Source: Gemmatimonadota bacterium
GTDB taxonomy: Bacteria > Gemmatimonadota > Gemmatimonadetes > Palauibacterales > Palauibacteraceae
Length of the DNA stretch: 46,566 nt
Direction: 5' to 3'
Assembly: GCA_022825725.1 (NCBI GenBank)
Contig: JAJDWE010000004.1
Coordinates: forward strand, 1-46,566
The notes beneath the pieces were generated by a model, which saw only the letters and a program-made list of their open reading frames with translations, was not told the DNA's origin and did not search any database. The number at the start of each line of letters is the position of its first letter. The stretch's first letter is position 1. This document shows positions 1 to 46,566 of this stretch, piece after piece. The position numbers and the translations under genes are program-made.

Positions 1-1077
1 GGCGCGGCGGAGGACGAGCGCACCCAGGCGCGGAACTGCAACGCCTTCCACCGTCTCGAGTTCCGGCCCCGCGTCCTCCGGGACGTGACGAACGTGGACC
101 CCGGCGTCACGGTCCTCGGCAGGCGCCAGCCGCTGCCGCTCATCCTCGCCCCCACCGGGTTCAGCCGCATCGCGGATTCGGAGGGAGAACTCGCCGTGGC
201 GCGGGCGGCCGAGCGCGCGGGGGTCACGTACAGCCTCTCCACCCTCGGCACCCGCTCGATCGAGGAGGTGGCCGCCGTCAGCTCCGGCCCGAAGTGGTTC
301 CAGGTCTACGTGTGGAAGGACCGGGGCCTGGTCGCGGAACTCGTCCAGCGGGCCCGCGAGTCCGGCTACGAGGCGCTCCTCCTCACCGTCGATGTCGCAG
401 TGCTCGGGCGGCGCGAGCGCGATGTCCGCTACGGCTTCACCCTCCCCCCGCAGCTCGGCCTCGACACGGTCGTGGACGGGATCCGGAAACCCGGCTGGAC
501 GTGGGACTTCCTCACCTCCGAACCGATCGTCTTCTCAAGCGCGGTGAGCCGGGACGCGGCGGGCGGCGCGGGGGGCGTCGACGCCATGGGTCTCGCGCAG
601 TACGTGAACGAGCAGTTCGATCCGAAGCTCGACTGGGCCGACGTCGACTGGCTGCGCTCGATCTGGGACGGCCCCATCGTCATCAAGGGCATCCAGACGG
701 TGGAGGACGCCGTCCTCGCGGCGGACGCCGGTGCCGAGGGGATCGTGATCTCGAACCACGGCGGCAGGCAGCTCGATGACGCGCCCCCGACGCTCGAACT
801 GCTGCAGCCAGTGGCGGATCGGGTCGGCGACCGGCTCGATGTCCTCATCGACGGCGGCGTCCGGCGGGGGAGCGACATCGCGAAGGCCGTCGCGCTCGGC
901 GCAAAGGCCTGTTTGACCGGCCGCGCCTACTTCTACGCGCTCGGAGCCGGCGGCGAGCGGGGCGTGGACCTCGTCCTCAAGTGGTTCGACGAGGGATTCC
1001 GCCGCACGATGGCGCTTCTCGGCGCCCGCACCGTGGACGAGATCACCCCCGAATCGGTCCGCTGGCGCGACGACTGA
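1..1077 (+). CDS. FMN-dependent alpha-hydroxyacid oxidase/dehydrogenase (5' partial)
   Basis: Oxidises an L-2-hydroxy acid (lactate or glycolate type) to the 2-keto acid using FMN; family knowledge does not fix the substrate. The frame is open from base 1 with family-typical residues before the first ATG at 85, so the gene starts outside the window and about 40 N-terminal residues are missing. 358 residues are visible. Seen: the LAPTGFSR segment near the start, the flavin-contacting lysine in IVIKGIQ (about residue 229), the catalytic histidine and substrate-binding arginine in SNHGGRQLDD (H253 and R256, counted from base 1), and the phosphate-binding LIDGGVRRGSDIAKA and GRAYFYAL segments. 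No signal peptide can be judged. It ends about 130 bases before the next gene and need not be co-transcribed with it. The family call is firm; the exact substrate is open. Confidence 0.93.
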   Translation, partial: GAAEDERTQARNCNAFHRLEFRPRVLRDVTNVDPGVTVLGRRQPLPLILAPTGFSRIADSEGELAVARAAERAGVTYSLSTLGTRSIEEVAAVSSGPKWFQVYVWKDRGLVAELVQRARESGYEALLLTVDVAVLGRRERDVRYGFTLPPQLGLDTVVDGIRKPGWTWDFLTSEPIVFSSAVSRDAAGGAGGVDAMGLAQYVNEQFDPKLDWADVDWLRSIWDGPIVIKGIQTVEDAVLAADAGAEGIVISNHGGRQLDDAPPTLELLQPVADRVGDRLDVLIDGGVRRGSDIAKAVALGAKACLTGRAYFYALGAGGERGVDLVLKWFDEGFRRTMALLGARTVDEITPESVRWRDD

Positions 1078-1208
1078 ACGGGCTCCCGCCGCTTGCCTCA
1101 CAGCGGGTTTCGGGCTTAGCGTGTTATGCGGATACATCTTTTAATGCGCCTACATGCGAACTGGCTGACAAAGCGGTCTCGATGCCCCGACAGGAAGCGT
1201 ACAAAGCG

Positions 1209-3698
1209 ATGGCGATCCGCACGGTTGGCGCGGCTCTGACGCTCGTTCTCGCGGTCCCCGCGAGCCTCCCCGCGCAGGAGGGCGAGACCTCGTCCGCCGC
1301 GGCCGTGGCCGGAGTTGCCGGCCAGCCCGGCGTCGGCTCGGCCGCGGAGTTCCGGCATACGGCGCCGCATGCAGCCCCCTCGATGGATCCCAACGACATC
1401 GTCCAGGGCGTCTGCACGAACTGCCACAACAGTCGGCGGCTGGCGGGCAACCTCACCCTCGAGTCCTTCGATGTGGACGCCGCGGACGCGCAGGCGGAGA
1501 CCGCCGAGAAGATGATCCGCAAGCTGCGCGCCGGCATGATGCCGCCGCCCGGCGTGCGCCGTCCGCCGGAGGAGGACCTGTTCGAACTCGTCGTGACGCT
1601 CGAGACCATCGTCGACGACGCGGCGGCCCGGAACCCGAACCCCGGCGGCCGCACCTTCCAGCGGCTCAACCGGCCCGAGTACGAGCGGGCGATCCGCGAT
1701 CTGCTGGGGCTCGAGGTCGATGCGGGGAAGTGGCTCCCCAACGACCAGATGAGCGCGAACTTCGACAACATCGCCGACGTGCAGGCGCTCTCGCCGACGC
1801 TCCTCGACGCCTACCTGAACGCGGCCGCCGAGATCAGCCGCATGGCGGTGGGCGACCGCAACGCCCCGGCGGTCAACACGACGTACAAGAACTCGCAGTA
1901 CCTGTCGCAGCACCCGTGGGATCACGTGGAGGGGGCCCCGTTCGGGACGCGCGGCGGGATGGTCGTGGAGCACACGTTCCCGGCCGACGGCGAGTACACC
2001 TTCTCGCTCGTCTTCACCTCCGGCGCGAACTCCCGCATGGAGGACATCGACATCTCGATCGACGGCGAGCGGGTCGCGCTCCTCCACTACACGCGTCGCG
2101 GCGGCGGGGCGGATGACCGCGGCTTCACGCCCGTCGGTACGGAACCGGTCTTCGTCCGCGCCGGCCAGCACCGCGTCTCGGCCGCCTTCGTCCGGCGCCA
2201 GGAAGGGCCGTACGAGGACCTGATCCGGCCGCACGTGTGGTCCAATGCCGGCGGCGGTTCGGGCGGGGGCGGGATCACGACGCTGCCGCACCTGCAGGAC
2301 GTCATCATCGGCGGACCGCACAACCCGACCGGCGTGTCGGAGTCGCCGATCCGCCAGCGCATCTTCACCTGCCGTCCCACGTCATCCGACGAGGAGCGGC
2401 CGTGCGCCCGAGGCATCCTCACCAACCTCGCGCGCAGCGCCTACCGCCGCCCGCTCGAACCGAGCGAGGTCGACGGCCTGATGACGTTCTACGACATGGG
2501 CGTCGAGCAGGGCGGGTTCGAAATCGGCGTGCGGATGGCCCTCGAGGCGATCCTCGCGAGCCCGTTCTTCGTCCTCCGGCTCGAGCGCGAGCCCGAAGGC
2601 GTCAGGAGCGGAGAAGCCTATGCGCTGGAGGACATCGACCTCGCCTCGCGGCTCTCGTTCTTCCTCTGGGGCCTTCCGCCCGACGAGGAACTGCGGACGG
2701 CGGCGGTCGAGGGACGGCTGTCCGATGCCGGCGAACTGGAGCGGCAGGCGCGCCGCATGCTCGCCGACCCCCGCTCCGAGGCGCTGAGTTCGCGCTTCGT
2801 CTCCCAGTGGCTGCGGCTGCAGGATCTCTACAAGGTCCGCCCCGACCCCAACTTCTACCCGAACTTCGACGAGAACCTCGCGGACGCCATGAAGCGGGAG
2901 ACCGAACTCCTCTTCCAGAGTCTCATCCGCGAGGACCGGAGCGTGCTCGACTTCTTCCGGGCGGACTACACGTTCGTGAACGAACGCCTGGCCCATCACT
3001 ACGGGTTCGACGGTGTGGCGGGGCGGAACTTCCAGCGCGTGACCTATCCCGGCGACGAGCGCGTCGGGATCCTGGGCCACGGCAGCGTCCTCGTCCTCAC
3101 TTCGCTCGCGAACCGCACTTCGCCGGTGCTGCGGGGCAAGTGGGTGATGGAGGTCCTGCTCGGGACGCCGCCCCCGCCGCCCCCGCCGGGGGTGCCGGAC
3201 CTGGACGAGACGGAAGAGTCGATGGACGGACGGCTGCTCACGACGCGCGAGCGGATGGAGATGCACCGGGCGAGTCCCGCGTGCCGCTCCTGCCACCGCT
3301 TCATGGACCCGATCGGCCTTGCGCTGGACAACTTCGATGTGACCGGGAAGTGGCGCCTGCGCGAGAACGGGATGCCGCTCGACACGCGCGGCGATTTCTA
3401 CGATGGGACGGCGGTCCAGACGCCGCCGGAACTCGTCGACGCGCTCCTCACGCGCCCGCTGCCGCTGCTCCGGAACTTCACGGAGAACCTGGCCGCGTAC
3501 GCGCTCGGCCGCCGCGTCGAGTACTACGACCAGCCCTGGATCCGGTCGATCGTGGAGGATGCGGAAGGGGACGACTACAGGCTTTCGTCGCTGATCATGG
3601 GCGTCGTGAACGGCGATGCCTTCAGGATGAAGCGGGCCATGCCCGCGACCGCGGTAGAAGAGGAAGTTTCCGAGGAGGTTTCCGAAGACCGCCGCTAG
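1209..3698 (+). CDS. Exported PSD1-type protein (DUF1587/1592/1588/1585) with two CxxCH heme motifs
   Basis: 829 residues. The start at 1209 follows AGGAAG by 11 bases and gives a signal peptide (hydrophobic core to about residue 22, then LPAQEGE); an ATG at 1182 is the alternative. The domain order is that of the planctomycete-type PSD family. A cytochrome-like segment has CTNCH (69-73). DUF1587 has FQRLNRPEYERAIRDLLGL. A central beta-rich carbohydrate-binding-like insert follows, then DUF1595 (ARSAYRRPLEPSEV), DUF1592 (ASRLSFFLWGLPPDEEL), DUF1588 with a proline run and CRSCH (692-696), and DUF1585 (FTENLAAYALGRRVEYYD). Both CxxCH motifs could bind heme c in the periplasm. The biochemical reaction of the family is not established to my knowledge. 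The DUF1552 gene follows 47 bases later, the usual pairing for this family, so the two are probably one operon. Confidence 0.93.
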   Translation: MAIRTVGAALTLVLAVPASLPAQEGETSSAAAVAGVAGQPGVGSAAEFRHTAPHAAPSMDPNDIVQGVCTNCHNSRRLAGNLTLESFDVDAADAQAETAEKMIRKLRAGMMPPPGVRRPPEEDLFELVVTLETIVDDAAARNPNPGGRTFQRLNRPEYERAIRDLLGLEVDAGKWLPNDQMSANFDNIADVQALSPTLLDAYLNAAAEISRMAVGDRNAPAVNTTYKNSQYLSQHPWDHVEGAPFGTRGGMVVEHTFPADGEYTFSLVFTSGANSRMEDIDISIDGERVALLHYTRRGGGADDRGFTPVGTEPVFVRAGQHRVSAAFVRRQEGPYEDLIRPHVWSNAGGGSGGGGITTLPHLQDVIIGGPHNPTGVSESPIRQRIFTCRPTSSDEERPCARGILTNLARSAYRRPLEPSEVDGLMTFYDMGVEQGGFEIGVRMALEAILASPFFVLRLEREPEGVRSGEAYALEDIDLASRLSFFLWGLPPDEELRTAAVEGRLSDAGELERQARRMLADPRSEALSSRFVSQWLRLQDLYKVRPDPNFYPNFDENLADAMKRETELLFQSLIREDRSVLDFFRADYTFVNERLAHHYGFDGVAGRNFQRVTYPGDERVGILGHGSVLVLTSLANRTSPVLRGKWVMEVLLGTPPPPPPPGVPDLDETEESMDGRLLTTRERMEMHRASPACRSCHRFMDPIGLALDNFDVTGKWRLRENGMPLDTRGDFYDGTAVQTPPELVDALLTRPLPLLRNFTENLAAYALGRRVEYYDQPWIRSIVEDAEGDDYRLSSLIMGVVNGDAFRMKRAMPATAVEEEVSEEVSEDRR

Positions 3699-3745
3699 AC
3701 GGCCCATCTGGCCGGGCGACGGTCCGACGTTACGAGAGGGAGAAC

Positions 3746-5182
3746 ATGGAATTCATCACGGGACAGCACTTGCCTCGCAGGACCTTCATTCGAGGCGTCG
3801 GGGCCACGCTCGCCCTGCCGTTCCTCGACGCGATGGTTCCGGCAGGCCGTCTGTGGGGATCGACGAGCGCGAAGAGCCTGACGGAGGGGACGGGAACCCG
3901 GCTCATCGCGATCGAGGAGGTGCATGGACTCGCGGGGTGCAACCGCGAGCACGGCGCGACGAAGTTCCTCTTCGCACCGGAAAAGGCGGGACGCGACTTC
4001 GAGATCATCGATGAGAGCGCGCTCGTCTCGCTGCGGCCGTACCGCGAGCACCTGACGATCATCAGCAACACGGACGTGCGGAACGCCGAGGCGTTCACGC
4101 CGCCCGAGATCGGCGGGGACCACTTCCGCTCGAGCGCCGTGTTCCTCACGCAGGCGCACCCGAAGCAGACGCAGGGGTCCGACATCTTCTGCGGGACCTC
4201 GATGGATCAGATCTATGCGCAGCGCTTCGGCCAGGAGACGCCGATGCCTTCGATGCAGTTCTGCATCGAGAATCTCGACCAGGCGGGCGGCTGCACGTAC
4301 AACTACTCGTGCGCGTACACCGACTCGCTGAGCTGGGCGTCACCGACGGAACCGCTGCCCATGATCCGCGATCCGCGGGTCGCCTTCGACCTTCTGTTCG
4401 GCGCCGGCGGCACCGAGGCGGAGCGGGCGGCGCGCCGGGCCACGCGGCGCAGCATCCTCGACTGGATTTCAGGCGAGATCTCCACCGTCCAGCGCACCCT
4501 CGGCGCGGAAGACGCGCGCCGCATGGAGCAGTACCTGACGAACGTCCGCGAACTGGAGCGCCGGATTCAGATGGTCGAGGGGCGGAACTCGAGCGGTGAG
4601 GAGCGCGCCCTGCCCGAGGCGCCGGCCGGCGTGCCGGATTCGTTCACCGAGCACATGCAGATGCTGTTCGACATCCAGGTGCTTGCCCTCGAGACCGACA
4701 TGACGCGCGTGATCTCCTTCAAGACGGGGCGCGACGCGCAGAACCGTGTCTTCCCCGACAGCGAGTCCGACCGGCCCTTCCACCCGGCCTCCCACCACGG
4801 GAACCGTGAAGAGGCGGTGCTGGAGTTCAACAAGATCAACCAGTTCCGCGTCGGTCAGCTTCCGTACCTCATCGACAAGCTGAAGAACACGATGCACGGC
4901 GAGTCGAGTCTGCTCGACCAGAGCGTGGTGCTGTGGGGGTCGCCGATGGCCGATGCGAACCTGCACAACCACCGCCGGGCGCCGCTCTTCCTGCTCGGGC
5001 ACGGCAACGGGATGCTCGAGGGCGACCTGCACATCAAGGCGCCGGACGGGACGCCGATGGCGAACGCCATGCTGTCCGTCCTGCACGGCCTCGGCGTCGA
5101 GGACATGCACGAGTTCGGCGACAGTACCGGCCCGATGTCGCTCAACCAGGCCGACCCGGTCGCGACGGACGCGGGAACCTGA
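3746..5182 (+). CDS. DUF1552 protein with Tat-like signal
   Basis: 478 residues. The ATG at 3746 follows a GAGAGGGAG ribosome-binding site. The N-terminus reads PRRTFIRGVGATLALPFLDAM, a twin-arginine motif plus a hydrophobic stretch, so export in a folded state is likely. The body matches DUF1552, a family distantly related to alkaline-phosphatase/DUF1501-type secreted proteins. Recognisable parts are the FSKTGRD-like segment (here ISFKTGRDAQ), HPASHHG, and the C-terminal VVLWGSPMADANLHNHRRAP and LLGHGNGML segments. No enzymatic activity is known to me. DUF1552 genes commonly sit next to DUF1592/1588/1585 genes, as here, which suggests a joint periplasmic or surface function. The ankyrin gene starts two bases after the stop, so translation is probably coupled. 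Confidence 0.92.
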   Translation: MEFITGQHLPRRTFIRGVGATLALPFLDAMVPAGRLWGSTSAKSLTEGTGTRLIAIEEVHGLAGCNREHGATKFLFAPEKAGRDFEIIDESALVSLRPYREHLTIISNTDVRNAEAFTPPEIGGDHFRSSAVFLTQAHPKQTQGSDIFCGTSMDQIYAQRFGQETPMPSMQFCIENLDQAGGCTYNYSCAYTDSLSWASPTEPLPMIRDPRVAFDLLFGAGGTEAERAARRATRRSILDWISGEISTVQRTLGAEDARRMEQYLTNVRELERRIQMVEGRNSSGEERALPEAPAGVPDSFTEHMQMLFDIQVLALETDMTRVISFKTGRDAQNRVFPDSESDRPFHPASHHGNREEAVLEFNKINQFRVGQLPYLIDKLKNTMHGESSLLDQSVVLWGSPMADANLHNHRRAPLFLLGHGNGMLEGDLHIKAPDGTPMANAMLSVLHGLGVEDMHEFGDSTGPMSLNQADPVATDAGT

Positions 5183-5184
5183 TC

Positions 5185-7191
5185 GTGCGGGCCGGCAGGC
5201 TTCGGCACGGGTTCGCGGTCCTCTGCGCGGCGCTCCTCGTTTCGGCGGGGACGCCTCATTCGCCGCCCGATTCGCCCGTCGCCGACGCCGCCATGCGCGG
5301 CGAAGTCGAGACGGTGCGGGAACTCCTGCGGGAGGGGCTGGACGTCAACGCGGCGCAGGGAGACGGGATGACGGCCCTGCACTGGGCCGCTGACCGGGGC
5401 GACGCGGAACTCGCGGACATGCTCATCTACGCCGGAGCCGACGTGGCGGCGGTCACGCGGATCGGGCAGTACACGCCGCTCCACCTCGCCGCGCGCCGGG
5501 GCTCGGCGGCGATTCTCGGCAGCCTGGTCGCGGCGGGTTCGGACGCGATGGCCCTGACCGCGAACAGCGGCGCCACGCCGCTCCACCTCGCCGCGGCGTC
5601 CGGAAGCCCCGACGCGATCCGGGTGCTGCTCGAGGCGGGCGCGGATCCCGATGCGGTCGAGGCCGAGTGGGGCCAGACGCCCCTCACCTTCGCCGCCGCC
5701 GGCAACCGGGCCGACGCGATCCGCGTGCTGCTGGAGGGCGGTGCGGACCCCGACATCACGTCCCTCGTCATCGACATCATCGAGCAGGAAAAGCTGGATC
5801 GCCTGGCGCGGCAGCGTGAGACGGAAGTGCTCGAAGCCTTCACCGGAGGGGGGGACGAGGCGCGCACGCCGACGCCCGGCGAGCTTCAGGCCGCCGTGCG
5901 GGCGGGACGCGAGGTCTACGTCGACGGCCTCCCCGAGGAAGAGGAGGAGGAAGAAGAGGACGAGAGCGACTTCAGTCGTCTCTTCCTGCCTCCGGTCGAG
6001 AAGATCGGCGGCCTGACGCCGCTCCTGCACGCGGTCCGGCAAGGGTACGTGGAGTCGGCCCTCGCCCTCCTGGACGGAGGTGCGGACATCGACGTGGTGA
6101 GCGCGGCGGACGGGACGAGTCCGCTCGTGATGGCCGCGATCAACGGGCAGTTCGACCTCGTGCTGATGCTCCTCGAGCGGGGCGCGGATCCGAACATCGC
6201 GGCCGAACTCAACGGCGTGTCGCCGCTGTGGGCCGTGATCAACGCCCGGTGGCAGCCGCGCACACGGTTCCCGCAGCCGCAGGAGCGCCCGCTCCAGAGC
6301 GCGAACTACCTGGAGGTGGCGCGGGCGCTGCTCGACGCGGGCGCGGATCCCGACCACCGGATCACCCGACACCCGTGGTACATGGTGTACACGGGCTGCG
6401 GAAACCGGAACTGCGGCCTCGTCGACACCAACGGCGCCACAGCCTTCTGGCGCGCCGCCTACGCGACGGACGTCGAGGCGATGAAGCTCCTCGTCGAGTA
6501 CGGGGCCGACCCGAACATCCCGACCAAGGCGCCCCCCCGGCGCCAGCGTCTCTCCCCGGACGAGTTCCTGCGGCAGCAGGCGCTGAACGCGCTGCGCGAC
6601 TCCTCCTACGCCGAACTCCCGCCGGAGGAGCGCCTCAAGCTGATCCAGGATGTCCGGGGCCAGCTGCCCGAGGAGGAGCAGAAGGAGTATCCCGACAAGG
6701 ACCTCGAGAACCTCACCGAGGACACCCGAAAGGCGCTGGTGGAGGCCGCGGAAGCGGCGGACCGGGCGCGGGCGAACGCGCCGGACGCCTCGGGGCTGCC
6801 GCCGGTGCCCCCGGGCGGGCCCGGCGTGATGCCGATCCACGCGGCCTCCGGCGTGGGCTACGGCGAGGGGTTCGCGGGCAACGCGCACCGCCATACGCCC
6901 GAGGGGTGGATACCGGCCGTGAAGTACCTCGTGGAGGAACTGGGGGCGGACGTGAACGTCCGCGACCACAACGGCTACACGGCGCTGCACAACGCGGCCT
7001 CGCGCGGCGACAACGAGATGATCCTCTATCTCGTGGAGGTGGGGGGCGATGTCACCGTCGTCAGCCGCCGCGGCCAGACGACGGCCGACATGGCAAACGG
7101 TCCCGTGCAGCGCGTCTCGCCCTTCCCGGAGACCGTCGCGCTTCTAGAGAGCCTGGGCTCTCACAACAACAACAACTGCCTCACCTGCTGA
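5185..7191 (+). CDS. Exported ankyrin-repeat protein
   Basis: 668 residues from a GTG two bases after the DUF1552 stop; no better start gives the signal peptide (VRAGRLRHGFAVLCAALLVSAG). About ten ankyrin repeats are visible through TALHWAADRGD, TPLHLAARRGS, TPLHLAAASGS, PLVMAAINGQF and TALHNAASRGD, each followed by a GADP or GADV turn. The array is interrupted after the fourth repeat by a charged linker with a run of eight Glu then DESDFSRLF, and again by a helical charged segment (about residues 445-530). A CGNRNCG cysteine pair lies mid-protein, and the C-terminus ends in an Asn run followed by CLTC. Ankyrin arrays bind proteins; here the partner is likely periplasmic, plausibly the two upstream exported proteins, given the tight gene spacing. 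That partner is inferred, not seen. Confidence 0.9.
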   Translation: MRAGRLRHGFAVLCAALLVSAGTPHSPPDSPVADAAMRGEVETVRELLREGLDVNAAQGDGMTALHWAADRGDAELADMLIYAGADVAAVTRIGQYTPLHLAARRGSAAILGSLVAAGSDAMALTANSGATPLHLAAASGSPDAIRVLLEAGADPDAVEAEWGQTPLTFAAAGNRADAIRVLLEGGADPDITSLVIDIIEQEKLDRLARQRETEVLEAFTGGGDEARTPTPGELQAAVRAGREVYVDGLPEEEEEEEEDESDFSRLFLPPVEKIGGLTPLLHAVRQGYVESALALLDGGADIDVVSAADGTSPLVMAAINGQFDLVLMLLERGADPNIAAELNGVSPLWAVINARWQPRTRFPQPQERPLQSANYLEVARALLDAGADPDHRITRHPWYMVYTGCGNRNCGLVDTNGATAFWRAAYATDVEAMKLLVEYGADPNIPTKAPPRRQRLSPDEFLRQQALNALRDSSYAELPPEERLKLIQDVRGQLPEEEQKEYPDKDLENLTEDTRKALVEAAEAADRARANAPDASGLPPVPPGGPGVMPIHAASGVGYGEGFAGNAHRHTPEGWIPAVKYLVEELGADVNVRDHNGYTALHNAASRGDNEMILYLVEVGGDVTVVSRRGQTTADMANGPVQRVSPFPETVALLESLGSHNNNNCLTC

Positions 7192-7250
7192 ACCGCAGAC
7201 AACCGACCCAACCCAAAGAACAAGACCTTACACGGAGAATACGGAGAACC

Positions 7251-7571
7251 ATGGCCAAGTACATGTTCCGCACAAGTTACACACAATCCGGGCTCAAGGG
7301 CCTGATCGCCGAGGGGGGCACCGGCCGTCGCGAGGCGCTGCGGCAGACCGTCGAGAGCGCGGGCGGCACGCTCGAGGGCTTCTACTACGCCTTCGGCGAC
7401 GACGACCTGCTCCTGATCGCCGACCTTCCCGACTCGACCGCCGCCACGACGCTCTCGCTGAACATCGCGGCCGCGGGGGCCCTCACGGTTTCGGTGACGG
7501 TCCTGATCGACCCCGAGACCGTCGACGAGGCCGTCGCCCGCGGCGTCTCCTACCGCCCGCCCGGAGCCTGA
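7251..7571 (+). CDS. GYD-domain protein
   Basis: 106 residues. The ATG at 7251 has GGAGAA at 7242-7247. The protein begins with MFRTSYTQSGLKGLI and continues with a glycine-rich turn (AEGGTGRREALRQ), then EGFYYAFGDDDLLLIADLP, the layout of the small GYD family (a ferredoxin-like alpha/beta fold related to dimeric alpha-beta barrel proteins). No signal peptide, so cytoplasmic. Function is unknown; GYD proteins are often near oxidative or stress genes, but I cannot assign a role. It lies 59 bases after the exported ankyrin gene and could be the last gene of that operon, because a stable hairpin lies just downstream at 7589-7608. Confidence 0.88.
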   Translation: MAKYMFRTSYTQSGLKGLIAEGGTGRREALRQTVESAGGTLEGFYYAFGDDDLLLIADLPDSTAATTLSLNIAAAGALTVSVTVLIDPETVDEAVARGVSYRPPGA

Positions 7572-7588
7572 CGCTCAACCTTTGAAGA

Positions 7589-7608
7589 CGGGGCCCGATT
7601 GGGCCCCG
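7589..7608. terminator. Perfect 8-bp GC hairpin, possible transcription end
   Basis: CGGGGCCC and GGGCCCCG flank a GATT loop, 17 bases after the GYD stop codon and 91 bases before the next gene. The stem is strong, but no T run follows on the plus strand, so it is not a classical intrinsic terminator. It may be a transcript-end stabiliser or a Rho-associated end. Confidence 0.4.
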
Positions 7609-7699
7609 AACACAAGCCGTCTGGCCGCGTTGCGCGGGGCGGTCGGTGCGGAACAAGTTGGGGGCTCCGTTCGGCGATCCTCCGACCCTGCGAGTTGCC

Positions 7700-10360
7700 A
7701 TGCGTATCGGTCCCGCTCCCGTCCGCCTCTTCTCCTGTCTTTCCGTCGGTCTCGCGCTTGGGTGCGATCCGGGTGGCGGCGCACCCGGCGTGACCGTGAC
7801 CGGGGAACCCGGGTTGCTCGAGTCATCCGCGGCCCGGCCGGTGACGCCCGTCCTCGCGGAGGAGCCGCCACCGGAGTTCGGCGGGTATCCCGGCGTGCGG
7901 CACGGCGGCAACTACATGCACAACTACTACCTGCCGCCGGCGCCGGGGACGACGCCCTGGTTCCCCTCGTGGTCGCCGGACGGCGCGTCGCTCGCGGTGG
8001 GGATGGCCGGGTCCGTCTGGGAAGTGGACGTGGAGACGGGAAACGCGACCGAACTCACGCGCGGGGGCACATACCACTCCTCTCCCTCTTACTCGCCCGA
8101 TGGCCGCTGGATCGTGTACACGGCCGACTACGGCGGCGAGCGAATCCAGCTCGAGATGCTGGACACGGAGACGGGTGAGACACGGGCGCTCACGGACGAC
8201 CGCTTCGTGTACGCGGATCCCGTGTTTTCTCCTGACGGAGGCCGGATCGCGTACGTGTCGAGCGCCCCCAACGGGTACTTCAACGTCTTCATCCGGGAGG
8301 TGGCGGACGGCGACTGGGCGGGGCCCGAGATCGCCGTCAGCAGCGACAACTCCTACGGGAACAACCGGCTCTACTTCGGGCCCATGGACATGCACCTCTC
8401 GCCCGCGTGGATGCCGGACGGCGAGGAGCTCCTCCTCGTCTCGAACCGCGACGTCCCGCTGGGCTCGGGGAACGTGATCCGGGTGCCCGCGCGCGCGGAC
8501 GGAATCCGGGAGGCGCGGACGGTGCTGCGGGAGCAGACGCTCTACCGCGCCAGACCGGACGTGTCGCTCGACGGCCGGCGCTTCGTGTACTCGTCGACGG
8601 CGGGGGCGGCGGACCAGTTCAACAACCTGTACGTGCAGCCGACGGAGGGCGGGGAACCGTACAAGCTCACCTTCTTCGAGCACGACGCCTTCCACCCGCG
8701 CTGGTCGCCCGACGGGGAGACGATCGCCTACATCACGAACGAGGACGGCCTCCCGCAACTCGAACTCATCGAGACCTACGGCGGCCGACGACGGAAGATC
8801 GAGATCGGCGAGCGCGAGTACGCGGGGCCGACGGGCATGCTGTCCGTCACGGTGCGCACAGACGCGAGCGGACGGGACCCCGTGGCTGCACGGGTCACCC
8901 TCCTCGGGCCGGACGGGAAGTACCACGCTCCGCCCGACGAATACGCCCGTATCGGCCAGCGCGGGCGCTATCCGGCCTTCCACACCGACGGGACGTTCAC
9001 CGTCGCGCTTCCGCCGGGCGAAGCGGACCTCACGATCGTGAAGGGCTTCGAGATCGAGCCCCAGCGCATGAAGGTGGCGATCGCGGCCGACGAAACCGTG
9101 GAACTCGCCGTGACGCTGCACCGGTTCGCGGATCTCTCGGCCGACGGCTGGCACAACGGTTCCACGCACGTCCACATGAACTACGCGGGGAACCTCCACA
9201 ACACGCTCGAGAACCTGATGTTCATGTCCGCGGCGGAGGATCAGGACATCGTGAACGAGCAGGTGGCGAACAAGGACAACCGGATCCTCGACCACCAGTT
9301 CTTCGTGCCAGGCGGCGGGGAGCACCCGGTGTCGACGGAGGAGATGGTCGTCATCGTTGGGCAGGAGTACCGGCCGCCGTTCTACGGGCACGTGTTCATG
9401 TTCGGGATGCGCGACCACCTCATCTCGCCGTTCACCACGGGATACGAGGGGACGGGGATCGAGAGCCTGTATCCCTCGAACACGGACATGATGCGGAAGG
9501 CGAAGGACCAGGGCGCGACGACGGGTTACGTCCACCCCTACTTCGGCGATGTGGACCCGCTCACGTTCGGGCTGATGGGCGGGAAGGGGTTCATGGTCGA
9601 CGCCGTGCTGGGGACGAGCGACGCGCTCGAGTGGTCCACGGCCGAGCGGGCCGGGTTCTTCCCGCTCTACGCGCTGTGGAGCAACGACGTCCGCGTCTGC
9701 GCGACGGGGGGCGAGGACTCGATCAGCAACCTGCACGCGACGCCGCTGGTGGGCGCCATGCGGACGTACGTGCGCACGCCGGACGGGCGCCTGACGGCGG
9801 ACGGGTGGTTCGAGGGGCTGCGGGGCGCCGCGGCGTTCGTGACGAACGGGCCCCTCGTCGAACTCTCGGTGAACGGGGAGATCCCGGGTTCCGTGGTGGA
9901 CCTGGGCGCGGCCGCGACGAGCGTCGAGGTGGAGGCCAGCGTGCGGTCGATCGTGCCGCTGACCCGCGCCTGGCTCGTGCGCGATGGAGAGGATCTGCTC
10001 GATCTCGAACTCTCCGAAGACCGCAAGTCCGCCTCCTTCTCGGGGGATGTGGAGATCGACGGGAGCGGCTGGATCCACCTGCGGGCGGAGGGCGAGCCCG
10101 AGGAACGATTCCCGCTCGACGCGGGCTACCCGCAGGGGTTCACGAACCCCGTCTGGTTCACGGTGGGAGGCGCGGCGATCCGCGACGCGGCGGGGGCGCA
10201 GTACGGCCTCGACTGGATCGACGAACTGGAGCGGCAGGCGCGGGAGTGGCCCGGCTGGCGCTCCCAGGCGGAGCAGGACCACGTCTACGCCCAGTTCGAC
10301 GAGGCGCGCGACGTGTACCGGCGGCTGCTGTCGGAGGCCGGCGGCGCGGGTGGCGAGTGA
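7700..10360 (+). CDS. TolB-like propeller fused to CehA/McbA-type metallohydrolase, lipoprotein
   Basis: 886 residues from the ATG at 7700; an upstream ATG at 7646 would bury the signal. The N-terminus MRIGPAPVRLFSCLSVGLALGC resembles a lipoprotein signal, with the Cys at about residue 22. Residues about 70-380 form PD40/WD40-like beta-propeller repeats (WSPDGASLAVG, YSPDGRWIVYT, FSPDGGRIAYV, WSPDGETIAYI). Next comes a small carboxypeptidase-regulatory-like beta domain (about 385-480). The rest is a CehA/McbA-type metal-dependent hydrolase with the HxH metal motif in GSTHVHMNY and a later metal histidine in GYVHPYFGD. These enzymes hydrolyse amide, ester or carbamate bonds; the substrate is unknown. 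The protein probably sits in the outer membrane or periplasm. The acyl-CoA ligase gene follows after 46 bases and may act on a released acid, which is inference. Confidence 0.88.
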   Translation: MRIGPAPVRLFSCLSVGLALGCDPGGGAPGVTVTGEPGLLESSAARPVTPVLAEEPPPEFGGYPGVRHGGNYMHNYYLPPAPGTTPWFPSWSPDGASLAVGMAGSVWEVDVETGNATELTRGGTYHSSPSYSPDGRWIVYTADYGGERIQLEMLDTETGETRALTDDRFVYADPVFSPDGGRIAYVSSAPNGYFNVFIREVADGDWAGPEIAVSSDNSYGNNRLYFGPMDMHLSPAWMPDGEELLLVSNRDVPLGSGNVIRVPARADGIREARTVLREQTLYRARPDVSLDGRRFVYSSTAGAADQFNNLYVQPTEGGEPYKLTFFEHDAFHPRWSPDGETIAYITNEDGLPQLELIETYGGRRRKIEIGEREYAGPTGMLSVTVRTDASGRDPVAARVTLLGPDGKYHAPPDEYARIGQRGRYPAFHTDGTFTVALPPGEADLTIVKGFEIEPQRMKVAIAADETVELAVTLHRFADLSADGWHNGSTHVHMNYAGNLHNTLENLMFMSAAEDQDIVNEQVANKDNRILDHQFFVPGGGEHPVSTEEMVVIVGQEYRPPFYGHVFMFGMRDHLISPFTTGYEGTGIESLYPSNTDMMRKAKDQGATTGYVHPYFGDVDPLTFGLMGGKGFMVDAVLGTSDALEWSTAERAGFFPLYALWSNDVRVCATGGEDSISNLHATPLVGAMRTYVRTPDGRLTADGWFEGLRGAAAFVTNGPLVELSVNGEIPGSVVDLGAAATSVEVEASVRSIVPLTRAWLVRDGEDLLDLELSEDRKSASFSGDVEIDGSGWIHLRAEGEPEERFPLDAGYPQGFTNPVWFTVGGAAIRDAAGAQYGLDWIDELERQAREWPGWRSQAEQDHVYAQFDEARDVYRRLLSEAGGAGGE

Positions 10361-10406
10361 GGGGCGGGAGGCCGCCAGCGACTGACGCGCGCACGCCGGG
10401 ATTACG

Positions 10407-12041
10407 GTGAGCGACAGGAGTCCGTACCGGACCGAACTCACGCCGCTCGAATTCCTGCGGCGGAGCGCGTCCGTGTACCCCGACAAGGCCGCCGTCGTGC
10501 ACGGCGACCGGAGCTACTCCTACCGCGAGTTCGAGCTTCGCGTGCGGCGGCTGGCAGCGGGGTTGCTCCAGGCCGGGCTCGAGGCGGGCGACCGGGTGGC
10601 CTTCCTGTCGCCGAACACGCCGCCCCTGCTCGAGGCACACTACGGGGTGCCGGCCGCCGCCGGCGTGCTCGTCGCGATCAACACGCGGCTCGGAGCGGGC
10701 GAGATCGCCTACATCCTGGAGCACAGCGGCGCGTGTTACCTGTTCGTCGACCGGGCCCTTGAGGGCCTCATCGACGAGGAGGCGCTGCGCGGCGGCGGCG
10801 TGACCGTAGTGCGGATCGACGATACCGGGGCGCCGCACGACCCCTACGAGGCGTTCCTCGCTTCCGCCGCCGATTCAGCCGGCGGCCCCGCCAGGGACTC
10901 CGCCACCGGCATCGGCGAGCCGCCCCCGCTCGCGGCCGGCCCGGCGGACGAGGAAGACCCGATCTCGATGAACTACACGTCGGGGACGACGGGCCGCCCC
11001 AAGGGCGTCGTGTACACGCACCGCGGCGCGTACCTGAACGCGATCGGGGAACTCATCGAGATGGAGATGACGCCCGGCGCCGTCTATCTGTGGACGCTGC
11101 CCATGTTCCACTGCAACGGGTGGTGCTTCACGTGGGCGGTGACCGCCATCGGAGGCACGCACGTGTGCCTGAGAGACGTCGACCCGGCCCGCATCTGGGC
11201 GCTGATCGAGTCGGAGGGCGTCACGCACTACTGCGGCGCGCCGACGGTGCAGATCATGCTCGTCAACGATCCGGCTGCCCGGCCGCTGGAGCACACGGTG
11301 CGGACGATGATCGCCGGAGCGCCGCCCTCGCCGACGCTGCTGGAGCAGTTGAAGGCGCTGAACTTCCACCCGATCCACGCCTACGGCCTCACGGAGACGT
11401 ACGGCCCCACCGCCACCTGCGCCTGGCACGCCGACTGGGACGGGCGCCCCCCCGCCGAACAGGCCCGCCTGCTCGCCCGGCAGGGCCAGGGATTCGTGAC
11501 CTCCGACCTCATGCGGGTCGTCGACGAGGAGGGCAGGGACGTCTCCCGCGACGGCGCGACGATGGGCGAGGTCGTGATGCGCGGGAACATTGTCATGAAG
11601 GGCTACTACGCGCAGCGCGAGGCCACCGACGAGGCGTTCCGCGGGGGCTGGTTCCATTCCGGGGACCTCGCGGTGTGGCACCCCGACGGCTACGTCGAAC
11701 TGCGTGACCGGGCCAAGGACATCATCATCTCGGGCGGCGAGAACATCTCAACGATCGAAGTCGAGCAGACGGTCGCCCGACACCCCGCCGTGCTCGAATG
11801 CGCCGTCATCGCCATCCCCCACGACGAATGGGGCGAACGACCGAAAGCCTTCGTCACGCTGAAGCCCGAAGCCGGGGCCACGGAACGGGAGATCATCGAC
11901 TTCTGCCGAGACCGGATCGCCCACTTCAAGTGCCCCGACGCGATCGAGTTCGGCCTCCTCCCGAAGACCTCCACCGGCAAGGTTCAGAAGTACATCCTCC
12001 GCGACCGCGAATGGACCGGCCGCGACAAGCGCATCAACTGA
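10407..12041 (+). CDS. AMP-forming acyl-CoA ligase
   Basis: 544 residues with a GTG start. It activates a carboxylic acid to acyl-CoA via an acyl-AMP in the cytoplasm. Seen: the phosphate-binding TSGTTGRPKG (191-200), the adenine-site YGLTET (326-331), the hinge/AMP region SGDLAVWHPDGYVELRDR, and the C-terminal catalytic lysine in KTSTGKVQK. The overall pattern (TELTPLEFLRRSASVYPDK at the N-terminus) is that of the medium/long-chain or methylmercaptopropionate (DmdB-like) ligase group, but substrate cannot be read from sequence. A proline/glycine-rich insertion at about 150-180 precedes the P-loop. It is next to a secreted amide/ester hydrolase gene. Confidence 0.93.
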   Translation: MSDRSPYRTELTPLEFLRRSASVYPDKAAVVHGDRSYSYREFELRVRRLAAGLLQAGLEAGDRVAFLSPNTPPLLEAHYGVPAAAGVLVAINTRLGAGEIAYILEHSGACYLFVDRALEGLIDEEALRGGGVTVVRIDDTGAPHDPYEAFLASAADSAGGPARDSATGIGEPPPLAAGPADEEDPISMNYTSGTTGRPKGVVYTHRGAYLNAIGELIEMEMTPGAVYLWTLPMFHCNGWCFTWAVTAIGGTHVCLRDVDPARIWALIESEGVTHYCGAPTVQIMLVNDPAARPLEHTVRTMIAGAPPSPTLLEQLKALNFHPIHAYGLTETYGPTATCAWHADWDGRPPAEQARLLARQGQGFVTSDLMRVVDEEGRDVSRDGATMGEVVMRGNIVMKGYYAQREATDEAFRGGWFHSGDLAVWHPDGYVELRDRAKDIIISGGENISTIEVEQTVARHPAVLECAVIAIPHDEWGERPKAFVTLKPEAGATEREIIDFCRDRIAHFKCPDAIEFGLLPKTSTGKVQKYILRDREWTGRDKRIN

Positions 12042-12199
12042 CTCCCGCACGAGAACCGCGGATCGCCTGAAGACGTTCCCGCGGACTTCTTCCGGAACGG
12101 ATTGTCTTGCACCATCCCGGCCGTCGGCGGACGCTTCGACCCCGGATCGCGGTCGGGCTGAGGCGCCCGCGTGAGAGCACCTCGCCGCTTAGCGCTGGA

Positions 12200-13195
12200 C
12201 TACCGCACCCCGTTCAGCAACGCAAGCAACTCCTCGTTTCCCTCGACGTCCAGGAAAGTGTCCCACTCGAGAAAGTAACCCTCAGGATCGTAGCCGATGA
12301 ACACGCTCACCCGTCCGCTCTCGTCGGTCACCTCCCGGGTTCGCAGCTGGAAGCCCTCGCGCCCCCGCATGTAGCTGAACCAGCCCTCCACATCGTCCGT
12401 GAAGAACGAAACCGTGACGCTCTTCTCATCGGTCGCCGAGTGGAGGCCGCGCTCCCCGTCCACGAGGCCGAGATAGCCCGAAGAAGAGACGGGAAAGACC
12501 TTGGCCCAACCCTGATCGACGATCCTTTCGCGATCGAGCATGTCGCTGTAGAAGCGTTCGACGCCTTCCAGGTCGCGGTAGTACAGCCAGAGGACGGTGG
12601 CCTGCACCCCCAGCTCGGGGGGTCGGCTCGTCTCGATTACCTGGGCCGGATATTGAACTTCGGCCCCTGCCAACCTGGGCAGCAATTGCTCGTTCTCGGC
12701 ATGCGGATTGAATCGTTCGAACTCGAGGAGGTACCCCTCGGGATCGACTGCCACGAACCCATCGTGCGGACGCCCCTCGGCCGCCCGAAAGTCGGAGCGC
12801 ATGGGCACCTCTCGAGACGTCAGGTAGTCCCACCACGCCTCGACCTGCTCGGTTACGAAGGCGAGCGTGGCGGTCCGGGGTTCGTCGGTCGAGTGCATTC
12901 CTTCGGCGGCGTCGACAAGGGTCAGGTACGAGGACTCGGCCACCCGCAGGATCTTGGCGAAACCGTAGTCGACCACGGTCGGAAGACCGAGCGTCTCAGT
13001 GTAGAAGGTCCAAGCCGCCTCAACATCGTCGTAGTAGTAGAAGGCGTTCATGGCCTGGATACCGGGCGTCCGGGTCGTGGACGCAGCCTCCCGACTCTCG
13101 CCCTCGTTGGCGGGAGGCGCCTCGGACGGCTGGCAAGCCGCGGCGACCGCAACCCCAACTGCGAGCAGGGTACGCACGGCCCGGTGAGCGGTCAT
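12200..13195 (-). CDS. Lipoprotein with two VOC (glyoxalase-fold) domains
   Basis: 331 residues from the ATG at 13195, chosen because AGGG lies about 7 bases upstream and it gives a lipoprotein signal: MTAHRAVRTLLAVGVAVAAAC with lipobox VAAAC. The frame is open further upstream (to 13324), but that part looks non-coding. Two VOC repeats are visible. One is at about 45-165 (NAFYYYDDVEAAWTFYTE, ending VDPEGYLLEFERF). The other is at about 190-320 (VLWLYYRDLEGVERFYSD, ending YDPEGYFLEWDTF). Each ends with the E-containing strand that normally contributes a metal ligand. VOC proteins include glyoxalases, dioxygenases and antibiotic-binding proteins; function here is unknown and the extracytoplasmic location is unusual. 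The gene stands alone on the minus strand beside a broken toxin gene. Confidence 0.85.
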   Translation of the reverse strand: MTAHRAVRTLLAVGVAVAAACQPSEAPPANEGESREAASTTRTPGIQAMNAFYYYDDVEAAWTFYTETLGLPTVVDYGFAKILRVAESSYLTLVDAAEGMHSTDEPRTATLAFVTEQVEAWWDYLTSREVPMRSDFRAAEGRPHDGFVAVDPEGYLLEFERFNPHAENEQLLPRLAGAEVQYPAQVIETSRPPELGVQATVLWLYYRDLEGVERFYSDMLDRERIVDQGWAKVFPVSSSGYLGLVDGERGLHSATDEKSVTVSFFTDDVEGWFSYMRGREGFQLRTREVTDESGRVSVFIGYDPEGYFLEWDTFLDVEGNEELLALLNGVR

Positions 13196-13307
13196 TCCGA
13201 ACCCTGTGAGCCAAAGGAATGGTGGGAGGCGCAAGAATATGTGCCGACGAGTGCTCGGTGGCGCACCATATGGGTCACGCTCCATGCGGCGCAACACCAG
13301 GATCTCC

Positions 13308-13478
13308 TCATCGGCGAACACCACCCGCCGAGGCTGGCGGGCGATTGGAAGCCACCACGGTGGTTCCGTCGCCGGCGAGGGCTGTCAGGTGCTCCACCGT
13401 ATGGGCGAACCGATCCCGGGGCCGGCCCGTGAGCAGGCGCACGAGGACGGATGTGTCAATCCCGGAGCGAAGGATCAT
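13308..13478 (-). pseudogene. Truncated VapC-like PIN toxin gene
   Basis: 56 codons starting MILRSGIDTSVLVRLLTGRP, the classical PIN-domain N-terminus with the first catalytic aspartate (D8). The start at 13478 overlaps the antitoxin end by 23 bases, typical of vapBC pairs. The frame then stops after TTVVASN plus a short unrelated tail. A normal VapC is about 130-140 residues and needs a glutamate and further aspartates after this point. I checked the other two frames downstream and found no PIN continuation. A 6-bp GC hairpin (13324-13341) lies at the point where similarity ends. Nuclease activity is therefore unlikely. Confidence 0.75.
13324..13341. repeat. Small GC inverted repeat at the vapC break
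   Basis: CCCGCC and GGCGGG flank GAGGCT. It coincides with the place where the PIN coding sequence loses family similarity, so it may mark a recombination or insertion junction, or be a terminator stem for the short toxin-antitoxin transcript. No T run follows. Confidence 0.4.
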
Positions 13479-13698
13479 GTCGCTGGGAGCGGAAGGCGTG
13501 AACGTCAAAGGGCTCGATTTCGGGGTCGATTTCTTCCCTCAGCGGGGCCAAGCGTGACAGGTCGATCTTATGCGGTCGTATGACGAAGCCGTGGGGCCCC
13601 TCCAGCAGTTCGAGACGGTCGCCGGGTCGGACGCCCATGGCGTCCAGGACATGCGCCGGAAGAGTGACTTGTCGCTTCGCAGTTACCTTGACGAGCAT
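13456..13698 (-). CDS. AbrB/SpoVT-type antitoxin (VapB-like)
   Basis: 80 residues from the ATG at 13698, which has GGAG 8 bases upstream; a longer frame to 13866 lacks support. The N-terminal half is the swapped-hairpin AbrB fold (MLVKVTAKRQVTLPAHVLD, then MGVRPGDRLELLE and GFVIRPHK), which binds DNA as a dimer. The C-terminal half (APLREEIDPEIEPFDVHAFR) is the acidic tail that would wrap the PIN toxin. In intact systems it neutralises VapC and represses its own operon. The toxin partner at 13308-13478 is truncated, so this gene may be a remnant or act as a stand-alone repressor. Confidence 0.85.
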   Translation of the reverse strand: MLVKVTAKRQVTLPAHVLDAMGVRPGDRLELLEGPHGFVIRPHKIDLSRLAPLREEIDPEIEPFDVHAFRSQRHDPSLRD

Positions 13699-13858
13699 GG
13701 TTTTTTCTCCTCGTGTGGACTCCATCACCTTACGGCCAAGCCTGTTTTTGTGAGGTAGTGCGGTCAAGCTTCCCGGTCGCGCTTGACGACTGTCGCCTTG
13801 GGGGAAGATCATCCCGGGGTCCGGGAACACACGTCTCCAACCCCTTCGAGCGCTCCCC

Positions 13859-14674
13859 ATGTTCACGCCGGCCCGAAAAAAGCTCCTTCTGGCCGTGCTG
13901 GTGCTCTCCTTCGGAGTCCAGACGGGGCTGGTGTACTCCGACGAGCGGAGCGAGCCGCTGTCGGAGGCGGCGCGCGAAGGGCGTGCACTCTGGCAGGCGT
14001 ACGCCTGTCAAACCTGTCACCAGTTCTACGGTCAGGGGGGATTCCTCGGGCCGGATCTGACGAACTCCGCGAGCCGGGTTGATTCGACCCGGCTCGTTTC
14101 GTTGTTGACGGTGGGTAGCGGGCAGATGCCGCCGCTCGGGTTCAGCGACGACGAGTCGGCGGCGATGGCGGCCTTCCTGCGGGAGATGGACCGGCCGGAG
14201 ATCGGCCGCGGCGAACTGCGGATGGGGACGCCGGGGGAGGGGGCCGGGGCGCAGGCGGCGTTCGAGCGCGCGATCGAGGCGGCCCTAGGGGCCGGGACAT
14301 CCGGTGGCGCGGGGTCGGGCGATGGGACGGATCACGATCTGGCCGAGGTCGCCGCCGGGTTCGCGGCGTACCGGATCCGCCCATGCAGCGCGTGCCACTT
14401 CCCGTTCCGCGACTCACCTGTCGGGGCGCCGGACCTGTCGCTCGTCGCCGGGTCGCTCGCCCCCGACTCGCTCGACCTGGTGCTCGCCGACGGGCGCCCG
14501 CTGATGGGCATGCCGCCCCCGGTCCCGCCGCTCGGCGACGCCGACCGCGCGGCGCTCACCGCGTTCCTCCGGTTCCTGGAGGCGAATCGGGAGGAGCTGG
14601 AGGCGGCGACCGAGACGCTCGCGGCGGGCCGCAGCCTCGACTGGGGCGCGCTGCCGTGGTGGGAGTTCCCATGA
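13859..14674 (+). CDS. Membrane-anchored di-heme cytochrome c (NorC-like plus second c domain)
   Basis: 271 residues. The N-terminal hydrophobic helix (KKLLLAVLVLSFGVQTGLVY, about 7-26) lacks a clear cleavage site, so it probably anchors the protein. The first cytochrome c domain has CQTCH (50-54), followed by QFYGQGGFLGPDLTN as in NorC, and a distal methionine in SGQMPPLGF. A Gly/Ala-rich linker (about 120-160) leads to a second c domain with CSACH (176-180) and GMPPP near its end. NorC proteins have one heme, so the second domain is extra. The stop overlaps the ATG of the heme-copper subunit gene (ATGA, 14671-14674), implying coupled translation and a two-subunit complex in which this protein delivers electrons from the periplasm. 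Confidence 0.9.
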   Translation: MFTPARKKLLLAVLVLSFGVQTGLVYSDERSEPLSEAAREGRALWQAYACQTCHQFYGQGGFLGPDLTNSASRVDSTRLVSLLTVGSGQMPPLGFSDDESAAMAAFLREMDRPEIGRGELRMGTPGEGAGAQAAFERAIEAALGAGTSGGAGSGDGTDHDLAEVAAGFAAYRIRPCSACHFPFRDSPVGAPDLSLVAGSLAPDSLDLVLADGRPLMGMPPPVPPLGDADRAALTAFLRFLEANREELEAATETLAAGRSLDWGALPWWEFP

Positions 14675-16071
14675 AGCCCTTCGCGGCCGGCCACCCTGCA
14701 CACCAGTTCGCGGTCCTCACCTTCATCCGCGGCGGACTCATCGCGATCGCGGTTACGCTCGGGGGCGGCATCCTGGCCGCCTTCTACTCCGTGCCTTCGC
14801 TCGCGCCGTGGTTCCAGCAGGTGGGCCTCGACCTGCGACAGCTTCGGCCGATCCACACCGTCTTCGCCTCGGCCTGGGTCTTCCTCGGCGGCGTCGCCGT
14901 CGTGTACCGCTTCCTGCAGGACGAGGGTCCGCCGACCACCGGCGACCGCTGGCGCCTCCGGGCCCAGGTCCTGACCTGGACGCTCGCCGGCCTCGGGATC
15001 CTCCTCACGCTCGCCCTCGGCGTGGGTACGGGACGCGAGTACGTCGGTTTCCACCCCTTCTTCTCCCTCCTCATCCTCGGGGGCTGGACCTGCTACGCGT
15101 GGAACTTCTTCCGGCTCGCCGGGAAGCGGTTCTGGGAACGGCCGGTCTACGTGACGATGTGGGGCGTGGGGATGCTCTTCTTCATCGTCACCTTCGTGGA
15201 ACAGCACATGTGGCTGATCCCGGGAATCTTCGGGGATCCGGTGCAGGACATGCGGATCCAGTGGAAGGCGACCGGGACCCTCGTCGGCAGCTTCAACCTC
15301 TTCGTGTACGGCTCCGTGATCTACCTGGGGGAGCGGATTTCGGGGGATCCCGCCTACGGGCGCTCCACGACCGCCTACATGCTGTTCGCCGTGGGGCTGC
15401 TCAACTCGTTCACGAACTTCGCGCACCACACCTATCATCTTCCGGGGCGGGAGTCGGTGAAGTGGATCGCGTTCGTCGTGAGCATGATGGAGATCATCGT
15501 GCTCGCGCGGGCGATGTTCGACCTGTGGCGGGCGCTGAGAACGCCGAGCGATCCGGCCTTCTGCGCGGCGCGCGGTTCGTTCGCGGCGGCGAAGTGGTGG
15601 ACGTGCGCGATCCTGTTCGGCGCGATCCTCATCTCGGTCCCGCCGCTGAACGCGGTGATTCACGGGACGTACGTCGTCACGGGACACGCGATGGGGGCGA
15701 TGATCGGCATCGACACGATGATCCTGCTGGGGGCGGCGGTCTGGATCCTGAGCGAGCACTTCCAGGCCCGCGAGGGAGAGGACGCGTGGGACACGCTCCA
15801 CACGCCGGCGATGCGTTGGAGTCTCATCGGGCTGAACTTTTCGGTGGCGGGGCTCGTCCTTTGGCTGCACGTGGTGGGGACGGCCGTCGGCGTGACGCGG
15901 GCGGTGCACGCGCCGGGCGAGACCTACGTGCCGCCCGACTGGGTGTCCGCGTGGAGCGGGATCGGGTTCGCCGTCTTCGGGATGCTGTCGCTGATCTTCT
16001 TCGTCTGGCTCCTCGCGCAGCTCGTGCGGCCCGCCTTCCGGTACTGGTGGGTGTCGGAGGAACGGGCGTGA
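14671..16071 (+). CDS. NorB-like heme-copper oxidoreductase subunit I with atypical ligands
   Basis: 466 residues, about 12 transmembrane helices. It resembles the catalytic subunit of cytochrome c-dependent nitric oxide reductases (and proteins labelled cbb3-type subunit I). Seen: the low-spin heme histidine H62 in RPIHT (helix 2), the metal-site pair H252/H253 in NFAHHTYH (helix 7), HGTYVVTGHAM in helix 10 with H339 as the high-spin heme ligand, and M341 where NorB has the second low-spin heme histidine (HxH). The stretch I assign to helix 6 (about 197-220) has no histidine, although NorB has an FeB ligand there; the nearest is H179 in EQHMW at the end of helix 5. The partner is the overlapping di-heme cytochrome c. 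NO reduction is the favoured role, but activity cannot be taken for granted with this ligand set. Confidence 0.87.
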   Translation: MKPFAAGHPAHQFAVLTFIRGGLIAIAVTLGGGILAAFYSVPSLAPWFQQVGLDLRQLRPIHTVFASAWVFLGGVAVVYRFLQDEGPPTTGDRWRLRAQVLTWTLAGLGILLTLALGVGTGREYVGFHPFFSLLILGGWTCYAWNFFRLAGKRFWERPVYVTMWGVGMLFFIVTFVEQHMWLIPGIFGDPVQDMRIQWKATGTLVGSFNLFVYGSVIYLGERISGDPAYGRSTTAYMLFAVGLLNSFTNFAHHTYHLPGRESVKWIAFVVSMMEIIVLARAMFDLWRALRTPSDPAFCAARGSFAAAKWWTCAILFGAILISVPPLNAVIHGTYVVTGHAMGAMIGIDTMILLGAAVWILSEHFQAREGEDAWDTLHTPAMRWSLIGLNFSVAGLVLWLHVVGTAVGVTRAVHAPGETYVPPDWVSAWSGIGFAVFGMLSLIFFVWLLAQLVRPAFRYWWVSEERA

Positions 16072-16102
16072 CGGCATGGCGGGCCGGAAGGGCCGGGCGG
16101 GC

Positions 16103-18061
16103 ATGACGGGCGCGGAACGTCCGCTCTGGACCCCGGATCCGGACTTCGCGGCGACGACGAACATGGCGCGCTTCTCGCGCTTCGCGAACGAGGAATGCGG
16201 GGCGGGCGCCGACTCCCCGGAGGCGCTGTGGCGGTGGTCGGTCCGCGAGCCGGAGGTGTTCTGGAACGCGGTGTGGGACTTCTGCGGCGTCATCGGCGAG
16301 CGCGGCGAGCGCGTGGTCGTCGACTTCGACCGCCTGCCGGGGGCACGCTGGTACCCCGACGCGCGGCTGAACTACGCGGAGAACCTGCTCCGGCGCCGGG
16401 ATGACGGGCCGGCGCTCCTCTTCCGGGCCGAGGACCGCGTCCGCCGTGATCTCACCTGGGCGCAACTGTACGACGCCACCTCGCGGCTCGCCCAGGCGCT
16501 GGACGCGCTCGGAATCGCGCCCGGCGACCGGGTGGCCGGCTACGTGCCCAACATGCCGGAATCCATCGTGTACATGCTCGCCTCGGCGAGCCTCGGAGCC
16601 ACGATCTCCACCGCCTCGCCCGACTTCGGCGTGCAGGGCGTGCTCGACCGCTTCGGCCAGATCGAACCGCGCGTCCTCCTCGCGGCCGATGGCTACTTCT
16701 GGCAGGGGAAGCGGTTTTCGAGCCTCGACCGTCTGCCGGAGATCGTGCGGCGCCTCCCCTCGGTGGAGCGCGTGATCATCGTCCCCCACACGGATCCGGC
16801 CCCGGACATCTCCGCGATCCCGCACGCGATCCTGTTCGACGACTTCATCGGCCCGTGGGAACCCCGTGAGATCGAGTTCCGGCGGCTCCCGTTCGACCAT
16901 CCCCTCTACATCCTCTTCTCCTCGGGCACGACCGGGGTCCCGAAGTGCATCGTCCACGCGGCGGGCGGCGTCCTCCTCACGCACCTGAAGGAGCACCAGC
17001 TTCACGCCGACATCCGGGCGGGGGACCGGGCCTTCTACTACACCACCTGCGGGTGGATGATGTGGAACTGGCTCTCCTCGGCGCTGGCGAGCGAGGCGAC
17101 CGTGGTCCTGTACGACGGCTCGCCCTTCCACCCCGGGCCGCACGTCCTCTTCGACTACGCGGACGAGGTGCGGATGACCCAACTCGGCGTGTCCGCGAAG
17201 TTCATCGACGCGCTGGGGAAGGCGAAGTTCCGGCCGCGGGAGACGCACGACCTCTCCTCGGTGCGGACGCTGCTCTCCACGGGGTCTCCGCTCGTCCCGG
17301 AGGGGTTCGACTACGTGTACCGGGACGTGAAGCCGGATGTCCACCTCGCCTCGATCTCGGGCGGGACGGACCTGTGCGCGGGGTTCGTCGTCGGGCATCC
17401 GCTCCTCCCGGTGTGGCGGGGCGAGATCCAGGCGCCGTCGCTGGGGATGGACGTGGATGTGTGGGATCCGGCGGGGCGGTCGATGCCGTCGGGGAAGGGG
17501 GAACTCGTCTGCAAGGCGCCCTTCCCGTCGGTGCCGACGGGGTTCTGGGGAGATGACGACGGGAGCCGCTTCCACGCGGCGTACTTCGACATGTATCCCA
17601 GCGTCTGGCGGCACGGCGACTGGATGGAGTGGACGGAGCACGGCGGCGCGGTAATCTACGGCCGCTCCGACGCGACGTTGAACGCGGGCGGGGTGCGGAT
17701 CGGGACGGCGGAGATCTACCGGCTGGTGGACCGGATGCCGGAGGTGCTGGAGTCCATCGTCATCGGGCAGCCGTGGGAGAACGACACGCGCGTCATCCTC
17801 TTCGTGCGGCTCGCGGAGGGCCGGAGTCTGGACGAGGACCTGGAGGCGCGGATCCGAAGGGAGATCCGGGAGAACGCCTCGCCCCGGCACGTTCCGGCGC
17901 GGATTCTCGAGGTCGCGGACATCCCGCGCACGAAGAGCGCCAAGATCTCGGAACTCGCGGTGCGGGCCGTGGTACTGGGGGAGTCGGTGAAGAACGTCGA
18001 GGCGCTCGCGAACCCCGAGGCGCTCGACGACTACCGCGACCGCCCGGAACTCCGGGCATAG
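16103..18061 (+). CDS. Acetoacetate--CoA ligase
   Basis: 652 residues. ATP-dependent activation of acetoacetate to acetoacetyl-CoA in the cytoplasm, linking ketone-body, poly-hydroxybutyrate or leucine breakdown to acetyl-CoA. The start at 16103 gives PLWTPDPDFAATTNMARF, the conserved N-terminus of this family, with GGAAGG 11 bases upstream; an ATG at 16076 would add nine residues. Seen: the acyl-CoA synthetase N-terminal segment (WRWSVREPEVFWNAVWDF), FSSGTTGVPKCIVH (P-loop), TTCGWMMWNW and SISGGTDLCAGFV (family-specific), GDWMEWTEHGG, and the C-terminal lysine in PRTKSAKISE. Its length matches the family (about 650-660). It lies just after the heme-copper oxidase gene and 14 bases before the peptidase gene. 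Confidence 0.94.
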   Translation: MTGAERPLWTPDPDFAATTNMARFSRFANEECGAGADSPEALWRWSVREPEVFWNAVWDFCGVIGERGERVVVDFDRLPGARWYPDARLNYAENLLRRRDDGPALLFRAEDRVRRDLTWAQLYDATSRLAQALDALGIAPGDRVAGYVPNMPESIVYMLASASLGATISTASPDFGVQGVLDRFGQIEPRVLLAADGYFWQGKRFSSLDRLPEIVRRLPSVERVIIVPHTDPAPDISAIPHAILFDDFIGPWEPREIEFRRLPFDHPLYILFSSGTTGVPKCIVHAAGGVLLTHLKEHQLHADIRAGDRAFYYTTCGWMMWNWLSSALASEATVVLYDGSPFHPGPHVLFDYADEVRMTQLGVSAKFIDALGKAKFRPRETHDLSSVRTLLSTGSPLVPEGFDYVYRDVKPDVHLASISGGTDLCAGFVVGHPLLPVWRGEIQAPSLGMDVDVWDPAGRSMPSGKGELVCKAPFPSVPTGFWGDDDGSRFHAAYFDMYPSVWRHGDWMEWTEHGGAVIYGRSDATLNAGGVRIGTAEIYRLVDRMPEVLESIVIGQPWENDTRVILFVRLAEGRSLDEDLEARIRREIRENASPRHVPARILEVADIPRTKSAKISELAVRAVVLGESVKNVEALANPEALDDYRDRPELRA

Positions 18062-18075
18062 GGGGGAAACGGGTG

Positions 18076-19158
18076 ATGTACGTTGCGCGTGGCGTCGTGC
18101 TTGCGGCGGCGGGGGCGTTCGGCGGATTTCTCGCGGCGGGAGGGTGCGTGGCGCAGGAGATGGCGGATTCGGCGGGGGAAGGGATCACGGCGGTGGAGGG
18201 GCTCACGCTGGGGCACTTCACGCTGGATGAGCGGCCCACGGGCTGTACCGTCGTCCTCGCGGAGGAGGGCGCCGTGGCCGGCGTCGACGTGCGGGGCGGG
18301 GCGCCGGGGACGCGGGAGATCGCCCTCCTCGATCCGGTGAACAGCGTGCAGGAGGCCCACGCGATCGTGCTCTCGGGCGGGAGCGCGTTCGGGCTCGACG
18401 CGGCGTCGGGCGTGGTCCGGCACCTCGAGGAGCGCGGGATCGGGTATCGGGCCGGGGACCACGTCGTCCCGATCGTCGCGGGGGCGATCCTGTTCGATCT
18501 CGGCATCGGCGGCGGGTCCGTTCGGCCCGGGCCGGAGTGCGGCTACGAGGCGGCCCGCGCGGCGAGCGCGGCGCCGCCCGCCGAGGGCAGCGTGGGTGCC
18601 GGTGCCGGCGCGACAGTGGGGAAGCTCCGTGGCCGCGGCCGCGCGATGAAGGGCGGGATCGGCACCGCCTCCATCACGCTCGAGGACGGTCTCACGGTGG
18701 CCGCGGTCGTGGCGGTCAACGCCGTCGGCGACGTGGTCGATCCGGCCACGGGCGAGGTCGTCGCCGGGGTCCGCACCGAGGACGGTACGGGCTTCGCGGA
18801 TGCCCGCGCGCTGCTCCGGCAGGGCGAGGTGCGGCCGCCGGGCGACGACGCCTCCGTCGAGAACACGACGATCGGCGTCGTGGCGACGAACGCGACGCTC
18901 ACGAAGGCCGAGATCACGAAGGTCGCGCAGATGGCGCACGACGGCCTTGCCCGCGCCGTCTACCCGGCCCACACCCCGAGCGACGGCGACACGCTTTTCG
19001 GTCTCGCCACGGGCCGGCACCGCGATGAGGGGGGGCTGTCGCGGATCGGAGCGCTCGCCGCGGACATGGTCGCCGAGGCGATCCTGCGCGCCGTCCGCGC
19101 CGCCACCGGCCTCCCCGGCCTCCCCTCCGTCACGGACCTCACGGGTACGGGGAGGTGA
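18076..19158 (+). CDS. P1-family (DmpA/NylC-like) self-processing peptidase
   Basis: 360 residues. The ATG at 18076 follows a GGGGGG/GGG purine stretch. An N-terminal signal segment (VLAAAGAFGGFLAAGGC, with a possible lipobox Cys at about 25) points to export. The body is the P1 Ntn-hydrolase family: an N-terminal GLTLGHFTLDERPTGCTVV, then SGGSAFGLDAASGV, and the autoproteolytic Asn-Thr junction N263/T264 in ENTTIGVVATNA. Thr264 is the predicted nucleophile of the small subunit after self-cleavage. Members act as D- or beta-aminopeptidases, amidases, nylon-oligomer hydrolases or transferases, so the substrate is open. The stop overlaps the GTG of a sodium:solute symporter gene, suggesting that its product is imported by that transporter. 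Confidence 0.9.
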   Translation: MYVARGVVLAAAGAFGGFLAAGGCVAQEMADSAGEGITAVEGLTLGHFTLDERPTGCTVVLAEEGAVAGVDVRGGAPGTREIALLDPVNSVQEAHAIVLSGGSAFGLDAASGVVRHLEERGIGYRAGDHVVPIVAGAILFDLGIGGGSVRPGPECGYEAARAASAAPPAEGSVGAGAGATVGKLRGRGRAMKGGIGTASITLEDGLTVAAVVAVNAVGDVVDPATGEVVAGVRTEDGTGFADARALLRQGEVRPPGDDASVENTTIGVVATNATLTKAEITKVAQMAHDGLARAVYPAHTPSDGDTLFGLATGRHRDEGGLSRIGALAADMVAEAILRAVRAATGLPGLPSVTDLTGTGR

Positions 19159-20555
19159 CTGCCGGTCTCTGGGTGCTTCTCGCGTACGCCGCGGGGCTCG
19201 TCGCGCTGGGGGCGTGGATCGGGCGCCGGGTCGGGCGGGCGGGGAGCTTCTTCGTCGCGGACCGCAAGCTCGGGCCGGTTCTGCTCTTCGCCACCGTCCT
19301 GGCGGCGAACCTCGGTGCGGGGACGACGGTGGGTGCGGCGGGGCTCGGCTACCGGGACGGGCTCAGCGCGTGGTGGTGGGTGGGCTCGGCCGGCATCGGT
19401 ACGATCCTGCTCGCCCTCTGGGTCGGGCCGCGCATCTGGAAGGTCGCCGCGCGCCACGGGCTCCTTACCATGGGCGACTACCTGGACCTGCGGTACGGCC
19501 GCTCCGTCCGGCTGCTGATCGCCGTTCTGCTCTGGTTCGCCACGCTCACCATCGTGTCTGGGCAGCTCATCGCCATGGCCGAAATCGTCTCGGTCGTCGC
19601 CGGAACCCCGCGCTGGATCGGCGCGCTCCTGGGCGGGATCGTCGTCATCGTCTACTTCAGCGCCGGCGGTCTCGTGGCGTCCGCCTGGGTCAACCTCGTC
19701 CAACTCGTCGTGCTGCTCGCCGGGTTCGCGATCGCGATCCCGTGGGCCCTCTCCGACATCGGCGGCTGGGCCGCCATCGAGGCCGCCGCCGCGCGCACAT
19801 CGCCGGACTACCTGAGCCTGTGGCAGGGGGGCGGGTCCGGATGGGTCTACATCGCGCTCCTCGCGCCGGCCTTCATCATCTCGCCCGGGCTGGTGCAGAA
19901 GGTCTACGGGGCGACGGGCCCCCGGGCGATCCGGATCGGGCTCCTCGCGGCCGGGGTCGGGCTCGTGCTGTTCGCCTTCGCGCCGACGCTGCTCGGCATG
20001 ATCGCGCGCGTCTACGACCCCGCGCTCGCGAGCCGCGAGCAGGCGCTGCCCATGCTCCTCGCCACGGCGCTGCCGCCGGCGCTGGGGCTGCTGGGCCTCG
20101 CGGCCGTGTTCTCCGCCGAGGTGAGTTCGGCCGACGCCGGGCTGTTCATGCTCTCGACCTCCCTCTCGAAGGACCTCTACAAGGGATTCCTGAGACCGGA
20201 GGCCCCCGACAGGGACGTGCTGCGCGTGGCGCGCGGCGCCGCCATCCTCGGCGGGACCCTCGGCGTGCTGCTCGCCCTCTGGCTCGAAAGCGTGATCGCG
20301 TCGCTCACGATCTTCTATTCGATCCTGAGCGTGAGCCTGTTCGTGCCGGTGGCCGCCGGACTGCACTCGCGTCGCGCCGGCGTCCCGGAGGCGCTGGCCG
20401 CCATCGGGGCCGGCCTCGCCGCCCTGGCGGCCGTCCGGATCTTCGCCCCCGCCGACGCGCCCGCCCTCCTCGACCGCACCCTCATCGGCCTCATCGTCTC
20501 CGCCGCCGCCTTCGCCCTCGTCGCCCTGGCGCGCAGTAGTCTCCGGCAGAACTGA
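19155..20555 (+). CDS. Sodium:solute symporter (SSS family)
   Basis: 466 residues, about 13 transmembrane helices. GTG start overlapping the peptidase stop (GTGA at 19155-19158). SSS hallmarks seen: the N-terminal helix then SFFVADRKLGP, AANLGAGTTVGAAGLGYRDG (Na+ site region in helix 1/2), MGDYLDLRYG, and FSAEVSSADAGLFMLSTSLSKDLYK, the conserved helix 8 region with Na+-coordinating Ser/Thr. SSS carriers import amino acids, sugars, carboxylates or vitamins with Na+. Coupling to a secreted aminopeptidase gene suggests an amino acid or small amide as substrate (inference). The minus-strand ATPase gene converges, with only 19 bases between the stops. Confidence 0.93.
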   Translation: MTAGLWVLLAYAAGLVALGAWIGRRVGRAGSFFVADRKLGPVLLFATVLAANLGAGTTVGAAGLGYRDGLSAWWWVGSAGIGTILLALWVGPRIWKVAARHGLLTMGDYLDLRYGRSVRLLIAVLLWFATLTIVSGQLIAMAEIVSVVAGTPRWIGALLGGIVVIVYFSAGGLVASAWVNLVQLVVLLAGFAIAIPWALSDIGGWAAIEAAAARTSPDYLSLWQGGGSGWVYIALLAPAFIISPGLVQKVYGATGPRAIRIGLLAAGVGLVLFAFAPTLLGMIARVYDPALASREQALPMLLATALPPALGLLGLAAVFSAEVSSADAGLFMLSTSLSKDLYKGFLRPEAPDRDVLRVARGAAILGGTLGVLLALWLESVIASLTIFYSILSVSLFVPVAAGLHSRRAGVPEALAAIGAGLAALAAVRIFAPADAPALLDRTLIGLIVSAAAFALVALARSSLRQN

Positions 20556-20574
20556 CCGTGCGGGGCAGACGCGA

Positions 20575-21789
20575 CTAAAGGGCGGCCAATTCCGTCGCGA
20601 GTTCCCGCAGCCCGATGACCTCGACGCCGTCCCCCACTGGGTAGCGGTCGTCACCGCCGTACACGACGAAGGCCCGGTCCGCCGTCACGTCGTCGAGCGC
20701 GATGCGGAGGCCCTTGCCGATCCGGGGGGCGAGCCCACGCTTAACCTCGATGGCCCACCTCCGAGACCCCGGCAGATCCAGGATCAGATCTATCTCCACC
20801 CCGGTTGCGGTCCTGTAGAAGCCCGGCGACGTCAAACTGTCCGGTGCCGCACGAATCAGCGTCTCGATGACGAAGCCCTCCCAACTGGTGCCTGCCACCG
20901 GATGGCCGAGGAGGGCGTCGAGACTCGGGATCCCCAGCAGGGCGTGAAGGATGCCGCTGTCGCGCAGATAGATCTTCGGCGACTTCACCAGTCGCTTGCG
21001 GACGTTCGCGTGGATCGGCTGAAGACGGCGCACGAGGAGAAGGTCGACCATGAGGTCGACGTATTTAGCAATTGTCTTGCCGTCCACGGCGAGGCTCCCG
21101 GCCAGCTGCGACGCATTCAACAGCCCGCCCTGCGAGTGCGCGAGCATGGTCCAGAAGCGTCGCAGCGTCTGGGCGGGGATGCGCGGTCCCAATTGGGGGA
21201 TGTCGCGCTCGAGATACGTCCGGATGAAGTTCTCCCTCCAGAGCGCGCTCGCCCCGTCCGACAGAGCGAGAAAACTCGGCGGGAACCCGCCGCGGCTCCA
21301 CAGGCGCAGTAGTCGGCTCTCCTCGACCTCGCGTAAATCCAGCGGACCGAGTTCGAGATAGCCGATACGGCCGGCGAGGCTCTCTCCGGACTGGCGCAGC
21401 AGGTCAAGCGAGGCGGATCCGAGGATGAGGAACTGTCCGGCCCGTTCGCCCCGCCGGATCCTCCGGTCGATGATCCCTCGCAGTTCACGGAACAACCCGG
21501 GCGCCCGCTGAATCTCGTCGAGTACGACGAGCCGGTCCGTCACTCCCTCGAGATACCCCGATCCCTCGGCCAGACGCGAGAGGTCCGCCGGATTCTCCAG
21601 ATCCAGGTACAAGCCTCCCTCCGACCGGCCGGGCTCCCCGTTGGAGGTTTCCGCCCGGGCGTCCGCGATCGCCCTCGCGAGCGTCGTCTTCCCGACCTGA
21701 CGCGGACCGAGGATCCCGACCGCCGGGAAGAGCGCGAGGTGCTCCTCTACCTGTGTCCGCAGCATCCGGGGGATCAGCACACTGTTCAT
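20575..21789 (-). CDS. AAA-family ATPase with DUF4143 C-terminal domain
   Basis: 404 residues. The N-terminal AAA_14 ATPase has Walker A GPRQVGKTT (28-36), Walker B VVLDEIQ (D91/E92) and sensor-like LILGSASLDLL. The C-terminal DUF4143 region contains FIRTYLERDIPQLG, then RLQPIHANVRKRLVKSPKIYLRDSGI and the restriction-endonuclease-like EIDLILDL...WAIEVKRG with the D-ExK arrangement. This family is widespread, often horizontally moved, and its function is unsettled; defence or toxin-antitoxin links have been suggested. It is monocistronic on the minus strand with an AT-rich promoter that places the predicted transcription start on the ATG itself. No ribosome-binding site can exist if that is right. 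Confidence 0.93.
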   Translation of the reverse strand: MNSVLIPRMLRTQVEEHLALFPAVGILGPRQVGKTTLARAIADARAETSNGEPGRSEGGLYLDLENPADLSRLAEGSGYLEGVTDRLVVLDEIQRAPGLFRELRGIIDRRIRRGERAGQFLILGSASLDLLRQSGESLAGRIGYLELGPLDLREVEESRLLRLWSRGGFPPSFLALSDGASALWRENFIRTYLERDIPQLGPRIPAQTLRRFWTMLAHSQGGLLNASQLAGSLAVDGKTIAKYVDLMVDLLLVRRLQPIHANVRKRLVKSPKIYLRDSGILHALLGIPSLDALLGHPVAGTSWEGFVIETLIRAAPDSLTSPGFYRTATGVEIDLILDLPGSRRWAIEVKRGLAPRIGKGLRIALDDVTADRAFVVYGGDDRYPVGDGVEVIGLRELATELAAL

Positions 21790-21795
21790 GCTTGG

Positions 21796-21824
21796 ATTTT
21801 AGGAATCCTATTCCGAATTTACAA
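21796..21824 (-). promoter_or_regulatory. Sigma70-type promoter, predicted leaderless, with inverted repeat in spacer
   Basis: Read on the minus strand: -35 TTGTAA (21819-21824), a 17-base spacer, and -10 TAAAAT (21796-21801). The start codon's first base is 21789, 7 bases after the -10 box, which is where transcription would begin. The spacer carries GGAAT-CCT-ATTCC (21802-21814), a perfect 5-bp inverted repeat that could be an operator. The stretch is clearly AT-richer than its surroundings. Confidence 0.65.
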
Positions 21825-22002
21825 GGTTTAGTGCCGACGCGAGATCCTCGGGTAGCGGCGGAAGGGAGACCGAACGCCGGAAGCCCGGCGAGGAGCCGCT
21901 TGCCAGACGACGTGCGACGGGGAAGCATAGCAGCGCCGTGCAAGCGAGAGGCAACGCAGACCGGAGCGGCCGATGCGCGTGTCAGTGGCTGGGGAGAATG
22001 GG

Positions 22003-22986
22003 ATGACGCGACGCGGGATTGCCCTGCAGCGCCTCATGAAGGGTTTCGCAGGAAGTATCGGCGTTGCAGGAGTCTTCGTTGCTGCGGCGTGCGGCGGCGA
22101 GGGGCGGCAGACGCTCTCGGTCGCGACGGGGAACACCAACGGGCTGTACTACCCGCTCGGCGGAGGGCTCGCCTCGATCTGGTCGCGCCACGTCGACGGC
22201 GTGAACATGAAGGCGGAGACGACCGCCGGCTCCGTGACGAACCTCATCCAGGTCGCCAAGGGGGAGAGCGAGGTCGGCTTCACCCAGGCGGACGCCCTCG
22301 CCGCCGCGCTGGCCGGCAGCGGCCGCTTTCCGGAGCCCATGCCGCTCGCCTCTCTCGGGAAGCTCTATCCCAACGTCGTCCACCTCGTGACGATCCGGAG
22401 CACCGGGATCGAATCCGTGCAGGATCTCCGCGGACGCCGCGTGTCAGTCGGCCCGCCGGGGTCGGGGAACGCGGTCACCGCCTGGAACGTGCTCGAGGCG
22501 ATGGGGATCGGGGAGTCCGACTTCACCGTCCGGCAGCTCAACTACGCGCAGATGTCGAACGGCCTCAAGGACGGGACGCTCGACGCCGGGTTCATCGCGG
22601 GCGGCGTGGGGATGCCCGCGGTGGTCGAGATCGGCGTCTCCCGCGACATGGTTCTCGTCCCCTTCTCGGAGGGTGAGATCGCGACGATCGTGCGCGCGGA
22701 GCCGGCCTACTCCGGGTTCGTGATGCCGCCCGGCGTGTACCGGGGCGTGGACGAGCCGGTGCTCACACCGACCCTGTGGAACCTGCTCGTCGTGCTGGAC
22801 ACGATGGACGACGGCCTCGCCTACGACCTCACGCGCACGATGCTTGAACAGCGCGAAGATCTCGCGAACATCTCCAGCGTCGCGAGCTTCATCACGCCGC
22901 CCTCGGCGCGCGACGTGGGCGACTTCCCGCTCCACCCCGGCGCCCGGCGCTACTTCGACGAAGTCCTGGATCCCGCGGCGCGTTGA
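22003..22986 (+). CDS. TAXI-family TRAP transporter substrate-binding lipoprotein
   Basis: 327 residues from the ATG at 22003, preceded by GGGGAG at 6 bases. An ATG at 21973 also has GGAG but would give an overlong n-region. The signal ends in the lipobox FVAAAC (Cys about residue 30). The mature protein starts with LSVATGNTNGLYYPLGGGLAS, the TAXI ligand-binding start, and has TAGSVTNLIQVAKGESEVGFTQ and the DLRGRRVSVGPPGSGN hinge motif. TAXI proteins bind carboxylates such as glutamate, 2-oxoglutarate or related acids and deliver them to the fused membrane component encoded next, whose start codon overlaps this stop by 4 bases. The lipid anchor, rather than a free periplasmic form, is a modest oddity. 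Confidence 0.92.
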   Translation: MTRRGIALQRLMKGFAGSIGVAGVFVAAACGGEGRQTLSVATGNTNGLYYPLGGGLASIWSRHVDGVNMKAETTAGSVTNLIQVAKGESEVGFTQADALAAALAGSGRFPEPMPLASLGKLYPNVVHLVTIRSTGIESVQDLRGRRVSVGPPGSGNAVTAWNVLEAMGIGESDFTVRQLNYAQMSNGLKDGTLDAGFIAGGVGMPAVVEIGVSRDMVLVPFSEGEIATIVRAEPAYSGFVMPPGVYRGVDEPVLTPTLWNLLVVLDTMDDGLAYDLTRTMLEQREDLANISSVASFITPPSARDVGDFPLHPGARRYFDEVLDPAAR

Positions 22987-24842
22987 CGACCCCGCGGCCG
23001 CCGTGGCGGCGCATCATCCTCGGCCTCGCGGTCGGACTCTCCCTCTTCCAGCTCTGGCAGAGCACGACCGGCACGCTCTCGGCCACGCTCGGACGGCCCA
23101 TCCACCTCGCCTGGGTCGTCGTCCTCACCTTCCTCGCCAAGCCCTCGTGGTCGGGGGAGGGCCCCGCGCCCCGCTGGAGCCTGTGGCTCGACGCCGCCCT
23201 GGCGCTCGCCGCCCTCTACTGCGGGTGGGTCATCGTGGGCTTCGACTACCGCGGGGTCGACCACATCCTGTACGGGCTCACGACACACGACCTGATCGCG
23301 GGTCTGGTGTTCGTCATCCTCCTCTTCGAGGCGACGCGACGCGCCGTGGGATGGGTGATGGTCGCCGTGGGCCTCGTCTTCCTCCTCTACGCGGGGTTCG
23401 GGGACCTGCTGCCCGACGTGATCGCGAACCGGGGCTTCACGCTCGAGCGGATCCTGCGCTTCCAGATCTTCACGGGGGCGGGGCTGTTCGGGACGCCGCT
23501 GGGGATCGCGGCGGGGACGGTGTTCATCTTCGTCCTCTTCGGCGCGTTTCTCGAGGTGACGGGGGCGGGGCGCTTCTTCATCGACCTCGCCTTCGCCGCC
23601 GCGGGCCGGTTCCGGGGCGGGCCGGCCAAGGCGAGCGTCATCGCGTCGGCGGCCATGGGGTCGATCTCGGGCTCGGCGATCGCGAACACGGTGACGACGG
23701 GCGCGCTCACGATCCCGATGATGAAGAAGCTCGGCTACCGGCCCGAACAGGCGGGCGGGATCGAGGCGGCGGCCTCCACCGGGGGCCAGATCATGCCGCC
23801 GATCATGGGCGCCGGCGCGTTCATCATGGCGGACTTCACGAACACGCCGTACCGGGAGATCGTCGCGCTCTCGATCGCGCCCGCGATCCTCTACTTTGGG
23901 TGCACGCTCCTCTTCGTCCACCTCATGGCCCTGAAACTGGGGCTGCGCGGGATGAAGAACCCGCCGCCGGTCCGGCGCACGCTGAGCGAGGGCGTCCACT
24001 TCCTCCTTCCGCTCGGGCTCGTGGTCGCGCTCCTCCTCCTCAACTACTCGCCGCCGATGGTCGGGGCGGTGGGCTGTCTCGCGGTCGTCCTCACCGGGAT
24101 GGCGCGGAAAAAAACGCGGGTCGGGTGGCGCACGATCCTCGAGGGGCTGCGGACGGGAGCCGTCCTCGCGCTGCCGATCTCGCTCGCGTGCGCGACGGCC
24201 GGGATCGTCGTGGGCGTGATCGGTCAGACGGGGATCGGCCTCCAGTTCACGGAATCCGTCGTGCAGGCGGCGGGCGGGCTGCTCTGGCTCGCGCTCATCT
24301 TCATCGCGATCGCGGCACTCGTCCTCGGGATGGGGCTCCCGGTGACGGCGGCCTACATCGTGATCTCGGTCATGGCGGCGCCGGCGTTGGAGGGACTGGG
24401 GCTCTCCCTCCTCGTCGCGCACATGATCATCTTCTGGCTCTCGCAGACGTCGAACGTGACGCCGCCCATCGCGCTCGCCGCTTTCGCGGGGGCGGGGGTC
24501 GCGGGTTCGGCGCCCATGCGGACGGCGACCCAGGCCGTGAAGCTCTCCCTCGGCTTCTTCATCGTGCCCGCGATGATGGCCTATTCGGCGCTGATCCTCG
24601 TGGAGGGCACCGCCGTGACGGACTTCGCCTTCGCCATCGTCTGCACCGTCGCGCTCGTGTCGGCCGTCGCATACGCGATCGAGGGCTTCGCGGTGGCCGC
24701 GTGCAGCGCCGCCGAACGCGCCCTGTTCGCCGTGGCCGGGGCCCTCATCCTGGTCCCGAACGATCCGGTTCGGGTCGCCGGAGTGCTGCTGGCGGCTGTG
24801 GTCCTCGCCCTCCACGCCCGGAGGGCACGCGGAACCACGTAG
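22983..24842 (+). CDS. TRAP transporter fused permease (small plus large subunit)
   Basis: 619 residues from a TTG start overlapping the binding-protein stop (TTGA). About 16 transmembrane helices: an N-terminal four-helix DctQ-like part (about 1-130) fused to the DctM-like transport domain. DctM marks seen: GTVFIFVLFGAFLEVTGAG, KASVIASAAMGSISGSAIANTVTTG, the EAAASTGGQIMPPIMGAGAF motif typical of the TAXI fused permeases, and later MGLPVTAAYIVISVMAAPAL. It uses the Na+ gradient to take up the acid caught by the TAXI lipoprotein. It converges with typA after 9 bases. Confidence 0.93.
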   Translation: MTTPRPPWRRIILGLAVGLSLFQLWQSTTGTLSATLGRPIHLAWVVVLTFLAKPSWSGEGPAPRWSLWLDAALALAALYCGWVIVGFDYRGVDHILYGLTTHDLIAGLVFVILLFEATRRAVGWVMVAVGLVFLLYAGFGDLLPDVIANRGFTLERILRFQIFTGAGLFGTPLGIAAGTVFIFVLFGAFLEVTGAGRFFIDLAFAAAGRFRGGPAKASVIASAAMGSISGSAIANTVTTGALTIPMMKKLGYRPEQAGGIEAAASTGGQIMPPIMGAGAFIMADFTNTPYREIVALSIAPAILYFGCTLLFVHLMALKLGLRGMKNPPPVRRTLSEGVHFLLPLGLVVALLLLNYSPPMVGAVGCLAVVLTGMARKKTRVGWRTILEGLRTGAVLALPISLACATAGIVVGVIGQTGIGLQFTESVVQAAGGLLWLALIFIAIAALVLGMGLPVTAAYIVISVMAAPALEGLGLSLLVAHMIIFWLSQTSNVTPPIALAAFAGAGVAGSAPMRTATQAVKLSLGFFIVPAMMAYSALILVEGTAVTDFAFAIVCTVALVSAVAYAIEGFAVAACSAAERALFAVAGALILVPNDPVRVAGVLLAAVVLALHARRARGTT

Positions 24843-24851
24843 CGGTCGGCG

Positions 24852-26717
24852 TCAGCCTTCGCGGGCCTCGGCGGCGGCGCGGCGCATCGCCTTCTTGCGC
24901 TCAATCGGGTCGAGGCTGCGCTTGCGGAGGCGGATTGCGTCGGGCGTGACCTCGATCAACTCGTCGTCGTTGATGAACTCGAGGGCGAGTTCCAGCGTGA
25001 GTTCGCGCGGCGGCTCGAGGCGCACGTTCTCGTCCGCGGCCGCAGCGCGCATGTTCGTGAGCTTCTTCCCCTTCGACACGTTGACCTCGAGGTCGCCCGG
25101 GCGGACGTTCTCGCCCACGATCATCCCGCTGTAGACCTCGACACCGGGGCCGATCAGCATCTCGGCCCGCTCCTGAAGGTTGAAGAGGGCGAAGGCGACG
25201 GACGTCCCCGGGCGGTCGGCGACGAGCACCCCCTTCCGCCGGTGTTCCAGGTGTCCGGCCCGGGGGCCGTACTCGAGGAAGCGGTGGTGCAGCTGGCCCT
25301 CGCCTCGGGTGTCCGTGAGGAACTCGGAGCGGTATCCGAACAGCCCGCGCGAAGGGAGCCTGAAATCCAGGCGCACCGGACCCTGGTCCGTCGGCCGCAT
25401 CGAGAGGAGTTCGGCCCGGCGGCTCCCCATCTTCTCCATCACCACGCCGACCATCTCCGACGGGACCTCGATCACGGCTTCTTCGTACGGCTCCAGGATC
25501 TCCCCGTCGGGACCCTCGCGCAGGAGGACGCGCGGCCGCGAGACGGAGAACTCGTACCCCTCCCGGCGCATGGTTTCCATGAGGATCGTGAGATGGAGTT
25601 CGCCGCGGCCCGAGACGGAGAAGGTGTCGGGCGAGTCCGTCGGTTCGACGCGAAGGGCGACGTTCCGCTCCAATTCGCGGAAGAGCCGCTGGCGCAGTTG
25701 CCGGGTCGTGATGTACTTGCCCGTCCGCCCGGCGAAGGGGGCGTCGTTGACCCGGAAATCCACCGCGAGGGTGGGCCGCTCGACCGCGATCCCGCGGAGG
25801 CGCTCCCTGTGATCGGGGTCGGCGATCGTCTGGCCGATTTCCACGCCCTCGAGGCCGGCCAGCGCCACGATGTCGCCGGCGCTCGCGCGGGGCGTTTCTA
25901 CGCGCTTCAGCCCGTCGAAGCCGTAGATCTTGAGCACGCGGGCCGCCATGGCCTCGTCCGCGGGCACGGGTCCGGGCTCCCCGAGCGGCAGCAACACGAC
26001 GCGGTCCGCCTCGGCCACGGTGCCCCGCTCGATGCGGCCGATCGCGATGCGCCCCACGTAGCTGGAGTGATCCAGCGTGGAGGCGAGCATCTGGAACGGT
26101 CCCTCGGGGTCGCCCGCGGGGGAGGGGACTCCCGCCACGATCGTCTCGAACAGCGGCTCCAGGTCTCCGCCGCGCGCCTCGATATCCGGCGACGCCCAGC
26201 CAGCCCGCGCGCTCGCGTACAGGAACGGGGCGTCGAGCTGGGCGTCGGTGGCGTCCAACTCCAGGAACAGCTCCAGCACCTCGTCGTGCACTTCGATGGC
26301 CCGCTGGTCGGGCCGGTCCACCTTGTTGATCACGACGATGGGCGCGAGGCCGAGCGCAAGCGCCTTCCTCGTGACGAAGCGCGTCTGCGGCATCGGCCCC
26401 TCGGCCGCGTCAACGAGGAGGAGGACGCCGTCCACCATCCGGAGGATGCGCTCGACCTCGCCGCCGAAGTCCGCGTGGCCCGGCGTGTCGACGATGTTGA
26501 TCCTCGTCTCGCTCCAGCGCACGGCCGTGTTCTTCGACAGGATCGTGATGCCGCGCTCGCGCTCCAGCGGGTTCGAGTCCATGACCCGTTCCTCGACCCG
26601 CTCGTGCGACTGGAAGGCGCCGGCCTGCCGCAGCATGTGGTCGACGAGCGTCGTCTTCCCATGATCGACGTGGGCGATGATCGCAATGTTCCGGATCTTC
26701 CCGGGCGGAGGTGCCAA
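24852..26717 (-). CDS. typA: Ribosome-associated GTPase TypA/BipA
   Basis: 621 residues from a TTG at 26717 with GAGG about 6 bases upstream, giving APPPGKIRNIAIIAHVDHGKTTL. The frame is open to an ATG at 26831, but the added residues do not look like the family. GTPase motifs: G1 AHVDHGKT, G2 around RGITILSKN, G3 DTPGHADFGGEVE, G4 NKVD, and G5 ASARAGW. The domain II barrel, EF-G-like domains III and V (MRREGYEFSVSRPRV) and the TypA-specific C-terminal part (NLQERAEMLIGPG, VNVSKGKKLTNMRAAAADE) follow. It acts on the 50S subunit in ribosome assembly and in cold or stress adaptation. Its length is close to the usual 605-615. Confidence 0.95.
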   Translation of the reverse strand: MAPPPGKIRNIAIIAHVDHGKTTLVDHMLRQAGAFQSHERVEERVMDSNPLERERGITILSKNTAVRWSETRINIVDTPGHADFGGEVERILRMVDGVLLLVDAAEGPMPQTRFVTRKALALGLAPIVVINKVDRPDQRAIEVHDEVLELFLELDATDAQLDAPFLYASARAGWASPDIEARGGDLEPLFETIVAGVPSPAGDPEGPFQMLASTLDHSSYVGRIAIGRIERGTVAEADRVVLLPLGEPGPVPADEAMAARVLKIYGFDGLKRVETPRASAGDIVALAGLEGVEIGQTIADPDHRERLRGIAVERPTLAVDFRVNDAPFAGRTGKYITTRQLRQRLFRELERNVALRVEPTDSPDTFSVSGRGELHLTILMETMRREGYEFSVSRPRVLLREGPDGEILEPYEEAVIEVPSEMVGVVMEKMGSRRAELLSMRPTDQGPVRLDFRLPSRGLFGYRSEFLTDTRGEGQLHHRFLEYGPRAGHLEHRRKGVLVADRPGTSVAFALFNLQERAEMLIGPGVEVYSGMIVGENVRPGDLEVNVSKGKKLTNMRAAAADENVRLEPPRELTLELALEFINDDELIEVTPDAIRLRKRSLDPIERKKAMRRAAAEAREG

Positions 26718-26890
26718 GCAGACCTCGACTTCCGCGTACGCGTGGTTGGGGGGAAACAGCGGGGAATCGCGGGGATATCCTACGGTCGCGGGCCCCGGAC
26801 CAAAAGCTGTGCGCGGCGACGAGGGCCACACTAGGTTGGCCGCGGCGATTCCGGCACGAGCGGAGGTGGGAACTGAAGACCAAGCGATTG

Positions 26891-27430
26891 ATGGTGGCCG
26901 TGGGACTGTCGGCCGTCTTCGTCTGGGTCTCGATCTGGTTCCGGTTCCGGGAGGTCGAGCCTCCGCCCCCGCCCGAACCCGCCGATCTCCGCCTGTGGGA
27001 CTACCTCGGCTGCCGGCACCTCCGCTTCGACACCTGGCTGGCGGACAACGGTGCGGAAGATCCCGAAACCGATCCGCCCACGGTGCGGTCGGTCATGCTG
27101 TTCGCCGACTCCGTCGACGCGTACGGGAGAGAGATGACCGCCTACAAGGCCGTCGCGCTCGAGGGTGACGGAGACCTTTCCGGCACGGAGACACGCTGGT
27201 TCACGCGGGCCGACACGCTGTGGGTCGTGTGGTCGAGTCCCGAGGTGCGGGGGGCCGTGGCGCTGCGCCGCAGTCGCGGGGAGATGGTCGGACGGGCGGT
27301 GGCGCGGCTGCGGGGACAGGCGGCCGCCGCGTCCGCGACGGGCGACGCCCCGGTTCAGGCCCGGGCGACGTCCTGGGAGGTGAACTGCCATTCCCTGCGT
27401 CCCAACCGCATCGGCCCCGTCGACCGCTAG
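26891..27430 (+). CDS. Small membrane-anchored protein of unknown function
   Basis: 179 residues from the ATG at 26891; a TTG at 26888, or a CTG at 26873 placed 6 bases after GGAGG, are possible alternatives. The N-terminal helix VAVGLSAVFVWVSIWFRF is followed by a Glu-Pro run (EVEPPPPPEP), so the rest is probably periplasmic. I recognise no domain. It has Trp-rich strands (ETRWFTRADTLWVVWSS) and two Cys (in GCRHL and VNCHS) that could form a disulfide. It is divergent from typA, separated by about 170 bases, and its stop lies 5 bases from the convergent GroES-like gene. Confidence 0.65.
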   Translation: MVAVGLSAVFVWVSIWFRFREVEPPPPPEPADLRLWDYLGCRHLRFDTWLADNGAEDPETDPPTVRSVMLFADSVDAYGREMTAYKAVALEGDGDLSGTETRWFTRADTLWVVWSSPEVRGAVALRRSRGEMVGRAVARLRGQAAAASATGDAPVQARATSWEVNCHSLRPNRIGPVDR

Positions 27431-27435
27431 GACTG

Positions 27436-27834
27436 CTACAGGAAGGAGGAGTCGAAGCCCTCGGCGGCTTGCTCGCCCTCGCCCTCCTCGCGGACGAGGG
27501 TGAGGATCGCGCCCTGCGGCGCGACGAGGTACTGCGTGCCCTCGAAGGTGATCTCCACGGCGGCCTTCCGGAAGAAGAGGGCGAAATCTCCGGGCCGCGC
27601 CTGCATGGGAAGGTAGCGGGCTTCGGTCGCGCCGATCTTCCACGGTTCGTCGTCGAGCTCGGCGGGCGGCCCGACCGGAGTGCCGGGGCCGACGGCGACG
27701 ACCGTCCCCGCCTGCACGGCCTGCTTGTCGATCGCGGTGGGCGGGAGGTAAAGGCCGACGTCCGTGCGCTCCTCACCCTCCAGCGGCTCGATGAGCACGC
27801 GGTCGCCGACCACGATGAGTCTCTTCTCGCTCAT
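27436..27834 (-). CDS. GroES-like co-chaperonin (orphan, extended)
   Basis: 132 residues. The GroES fold starts GDRVLIEPLEGEERTDVGLYLP, matching the first beta strand and mobile loop, followed by the roof/strand motif GTVVAVGPGTPVG, and later ARPGDFALFFRKAAVEI and YLVAPQGAILTLV. True GroES is about 95-105 residues; this has about 20 extra residues between the strands and an acidic tail ending GFDSSFL. No groEL is adjacent. It may be a second, specialised co-chaperonin rather than the housekeeping copy. It lies 39 bases downstream of the zinc-ribbon gene on the same strand and could be co-transcribed with it. Confidence 0.82.
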   Translation of the reverse strand: MSEKRLIVVGDRVLIEPLEGEERTDVGLYLPPTAIDKQAVQAGTVVAVGPGTPVGPPAELDDEPWKIGATEARYLPMQARPGDFALFFRKAAVEITFEGTQYLVAPQGAILTLVREEGEGEQAAEGFDSSFL

Positions 27835-27873
27835 GCGGCACGATAGGGAGCCGGGGCCGTCCCGGACAGGCTC

Positions 27874-28998
27874 TCAGCCGGTCCGGGCTCCCTTCGCGGG
27901 GTCGTCGTCGACCTGCGAACGTTCGCCGTCGATGAAGCTGTCGACGCTCTCGGGAACGAGGAGGCTGTCGGCGATGCGGGCGATCTCCTCCGCCTCCCGC
28001 CAGCGCGCTTCCAGTTCCTTCAGCTCCCCCTCCAAGGCCTCGCGCTCAGCCTGCTCATGCGTCGCCATCTCGATCGCCAGCCGCATGTCCACCTTGAGAC
28101 CGGTGAGCGTGCCCGGCAGGGGTTTCATCAATCCTTCGATCTTCTTCGCCGGCAGGTCGGCCTTGCCGGAGCCGGAGAAGTCGTTCATGGCGTGGCGCGC
28201 CGCCACGGGAAGAAACGCCTCCGGGTGTCCCGCCTCCTCGATCCTCCCGACCGCGTCGCGAACCGCCTTGCGCGCGCCGCCGCGCCGGTTCGCGTGCGCC
28301 ATGAGCTGGCCCGCGAGGCCGATCGCCTCGCTCCCGTGAACGATCATCGTGTGCCGCCGGTTCTTGCGCTTCCTGGTCTTCCCCCACTTGTCCCAACCCG
28401 GGATGTGATCGACGCGGAGGTCCCATCCTGCGGCATCCGCGCTCGGCACGAGACGGGAGGTATAGAGGTGCTTTCGCTGGATCCGGATCGGATCTCCGCC
28501 CTCGTCCCTGAGACGGAGGACGACGCGGTCCCGATACCAGGCCTGAGCCGCTTGAAAGAGCCCCGGGAACATGCCGCCCATCGCGAATCCGGCGAGTGTG
28601 CCTCCGACGATGACCGTGCCCGCCGCCGCTCCGACGGCCCCGGTGACGAGCGCGGCCCGCCTGCGGCGCCGGCCGAACTGGTCGCCGTAGCGCCACGCGG
28701 CGAACTCCTGCCGCACGGGATCGCCGACGCGAACGAGTTCGAGGCCCTCCTTCAGCTTCGCGAGCCCGATGTTGTCGGAAGCGACGCGCATGCGGGTGGT
28801 CTCGAAGGCGCGCTCGCACGCCTCGATCGCCTCCCAGCGGGTGTCGAGGGGGGAGAGGTTCCAGCGCTCGCAGCGCCGGCAGACGACCCAGAGCCGTCCC
28901 CTCGCGCCGTCGAAGGCGATGCGGCGGCCGACCGGGAACTCCTCAATGGCCTCGTTCCGGCCGAGGTCGCCGTGGCAGAAGATGCAGGTCGTATACAT
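27874..28998 (-). CDS. Zinc-ribbon membrane protein of unknown function
   Basis: 374 residues. The N-terminus MYTTCIFCHGDLGRNEAIEE and the later VVCRRCERWNL supply two CxxC pairs (C5/C8 and C40/C43), a zinc ribbon. A helical region follows, then a basic stretch (FGRRRRRAALVTGAVG) and a Gly/Ala-rich hydrophobic segment (about 119-150) that may form one or two membrane helices. The C-terminal half is a mixed domain with HLYTSRLVPS and IVHGSEAIGLAGQLMAH, ending in a charged coiled-coil (EQAEREALEGELKELEARWREAEE). No known catalytic motif is visible. The layout suggests a cytoplasmic sensor or scaffold tied to the membrane. It is followed by the GroES-like gene. Confidence 0.75.
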   Translation of the reverse strand: MYTTCIFCHGDLGRNEAIEEFPVGRRIAFDGARGRLWVVCRRCERWNLSPLDTRWEAIEACERAFETTRMRVASDNIGLAKLKEGLELVRVGDPVRQEFAAWRYGDQFGRRRRRAALVTGAVGAAAGTVIVGGTLAGFAMGGMFPGLFQAAQAWYRDRVVLRLRDEGGDPIRIQRKHLYTSRLVPSADAAGWDLRVDHIPGWDKWGKTRKRKNRRHTMIVHGSEAIGLAGQLMAHANRRGGARKAVRDAVGRIEEAGHPEAFLPVAARHAMNDFSGSGKADLPAKKIEGLMKPLPGTLTGLKVDMRLAIEMATHEQAEREALEGELKELEARWREAEEIARIADSLLVPESVDSFIDGERSQVDDDPAKGARTG

Positions 28999-29180
28999 TC
29001 AGTTCGTCGATCTCTTCGCTGGCAGCGGAGGTTTCAGGACCGCACGATCCCGCCGCCGGTCCCCAATGTCGCGGACGGGCTCGATCGGGGATACCCGCAA
29101 ACGACGCCGCTTCTTCCCCTCCTGCGACAGCCGCCGCCGAGCCCGCCGCGCGCCGTCCGGAGTCTTCTCCGTATGCAGAT

Positions 29181-29209
29181 TTGCGATATAAAGATGATCT
29201 TTATATCAT
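29181..29209 (+). promoter_or_regulatory. Promoter of the padR cluster, overlapped by its operator
   Basis: -35 TTGCGA (29181-29186), 17-base spacer, -10 TATCAT (29204-29209). It sits about 50 bases upstream of the padR GTG. The 23-bp palindrome at 29185-29207 covers the whole spacer and both box edges, so repressor binding would exclude RNA polymerase. Confidence 0.6.
29185..29207. promoter_or_regulatory. 23-bp perfect palindrome, probable PadR operator
   Basis: GATATAAAGAT and ATCTTTATATC flank a single central G: 11-bp arms with no mismatch, strikingly AT-rich in a GC-rich genome. Its place directly before padR suggests autoregulation. The divergent zinc-ribbon/GroES-like transcription unit starts at 28998, within about 190 bases, so control of that side is possible too. 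Confidence 0.8.
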
Positions 29210-29261
29210 ATCTCAACGGCCGGTTCGTCATGGACGTCGCCCTTCGACGCGGAGATGCATC

Positions 29262-29588
29262 GTGCAGGTCACTCTTTCGAAGCGAGTCAACGAACTGCTG
29301 GTGCTCGCGGTTCTGGAGCGGGGACCCGCGCACGGATACCAGATCGCGCTCTCCGTGGAGCAACGGACGGGGGGCGCCTTTTCGTTTCAGCACGGGACGC
29401 TCTACCCGATCCTGCACCGGCTCGAGACCGGCGGGCACGTGCGCGGCACATGGGGCGGGGAGGGCCGGCGGCGGAAGACGTACGAACTCACCGACGCCGG
29501 CCGTGCCGAACTCGCCGAGGGGGCGGCGCAGCTGGAGCGGCAGTTTCGGGTGCTGCTGGAACTCTTCGGGGGGACCCATGCGGCCTGA
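29262..29588 (+). CDS. PadR-family transcriptional regulator
   Basis: 108 residues from a GTG with GGAG 7 bases upstream; a longer frame from 29181 begins inside the promoter and is rejected. Winged-helix PadR marks: NELLVLAVLERGPAHGYQI, GGAFSFQHGTLYPILHRLETGG, and GRRRKTYELTDAGRAEL, followed by the C-terminal dimerisation helix. It probably represses its own promoter through the palindrome at 29185-29207. The inducer is unknown. Its last codons overlap the start of the HAAS-like gene at 29578, the classical PadR/HAAS arrangement in which the membrane partner relays a signal. Confidence 0.92.
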   Translation: MQVTLSKRVNELLVLAVLERGPAHGYQIALSVEQRTGGAFSFQHGTLYPILHRLETGGHVRGTWGGEGRRRKTYELTDAGRAELAEGAAQLERQFRVLLELFGGTHAA

Positions 29589-30342
29589 ACATCCCCTGGA
29601 AGACGTCGAGCGGAATCTCGCGGTGCCGCCGCGGCGCCGCCTGGACCTGCTGGAGGAAGTCGACGCCGACGCGGAAGCGCTGGCCGCCGAGCTGGAGCGT
29701 CGCGGATACGGACCGGCGCAGGCGCGCCGCGCCGCCCTCCGCCGGGTCGTGCCGGGCACGGAGACGCTCGCGCAGCTCGAGGCGCAACACGCCCCGCCCC
29801 TGGGCCGCTGGGCGCGGAGTGCGGGGTGGATCGACCGGGCGGAACGTCTCGGCATCGTCGCAGCCACGGGGCTGGCCGGGGCGGTCGCTTTCGTCACGAT
29901 GGTCGGGTCGGGCCCGCTCGGGTCCGCGGCGGTGCTGGCCTGGCCCCAGGTCATCGTGATCGCCCTTCTCGCAGCGAACTGGACGCGCGCCGCCAAGCGC
30001 CTCTGGATCGATGGCGACCTGCGGCCGGAGCTGCGACGCCGGCTGTGGGAGCGGCAGATCGGGCTCATCGTCCTCGCGGTCGCCCTCGGCGCGCTGGGCG
30101 CCGCCCGGGAGGGATACGGCGCCTTCGAAGCGTTTGCAGCCGAGGACGTTGCGCCGCCGGCCATGTGGGACGCCGTCGGCCGCATCGTCTCCTTCGCCGC
30201 ACTCGGATTCGGCGCGGCCATCTTCGGACTCTTCGGCTGGCTCGCGATCACGCCGCGCCTGATCGACGACGAGACGATGGAGCACCGCATCTCGGCCTTC
30301 TTTGCCTCGCGGCTCGCACCAACCCCATCACGGCGGAGGTAA
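29578..30342 (+). CDS. HAAS-like membrane protein, PadR partner
   Basis: 254 residues; the ATG at 29578 lies inside the end of padR (11-base overlap). The N-terminal cytoplasmic helical part (about 8-50: RRLDLLEEVDADAEALAAEL, then RRGYGPAQARRAALRRVV) looks like the HAAS signalling domain found beside PadR regulators. Four hydrophobic segments follow (about 90-110, 118-132, 157-175 and 205-230), with charged loops between. No ABC permease or protease signature is seen. It probably senses membrane or envelope state and influences PadR, as inferred from gene order in this family. Confidence 0.72.
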   Translation: MRPEHPLEDVERNLAVPPRRRLDLLEEVDADAEALAAELERRGYGPAQARRAALRRVVPGTETLAQLEAQHAPPLGRWARSAGWIDRAERLGIVAATGLAGAVAFVTMVGSGPLGSAAVLAWPQVIVIALLAANWTRAAKRLWIDGDLRPELRRRLWERQIGLIVLAVALGALGAAREGYGAFEAFAAEDVAPPAMWDAVGRIVSFAALGFGAAIFGLFGWLAITPRLIDDETMEHRISAFFASRLAPTPSRRR

Positions 30343-30344
30343 CG

Positions 30345-30713
30345 ATGTCCTTCCTGGAATCGCTCGGATTCATCCAGTATCCGATCTGGATCGTCTTGAT
30401 CCTGATGCTCGTCCAGATCGTGCGGGCAACGATCGACCTGGCTCGCCGCGGACCCCCGACGACGAGCCTGCGAATCCATTCCATCCTGATTTTCGGCGCC
30501 CTCGCCGCGTGCCTCGGCGTGCTCGGATCGCTGGTCGGCGTGTGGCTGGCGGCCGAAGCCATCTCGCGGGCGGGAGAGGTGAGCGCGTCGCTGGTGTGGG
30601 GGGGGATCCAGGTCGCCCTGGGCTCGTCCATCGTCGGCCTCCTGATCCTCGGCTTCGCGTCGGTCGCCTGGCTCGTCCTGCAATACGCGAGCGGCCGCCG
30701 CGAACCGGCATGA
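30345..30713 (+). CDS. Short MotA/TolQ/ExbB-like membrane protein
   Basis: 122 residues; GGAGG lies 5 bases before the ATG, two bases after the previous stop. Three hydrophobic segments: FIQYPIWIVLILMLVQIVRA (about 9-28), a central one (ILIFGALAACLGVLGSLVGVWLAA, about 47-70) and a C-terminal one (GSSIVGLLILGFASVAWLVLQ, about 94-114). The LGVLGSLVGVW and LGSSIVGLLILG stretches resemble the two pore helices of the MotA/TolQ/ExbB proton-channel family. It is shorter than ExbB (about 220) and no ExbD/TolR partner is adjacent, so channel function is doubtful. It is in the PadR-controlled operon. Confidence 0.65.
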   Translation: MSFLESLGFIQYPIWIVLILMLVQIVRATIDLARRGPPTTSLRIHSILIFGALAACLGVLGSLVGVWLAAEAISRAGEVSASLVWGGIQVALGSSIVGLLILGFASVAWLVLQYASGRREPA

Positions 30714-30720
30714 CGCGCTG

Positions 30721-32931
30721 ATGCCGTTCCGAACGCTCGTCGTCACGGGTCTCGTCGTCGGAATCGGAGCCTGCGCCCCGGAGCCGGAAGAAGGCGTCGG
30801 CAACGCATCGCGGCGCGACTCGGCGGGGGTGGCGATCGTCGGCAACGCGGCGCCCGACAGGCCGTTTGCGGGCGGAGCGGCGCACATCGCGGATCTCATG
30901 ACGCCGGACAGCGCGCTCACGGCACTTCCGTGGGGCGTGGCGGTGGACCCGACGACCGGGCGCATCCATGTCGCGGACGTGACGGGCGCACGGGTCGCCG
31001 TCTTTGACGCCTCCGGCGCCTTCGTGGAGGCGCTGGGGCGGGCGGGCGAAGGGCCGGGCGAGTTTCGGGGCGTGTCCGCGCTGACGCTGGCGCCGGGGAG
31101 GACGCTCGTGGCGCTCGATGCGAGGCGGGGGGTGCTCAGCCGCTGGTCTCCGGAGGGCGCGTTCGAAGGGGAGGAGCGGCTGCCGGCGGGCTACTGGGGA
31201 CCGGGCTTCGCGGTCGGCGAGGGCGAGGCGGCGGAGTGGTTCGCGACCGTGGGTTCGGTCACGGCGGATCTGTCGATGGACCAGACGCTGTCGGTGCACA
31301 CGCCGCGCGGAGCCGAACCGGTCCACGTCGTGCGGCGGGAACTGGCGCTCATGGAACTGCCGTGCGCCTCCATGCCCGCGCCGAAGGTGTTCGCGCCGGA
31401 CGTCGTGTGGGCGAGCCGCGGCGACACGCTCTGGTTCGTGAGCGGGGACGGGTTCCGGATCGACCGCTACGCGCGGGGAGCGGTCGTCGCCAGTGTGCGC
31501 CGGGCGGCGGCCCCTGCGATCCCGGTCACTCGAAGCATGGCGATGGCGTCGCTCTCATTCGGCCCGGGCCCGTACGGGAGTCTCATGCGGCAGTGCGGGG
31601 TGACCGCAGGAGAAGTCGTCGACGCCACCGGGTACGAGGATGTCCTGTCTCCCATCGTCGGATTCACGCCCGATCCGGCGGGTGGGCTGTGGGTGTCGCG
31701 GCGGGTGCGCGGCCTCCTCCCCGAGGTCATCGATGTGATGGGAGCCGGAGGCGAATACCTGGGGACGCTCGACATCCCCGCCATTCCGGTCGGATTCGCG
31801 TCGCCCTCGCGGCTGGTGACGGTGCGGCCGGTGCTGGAAACGGGAGAGGTGCGCGTGTCGCTGTATGAAGTGGGGACGGAACGCCGTGCCGCGGCGCCAG
31901 GCGTGGTGACCGCCGAGGCGGCAGGCGCCAGGGGCGCGCAGGGTGGGGGCGTGTCGGGCGGGGGCGGCCCCTCGGGTGGGAGCGCCCCCCGGGGGATCGG
32001 GTCGGTGCTGCGCGTGACCACGCAATCGCGCGCCGCCGCCGAATCGGCCCCGCCACGGCGACCGCCGGAGCCCAACCCGGCGGGTCTGCGCGAGTTCAGG
32101 GACTGCGACTTCTGCCCGGTCATGGTCGAACTGCCGCCGGGCGGGTTCGAGATGGGACGGGCCGAGGGCGAGGACCGGCGCCTGGGGCTGGACAGGGAAC
32201 CGAAGCGGCCGGAGTTCACGCGGGAGAGGGAGCGTCCGCGGGTACAGATTGAATTTGGACACCGGTTCGCCATCGGAAAATACGAGGTCACGTTCGACGA
32301 ATGGGATCGGTGCGTGGCCGAGGGAGGTTGCGACTACGAGCCCGCGGACAGGGGATGGGGACGGGGAGACCGTCCCGTGGTCCACGTCTCCCTCCTCGAC
32401 GTCGAGACGTATCTCGCCTGGCTGAGGGAGGCGACCGGTCGGCCGTACCGGCTGCCGGGCAGCGCGGAGTGGGAATACGCGGCCCGGGCGGGGACGACGA
32501 CCGCCCGCTGGTGGGGAGACGAAGTCGGGCGCGGACACGCGGTGTGCGACGAGTGCGGCCTCGAGTGGGAGGTGGGGTCCACCGCGCCCACCGGATCGCT
32601 GCCGCCCAATCCGTGGGGACTGCACGACATGCTCGGCAACGTGTCCGAACTCGTGGCCGACTGCTGGACGGCCACCTACGAGGAAGTGCCCGCCGACGGC
32701 TCGCCTGTCCGCGAAGCGTCCCCTCACTGGAGCGAAGGCCGCTGCCTCCGTCCCACCTGGCGGGGTGGCGCGTTCAGCTACTTCCGCTGGACGGTGCGCT
32801 CCGCGTGGCGCAGCGGCGGCAGCATTCTGGCCACCGCCGAAGAGCGCCACGCCCACGCGCAGGTCGGCGGTGGGACGGGCTTCCGCGTTGCCCTCACCCT
32901 CGACGCGCCTCTGCCGAACCCCGCCCGGTAG
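30721..32931 (+). CDS. Beta-propeller/SUMF1-like (FGE-sulfatase fold) fusion lipoprotein
   Basis: 736 residues. Lipoprotein signal with lipobox GIGAC (Cys18). Residues about 40-390 are a six-bladed propeller (PWGVAVDPTTGRIHVAD, VAVFDASGAFVEALGRAGEGPGEF). A low-complexity Gly/Ala/Pro linker follows (about 395-455). Residues about 465-730 are a formylglycine-generating-enzyme/EgtB-like fold: VELPPGGFEMG, FAIGKYEVTFDEWDRC, YRLPGSAEWEYAARAGT, WGLHDMLGNVSELVADCW, then WRGGAFSYFRW and GGGTGFRVAL. After GGAF the two cysteines that form the copper site of genuine sulfatase-activating FGE are absent, so it is probably not a sulfatase activator. It is the last gene of the PadR cluster, 7 bases after the preceding stop. 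Extracytoplasmic ligand binding is plausible. Confidence 0.88.
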   Translation: MPFRTLVVTGLVVGIGACAPEPEEGVGNASRRDSAGVAIVGNAAPDRPFAGGAAHIADLMTPDSALTALPWGVAVDPTTGRIHVADVTGARVAVFDASGAFVEALGRAGEGPGEFRGVSALTLAPGRTLVALDARRGVLSRWSPEGAFEGEERLPAGYWGPGFAVGEGEAAEWFATVGSVTADLSMDQTLSVHTPRGAEPVHVVRRELALMELPCASMPAPKVFAPDVVWASRGDTLWFVSGDGFRIDRYARGAVVASVRRAAAPAIPVTRSMAMASLSFGPGPYGSLMRQCGVTAGEVVDATGYEDVLSPIVGFTPDPAGGLWVSRRVRGLLPEVIDVMGAGGEYLGTLDIPAIPVGFASPSRLVTVRPVLETGEVRVSLYEVGTERRAAAPGVVTAEAAGARGAQGGGVSGGGGPSGGSAPRGIGSVLRVTTQSRAAAESAPPRRPPEPNPAGLREFRDCDFCPVMVELPPGGFEMGRAEGEDRRLGLDREPKRPEFTRERERPRVQIEFGHRFAIGKYEVTFDEWDRCVAEGGCDYEPADRGWGRGDRPVVHVSLLDVETYLAWLREATGRPYRLPGSAEWEYAARAGTTTARWWGDEVGRGHAVCDECGLEWEVGSTAPTGSLPPNPWGLHDMLGNVSELVADCWTATYEEVPADGSPVREASPHWSEGRCLRPTWRGGAFSYFRWTVRSAWRSGGSILATAEERHAHAQVGGGTGFRVALTLDAPLPNPAR

Positions 32932-32962
32932 CGGCGCCCTCCAACTCCCGGGCGCGGCCCGG

Positions 32963-32992
32963 TTGCACCGGCCCCGCGGCCCGCTCTAGACT
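32963..32992 (+). promoter_or_regulatory. Promoter of the molybdenum hydroxylase operon
   Basis: -35 TTGCAC (32963-32968), an 18-base spacer, and -10 TAGACT (32987-32992), both close to the sigma70 consensus. Transcription would start near 32999 and leave a leader of about 86 bases. The leader contains a short stem at its 5' end (CCGGC at 33002-33006 pairing with GCCGG at 33012-33016), which may stabilise the RNA. Confidence 0.55.
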
Positions 32993-33084
32993 GCATCCCC
33001 CCCGGCCGAGAGCCGGCCGGATGAGTCCCGTTCCGGAGTTAGTTCCGCCGGCGTGCCCGCCGGCACAGGATCAGGAGTGGCCGC

Positions 33085-33552
33085 ATGAAGCGCATCTCCG
33101 TCACCGTGAACGGGGTTCGGCACGAGGCGGACGTCGAACCCCGCACCCTCCTCGTTCATTTCATCCGCGAACAACTCGAACTGACCGGCACGAACGTGGG
33201 CTGCGACACGTCCTCGTGCGGCGCCTGCACGATTCTGATGAACGGTCAGTCGGCGAAGTCGTGCACCGTGCTCGCCGTCCAGGCGGATGGCGCGGAGGTG
33301 ACGACCGTCGAGGGTCTCGTGTCGAACGGCGACTGGCACCCCGTTCAGAAGGCGTTCCACGAGCAGCACGGCCTCCAGTGCGGGTTCTGCACGCCCGGGA
33401 TGATGATGGCCGCGGTGGGATACCTGGATGAGAACCCGTCGCCGACGGAGGACGAAGTCCGGCTCGCGCTGGAGGGCAACCTCTGCCGGTGCACCGGCTA
33501 CCACAACATCGTCAAGGCGGTGCTCGCGGCCGCCGACGACATGGGCTCTTAG
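33085..33552 (+). CDS. Molybdenum hydroxylase small subunit, two [2Fe-2S] clusters (CoxS-like)
   Basis: 155 residues, full length for the family. The N-terminal plant-type ferredoxin cluster has C40, C45 and C48 ([10 protein letters not shown]) and C60. The second, alpha-helical cluster has C99 and C102 ([10 protein letters not shown]) and C134 and C136 ([10 protein letters not shown]). All eight ligands are present. It passes electrons from the molybdenum site of the large subunit to FAD in the medium subunit. First gene of the S-L-M operon; the large-subunit gene starts 16 bases later. Confidence 0.95.
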
Positions 33553-33567
33553 GCGAGGAGAGAGAAC

Positions 33568-35934
33568 ATGGCGACGGCTGAGAAATACGTTGGCGGCGGG
33601 GTCCCACGGAAAGAGGATCCCAAGCTGATCACGGGGCAGGGCCAGTTCCTGGAGGGCCTCACGCTTCCCGGCATGCTTCACGCGGCGCTCGTGCGGAGTC
33701 CGCACGGGTCGGCGCGCATCAACTCGGTGGACGTTTCCGCCGCCGCGGCCGCGGAGGGCGTGGTCGCCGCGTACAGCGGGGCCGATCTCGCCGATGAATG
33801 GGCGGCGGGGCTGCCCATGGCGTGGCCCGTGACGGACGACATCAGGATCCCCGATCACTGGCCGGTGGCGCAGGACGTGGCGCGCTACGTCGGCGATGCG
33901 GTGGCGGTCGTCGTCGCCACGAGCCGCAACGCGGCGCTCGACGCGGCGGAACTCGTGGAGGTCGACTACGACGTGCTCGAGGCAGTCGTGGACGTGGAGG
34001 CGGCGGTGGCCGATGGCGCGCCGCGCGTGCACGAGTCGTTCGACGACAACAAGAGCTACACGTGGGCGCTGACGAACGGCGAGGTAGATGAGGCGTTCGC
34101 GAAGGCGGATGTCGTCGTCAAGGAGCGCTACACGCAGCCGCGGCTGATCCCGAACGCGATGGAGCCGCGCGCGGTCGTGGCGCAGCCCGTCCCCTCGACG
34201 GGCGACTTCACCGTGTGGTCCACGACGCAGATTCCTCACGTCGCGAAGGTGCTGTTCGCGCTCACGCTGGGGATCCCCGAGTCGCAGATCCGGGTCATCG
34301 CGCCCTCCGACGTGGGCGGCGGCTTCGGCTCGAAGCTGAACGTGTACGCGGAGGAGGCGCTCTGCATCGCCCTCGCGCGCCGCCTGGGGAAGCCGGTCAA
34401 GTGGGTCGCCGGCCGCAGCGAGGGATACCTCGCCACGATTCACGGCCGCGACCAGGTCCAGGAGATCGAGATCGCGGCGACCTCCGACGGCGACATCCTC
34501 GGATACCGCGTCCACATCCTCGCGGCGATGGGCGCCTACCTGCAGCTCGTGGCGCCGGGGGTGCCGCTCCTGGGCGCCTTCCTCTACTGCGGCTGTTACG
34601 GCGGAGAGGCGTACCACTTCGAGTGCACGGGCGTGTTCACGAACACGACCCCGACGGATGCCTACCGGGGCGCCGGCCGGCCGGAAGCGACCTACGCCAT
34701 CGAGCGGGCGATCGACTCGCTCGCGCGGGAGGTCGGCGTGGATCCGGCGGAGATCCGGCGGCGGAACTTCCTCCCGGCCGGCGACATGGTCCAGAGCCCG
34801 GGCGGGCTCGCCTTCGACTCGGCCGACTACGAGCCCGCGCTCGACCGGGCGCTGGAACTTCTGGACTACGACGGGTTCCGGGGCGACCAGGCGGAGCGCC
34901 GGGAGGGAGGGGGCAGCAGGCAGATCGGCGTCGGGTTCTCGTCCTACGTGGAGATCTGCGGGCTCGCGCCCTCGCAGGTGCTCGCCTCGCTGAAGTACGC
35001 CGCCGGCGGCTGGGACGCGGCGACAGTGCGCATGCTGCCGACCGGAAAGGCGGAGGTCGTGACGGGCAGTTCGCCGCACGGGCAGGGGCACGTGACCTCC
35101 TGGTCCCAGATCGCGGCGGACGCGCTCGGGATCCCCTACGAGGACGTCACGGTCCTCCATGGGGACACGCATGTGGCGCCGCACGGGATGAACACCTACG
35201 GGAGCCGCAGCCTCGCGGTGGCGGGAGTCGCGGTCCACAACGCGTGCGACCGGGTGGTAGACAAGGCGCGGGGGCTCGCGGCGCACCTGCTCGAAGTGGC
35301 GCCGGAGGATCTCGAGTACGAGGCGGGGACCTTCTCGGTGAAGGGCGTCCCGGACCGCACGAAGTCGATGCCGGAACTCGCCTTCGCGGCGTGGACGGCC
35401 CACAGCCTGCCGGAGGACTCGGAGCCCGGGCTCGAGGCGAGCTGCGTGTACGATCCGCCGAACTTCACCTTCCCCTTCGGCACGCACGTGGCCGTCGTGG
35501 AAGTGGACACGGAAACGGGCGCCGTGGATCTCGTCCGCTACATCGCGGTGGACGACTGCGGGCCGGTGATCAACCCCGTCATCGTGGATGGCCAGGTGCA
35601 CGGCGGCGTGGCGCAGGGGATCGCGGCCGCGCTGTACGAGGAGGCGACCTACGCGGAGGACGGGACGCTCGAGACCTCGTCGATGGTCAACTATCTCGTG
35701 CCCTCCGCGGCGGAGTTTCCGTCCTTCGAGACGGATCGGACTGTGACGCCGAGTACCTCGAACCCCATGGGAGTGAAGGGGATCGGCGAGGCGGGGACGA
35801 TCGGGTCCGCGCCGGCGGTGATCAACGCGATCGTGGATGCGCTCTCGCATCTCGGCGTGACGGACGTCCCGATGCCGGCGAGTCCGGAACGGGTGTGGCG
35901 AGCGATTCAGGCGGCCAACGGAGGTGAGGCATGA
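33568..35934 (+). CDS. Molybdenum hydroxylase large subunit (CoxL form II class)
   Basis: 788 residues, the usual length. It binds molybdopterin cytosine dinucleotide and oxidises the substrate. Seen: VPRKEDPKLITGQGQF at the N-terminus, DVGGGFGSKLN (cofactor binding), the active-site loop AYRGAGR (365-371), SSPHGQGHVTSWSQI, and the catalytic glutamate in KGIGEAGTIG. AYRGAGR marks the form II group; genuine aerobic CO dehydrogenase has AYxCSFR, so CO oxidation is not supported. Aldehydes or N-heterocycles are likelier substrates. The ATG of the FAD subunit gene overlaps the stop (ATGA). The enzyme is cytoplasmic; no signal peptide is present. Confidence 0.94.
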   Translation: MATAEKYVGGGVPRKEDPKLITGQGQFLEGLTLPGMLHAALVRSPHGSARINSVDVSAAAAAEGVVAAYSGADLADEWAAGLPMAWPVTDDIRIPDHWPVAQDVARYVGDAVAVVVATSRNAALDAAELVEVDYDVLEAVVDVEAAVADGAPRVHESFDDNKSYTWALTNGEVDEAFAKADVVVKERYTQPRLIPNAMEPRAVVAQPVPSTGDFTVWSTTQIPHVAKVLFALTLGIPESQIRVIAPSDVGGGFGSKLNVYAEEALCIALARRLGKPVKWVAGRSEGYLATIHGRDQVQEIEIAATSDGDILGYRVHILAAMGAYLQLVAPGVPLLGAFLYCGCYGGEAYHFECTGVFTNTTPTDAYRGAGRPEATYAIERAIDSLAREVGVDPAEIRRRNFLPAGDMVQSPGGLAFDSADYEPALDRALELLDYDGFRGDQAERREGGGSRQIGVGFSSYVEICGLAPSQVLASLKYAAGGWDAATVRMLPTGKAEVVTGSSPHGQGHVTSWSQIAADALGIPYEDVTVLHGDTHVAPHGMNTYGSRSLAVAGVAVHNACDRVVDKARGLAAHLLEVAPEDLEYEAGTFSVKGVPDRTKSMPELAFAAWTAHSLPEDSEPGLEASCVYDPPNFTFPFGTHVAVVEVDTETGAVDLVRYIAVDDCGPVINPVIVDGQVHGGVAQGIAAALYEEATYAEDGTLETSSMVNYLVPSAAEFPSFETDRTVTPSTSNPMGVKGIGEAGTIGSAPAVINAIVDALSHLGVTDVPMPASPERVWRAIQAANGGEA

Positions 35935-36797
35935 TCCCCGCGTCTTTCGACTACGAGCGCGCTTCGTCTCTCGATGAGGCGCTGAGCCTGCTCGCGGCGG
36001 GCGGCGAGGATGCCAGGCCGCTGGCGGGCGGACATTCGCTCCTGCCGCTCATGCGGCTGCGGCTCGCGCGGCCCTCGCTGTTGGTCGATATCGGCGGTCT
36101 CGACGAACTGCGCGGCGTTCACGATGACGGCGATTCGGTCACGATCGGAGCCCTGACGACGCACCACGAGGTGGCCGGCGCGGCCGCTCTCACGGGCGGG
36201 AGCGGTCTCATCGCAAAGGTGGCGGGGGGGATCGGCGACCCCCAGGTGCGGCACCGCGGCACGCTCGGCGGTTCGGTCGCGCACGCGGATCCGGCCTCGG
36301 ATCTGCCGGCGGCGCTGCTCGCCCTCGATGCCGAGGTCACCCTCGCGGGGCCCGGCGGCACGCGCTCGGTCGCGGCGGCGGATTTCTTCATAGGGCCGTT
36401 CATGTCGGCGGCGGACGATGGCGAGATCGTGACCGGCGTCCGGGTGCCGAAGCAGGAGGGCTGGGGCAGTGCCTACCAGAAGTTCCAGCGCCGCGCGCAG
36501 GACTGGGCGATCGTCGGCGTGGCCGCGGTCGTGAACTGGACGGACTCCGGCATCGCGGGTGCCGCGATCGGGCTCACGAACATGGGCGGCACGCCGCTCA
36601 GGGCGCGCGCGGTCGAGGCGGCGCTGACCGGCACGTCCGAGAAGGCGCAGATCCTCGAGGCGGTGTCGAAGGTGTCGGAGCTCGAGACGCCACCGGCGGA
36701 TGAGAATGCGAGTTCGGAGTACCGCCTCCACCTCGCGCAGGTGTTGATCGCGCGCGCGGTGGCGGAGGCCGCCGGCTGTCCGGGGATGCAGCGATAG
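35931..36797 (+). CDS. Molybdenum hydroxylase FAD subunit (CoxM-like)
   Basis: 288 residues. It has the [20 protein letters not shown]-terminus, the first FAD loop [17 protein letters not shown], the second FAD motif [19 protein letters not shown], and the C-terminal CO dehydrogenase flavoprotein domain (about 175-280). It transfers electrons from the iron-sulfur subunit onward to the respiratory chain or O2. The gene order S-L-M here differs from coxMSL. Its 3' end overlaps the region from which the flavin amine oxidase must start, so the two are probably co-translated. Confidence 0.94.
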
Positions 36798-38023
36798 CGG
36801 TCAGCCGCCGGAACTTTCTCGTCCAGGGAGGGGGCGCGCTCGTCTCTCTCTCCCTGGGCACCGGCTGTTCAGACGGCGGGTTGGGTCCGCCGCCGCCGCC
36901 ACCACCGCCGCCCGGAGACCGGGTCGACGTGATCGTGGTGGGCGCCGGCCTGTCCGGGCTCGTCGCTGCATACGAGTTGGTGCGGGCGGGGCACGATGTC
37001 AGGGTTCTGGAAGCACGAGACGCCGCCGGGGGCCGGGCCCAGACGCTTCGCGAACCCTTCGATGATGGGCTCATCGCCGAATCCGGCCCGGCTCGCATCC
37101 CGCCCGACCACGATCGAACGCTCGGCTACATCGACCATTTCGGCATCGAGACCTCTCCCTTCTACACGCAGCAAGGCGAGTACCTCATCGTTCCCGAGCA
37201 GGGGGACCGCTACCGGGAGACGCCGGGCGTGTTCCTGGACAGGGGACGGGATGCGTGGCTCAAGATTCCGGCCGGGACCGATGCCCTGCCGCTGGCCTTC
37301 GCCGAAGCGCTCGGAGACCGCGTGCGGTACAACTCGCCGGTGACGAGGGTCGTCCGGGACGACGCCGGAGTGGTGGCCACATACGGCATCGGCGGCGCGG
37401 CGGCGGAACTGGGGGGCGGCCGCCTCATCTGCACCGTCCCCCTCCCCGTCATCGACCGGATCGCCTTCGACCCCGTCCTCTCGAACGCGAAGCGGGCGGC
37501 CTTCGCGGCCACCTCCTATGAGGACGTCACGCGCGTCTACGTTCAGTATGCGGAGCGGGCGTGGGAGGAGCACGGCTTGAACGGATGGGGACTGTCGTTC
37601 GTGGAGGGGTTCTCGGAGTTCTGGCACCCCACCTGGAACCAGGAGGGGCCCCGGGGGATTCTGATGTCCTACCTGTACGGAGACATGGCGCGCGCGGTCG
37701 CGGCGACGGAAGCCGGCGCCATCGTGCCCGGGTTCATCGACCGCTTCGACGACCTGTTCCCCGGCTCAGGCGAGGTCGCGGAGGGCGGGACCCACTTCGC
37801 ATGGGAACATCAGCCGTGGATCGGGGCCGCCTACACCCGGTACGACCCGCCGTTCTCGGAGCGCCCGGAACTCGCATCGCCCGAGGGCCCCGTTCACTTC
37901 GCGGGCGAGCACGCCTCGGGTGAGCGGGGATGGATGCAGGGGGCCCTCCAGTCGGGCCTCCGGGCCGCCGCGGAGATCGACGCGACGGTGACGGGGGCGC
38001 GCGCCCGCGCGGCTGCGGCCTAG
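36776..38023 (+). CDS. Tat-exported flavin amine oxidase, non-canonical start
   Basis: The first ATG/GTG/TTG in frame is the TTG at 36881, but the same frame upstream (from about 36800) encodes [20 protein letters not shown] then a Cys: a twin-arginine lipoprotein signal that must be translated. I place the start at CTG 36776, 7 bases after GGAGG (36764-36768), giving 415 residues; ATA at 36794 is the other candidate. After the signal comes a run of nine prolines, then the dinucleotide-binding [30 protein letters not shown], a substrate domain (about 120-340) and the C-terminal FAD motif [19 protein letters not shown]. It oxidises a primary or secondary amine with O2 or a quinone outside the cytoplasm; the substrate is unknown. 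Co-transcription with the molybdenum hydroxylase is likely. Confidence 0.82.
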
Positions 38024-39738
38024 CCCCCGCGTGTGGGCACGGCGGGGCGGGGCGCTACGGCGGCGCCCTCCCAGTCGGGGTCGGCGGCTCCGATCCATGT
38101 GCCCGTGGCGGCGTCGTACTGGAGGCCGTGAATGCGCCCGAACGCGCCCTGCCGCGGCGTGGGCGTGATCTCGAATCCCATCTCCCGGAATTCCTCCACC
38201 GAAGTCCCCGACCAGCCGTCCTCGGGGCCCGCTTCCACGGAGAAGCCCGCGAGCCCGTCCGGCCCCATGTCGGGATGCACGCGCGGCGCCGCGAGGGCGG
38301 CGGGCAGCGCGAGGCCGTCGTCGACGACCCGGGTCACGGCCTGGACGACGGCCGAAATGATCCGGATGCCGCCGGCGGCGCCCAGCACGAGCAACGGCTC
38401 GCCGTCGTCGAGCACCATGAACGGCGTGATGCCGGATCGCGCCCGCTCGCCCGGCTCGCTGATCCCGAGATAACCGCCCAGAGTCACGGCGTAGAGGAAC
38501 CCGAGTCCGGGGGTGGCGACCTTCGCTCCCATGCCGGGTCCGATCGTCTGCGTGAGCGCGATCGCCATGCCGTTACCGTCGGCCGCCGAGAGGTGTGTCG
38601 TATGGCCATCCTCGGGAGGCAGCGCCAACCCCGCGACGGCGCCGGCGAGCCATGAACTTCCGGTTCCCGCCGCCCACCGTCCCCCGCCCGCCTCCATCGT
38701 CGCCTCCGCGGGCACGCGCACCTGCCCGGAGAGTTCGCGGGCGAAGGCCTTCGAGGTCACGCGCACGGCGGAGGAGTCGGAACCGTCCCGCCGGTACTCC
38801 GTCATCGCGAGGGCGAGGGACTGGGCGATGATGGAAGCCCACGCCTCGTCGCTCATGCTGTCGGGATCGAAGGCCTCGGCGATCTGGAGGGCGAGGATCG
38901 CGATCGCGCCCGACGCCGGGATGTCGGAACCGACGATCTCGAACCCCCGGTAGGATCCGCGCACGATCCGCGAGTCTTCCGCTTCGTAGGCCGCGAGCGC
39001 CTCGCGCGTCAGGAAGCCGCCGTTCGCCGCCATGTCATCGGCGATGCGGCCCGCGATCTCCCCCCGGTAGAAGGCGTCGCCGCCGCCGAGGGAAATCGCC
39101 CTCAGCGTCGCGGCCATGTCGGACTGCACGAGCCGGTCGCCGGGGAGGTAGGGCGACCCGTCCGCCTTCAGGTAGTAGCGCCGGGCGCCTTCGGACTCCG
39201 CCACCTGGTCGCGCGATCCCGCCTGGCGGCGCGCCTCTCCCGGCAGCAGCCGGAACCCGTGCGCCGCGTAGTCGATCGCCGGAGCCATGATCGTCGTCAG
39301 AGGAAGGGACCCGTACTCCTCGTGGAGGCGCATGAGGCCCGCGACCGATCCGGGCACCCCGATGGTCGGATAGCCGTAGGCGGCGCGGGGCGCCGTGGCC
39401 GGGTCGTATCCCAGCGGGACGGACGTCGTTCCGTCGATGCCCGCGACTCCGCCGTCGGGCGTTCGAATCAGGATCTGGTTTCGTCCCCCGATGCTGTTCA
39501 TGCTCGGTTCGACCACGGAGATCGCGAACGCGGCGGCGACGGCCGCATCCGCGGCGTTCCCCCCGAGTTCGAGCATCCGCGCGCCCGCGGCCGCGGCCAG
39601 GGGCTGCGCCGCGACGACGACCCCGTCCGCCGAGCGCGCGACCTGAGGCGCACTCTGCGCGTCCAGCCGAAGCGGAACCACCGTGAACGCGAGTACCGCG
39701 AGAACGGTTGTGGCGTATACCCGGATGCCTGGCTTCAT
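38020..39738 (-). CDS. Gamma-glutamyltransferase-family enzyme
   Basis: 572 residues. GGAGG lies 4 bases before the ATG. The signal peptide ([23 protein letters not shown]) sends it to the periplasm. Ntn-hydrolase family: [20 protein letters not shown], then IGGRNQILI, and the self-cleavage site before T380 in [10 protein letters not shown], which makes Thr380 the nucleophile of the small subunit. It would hydrolyse or transfer gamma-glutamyl groups (glutathione and similar). Some conserved glycines differ from E. coli Ggt (IGGRNQ for [13 protein letters not shown] for SPGGSRII), so it may belong to a related acylase branch. Tail-to-tail with the amine oxidase: the two stop codons share the same CTAG. 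Confidence 0.9.
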
Positions 39739-39840
39739 CGATCCTCCGTCGGTTTTCTACGGGTCGAGCAGCCCGTGGGAAAAGGCCCTGCTGCGGGAAA
39801 CTTGCGCACGGTACGGGGCGTGACTAGGGTTCGGCTCATC

Positions 39841-39869
39841 TTGACAAGACTGTTAAACGATTTGGATAA
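39841..39869 (+). promoter_or_regulatory. Promoter and likely operator of the tetR efflux operon
   Basis: -35 TTGACA (39841-39846, exact consensus), an 18-base spacer, and -10 GATAAC (39865-39870). TTGACA-AGAC-TGTTAA (39841-39856) is an imperfect 16-bp palindrome with one mismatched pair, which covers the -35 box. It lies 26 bases before the tetR ribosome-binding GAGG and is a reasonable TetR autorepression site. It is AT-rich compared with its surroundings. Confidence 0.6.
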
Positions 39870-39882
39870 CGCGAGGATCGCA

Positions 39883-40551
39883 ATGGCTTCGCAAGCTCCG
39901 GCCGCGACCCGACCGCCGGATACCGAACAGAGGATCTTCGACGCCGCGCTGACGGTATTCGCCCGCAAGGGGCGGGATGGCGCGCGTTTGCAGGAGATCG
40001 CGGATCACGCGGGGATCAACCGCGCGCTGCTGCACTACTATTTCCGCACCAAGGAACAGCTCTACGAGGCCGTGTTCGAACACGGGTGCCGGCAGTTCAT
40101 GGCCGGGCTCTCGCAGTCGCTGCGGGCGGAGGAGGGCGTCGAGGACTGTCTGCGCGCGTTCGTGTACGGCTACATTGACTACATCTACGAACACCAGGAC
40201 ATGGCCCGCCTCATGCTGAACGAATGCCTGTGCGGCGGCGGCGTCCTGGAGCGGCACCTTGCCGCCGCGACCGAGGCGCGTGAGGAGGTGCCGGGGCTCC
40301 TGCTCGAGGACCGGCTGCGCGCGGCCATCGGCGCGGGCGAGATCCGGGAGATCGACCTCCGCCACACGCTGCTCACGATCGTGTCCGCCTGCCTGTTCCC
40401 GTTCGTCGCGCTCCCGACGGTGCGCCTCTTCCACTCCCGCGCCGTGGAGGACTTCGATCGCTTCCTGCAGGAACGGAAAGCGCACATCGTCGATCTCCTG
40501 CTGGCCGGTCTGCGGCCGACCGAAGGCGTCCGGCGGGGGAAACTCGCGTGA
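39883..40551 (+). CDS. TetR/AcrR-family regulator of the efflux operon
   Basis: 222 residues; GAGG lies 7 bases before the ATG. The N-terminal helix-turn-helix reads TEQRIFDAALTVFARKG, LQEIADHAGINRALLHYYF, RTKEQLYEAVFEHG. The C-terminal ligand domain (about 75-215) has a Cys in LNECLCGGG that could take part in sensing. AcrR-type repressors bind hydrophobic drugs or bile-like compounds and release their operator. The stop overlaps the GTG of the TolC-like gene (GTGA), so regulator and pump are one transcription unit. Confidence 0.93.
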   Translation: MASQAPAATRPPDTEQRIFDAALTVFARKGRDGARLQEIADHAGINRALLHYYFRTKEQLYEAVFEHGCRQFMAGLSQSLRAEEGVEDCLRAFVYGYIDYIYEHQDMARLMLNECLCGGGVLERHLAAATEAREEVPGLLLEDRLRAAIGAGEIREIDLRHTLLTIVSACLFPFVALPTVRLFHSRAVEDFDRFLQERKAHIVDLLLAGLRPTEGVRRGKLA

Positions 40552-42125
40552 GTGCCGCGAGGGTGGCGTCGAGGACCGGGGGGCGCGGTCTCGGTCGAGC
40601 CGGCGGGCTTCTCCTGCTCGCGGCGGCGGGCGCGTGTTCGTTCGCGCCGGGCCCGCGGCTCCCGGGCACGGTGGCCGAACTGCCCGAGGCGTACGAAGCG
40701 GAGGCCCCCGCCGCCGGGGCGGCACTCGAGCCCCGCGACTGGTGGCGCGCGTTCGACGACGCGACGCTGGACCGCCTGATCGAGACGGCGCTCGTCGCCA
40801 ACCTCGACCTGCACGAAGCCGTCGCGCGGCTCGAGGAGTTGCGGCATCGGTACCGGATCGCGCGGGCGCCGCTCTTCCCGGCGCTGACGCTCGACGCGAA
40901 CGGCAACCGGTCCAGCACGCCCGCCAATACGGGCCTGGGGTCGCAGTTCGGGGGCGACGACGAAGCCGAGAGCCCGATCCCCGGGCTCAGCTTCAACTTC
41001 CCCGACCGGTTCGAGTTCACGACGTACTCGGCCTCGCTCGGCTTCGCGTACGAACTCGATTTCTGGGGCCGGCTGCGCAACGAATCCGGGGCGGCGGTCC
41101 GCGACTTCCTCGCTTCCCGGGCGGACGCGGAAACCGTGCGGCTCACCGTCATCGCGTCCACGATCTCGACGTATCTCGAAGTCGTCGCCGCGCGAGCCCA
41201 GCTCGGCATCGCCGAGGACAACGTCGATCTGCTCCGGGAGCGCGCGGAACTCACCCGGGAGCGGTATCAGGCCGGCGTCACGAACACGTTTGAACTTTAT
41301 GCGATCCGTCAGCAGTACCGGACCGCCGAGTCGAACCTGCCGGGCCTGCGCACGGCCGTGGACGATGCAGAGGGGCGCCTGGCCCTCCTCGTGGGACGAT
41401 ACGCGGGGAGGATCGAGGACCTGCTGCCGGCCGCGCTCGAGCCGGCGGTCGATACGACCCCGATTCCCGGCGGGCTGCCGGCGTCGCTCCTCGAGGACCG
41501 GCCCGACGTGATGGCCGCCTTCGAGCGCGTCGAGGCGGCGCGCCGCAGGGTGGGGGCGCGCAGGGCCGAACTTCTCCCCACGATCTCCATCAACGGAGCC
41601 GTGGGGCGCCAGGCGGGCGCGCCCGAGGATCTGCGGTTCATCGACCAGTGGTTCTCGAACCTCATCGGCGGCCTCGTCGCGCCGATCTTCCAGGGCGGCC
41701 GCCTGCGCGCGAACGTCGGGGCGGCCTGGGCGCAGTACGACCAGGCGCTGATCGCCTACGCGCGCACGGTCCTGGACGCCTTCCGGGACGTGCGGACGAG
41801 CCTGCGGCAGTTCGAGAACGAACGGGAGCGGTACGCGCAGGTCATGGAACAGGTCGCCGATGCCCGCGCCTCGCTGGAGAACCAGTTGGAGCGGTACCAG
41901 AGCGGAGTGGGGGACTACGTCGAGTACCTGGACGCGCGGGTCAACCTGAACGGCGCCGAAAACACGCGGGTACTCGCCGAACGCGGCATCGGAGAGGCGC
42001 GGCTCGCGGTGCACCGCGCCCTGGGCGGCGCGTGGGTGGCGGAGGACGTGGAGGACATCGAGGCGAGTGAAGACGAGACGAGCGAAAACCCGGGGGGCGC
42101 GGCGGCGCTCCCCGATCGGAGATAG
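40548..42125 (+). CDS. RND outer-membrane factor (NodT/OprM type lipoprotein)
   Basis: 525 residues with a GTG start overlapping tetR. The lipoprotein signal ends LLLLAAAGAC (Cys30). Two outer-membrane efflux repeats follow: DWWRAFDDATLDRLIETALVAN opens the first, SASLGFAYELDFWGRLR is the conserved YELDLWG-type strand, and LLPTISINGAVGRQAG with SNLIGGLVAPIFQGGRLRANV mark the second. The long alpha-barrel coiled coils lie between (ELTRERYQAGVTNTFELYAI). The trimer forms the exit duct of the pump encoded downstream. The C-terminal acidic tail (VEDIEASEDETSE) is a minor oddity. Confidence 0.94.
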   Translation: MSAARVASRTGGRGLGRAGGLLLLAAAGACSFAPGPRLPGTVAELPEAYEAEAPAAGAALEPRDWWRAFDDATLDRLIETALVANLDLHEAVARLEELRHRYRIARAPLFPALTLDANGNRSSTPANTGLGSQFGGDDEAESPIPGLSFNFPDRFEFTTYSASLGFAYELDFWGRLRNESGAAVRDFLASRADAETVRLTVIASTISTYLEVVAARAQLGIAEDNVDLLRERAELTRERYQAGVTNTFELYAIRQQYRTAESNLPGLRTAVDDAEGRLALLVGRYAGRIEDLLPAALEPAVDTTPIPGGLPASLLEDRPDVMAAFERVEAARRRVGARRAELLPTISINGAVGRQAGAPEDLRFIDQWFSNLIGGLVAPIFQGGRLRANVGAAWAQYDQALIAYARTVLDAFRDVRTSLRQFENERERYAQVMEQVADARASLENQLERYQSGVGDYVEYLDARVNLNGAENTRVLAERGIGEARLAVHRALGGAWVAEDVEDIEASEDETSENPGGAAALPDRR

Positions 42126-42134
42126 GGCGGAGTG

Positions 42135-43442
42135 ATGGAAGACGGAACGCGGCGGACGCCGCACGAGTCAGGAAACGCGGAGGCGCCCGTCGCCCGGCCG
42201 GCGTTCCTGAGGCGGATGGTACAGGGGACGATCGTCCTCGGCGTGGGAGTGCTCGGCTTCGCGATCCTGTTCGGCATGCGCGCCGCACCCGCGGAGGTGG
42301 AGCCGCCGCGCGTGATCCCGACGGTCAGCACGGTGCCCGCCCGGGTGACGCAGGGCGCGATCAAGGTGCGCGGCGGCGGCACGGTGCGGCCCAGCGCCGA
42401 AGTCACGATCGCGCCGCAGGTCGGCGGGCGCGTGATCTGGACGTCGCCCGCGCTCGTGAGCGGCGGGCGGTTCCTCGAGAACGAGTCGCTCCTGCGCGTG
42501 GACCCGGCGGACTACGAGAACGCCGTCGAGGCCGCGGAGGCGGACGTCGCCCAGCGCGAGGTCGCACTGCTGGAGGCCGAGGAGAACGCGCGGCTGGCGC
42601 TGGACGAATGGAGGCGGCTCGCCGAACGCGAGAACCTCGACCCGACGCCGCCGAACGCGCTCGTCACGCGGCAGCCGCAACTCGATGCGGCCGCGGCGGC
42701 TCTCAGGAGCGCCCGCGCCAGGCTGGAAGACGCGCGGCTGGCGCTGGAACGGACCTGGATTCGGGCCCCGTTCAACGGGATCGTGCGTGAGGAGACGGTC
42801 GACCTCGGACAGTTCGTCGCGGCCGGCCAGGCGATTGGCCGCCTGTACGCGACGGACGCGGTGGAGATCGTCGTACCGCTGAGCGACAACGAGGCGGCGC
42901 TGATCGAGCGCCTGTGGAGCGCGCGTGCGGGTGACGCCGCGACCCGTATCCCGGTCGACATCGTGTCCGAGTACGGCGGGACCGAGTACGCGTGGTCGGG
43001 ATACGTGGACCGGGCGGAGGCGGCCCTCGACGAGCAGACGCGAACGGTCGACGTCGTCGTCACCGTCCCCGAGCCGTTCACGCCGCCGGCGGACGATCCC
43101 GGCCGCCCCCCGCTCCTGATCGGCAGCTACGCGACCGTGGACATCGAGGGCACGAGCTTCGAGGAGTACGCCGTGGTCCCGGCCGCCGCCGTGCGGGATG
43201 GCGACGTCCTCTGGACCGTGGCGGACGACACGCTGCTCGTCATGACCCCGGTCGAGCCGATCCAGGAAGTGGACGATGAAGCCGTGGTGCTCGGACCGAT
43301 CCCGGATGGAACCCCGGTCATCGTTTCGATGCTCCTCTTCGTCACCGACGGCATGACGGTGCGGCCGATTCAGATGCTGGAGAGCGCCGATCCGTGGCAG
43401 CCCGGCGCCAACGGAGACGGGCCGGAAGGAGATGGCTCATGA
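42135..43442 (+). CDS. RND periplasmic adaptor (MFP/HlyD family)
   Basis: 435 residues from the ATG at 42135 (a GTG at 42132 adds one residue); GGCGGAG lies upstream. One N-terminal membrane helix (TIVLGVGVLGFAILFGM) without a lipobox. The lipoyl half-motifs flank a coiled-coil hairpin: GTVRPSAEVTIAPQVGGRV, then ALLEAEENARLALDEWRRL and SARARLEDARLALERT, then IRAPFNGIVREETVDLGQFV. Beta-barrel and membrane-proximal domains follow, including the substrate/pump-contact LIGSYATVDIEG. It bridges the pump and the TolC-like duct. Its stop overlaps the pump start codon (ATGA). Confidence 0.93.
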   Translation: MEDGTRRTPHESGNAEAPVARPAFLRRMVQGTIVLGVGVLGFAILFGMRAAPAEVEPPRVIPTVSTVPARVTQGAIKVRGGGTVRPSAEVTIAPQVGGRVIWTSPALVSGGRFLENESLLRVDPADYENAVEAAEADVAQREVALLEAEENARLALDEWRRLAERENLDPTPPNALVTRQPQLDAAAAALRSARARLEDARLALERTWIRAPFNGIVREETVDLGQFVAAGQAIGRLYATDAVEIVVPLSDNEAALIERLWSARAGDAATRIPVDIVSEYGGTEYAWSGYVDRAEAALDEQTRTVDVVVTVPEPFTPPADDPGRPPLLIGSYATVDIEGTSFEEYAVVPAAAVRDGDVLWTVADDTLLVMTPVEPIQEVDDEAVVLGPIPDGTPVIVSMLLFVTDGMTVRPIQMLESADPWQPGANGDGPEGDGS

Positions 43443-46400
43443 GGCGGGCGATCGGGTGGATGGCCAAGCACGGCGTCGCCGCCAACCTGCTGATGGTGCT
43501 GATCATCCTGGCGGGATTCGTGAGCCTCATCGGTCTGCCCCAGGAAACGTTCCCGGAGATCTCCCTCGACACGATTCAGGTACAGGTCCAGTACCCCGGC
43601 GCGTCGCCCGACGAAGTCGAACAGGCGATCGTGCGGCGGGTCGAGGAGCGGATCACGGGCATCCAGGGCGTCGACCGCGTCACGAGCGCCGCCTCGGAGA
43701 ACGTCGGCATCGTGCTCGCCGAACTGTCGCTGGGCACGGACCAGTCGAAGACGCTGGATGAGATCAAGTCCGCCATCGACCGGATCACGAGCTTCCCCGT
43801 CGATGCCGAGGAGCCGGAGGTCGTCGCGCTGAGCGCGGAAGGCCGCGTCATGGAGATCGCGATCTTCGGCGATGCTCCGGAGCGGACCCTCAAGGAGATC
43901 GCGAACCGGGTCAAGGACGACCTGACCTCGCTGCCGACGATCTCCCTCGTCCGCGTTTCCGGCGTCCGGCAGTACGAGATCTCGATCGAAGTCTCGAAGG
44001 AGGCCCTGCGCGCCCACGGTCTGACGCTCGACGAGGTGGCCGCGGCGGTGCGGCGCGGCAGCCTCGACCTTCCCGGCGGGAGCGTCGAGACGGATCGCGA
44101 GGAGATTCTCGTTCACATCCGGGGCCAGAACTACACCCGGGCGGACTTCGCGGACATCGTCGTGCGGGCGAACGTCGACGGGTCGATGCTCCGTCTCACC
44201 GACATCGCGGACATCCAGGACGGTTTCGAGCACGTCGACCTCATCAACGCCTACAACGGGCAACCGACGGCCTTCGTCCAGGTCCTGCGGACGGGAGACG
44301 AGCGTGTCCTGGAGATCTCCGACGAAGTCGAACGCTACCTGGAAGAGGAGTTGGCCGGCTCTCTGCCGCGCGGTGTCGACTACAGCATCTGGCGCAGCGA
44401 AGCCTCGTACCTGCAGAGCCGGATCGACCTCCTCATCAAGAACGGCCGGCTGGGTCTGATCCTGGTGCTCATTGCGCTGGCTCTCTTCCTCGACCTGCGC
44501 CTCGCGTTCTGGACCGCGGTCGGGATCTTCCTCTCCTTCGCCGGCGTGTTCGCGGTGATGGCGTGGGCCGGCATCTCCATCAACATGATGGCGCTGTTCG
44601 GATTCATCCTCGCGATCGGGATCGTGGTGGACGACGCGATCGTGGTGGGGGAGAACATCTTCGCCGAACGGGAGAAAGGAGCGCCCGCGCTGCGGGCGGC
44701 GATCAAAGGCACGAGACGCGTCTCCGTCCCCGTGATCTTCGCCGTGCTCACGACCGTCGCGGCGTTCACCCCGCTTCTCTTCGTGCCGGGAAGCCTCGGG
44801 AAGTTCCTCTACGTGATCCCGGCAATCGTGATCTCGGTGCTCCTGCTCTCGCTCGTCGAGGTCCTGTTCATCCTCCCCTACCACCTCTCGCATCTGCCGG
44901 AACCCGGCTCGAGCCGGGGCAGGGGAGGGCTGCTGGGACCCGTGTACCGCGCGCAGGCGCTCGTCCAGACGAACCTGCAGCGCTTCGTCGACGGTCCGCT
45001 GGAGCGCTCCGTGCGCTTCGCGGTGCGGCGCCCGGGACTGACCGTCCTCGGCGCCCTCTCCTCTCTCATGATCGTGGGGGGGCTCGTGGCGGGACGCCAC
45101 CTGCGGTTCAGCCTTCTGCCCGTGATCGAGGGCGAGGAGGTCGTCGCCTACATCGAGATGGCCGAGGGCACGACGAGCGAGCGCACGCTGGAAGTCGCCA
45201 GCTACGTGGAAGGGCAGGGATACGCGGCGATCGCGGAGCTGGAAGCGCAGTTGCCGGATGACGAGCCGCCCCTGGTCGAAGCGGTCTTCACGAGCGTCGG
45301 GCAGCGTCCCTCGCAGGCCGGAGGCCCCGGCATGAGCGCCGAGGCGAGCTTCATCCGGTCGAACGTCGCCGAGGTCAGCCTGCGGCTGACCGACCCGGAG
45401 ATCCGGGACCTGCCGGCCATCGAGGTGGAGCGGGCCTGGCGGGAACGGGTCGGGCCGGTCGCCGGCGCCCGGGAACTCACCTTCAGTTCGATCCTCATCG
45501 ATCTGGGGGCGCCGGTACAGGTGGAGCTTTCCCACCCGGACACGGCCATGTTGAACGCAGCGGTGCCGGCGTTCTCGGACCGCCTGACGCGCATCGCGGG
45601 CGTGACGGAGGTCCGCGACGACCGCGGCCGGGGGAAACGGGAGCTGGAGTTGGAGCTCAAACCCGCCGCCCGCACGCTCGGGATCACGCTCGACGACCTG
45701 GCGCGCCAGGTGCGCGGGGCGTTCTTCGGGAACGAGGTTTACCGCCTGCAGCGGGGCCGCGACGAGGTGCGCGTCTACGTCCGGCTTCCCGAGTCGGAGC
45801 GGAACACGCTCGCCGACCTTCAGGATTACCGGATCCGCACGCCGACCGGAGGCGAGGCGCCGCTGTCGGAGGTCGCGGACGTCTCGTTCGGCATCGCCTC
45901 ATCGACGATCAACCGGATCGATGGACGGCGCATCGTGACGGTCACGGCGGACGTGGACGCCGCCGTCATCACGGGGCAGGAAGTCAACACGGAGATCACC
46001 TCGGCGATCCTGCCGGACGTGCAGGCCGAATACCCGGGCCTTCGCTACGGGTTCGGCGGAGAACAGCGCCAGCAGACGCTGGCGTTCGAGGGGATCGCCC
46101 GCGGTTTCCTGCTCGCCCTGCTCGCGATCTACGCGCTCCTCGCCATCCCCTTCCGCTCGTACCTGCAGCCGCTCGTCGTCATGGCTTCGATCCCGCTGGG
46201 GCTCGTCGGCGCCGCGATCGGGCACCTCATCATGGGGCTCGACCTCGGCATGCTCTCCATGTTCGGGCTCGTGGGCCTGTCGGGTGTGGTGGTGAACGAT
46301 TCGCTCGTGCTGATCGACTTCATCAACGAACGACACCGGTCGGGGCTCCCCATGTCGGAGGCCATCGTGCAGGGGGCCAAGGTCCGCTTCCGTCCCATCA

Positions 46401-46566
46401 TGCTGACCTCCGTGACGACCTTCCTCGGGGTCTCGCCGATCATCCTCGAGCGCAGCACGCAGGCGCAGTTCCTCTCTCCCATGGCGGTGAGCCTCGGGTT
46501 CGGGATCCTGTTCGCGACCTTCATCATCATGCTCGCCGTGCCCGCGCTGGCGATGATGAACTACAC
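43439..46566 (+). CDS. RND efflux pump inner-membrane protein (3' partial)
   Basis: At least 1042 residues; the frame stays open at the window edge, and family length suggests only a few tens of codons are missing. The start ATG overlaps the adaptor stop. Seen: N-terminal helix and LPQETFPEISLDTIQVQVQYPG, the porter-domain start SPDEVEQAIVRRVEERI, helix 4 GIVVDDAIVVGE with the Asp pair that relays protons, and the second half with RYGFGGEQRQQ and GLSGVVVNDSLVLIDF. In helix 10 the lysine of AcrB is replaced by Asn (VVND), as in some other RND branches. It exports hydrophobic or toxic compounds using the proton gradient; the substrate is unknown. Confidence 0.93.
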   Translation, partial: MRRAIGWMAKHGVAANLLMVLIILAGFVSLIGLPQETFPEISLDTIQVQVQYPGASPDEVEQAIVRRVEERITGIQGVDRVTSAASENVGIVLAELSLGTDQSKTLDEIKSAIDRITSFPVDAEEPEVVALSAEGRVMEIAIFGDAPERTLKEIANRVKDDLTSLPTISLVRVSGVRQYEISIEVSKEALRAHGLTLDEVAAAVRRGSLDLPGGSVETDREEILVHIRGQNYTRADFADIVVRANVDGSMLRLTDIADIQDGFEHVDLINAYNGQPTAFVQVLRTGDERVLEISDEVERYLEEELAGSLPRGVDYSIWRSEASYLQSRIDLLIKNGRLGLILVLIALALFLDLRLAFWTAVGIFLSFAGVFAVMAWAGISINMMALFGFILAIGIVVDDAIVVGENIFAEREKGAPALRAAIKGTRRVSVPVIFAVLTTVAAFTPLLFVPGSLGKFLYVIPAIVISVLLLSLVEVLFILPYHLSHLPEPGSSRGRGGLLGPVYRAQALVQTNLQRFVDGPLERSVRFAVRRPGLTVLGALSSLMIVGGLVAGRHLRFSLLPVIEGEEVVAYIEMAEGTTSERTLEVASYVEGQGYAAIAELEAQLPDDEPPLVEAVFTSVGQRPSQAGGPGMSAEASFIRSNVAEVSLRLTDPEIRDLPAIEVERAWRERVGPVAGARELTFSSILIDLGAPVQVELSHPDTAMLNAAVPAFSDRLTRIAGVTEVRDDRGRGKRELELELKPAARTLGITLDDLARQVRGAFFGNEVYRLQRGRDEVRVYVRLPESERNTLADLQDYRIRTPTGGEAPLSEVADVSFGIASSTINRIDGRRIVTVTADVDAAVITGQEVNTEITSAILPDVQAEYPGLRYGFGGEQRQQTLAFEGIARGFLLALLAIYALLAIPFRSYLQPLVVMASIPLGLVGAAIGHLIMGLDLGMLSMFGLVGLSGVVVNDSLVLIDFINERHRSGLPMSEAIVQGAKVRFRPIMLTSVTTFLGVSPIILERSTQAQFLSPMAVSLGFGILFATFIIMLAVPALAMMNY

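Follow-up and report, generated by a model that had tools for sequence, protein, structure and literature searches.

We identified, in a Gemmatimonadota bacterium, four open frames tightly packed on one strand at positions 29262-32931 of the window (the whole stretch of 46,566 nucleotides that was analysed, contig JAJDWE010000004.1 of assembly GCA_022825725.1), encoding a PadR-type repressor, a HAAS membrane protein, a short TolQ-like protein (mini-TolQ) and a propeller lipoprotein. The four genes probably constitute a self-repressed operon. With slightly better than even confidence, we read them as a self-contained, autorepressed PadR-HAAS envelope switch, in which a TolQ-type heteromer without ExbD is combined with an exported propeller lipoprotein. 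Dyads of PadR and HAAS have been published already; this analysis adds the palindrome in the promoter region, the paralogy of the HAAS protein and mini-TolQ, and the joining of mini-TolQ to the lipoprotein domains in one frame.

The tight spacing of the four genes given in the preliminary description was borne out, with all frames at the coordinates reported there and on a single strand (Table 1). The HAAS-like gene starts within the 3' end of padR, overlapping it by 11 nt, mini-TolQ begins after a gap of 2 nt, and a further 7 nt separate it from the lipoprotein gene.

Table 1 Features of the four-gene locus and its upstream region (window coordinates).
Feature	Position	Strand	Model, method or remark
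Promoter-like site TTGCGA-17-TATCAT	29181..29209	+	sole promoter-like match in 28950-33150
Perfect palindrome, putative PadR operator	29185..29207	no strand	GATATAAAGAT g ATCTTTATATC
padR, 108-aa winged-helix repressor, GTG start	29262..29588	+	PF03551
HAAS/permease-prefix membrane protein, 254 aa	29578..30342	+	
HAAS / permease prefix domain 1, residues 12-56	29611..29745	+	NF038403
TolQ-like three-helix region of the HAAS protein, ~residues 112-230	29911..30267	+	hhalign
mini-TolQ, 122 aa, three helices	30345..30713	+	MotA_ExbB
Lipoprotein: signal peptide, propeller, PvdO/FGE-like domain	30721..32931	+	
Propeller region	30811..31920	+	DUF5128
PvdO/FGE-like domain	32071..32931	+	FGE-sulfatase

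The PadR protein matched PF03551 at 87 bits (cut-off 27, E 8.3e-25) and the padR_acidobact model TIGR03433 at 82 bits, under the cut-off of 101.8. Its probable operator, judged from the DNA sequence, is a perfect palindrome with 11-base arms and a 1-base centre that is contained in the promoter-like site; shuffled sequence gave a mean of 0.1 promoter-like matches. Palindrome and promoter-like site both lie 5' of the start coordinate used in the preliminary description and are absent from it. Across 11 genus loci the palindrome has a mean pairwise identity of 98%, compared with 63% for the 60 bases before it and 57% for bases 7-50 after it in the same loci. Among 80 genomes, 17 sites with at most two mismatches to the palindrome were found, all of them at mini-TolQ loci. 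Surveying the loci with up to six mismatches accepted and a consensus built partly from the same loci, we found the palindrome ahead of padR in 40 of the 44 testable loci where padR comes first. Where a propeller gene precedes padR, the palindrome lies before the propeller (11/13) and never before padR (0/13), so that the leading propeller appears to be under the same kind of operator; six of 57 testable loci were without a site at the chosen limit. With up to three mismatches allowed, the window's own genome yielded a single further match (C77, three mismatches), and the circuit therefore looks autoregulatory, its output probably being the operon itself. A regulon larger than the operon was considered and rejected, as only this one weaker site is added. 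The C77 site lies between divergent genes without obvious relation.

Next, we compared the two membrane proteins. For the second gene product, HAAS-like in the preliminary description, the domain models gave mixed scores: perm_prefix_1 (NF038403) was matched at E <=0.1 by 15 of 17 aligned members, the window protein included (best 3.6e-9); the window protein itself falls under both curated cut-offs, scoring 23.9 bits against perm_prefix_1 (cut-off 30, E 2.8e-5) and, weakly, 13.4 bits against Pfam HAAS (cut-off 27), a model that just 3/17 members matched at E <=0.1. Mini-TolQ matched MotA_ExbB at 26.7 bits (cut-off 22.9, E 5e-6), as did all 19 aligned mini-TolQs at E <=0.1 (best 7.9e-10), and the family profile matched solved TolQ chains at E 1.4e-4. 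Like TolQ, ExbB and MotA, it possesses helices 2-3 with a GxxGT/S motif and the second hydroxyl position. Its residues S62 and S95 align with TolQ T145 and T178, for which a role in the proton path is given in the available text of PMC12965293. Serine or threonine occupies these positions in 16/19 and 17/19 aligned mini-TolQs. Unlike these relatives, mini-TolQ is linked to a repressor, has just seven residues (34-40) between helices 1 and 2, according to a low-confidence model of the 122-aa protein, in place of a large cytoplasmic domain, and has no ExbD beside it as far as ExbD queries reach. A phmmer search with the three ExbD proteins of the same genome, whose genes lie on other contigs, detected no ExbD in 80 stretches comprising 9,274 frames. 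The absence of ExbD noted earlier thus holds for this search, which sought ExbD rather than a MotB-type partner and which a very distant ExbD may escape.

Profile comparison indicates that mini-TolQ and the membrane half of the adjoining HAAS protein are paralogues. Using hhalign with reversed and shuffled controls, the two profiles aligned with a probability of 96.3 (E 1.9e-9, all rows), each matching only these two families. The probability was 97.3 for distant rows alone and 76.0 for close mini-TolQ against distant HAAS rows, whereas the comparison was weak with close rows alone, at 22.4, and weaker still, at 7.3, when distant mini-TolQ rows were set against close HAAS ones. It is solely through the mini-TolQ profile that the HAAS membrane region is tied to the MotA/TolQ/ExbB family: MotA_ExbB matched this region directly in none of the 17 members at E 0.1, and the best hit of the HAAS profile among PDB sequences had an E of 0.16. 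AlphaFold2 models were of low confidence (mean pLDDT 59.6 for the HAAS protein with ten rows of relatives and 64.1 for mini-TolQ with nine), and Foldseek returned nothing from the PDB at E <=0.001 for either. The HAAS model shows the HAAS domain followed by four long hydrophobic helices. Each of its top nine hits belonged to an ExbB or a TolQ complex, at E 0.25-0.65, a TM to query of 0.22-0.26 and an rmsd of 21-22, which is suggestive at most, and the mini-TolQ model retrieved assorted helical proteins, among which an ExbB chain ranked fifth (E 2.2).

The fourth gene product, called a propeller/SUMF1-like lipoprotein in the preliminary description, was assigned accordingly by models over their cut-offs: the propeller matched DUF5128 at 30.8 bits (cut-off 22.9, E 2.2e-7), with NHL just under its cut-off, and FGE-sulfatase matched at 131.6 bits (cut-off 23.3, E 5e-38). 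Read by eye, the signal peptide contains a lipobox-like IGAC with C18. The closest solved relative of the C-terminal domain is PvdO (E 4e-27), with which it shares the sequence family and a DCxxCP stretch. Unlike in PvdO and the formylglycine-generating enzyme, the domain follows a propeller in one protein and has no cysteine after RGG, where the copper-binding cysteine pair of the enzyme lies.

We then examined gene linkage in relatives within Gemmatimonadota, covering 68 mini-TolQ loci, 62 of which were assessable for PadR and HAAS. HAAS and PadR genes lie directly upstream of mini-TolQ in 58 of these 62, with one or both missing in four, so that the linkage of mini-TolQ to padR on which the preliminary description had staked its scheme is retained. 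That of the lipoprotein is retained in part: a same-strand propeller gene accompanies 33 of the 68 loci and none lies next to the PadR-HAAS-mini-TolQ triad at the other 35, indicating that the lipoprotein is dispensable for the core. Some linked propeller or lipoprotein copies look broken (L058, L062, L156), and at three loci the propeller and the PvdO-like domain are separate genes flanking the triad. Four related genomes, all of one genus and hence representing few events, have a single open frame that encodes mini-TolQ together with the propeller and the PvdO-like domain. Three of the four contain no ATG, GTG or TTG from helix 3 to the lipobox-like cysteine, and the arginine-rich linker after helix 3 would suit an end that stays in the cytoplasm ahead of an exported domain. 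The PvdO-like domain has 41 close relatives in 395 genomes, 29 at mini-TolQ loci and 12 elsewhere, two of the latter probably owing to contig breaks. A scan of genome contigs gave nine loci, all from relatives at >=55% identity.

In the circuit that we infer, PadR would bind the palindrome in its own promoter and keep operon expression low. The HAAS domain, on the cytoplasmic face of its TolQ-like membrane domain, would hold or release PadR, and this membrane domain would co-assemble with mini-TolQ into a TolQ/ExbB-type helix bundle without ExbD/TolR. The exported propeller and PvdO-like lipoprotein would be the outside ligand-binding part, its state passing through the bundle to PadR and so allowing the operon to be expressed. 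The conserved triad, the partly linked lipoprotein and the four one-frame joinings improve the fit of the earlier proposal, in which an outside module is connected by an inner-membrane relay to a DNA-binding output. What changes is the target of this output, probably just the operon itself, and the nature of the relay, which, given a TolQ-like paralogue in the HAAS protein, is probably a two-subunit TolQ-type complex.

Alternatively, PadR may sense a cytoplasmic small molecule, with HAAS, mini-TolQ and lipoprotein forming a regulated effector, such as an envelope-protecting or uptake complex, rather than a sensor. The nearly private operator would be in keeping with an output made up of the operon's own products, and PadR matches PadR-like crystal structures including 3f8b and 3f8c, both of LmrR, a PadR-type protein that itself responds to a cytoplasmic small molecule. 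Moreover, a DUF1700 membrane protein of Listeria is treated as an effector gene in the available text of PMC6624303. However, the triad stays together in loci without the lipoprotein, and HAAS is described as always lying beside a PadR gene in the accessible text of PMC11237479, suggesting that it partners PadR directly; we therefore regard an effector operon as a serious though clearly minority possibility.

It is also conceivable, albeit rather unlikely, that a ring of hydroxyl-keeping mini-TolQ and degenerate HAAS-TolQ subunits without ExbD acts as a stator-family transcriptional sensor, relaying to PadR what it reads of the ion motive force, the state of the membrane or the lipoprotein load; if true, this would show a proton-motor fold turned into a signalling receptor. 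That mini-TolQ is instead a proton-driven motor subunit, borrowing ExbD/TolR in trans to move the lipoprotein while PadR sets only the dose, seems improbable: the hydroxyl residues kept at both proton-path positions in most mini-TolQs and the three ExbD genes elsewhere in the genome would suit a motor, but phmmer found no ExbD at the loci, the mini form is without the large cytoplasmic domain, and the HAAS paralogue has a hydroxyl residue at these positions in just 2/17 and 0/17 members. As the genome holds six PadR genes and 12 DUF5128 propeller matches, one might imagine genes brought together by chance or drift and sharing no function, yet this is contradicted by the 58/62 linkage, an operator that tracks the first gene and the one-frame joining, making it hardly credible.

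Returning to the autorepressed envelope switch, its core has precedents. Ravi et al. 2024 (PMC11237479) proposed that HAAS-PadR dyads stand in for two-component systems and are tied to membrane stress; HAAS, fused to several unrelated membrane domains, would bind and release PadR in them, and the accessible text also lists uncharacterised 6TM, 4TM and 2TM HAAS fusions. The present locus shares with those dyads a stand-alone PadR gene adjoining a HAAS domain that is followed in the same protein by several TM helices. Unlike in the dyads as described there, the TM domain is TolQ-like, mini-TolQ is a regular third gene, and some lineages add an exported lipoprotein with propeller and PvdO-like domains. 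The preliminary view of the combination as undescribed must thus yield the PadR-HAAS pair to that work; neither the TolQ-like pair nor the lipoprotein coupling was found for PadR-HAAS systems in the literature consulted, nor was anything joining PadR with MotA/TolQ/ExbB. The lltR-lmo0600-lmo0601 operon of Listeria similarly combines PadR, a DUF1700 membrane protein (DUF1700 belonging to the HAAS superfamily, PMC11237479) and an exoprotein in one autorepressed operon, up ~100-150-fold on LltR inactivation (PMC6624303). In contrast to the locus studied here, its exoprotein is of the DUF4097 type rather than propeller/PvdO, and the available text describes no TolQ-like protein.

The locus offers a small, defined four-part system. 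Many structures have been solved for the family to which its membrane part is homologous, its putative operator is located to the base, and natural one-frame joinings suggest parts that touch. If the envelope-switch reading is true, the TolQ/ExbB/MotA family would extend from motors to receptors, with the HAAS-to-PadR step open to testing. Genes resembling molybdenum hydroxylase lie 3' of the operon in several of the genus loci, with L048, L049 and L053 as exceptions.

The four genes occupy the same strand in the order anticipated by the preliminary description, with an 11-nt overlap between padR and the HAAS gene followed by gaps of 2 nt and 7 nt, and matches to PadR, MotA_ExbB, propeller and FGE/PvdO-like families bear out its PadR, MotA/TolQ-like, propeller and SUMF1-like assignments. 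The HAAS-like membrane partner was supported in part: the HAAS domain of the window protein scores below the curated cut-offs, but at E 0.1 or better the permease-prefix model recognises 15 of the 17 proteins in the alignment, and as far as tested the operon belongs with HAAS-PadR systems. By eye, a lipobox-like IGAC lies at the N-terminal start of the lipoprotein.

A profile search recovered the mini-TolQ set in 64 of 395 Gemmatimonadota genomes (a few cut by contig ends) at 56.8 bits or more, mostly spanning the whole model; canonical TolQ/ExbB proteins scored no more than 49.1 bits, in matches confined to helices 2 and 3. We compared 68 loci including the window, leaving out two weak ones (G254:C32 and G386:C18), and 6 of the 68 were too short upstream to judge. 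HAAS and PadR genes were found upstream of mini-TolQ, on the same strand, in 58 of the 62 assessable loci, confirming within Gemmatimonadota the predicted linkage to padR; L150, L155 and L158 have neither gene and L156 has PadR only. Because many come from few genera, these loci are not independent events. A Palauibacter-like operon copy also occurs at L041 (contig JAPPHB010000009.1, titled Gammaproteobacteria; G397:C41) in a genome that carries a different-family copy as well (G397:C81), and this contig is probably contamination in a metagenome bin that is mislabelled.

Upstream of padR, a perfect palindrome sits inside a promoter-like site, so that a protein bound there would be expected to block RNA polymerase.

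Putative regulatory features upstream of padR
Feature	Position	Sequence	Remark
Perfect palindrome	29185–29207	GATATAAAGATgATCTTTATATC	54 bases upstream of padR
Promoter-like site	29181–29209	TTGCGA-17-TATCAT	sole one found in 28950–33150

Shuffles gave a mean of 0.1 promoter-like sites against the one found, and 100 window shuffles contained no match to the palindrome with up to three mismatches. Across 80 genomes, that of the window included, 17 sites with at most two mismatches were detected in 16 genomes, all at mini-TolQ loci, and a backward control pattern had none; allowing three mismatches adds a single, weaker site in the window's genome, which lies between two divergent genes (C77:20286–20308, L078). 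In 11 genus loci, mean identity was 98% over the palindrome, 63% over the 60 bases before it and 57% over bases 7–50 after it. We then scored the best match to the consensus GATATANAGANNNTCTNTATATC, built partly from the same loci, upstream of the first gene, counting a site if at most 2 of 200 shuffles equalled it, a limit chosen after the data were seen; by this measure 40 of 44 testable padR-first loci carry a site upstream of padR (not L072, L151, L153 or L159). The 13 propeller-first loci have it before the propeller gene in 11 cases (not L129 or L135) and before padR in none. L069, too short upstream, was left out.

Profile comparison by hhalign aligned mini-TolQ with HAAS residues 112–230 over 118 columns (probability 96.3, E 1.9e-9, score 63.2), compared with scores of 21.3 and 20.7 when one side was reversed and 30.7 for the best of 40 window-shuffled controls. 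The signal rests mainly on distant rows, which alone gave a probability of 97.3; close rows alone gave 22.4, and mixed pairings 76.0 and 7.3. Among 9,274 frames, every hit at E 0.01 or better fell in these two families: 62 HAAS and 51 mini-TolQ frames with the HAAS profile, 70 mini-TolQ and 15 HAAS frames with the mini-TolQ profile. Solved TolQ chains match the mini-TolQ profile over helices 2 and 3 (E 1.4e-4). TolQ T145 and T178, named as candidate proton-transport residues in PMC12965293, correspond to S62 and S95 of mini-TolQ, with serine or threonine in 16/19 and 17/19 aligned mini-TolQs; the HAAS paralogue in the window has alanine at both, and serine or threonine occurs in 2/17 and 0/17 HAAS members. 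The operon probably does not encode an energised TolQR/ExbBD complex, as two defining features are missing: no ExbD partner gene was found at the loci, and mini-TolQ lacks the large cytoplasmic domain. The lack of an ExbD beside mini-TolQ had been remarked on from the outset, and phmmer with three own-genome ExbD queries against the 9,274 frames found none at mini-TolQ loci; the three own-genome ExbD genes lie elsewhere. In L148 and L152, a tandem mini-TolQ pair follows PadR-HAAS, hinting at a heteromeric bundle.

The lipoprotein is less constant, and its proposed linkage to padR held in part: a propeller gene adjoins the triad on the same strand in 33 of 68 loci (after mini-TolQ in 20, before padR in 13) but not in the rest, being divergent in two further loci (L123, L128). 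Propeller copies look broken in L058, L062 and L156, and in L066, L122 and L139 the triad is flanked by one gene for the propeller and, on the opposite side, another for the PvdO-like domain. Four loci of one genus (L064, L140, L141 and L142, from G069, G166, G271 and G206) encode mini-TolQ, propeller and PvdO-like domain in a single open frame. In three of these, the stretch from helix 3 to the lipobox-like cysteine is free of ATG, GTG and TTG; in L142 there are two such codons, a GTG within helix 3 itself and, two residues ahead of the cysteine, an ATG. The PvdO-like domain has 41 close relatives (268 bits or more) in the 395 genomes, 29 at mini-TolQ loci, including that of G016, cut by a contig end. 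Of the 12 elsewhere, those of G010 and G402 probably come from mini-TolQ loci truncated where the contigs end. The 11 stretches inspected around these 12 yielded no PadR, HAAS or mini-TolQ.

We propose that the operon is autorepressed via PadR, which the HAAS domain, borne on one TolQ-like subunit, would hold or release, with mini-TolQ as a second TolQ-like subunit pairing with the HAAS-bearing one. An exported propeller/PvdO-like binding protein may signal to PadR, a step that we infer, and the one-frame joining in a few relatives points to such a partner for mini-TolQ. The published HAAS-PadR model (PMC11237479) and the Listeria lltR operon (PMC6624303) provide precedents for the PadR end. 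Our literature search found no account of a TolQ-like pair as sensor, nor of a propeller/PvdO lipoprotein as partner.

By eye, another PadR lies near a HAAS-like membrane protein and a propeller-like lipoprotein in the same genome (L001, C71, about 10377–13598), and PadR-HAAS-propeller may be a recurrent theme. The operon adjoins a gene starting MYTTCIFCH, zinc-ribbon-like by eye (27874–28998), single in the window versus a tandem pair in L048, L049, L053, L056 and L057. Downstream, three genes resemble a CoxS/CoxL/CoxM-type molybdenum hydroxylase by eye (33085–36797); several loci of the genus share this arrangement, whereas L048, L049 and L053 do not.
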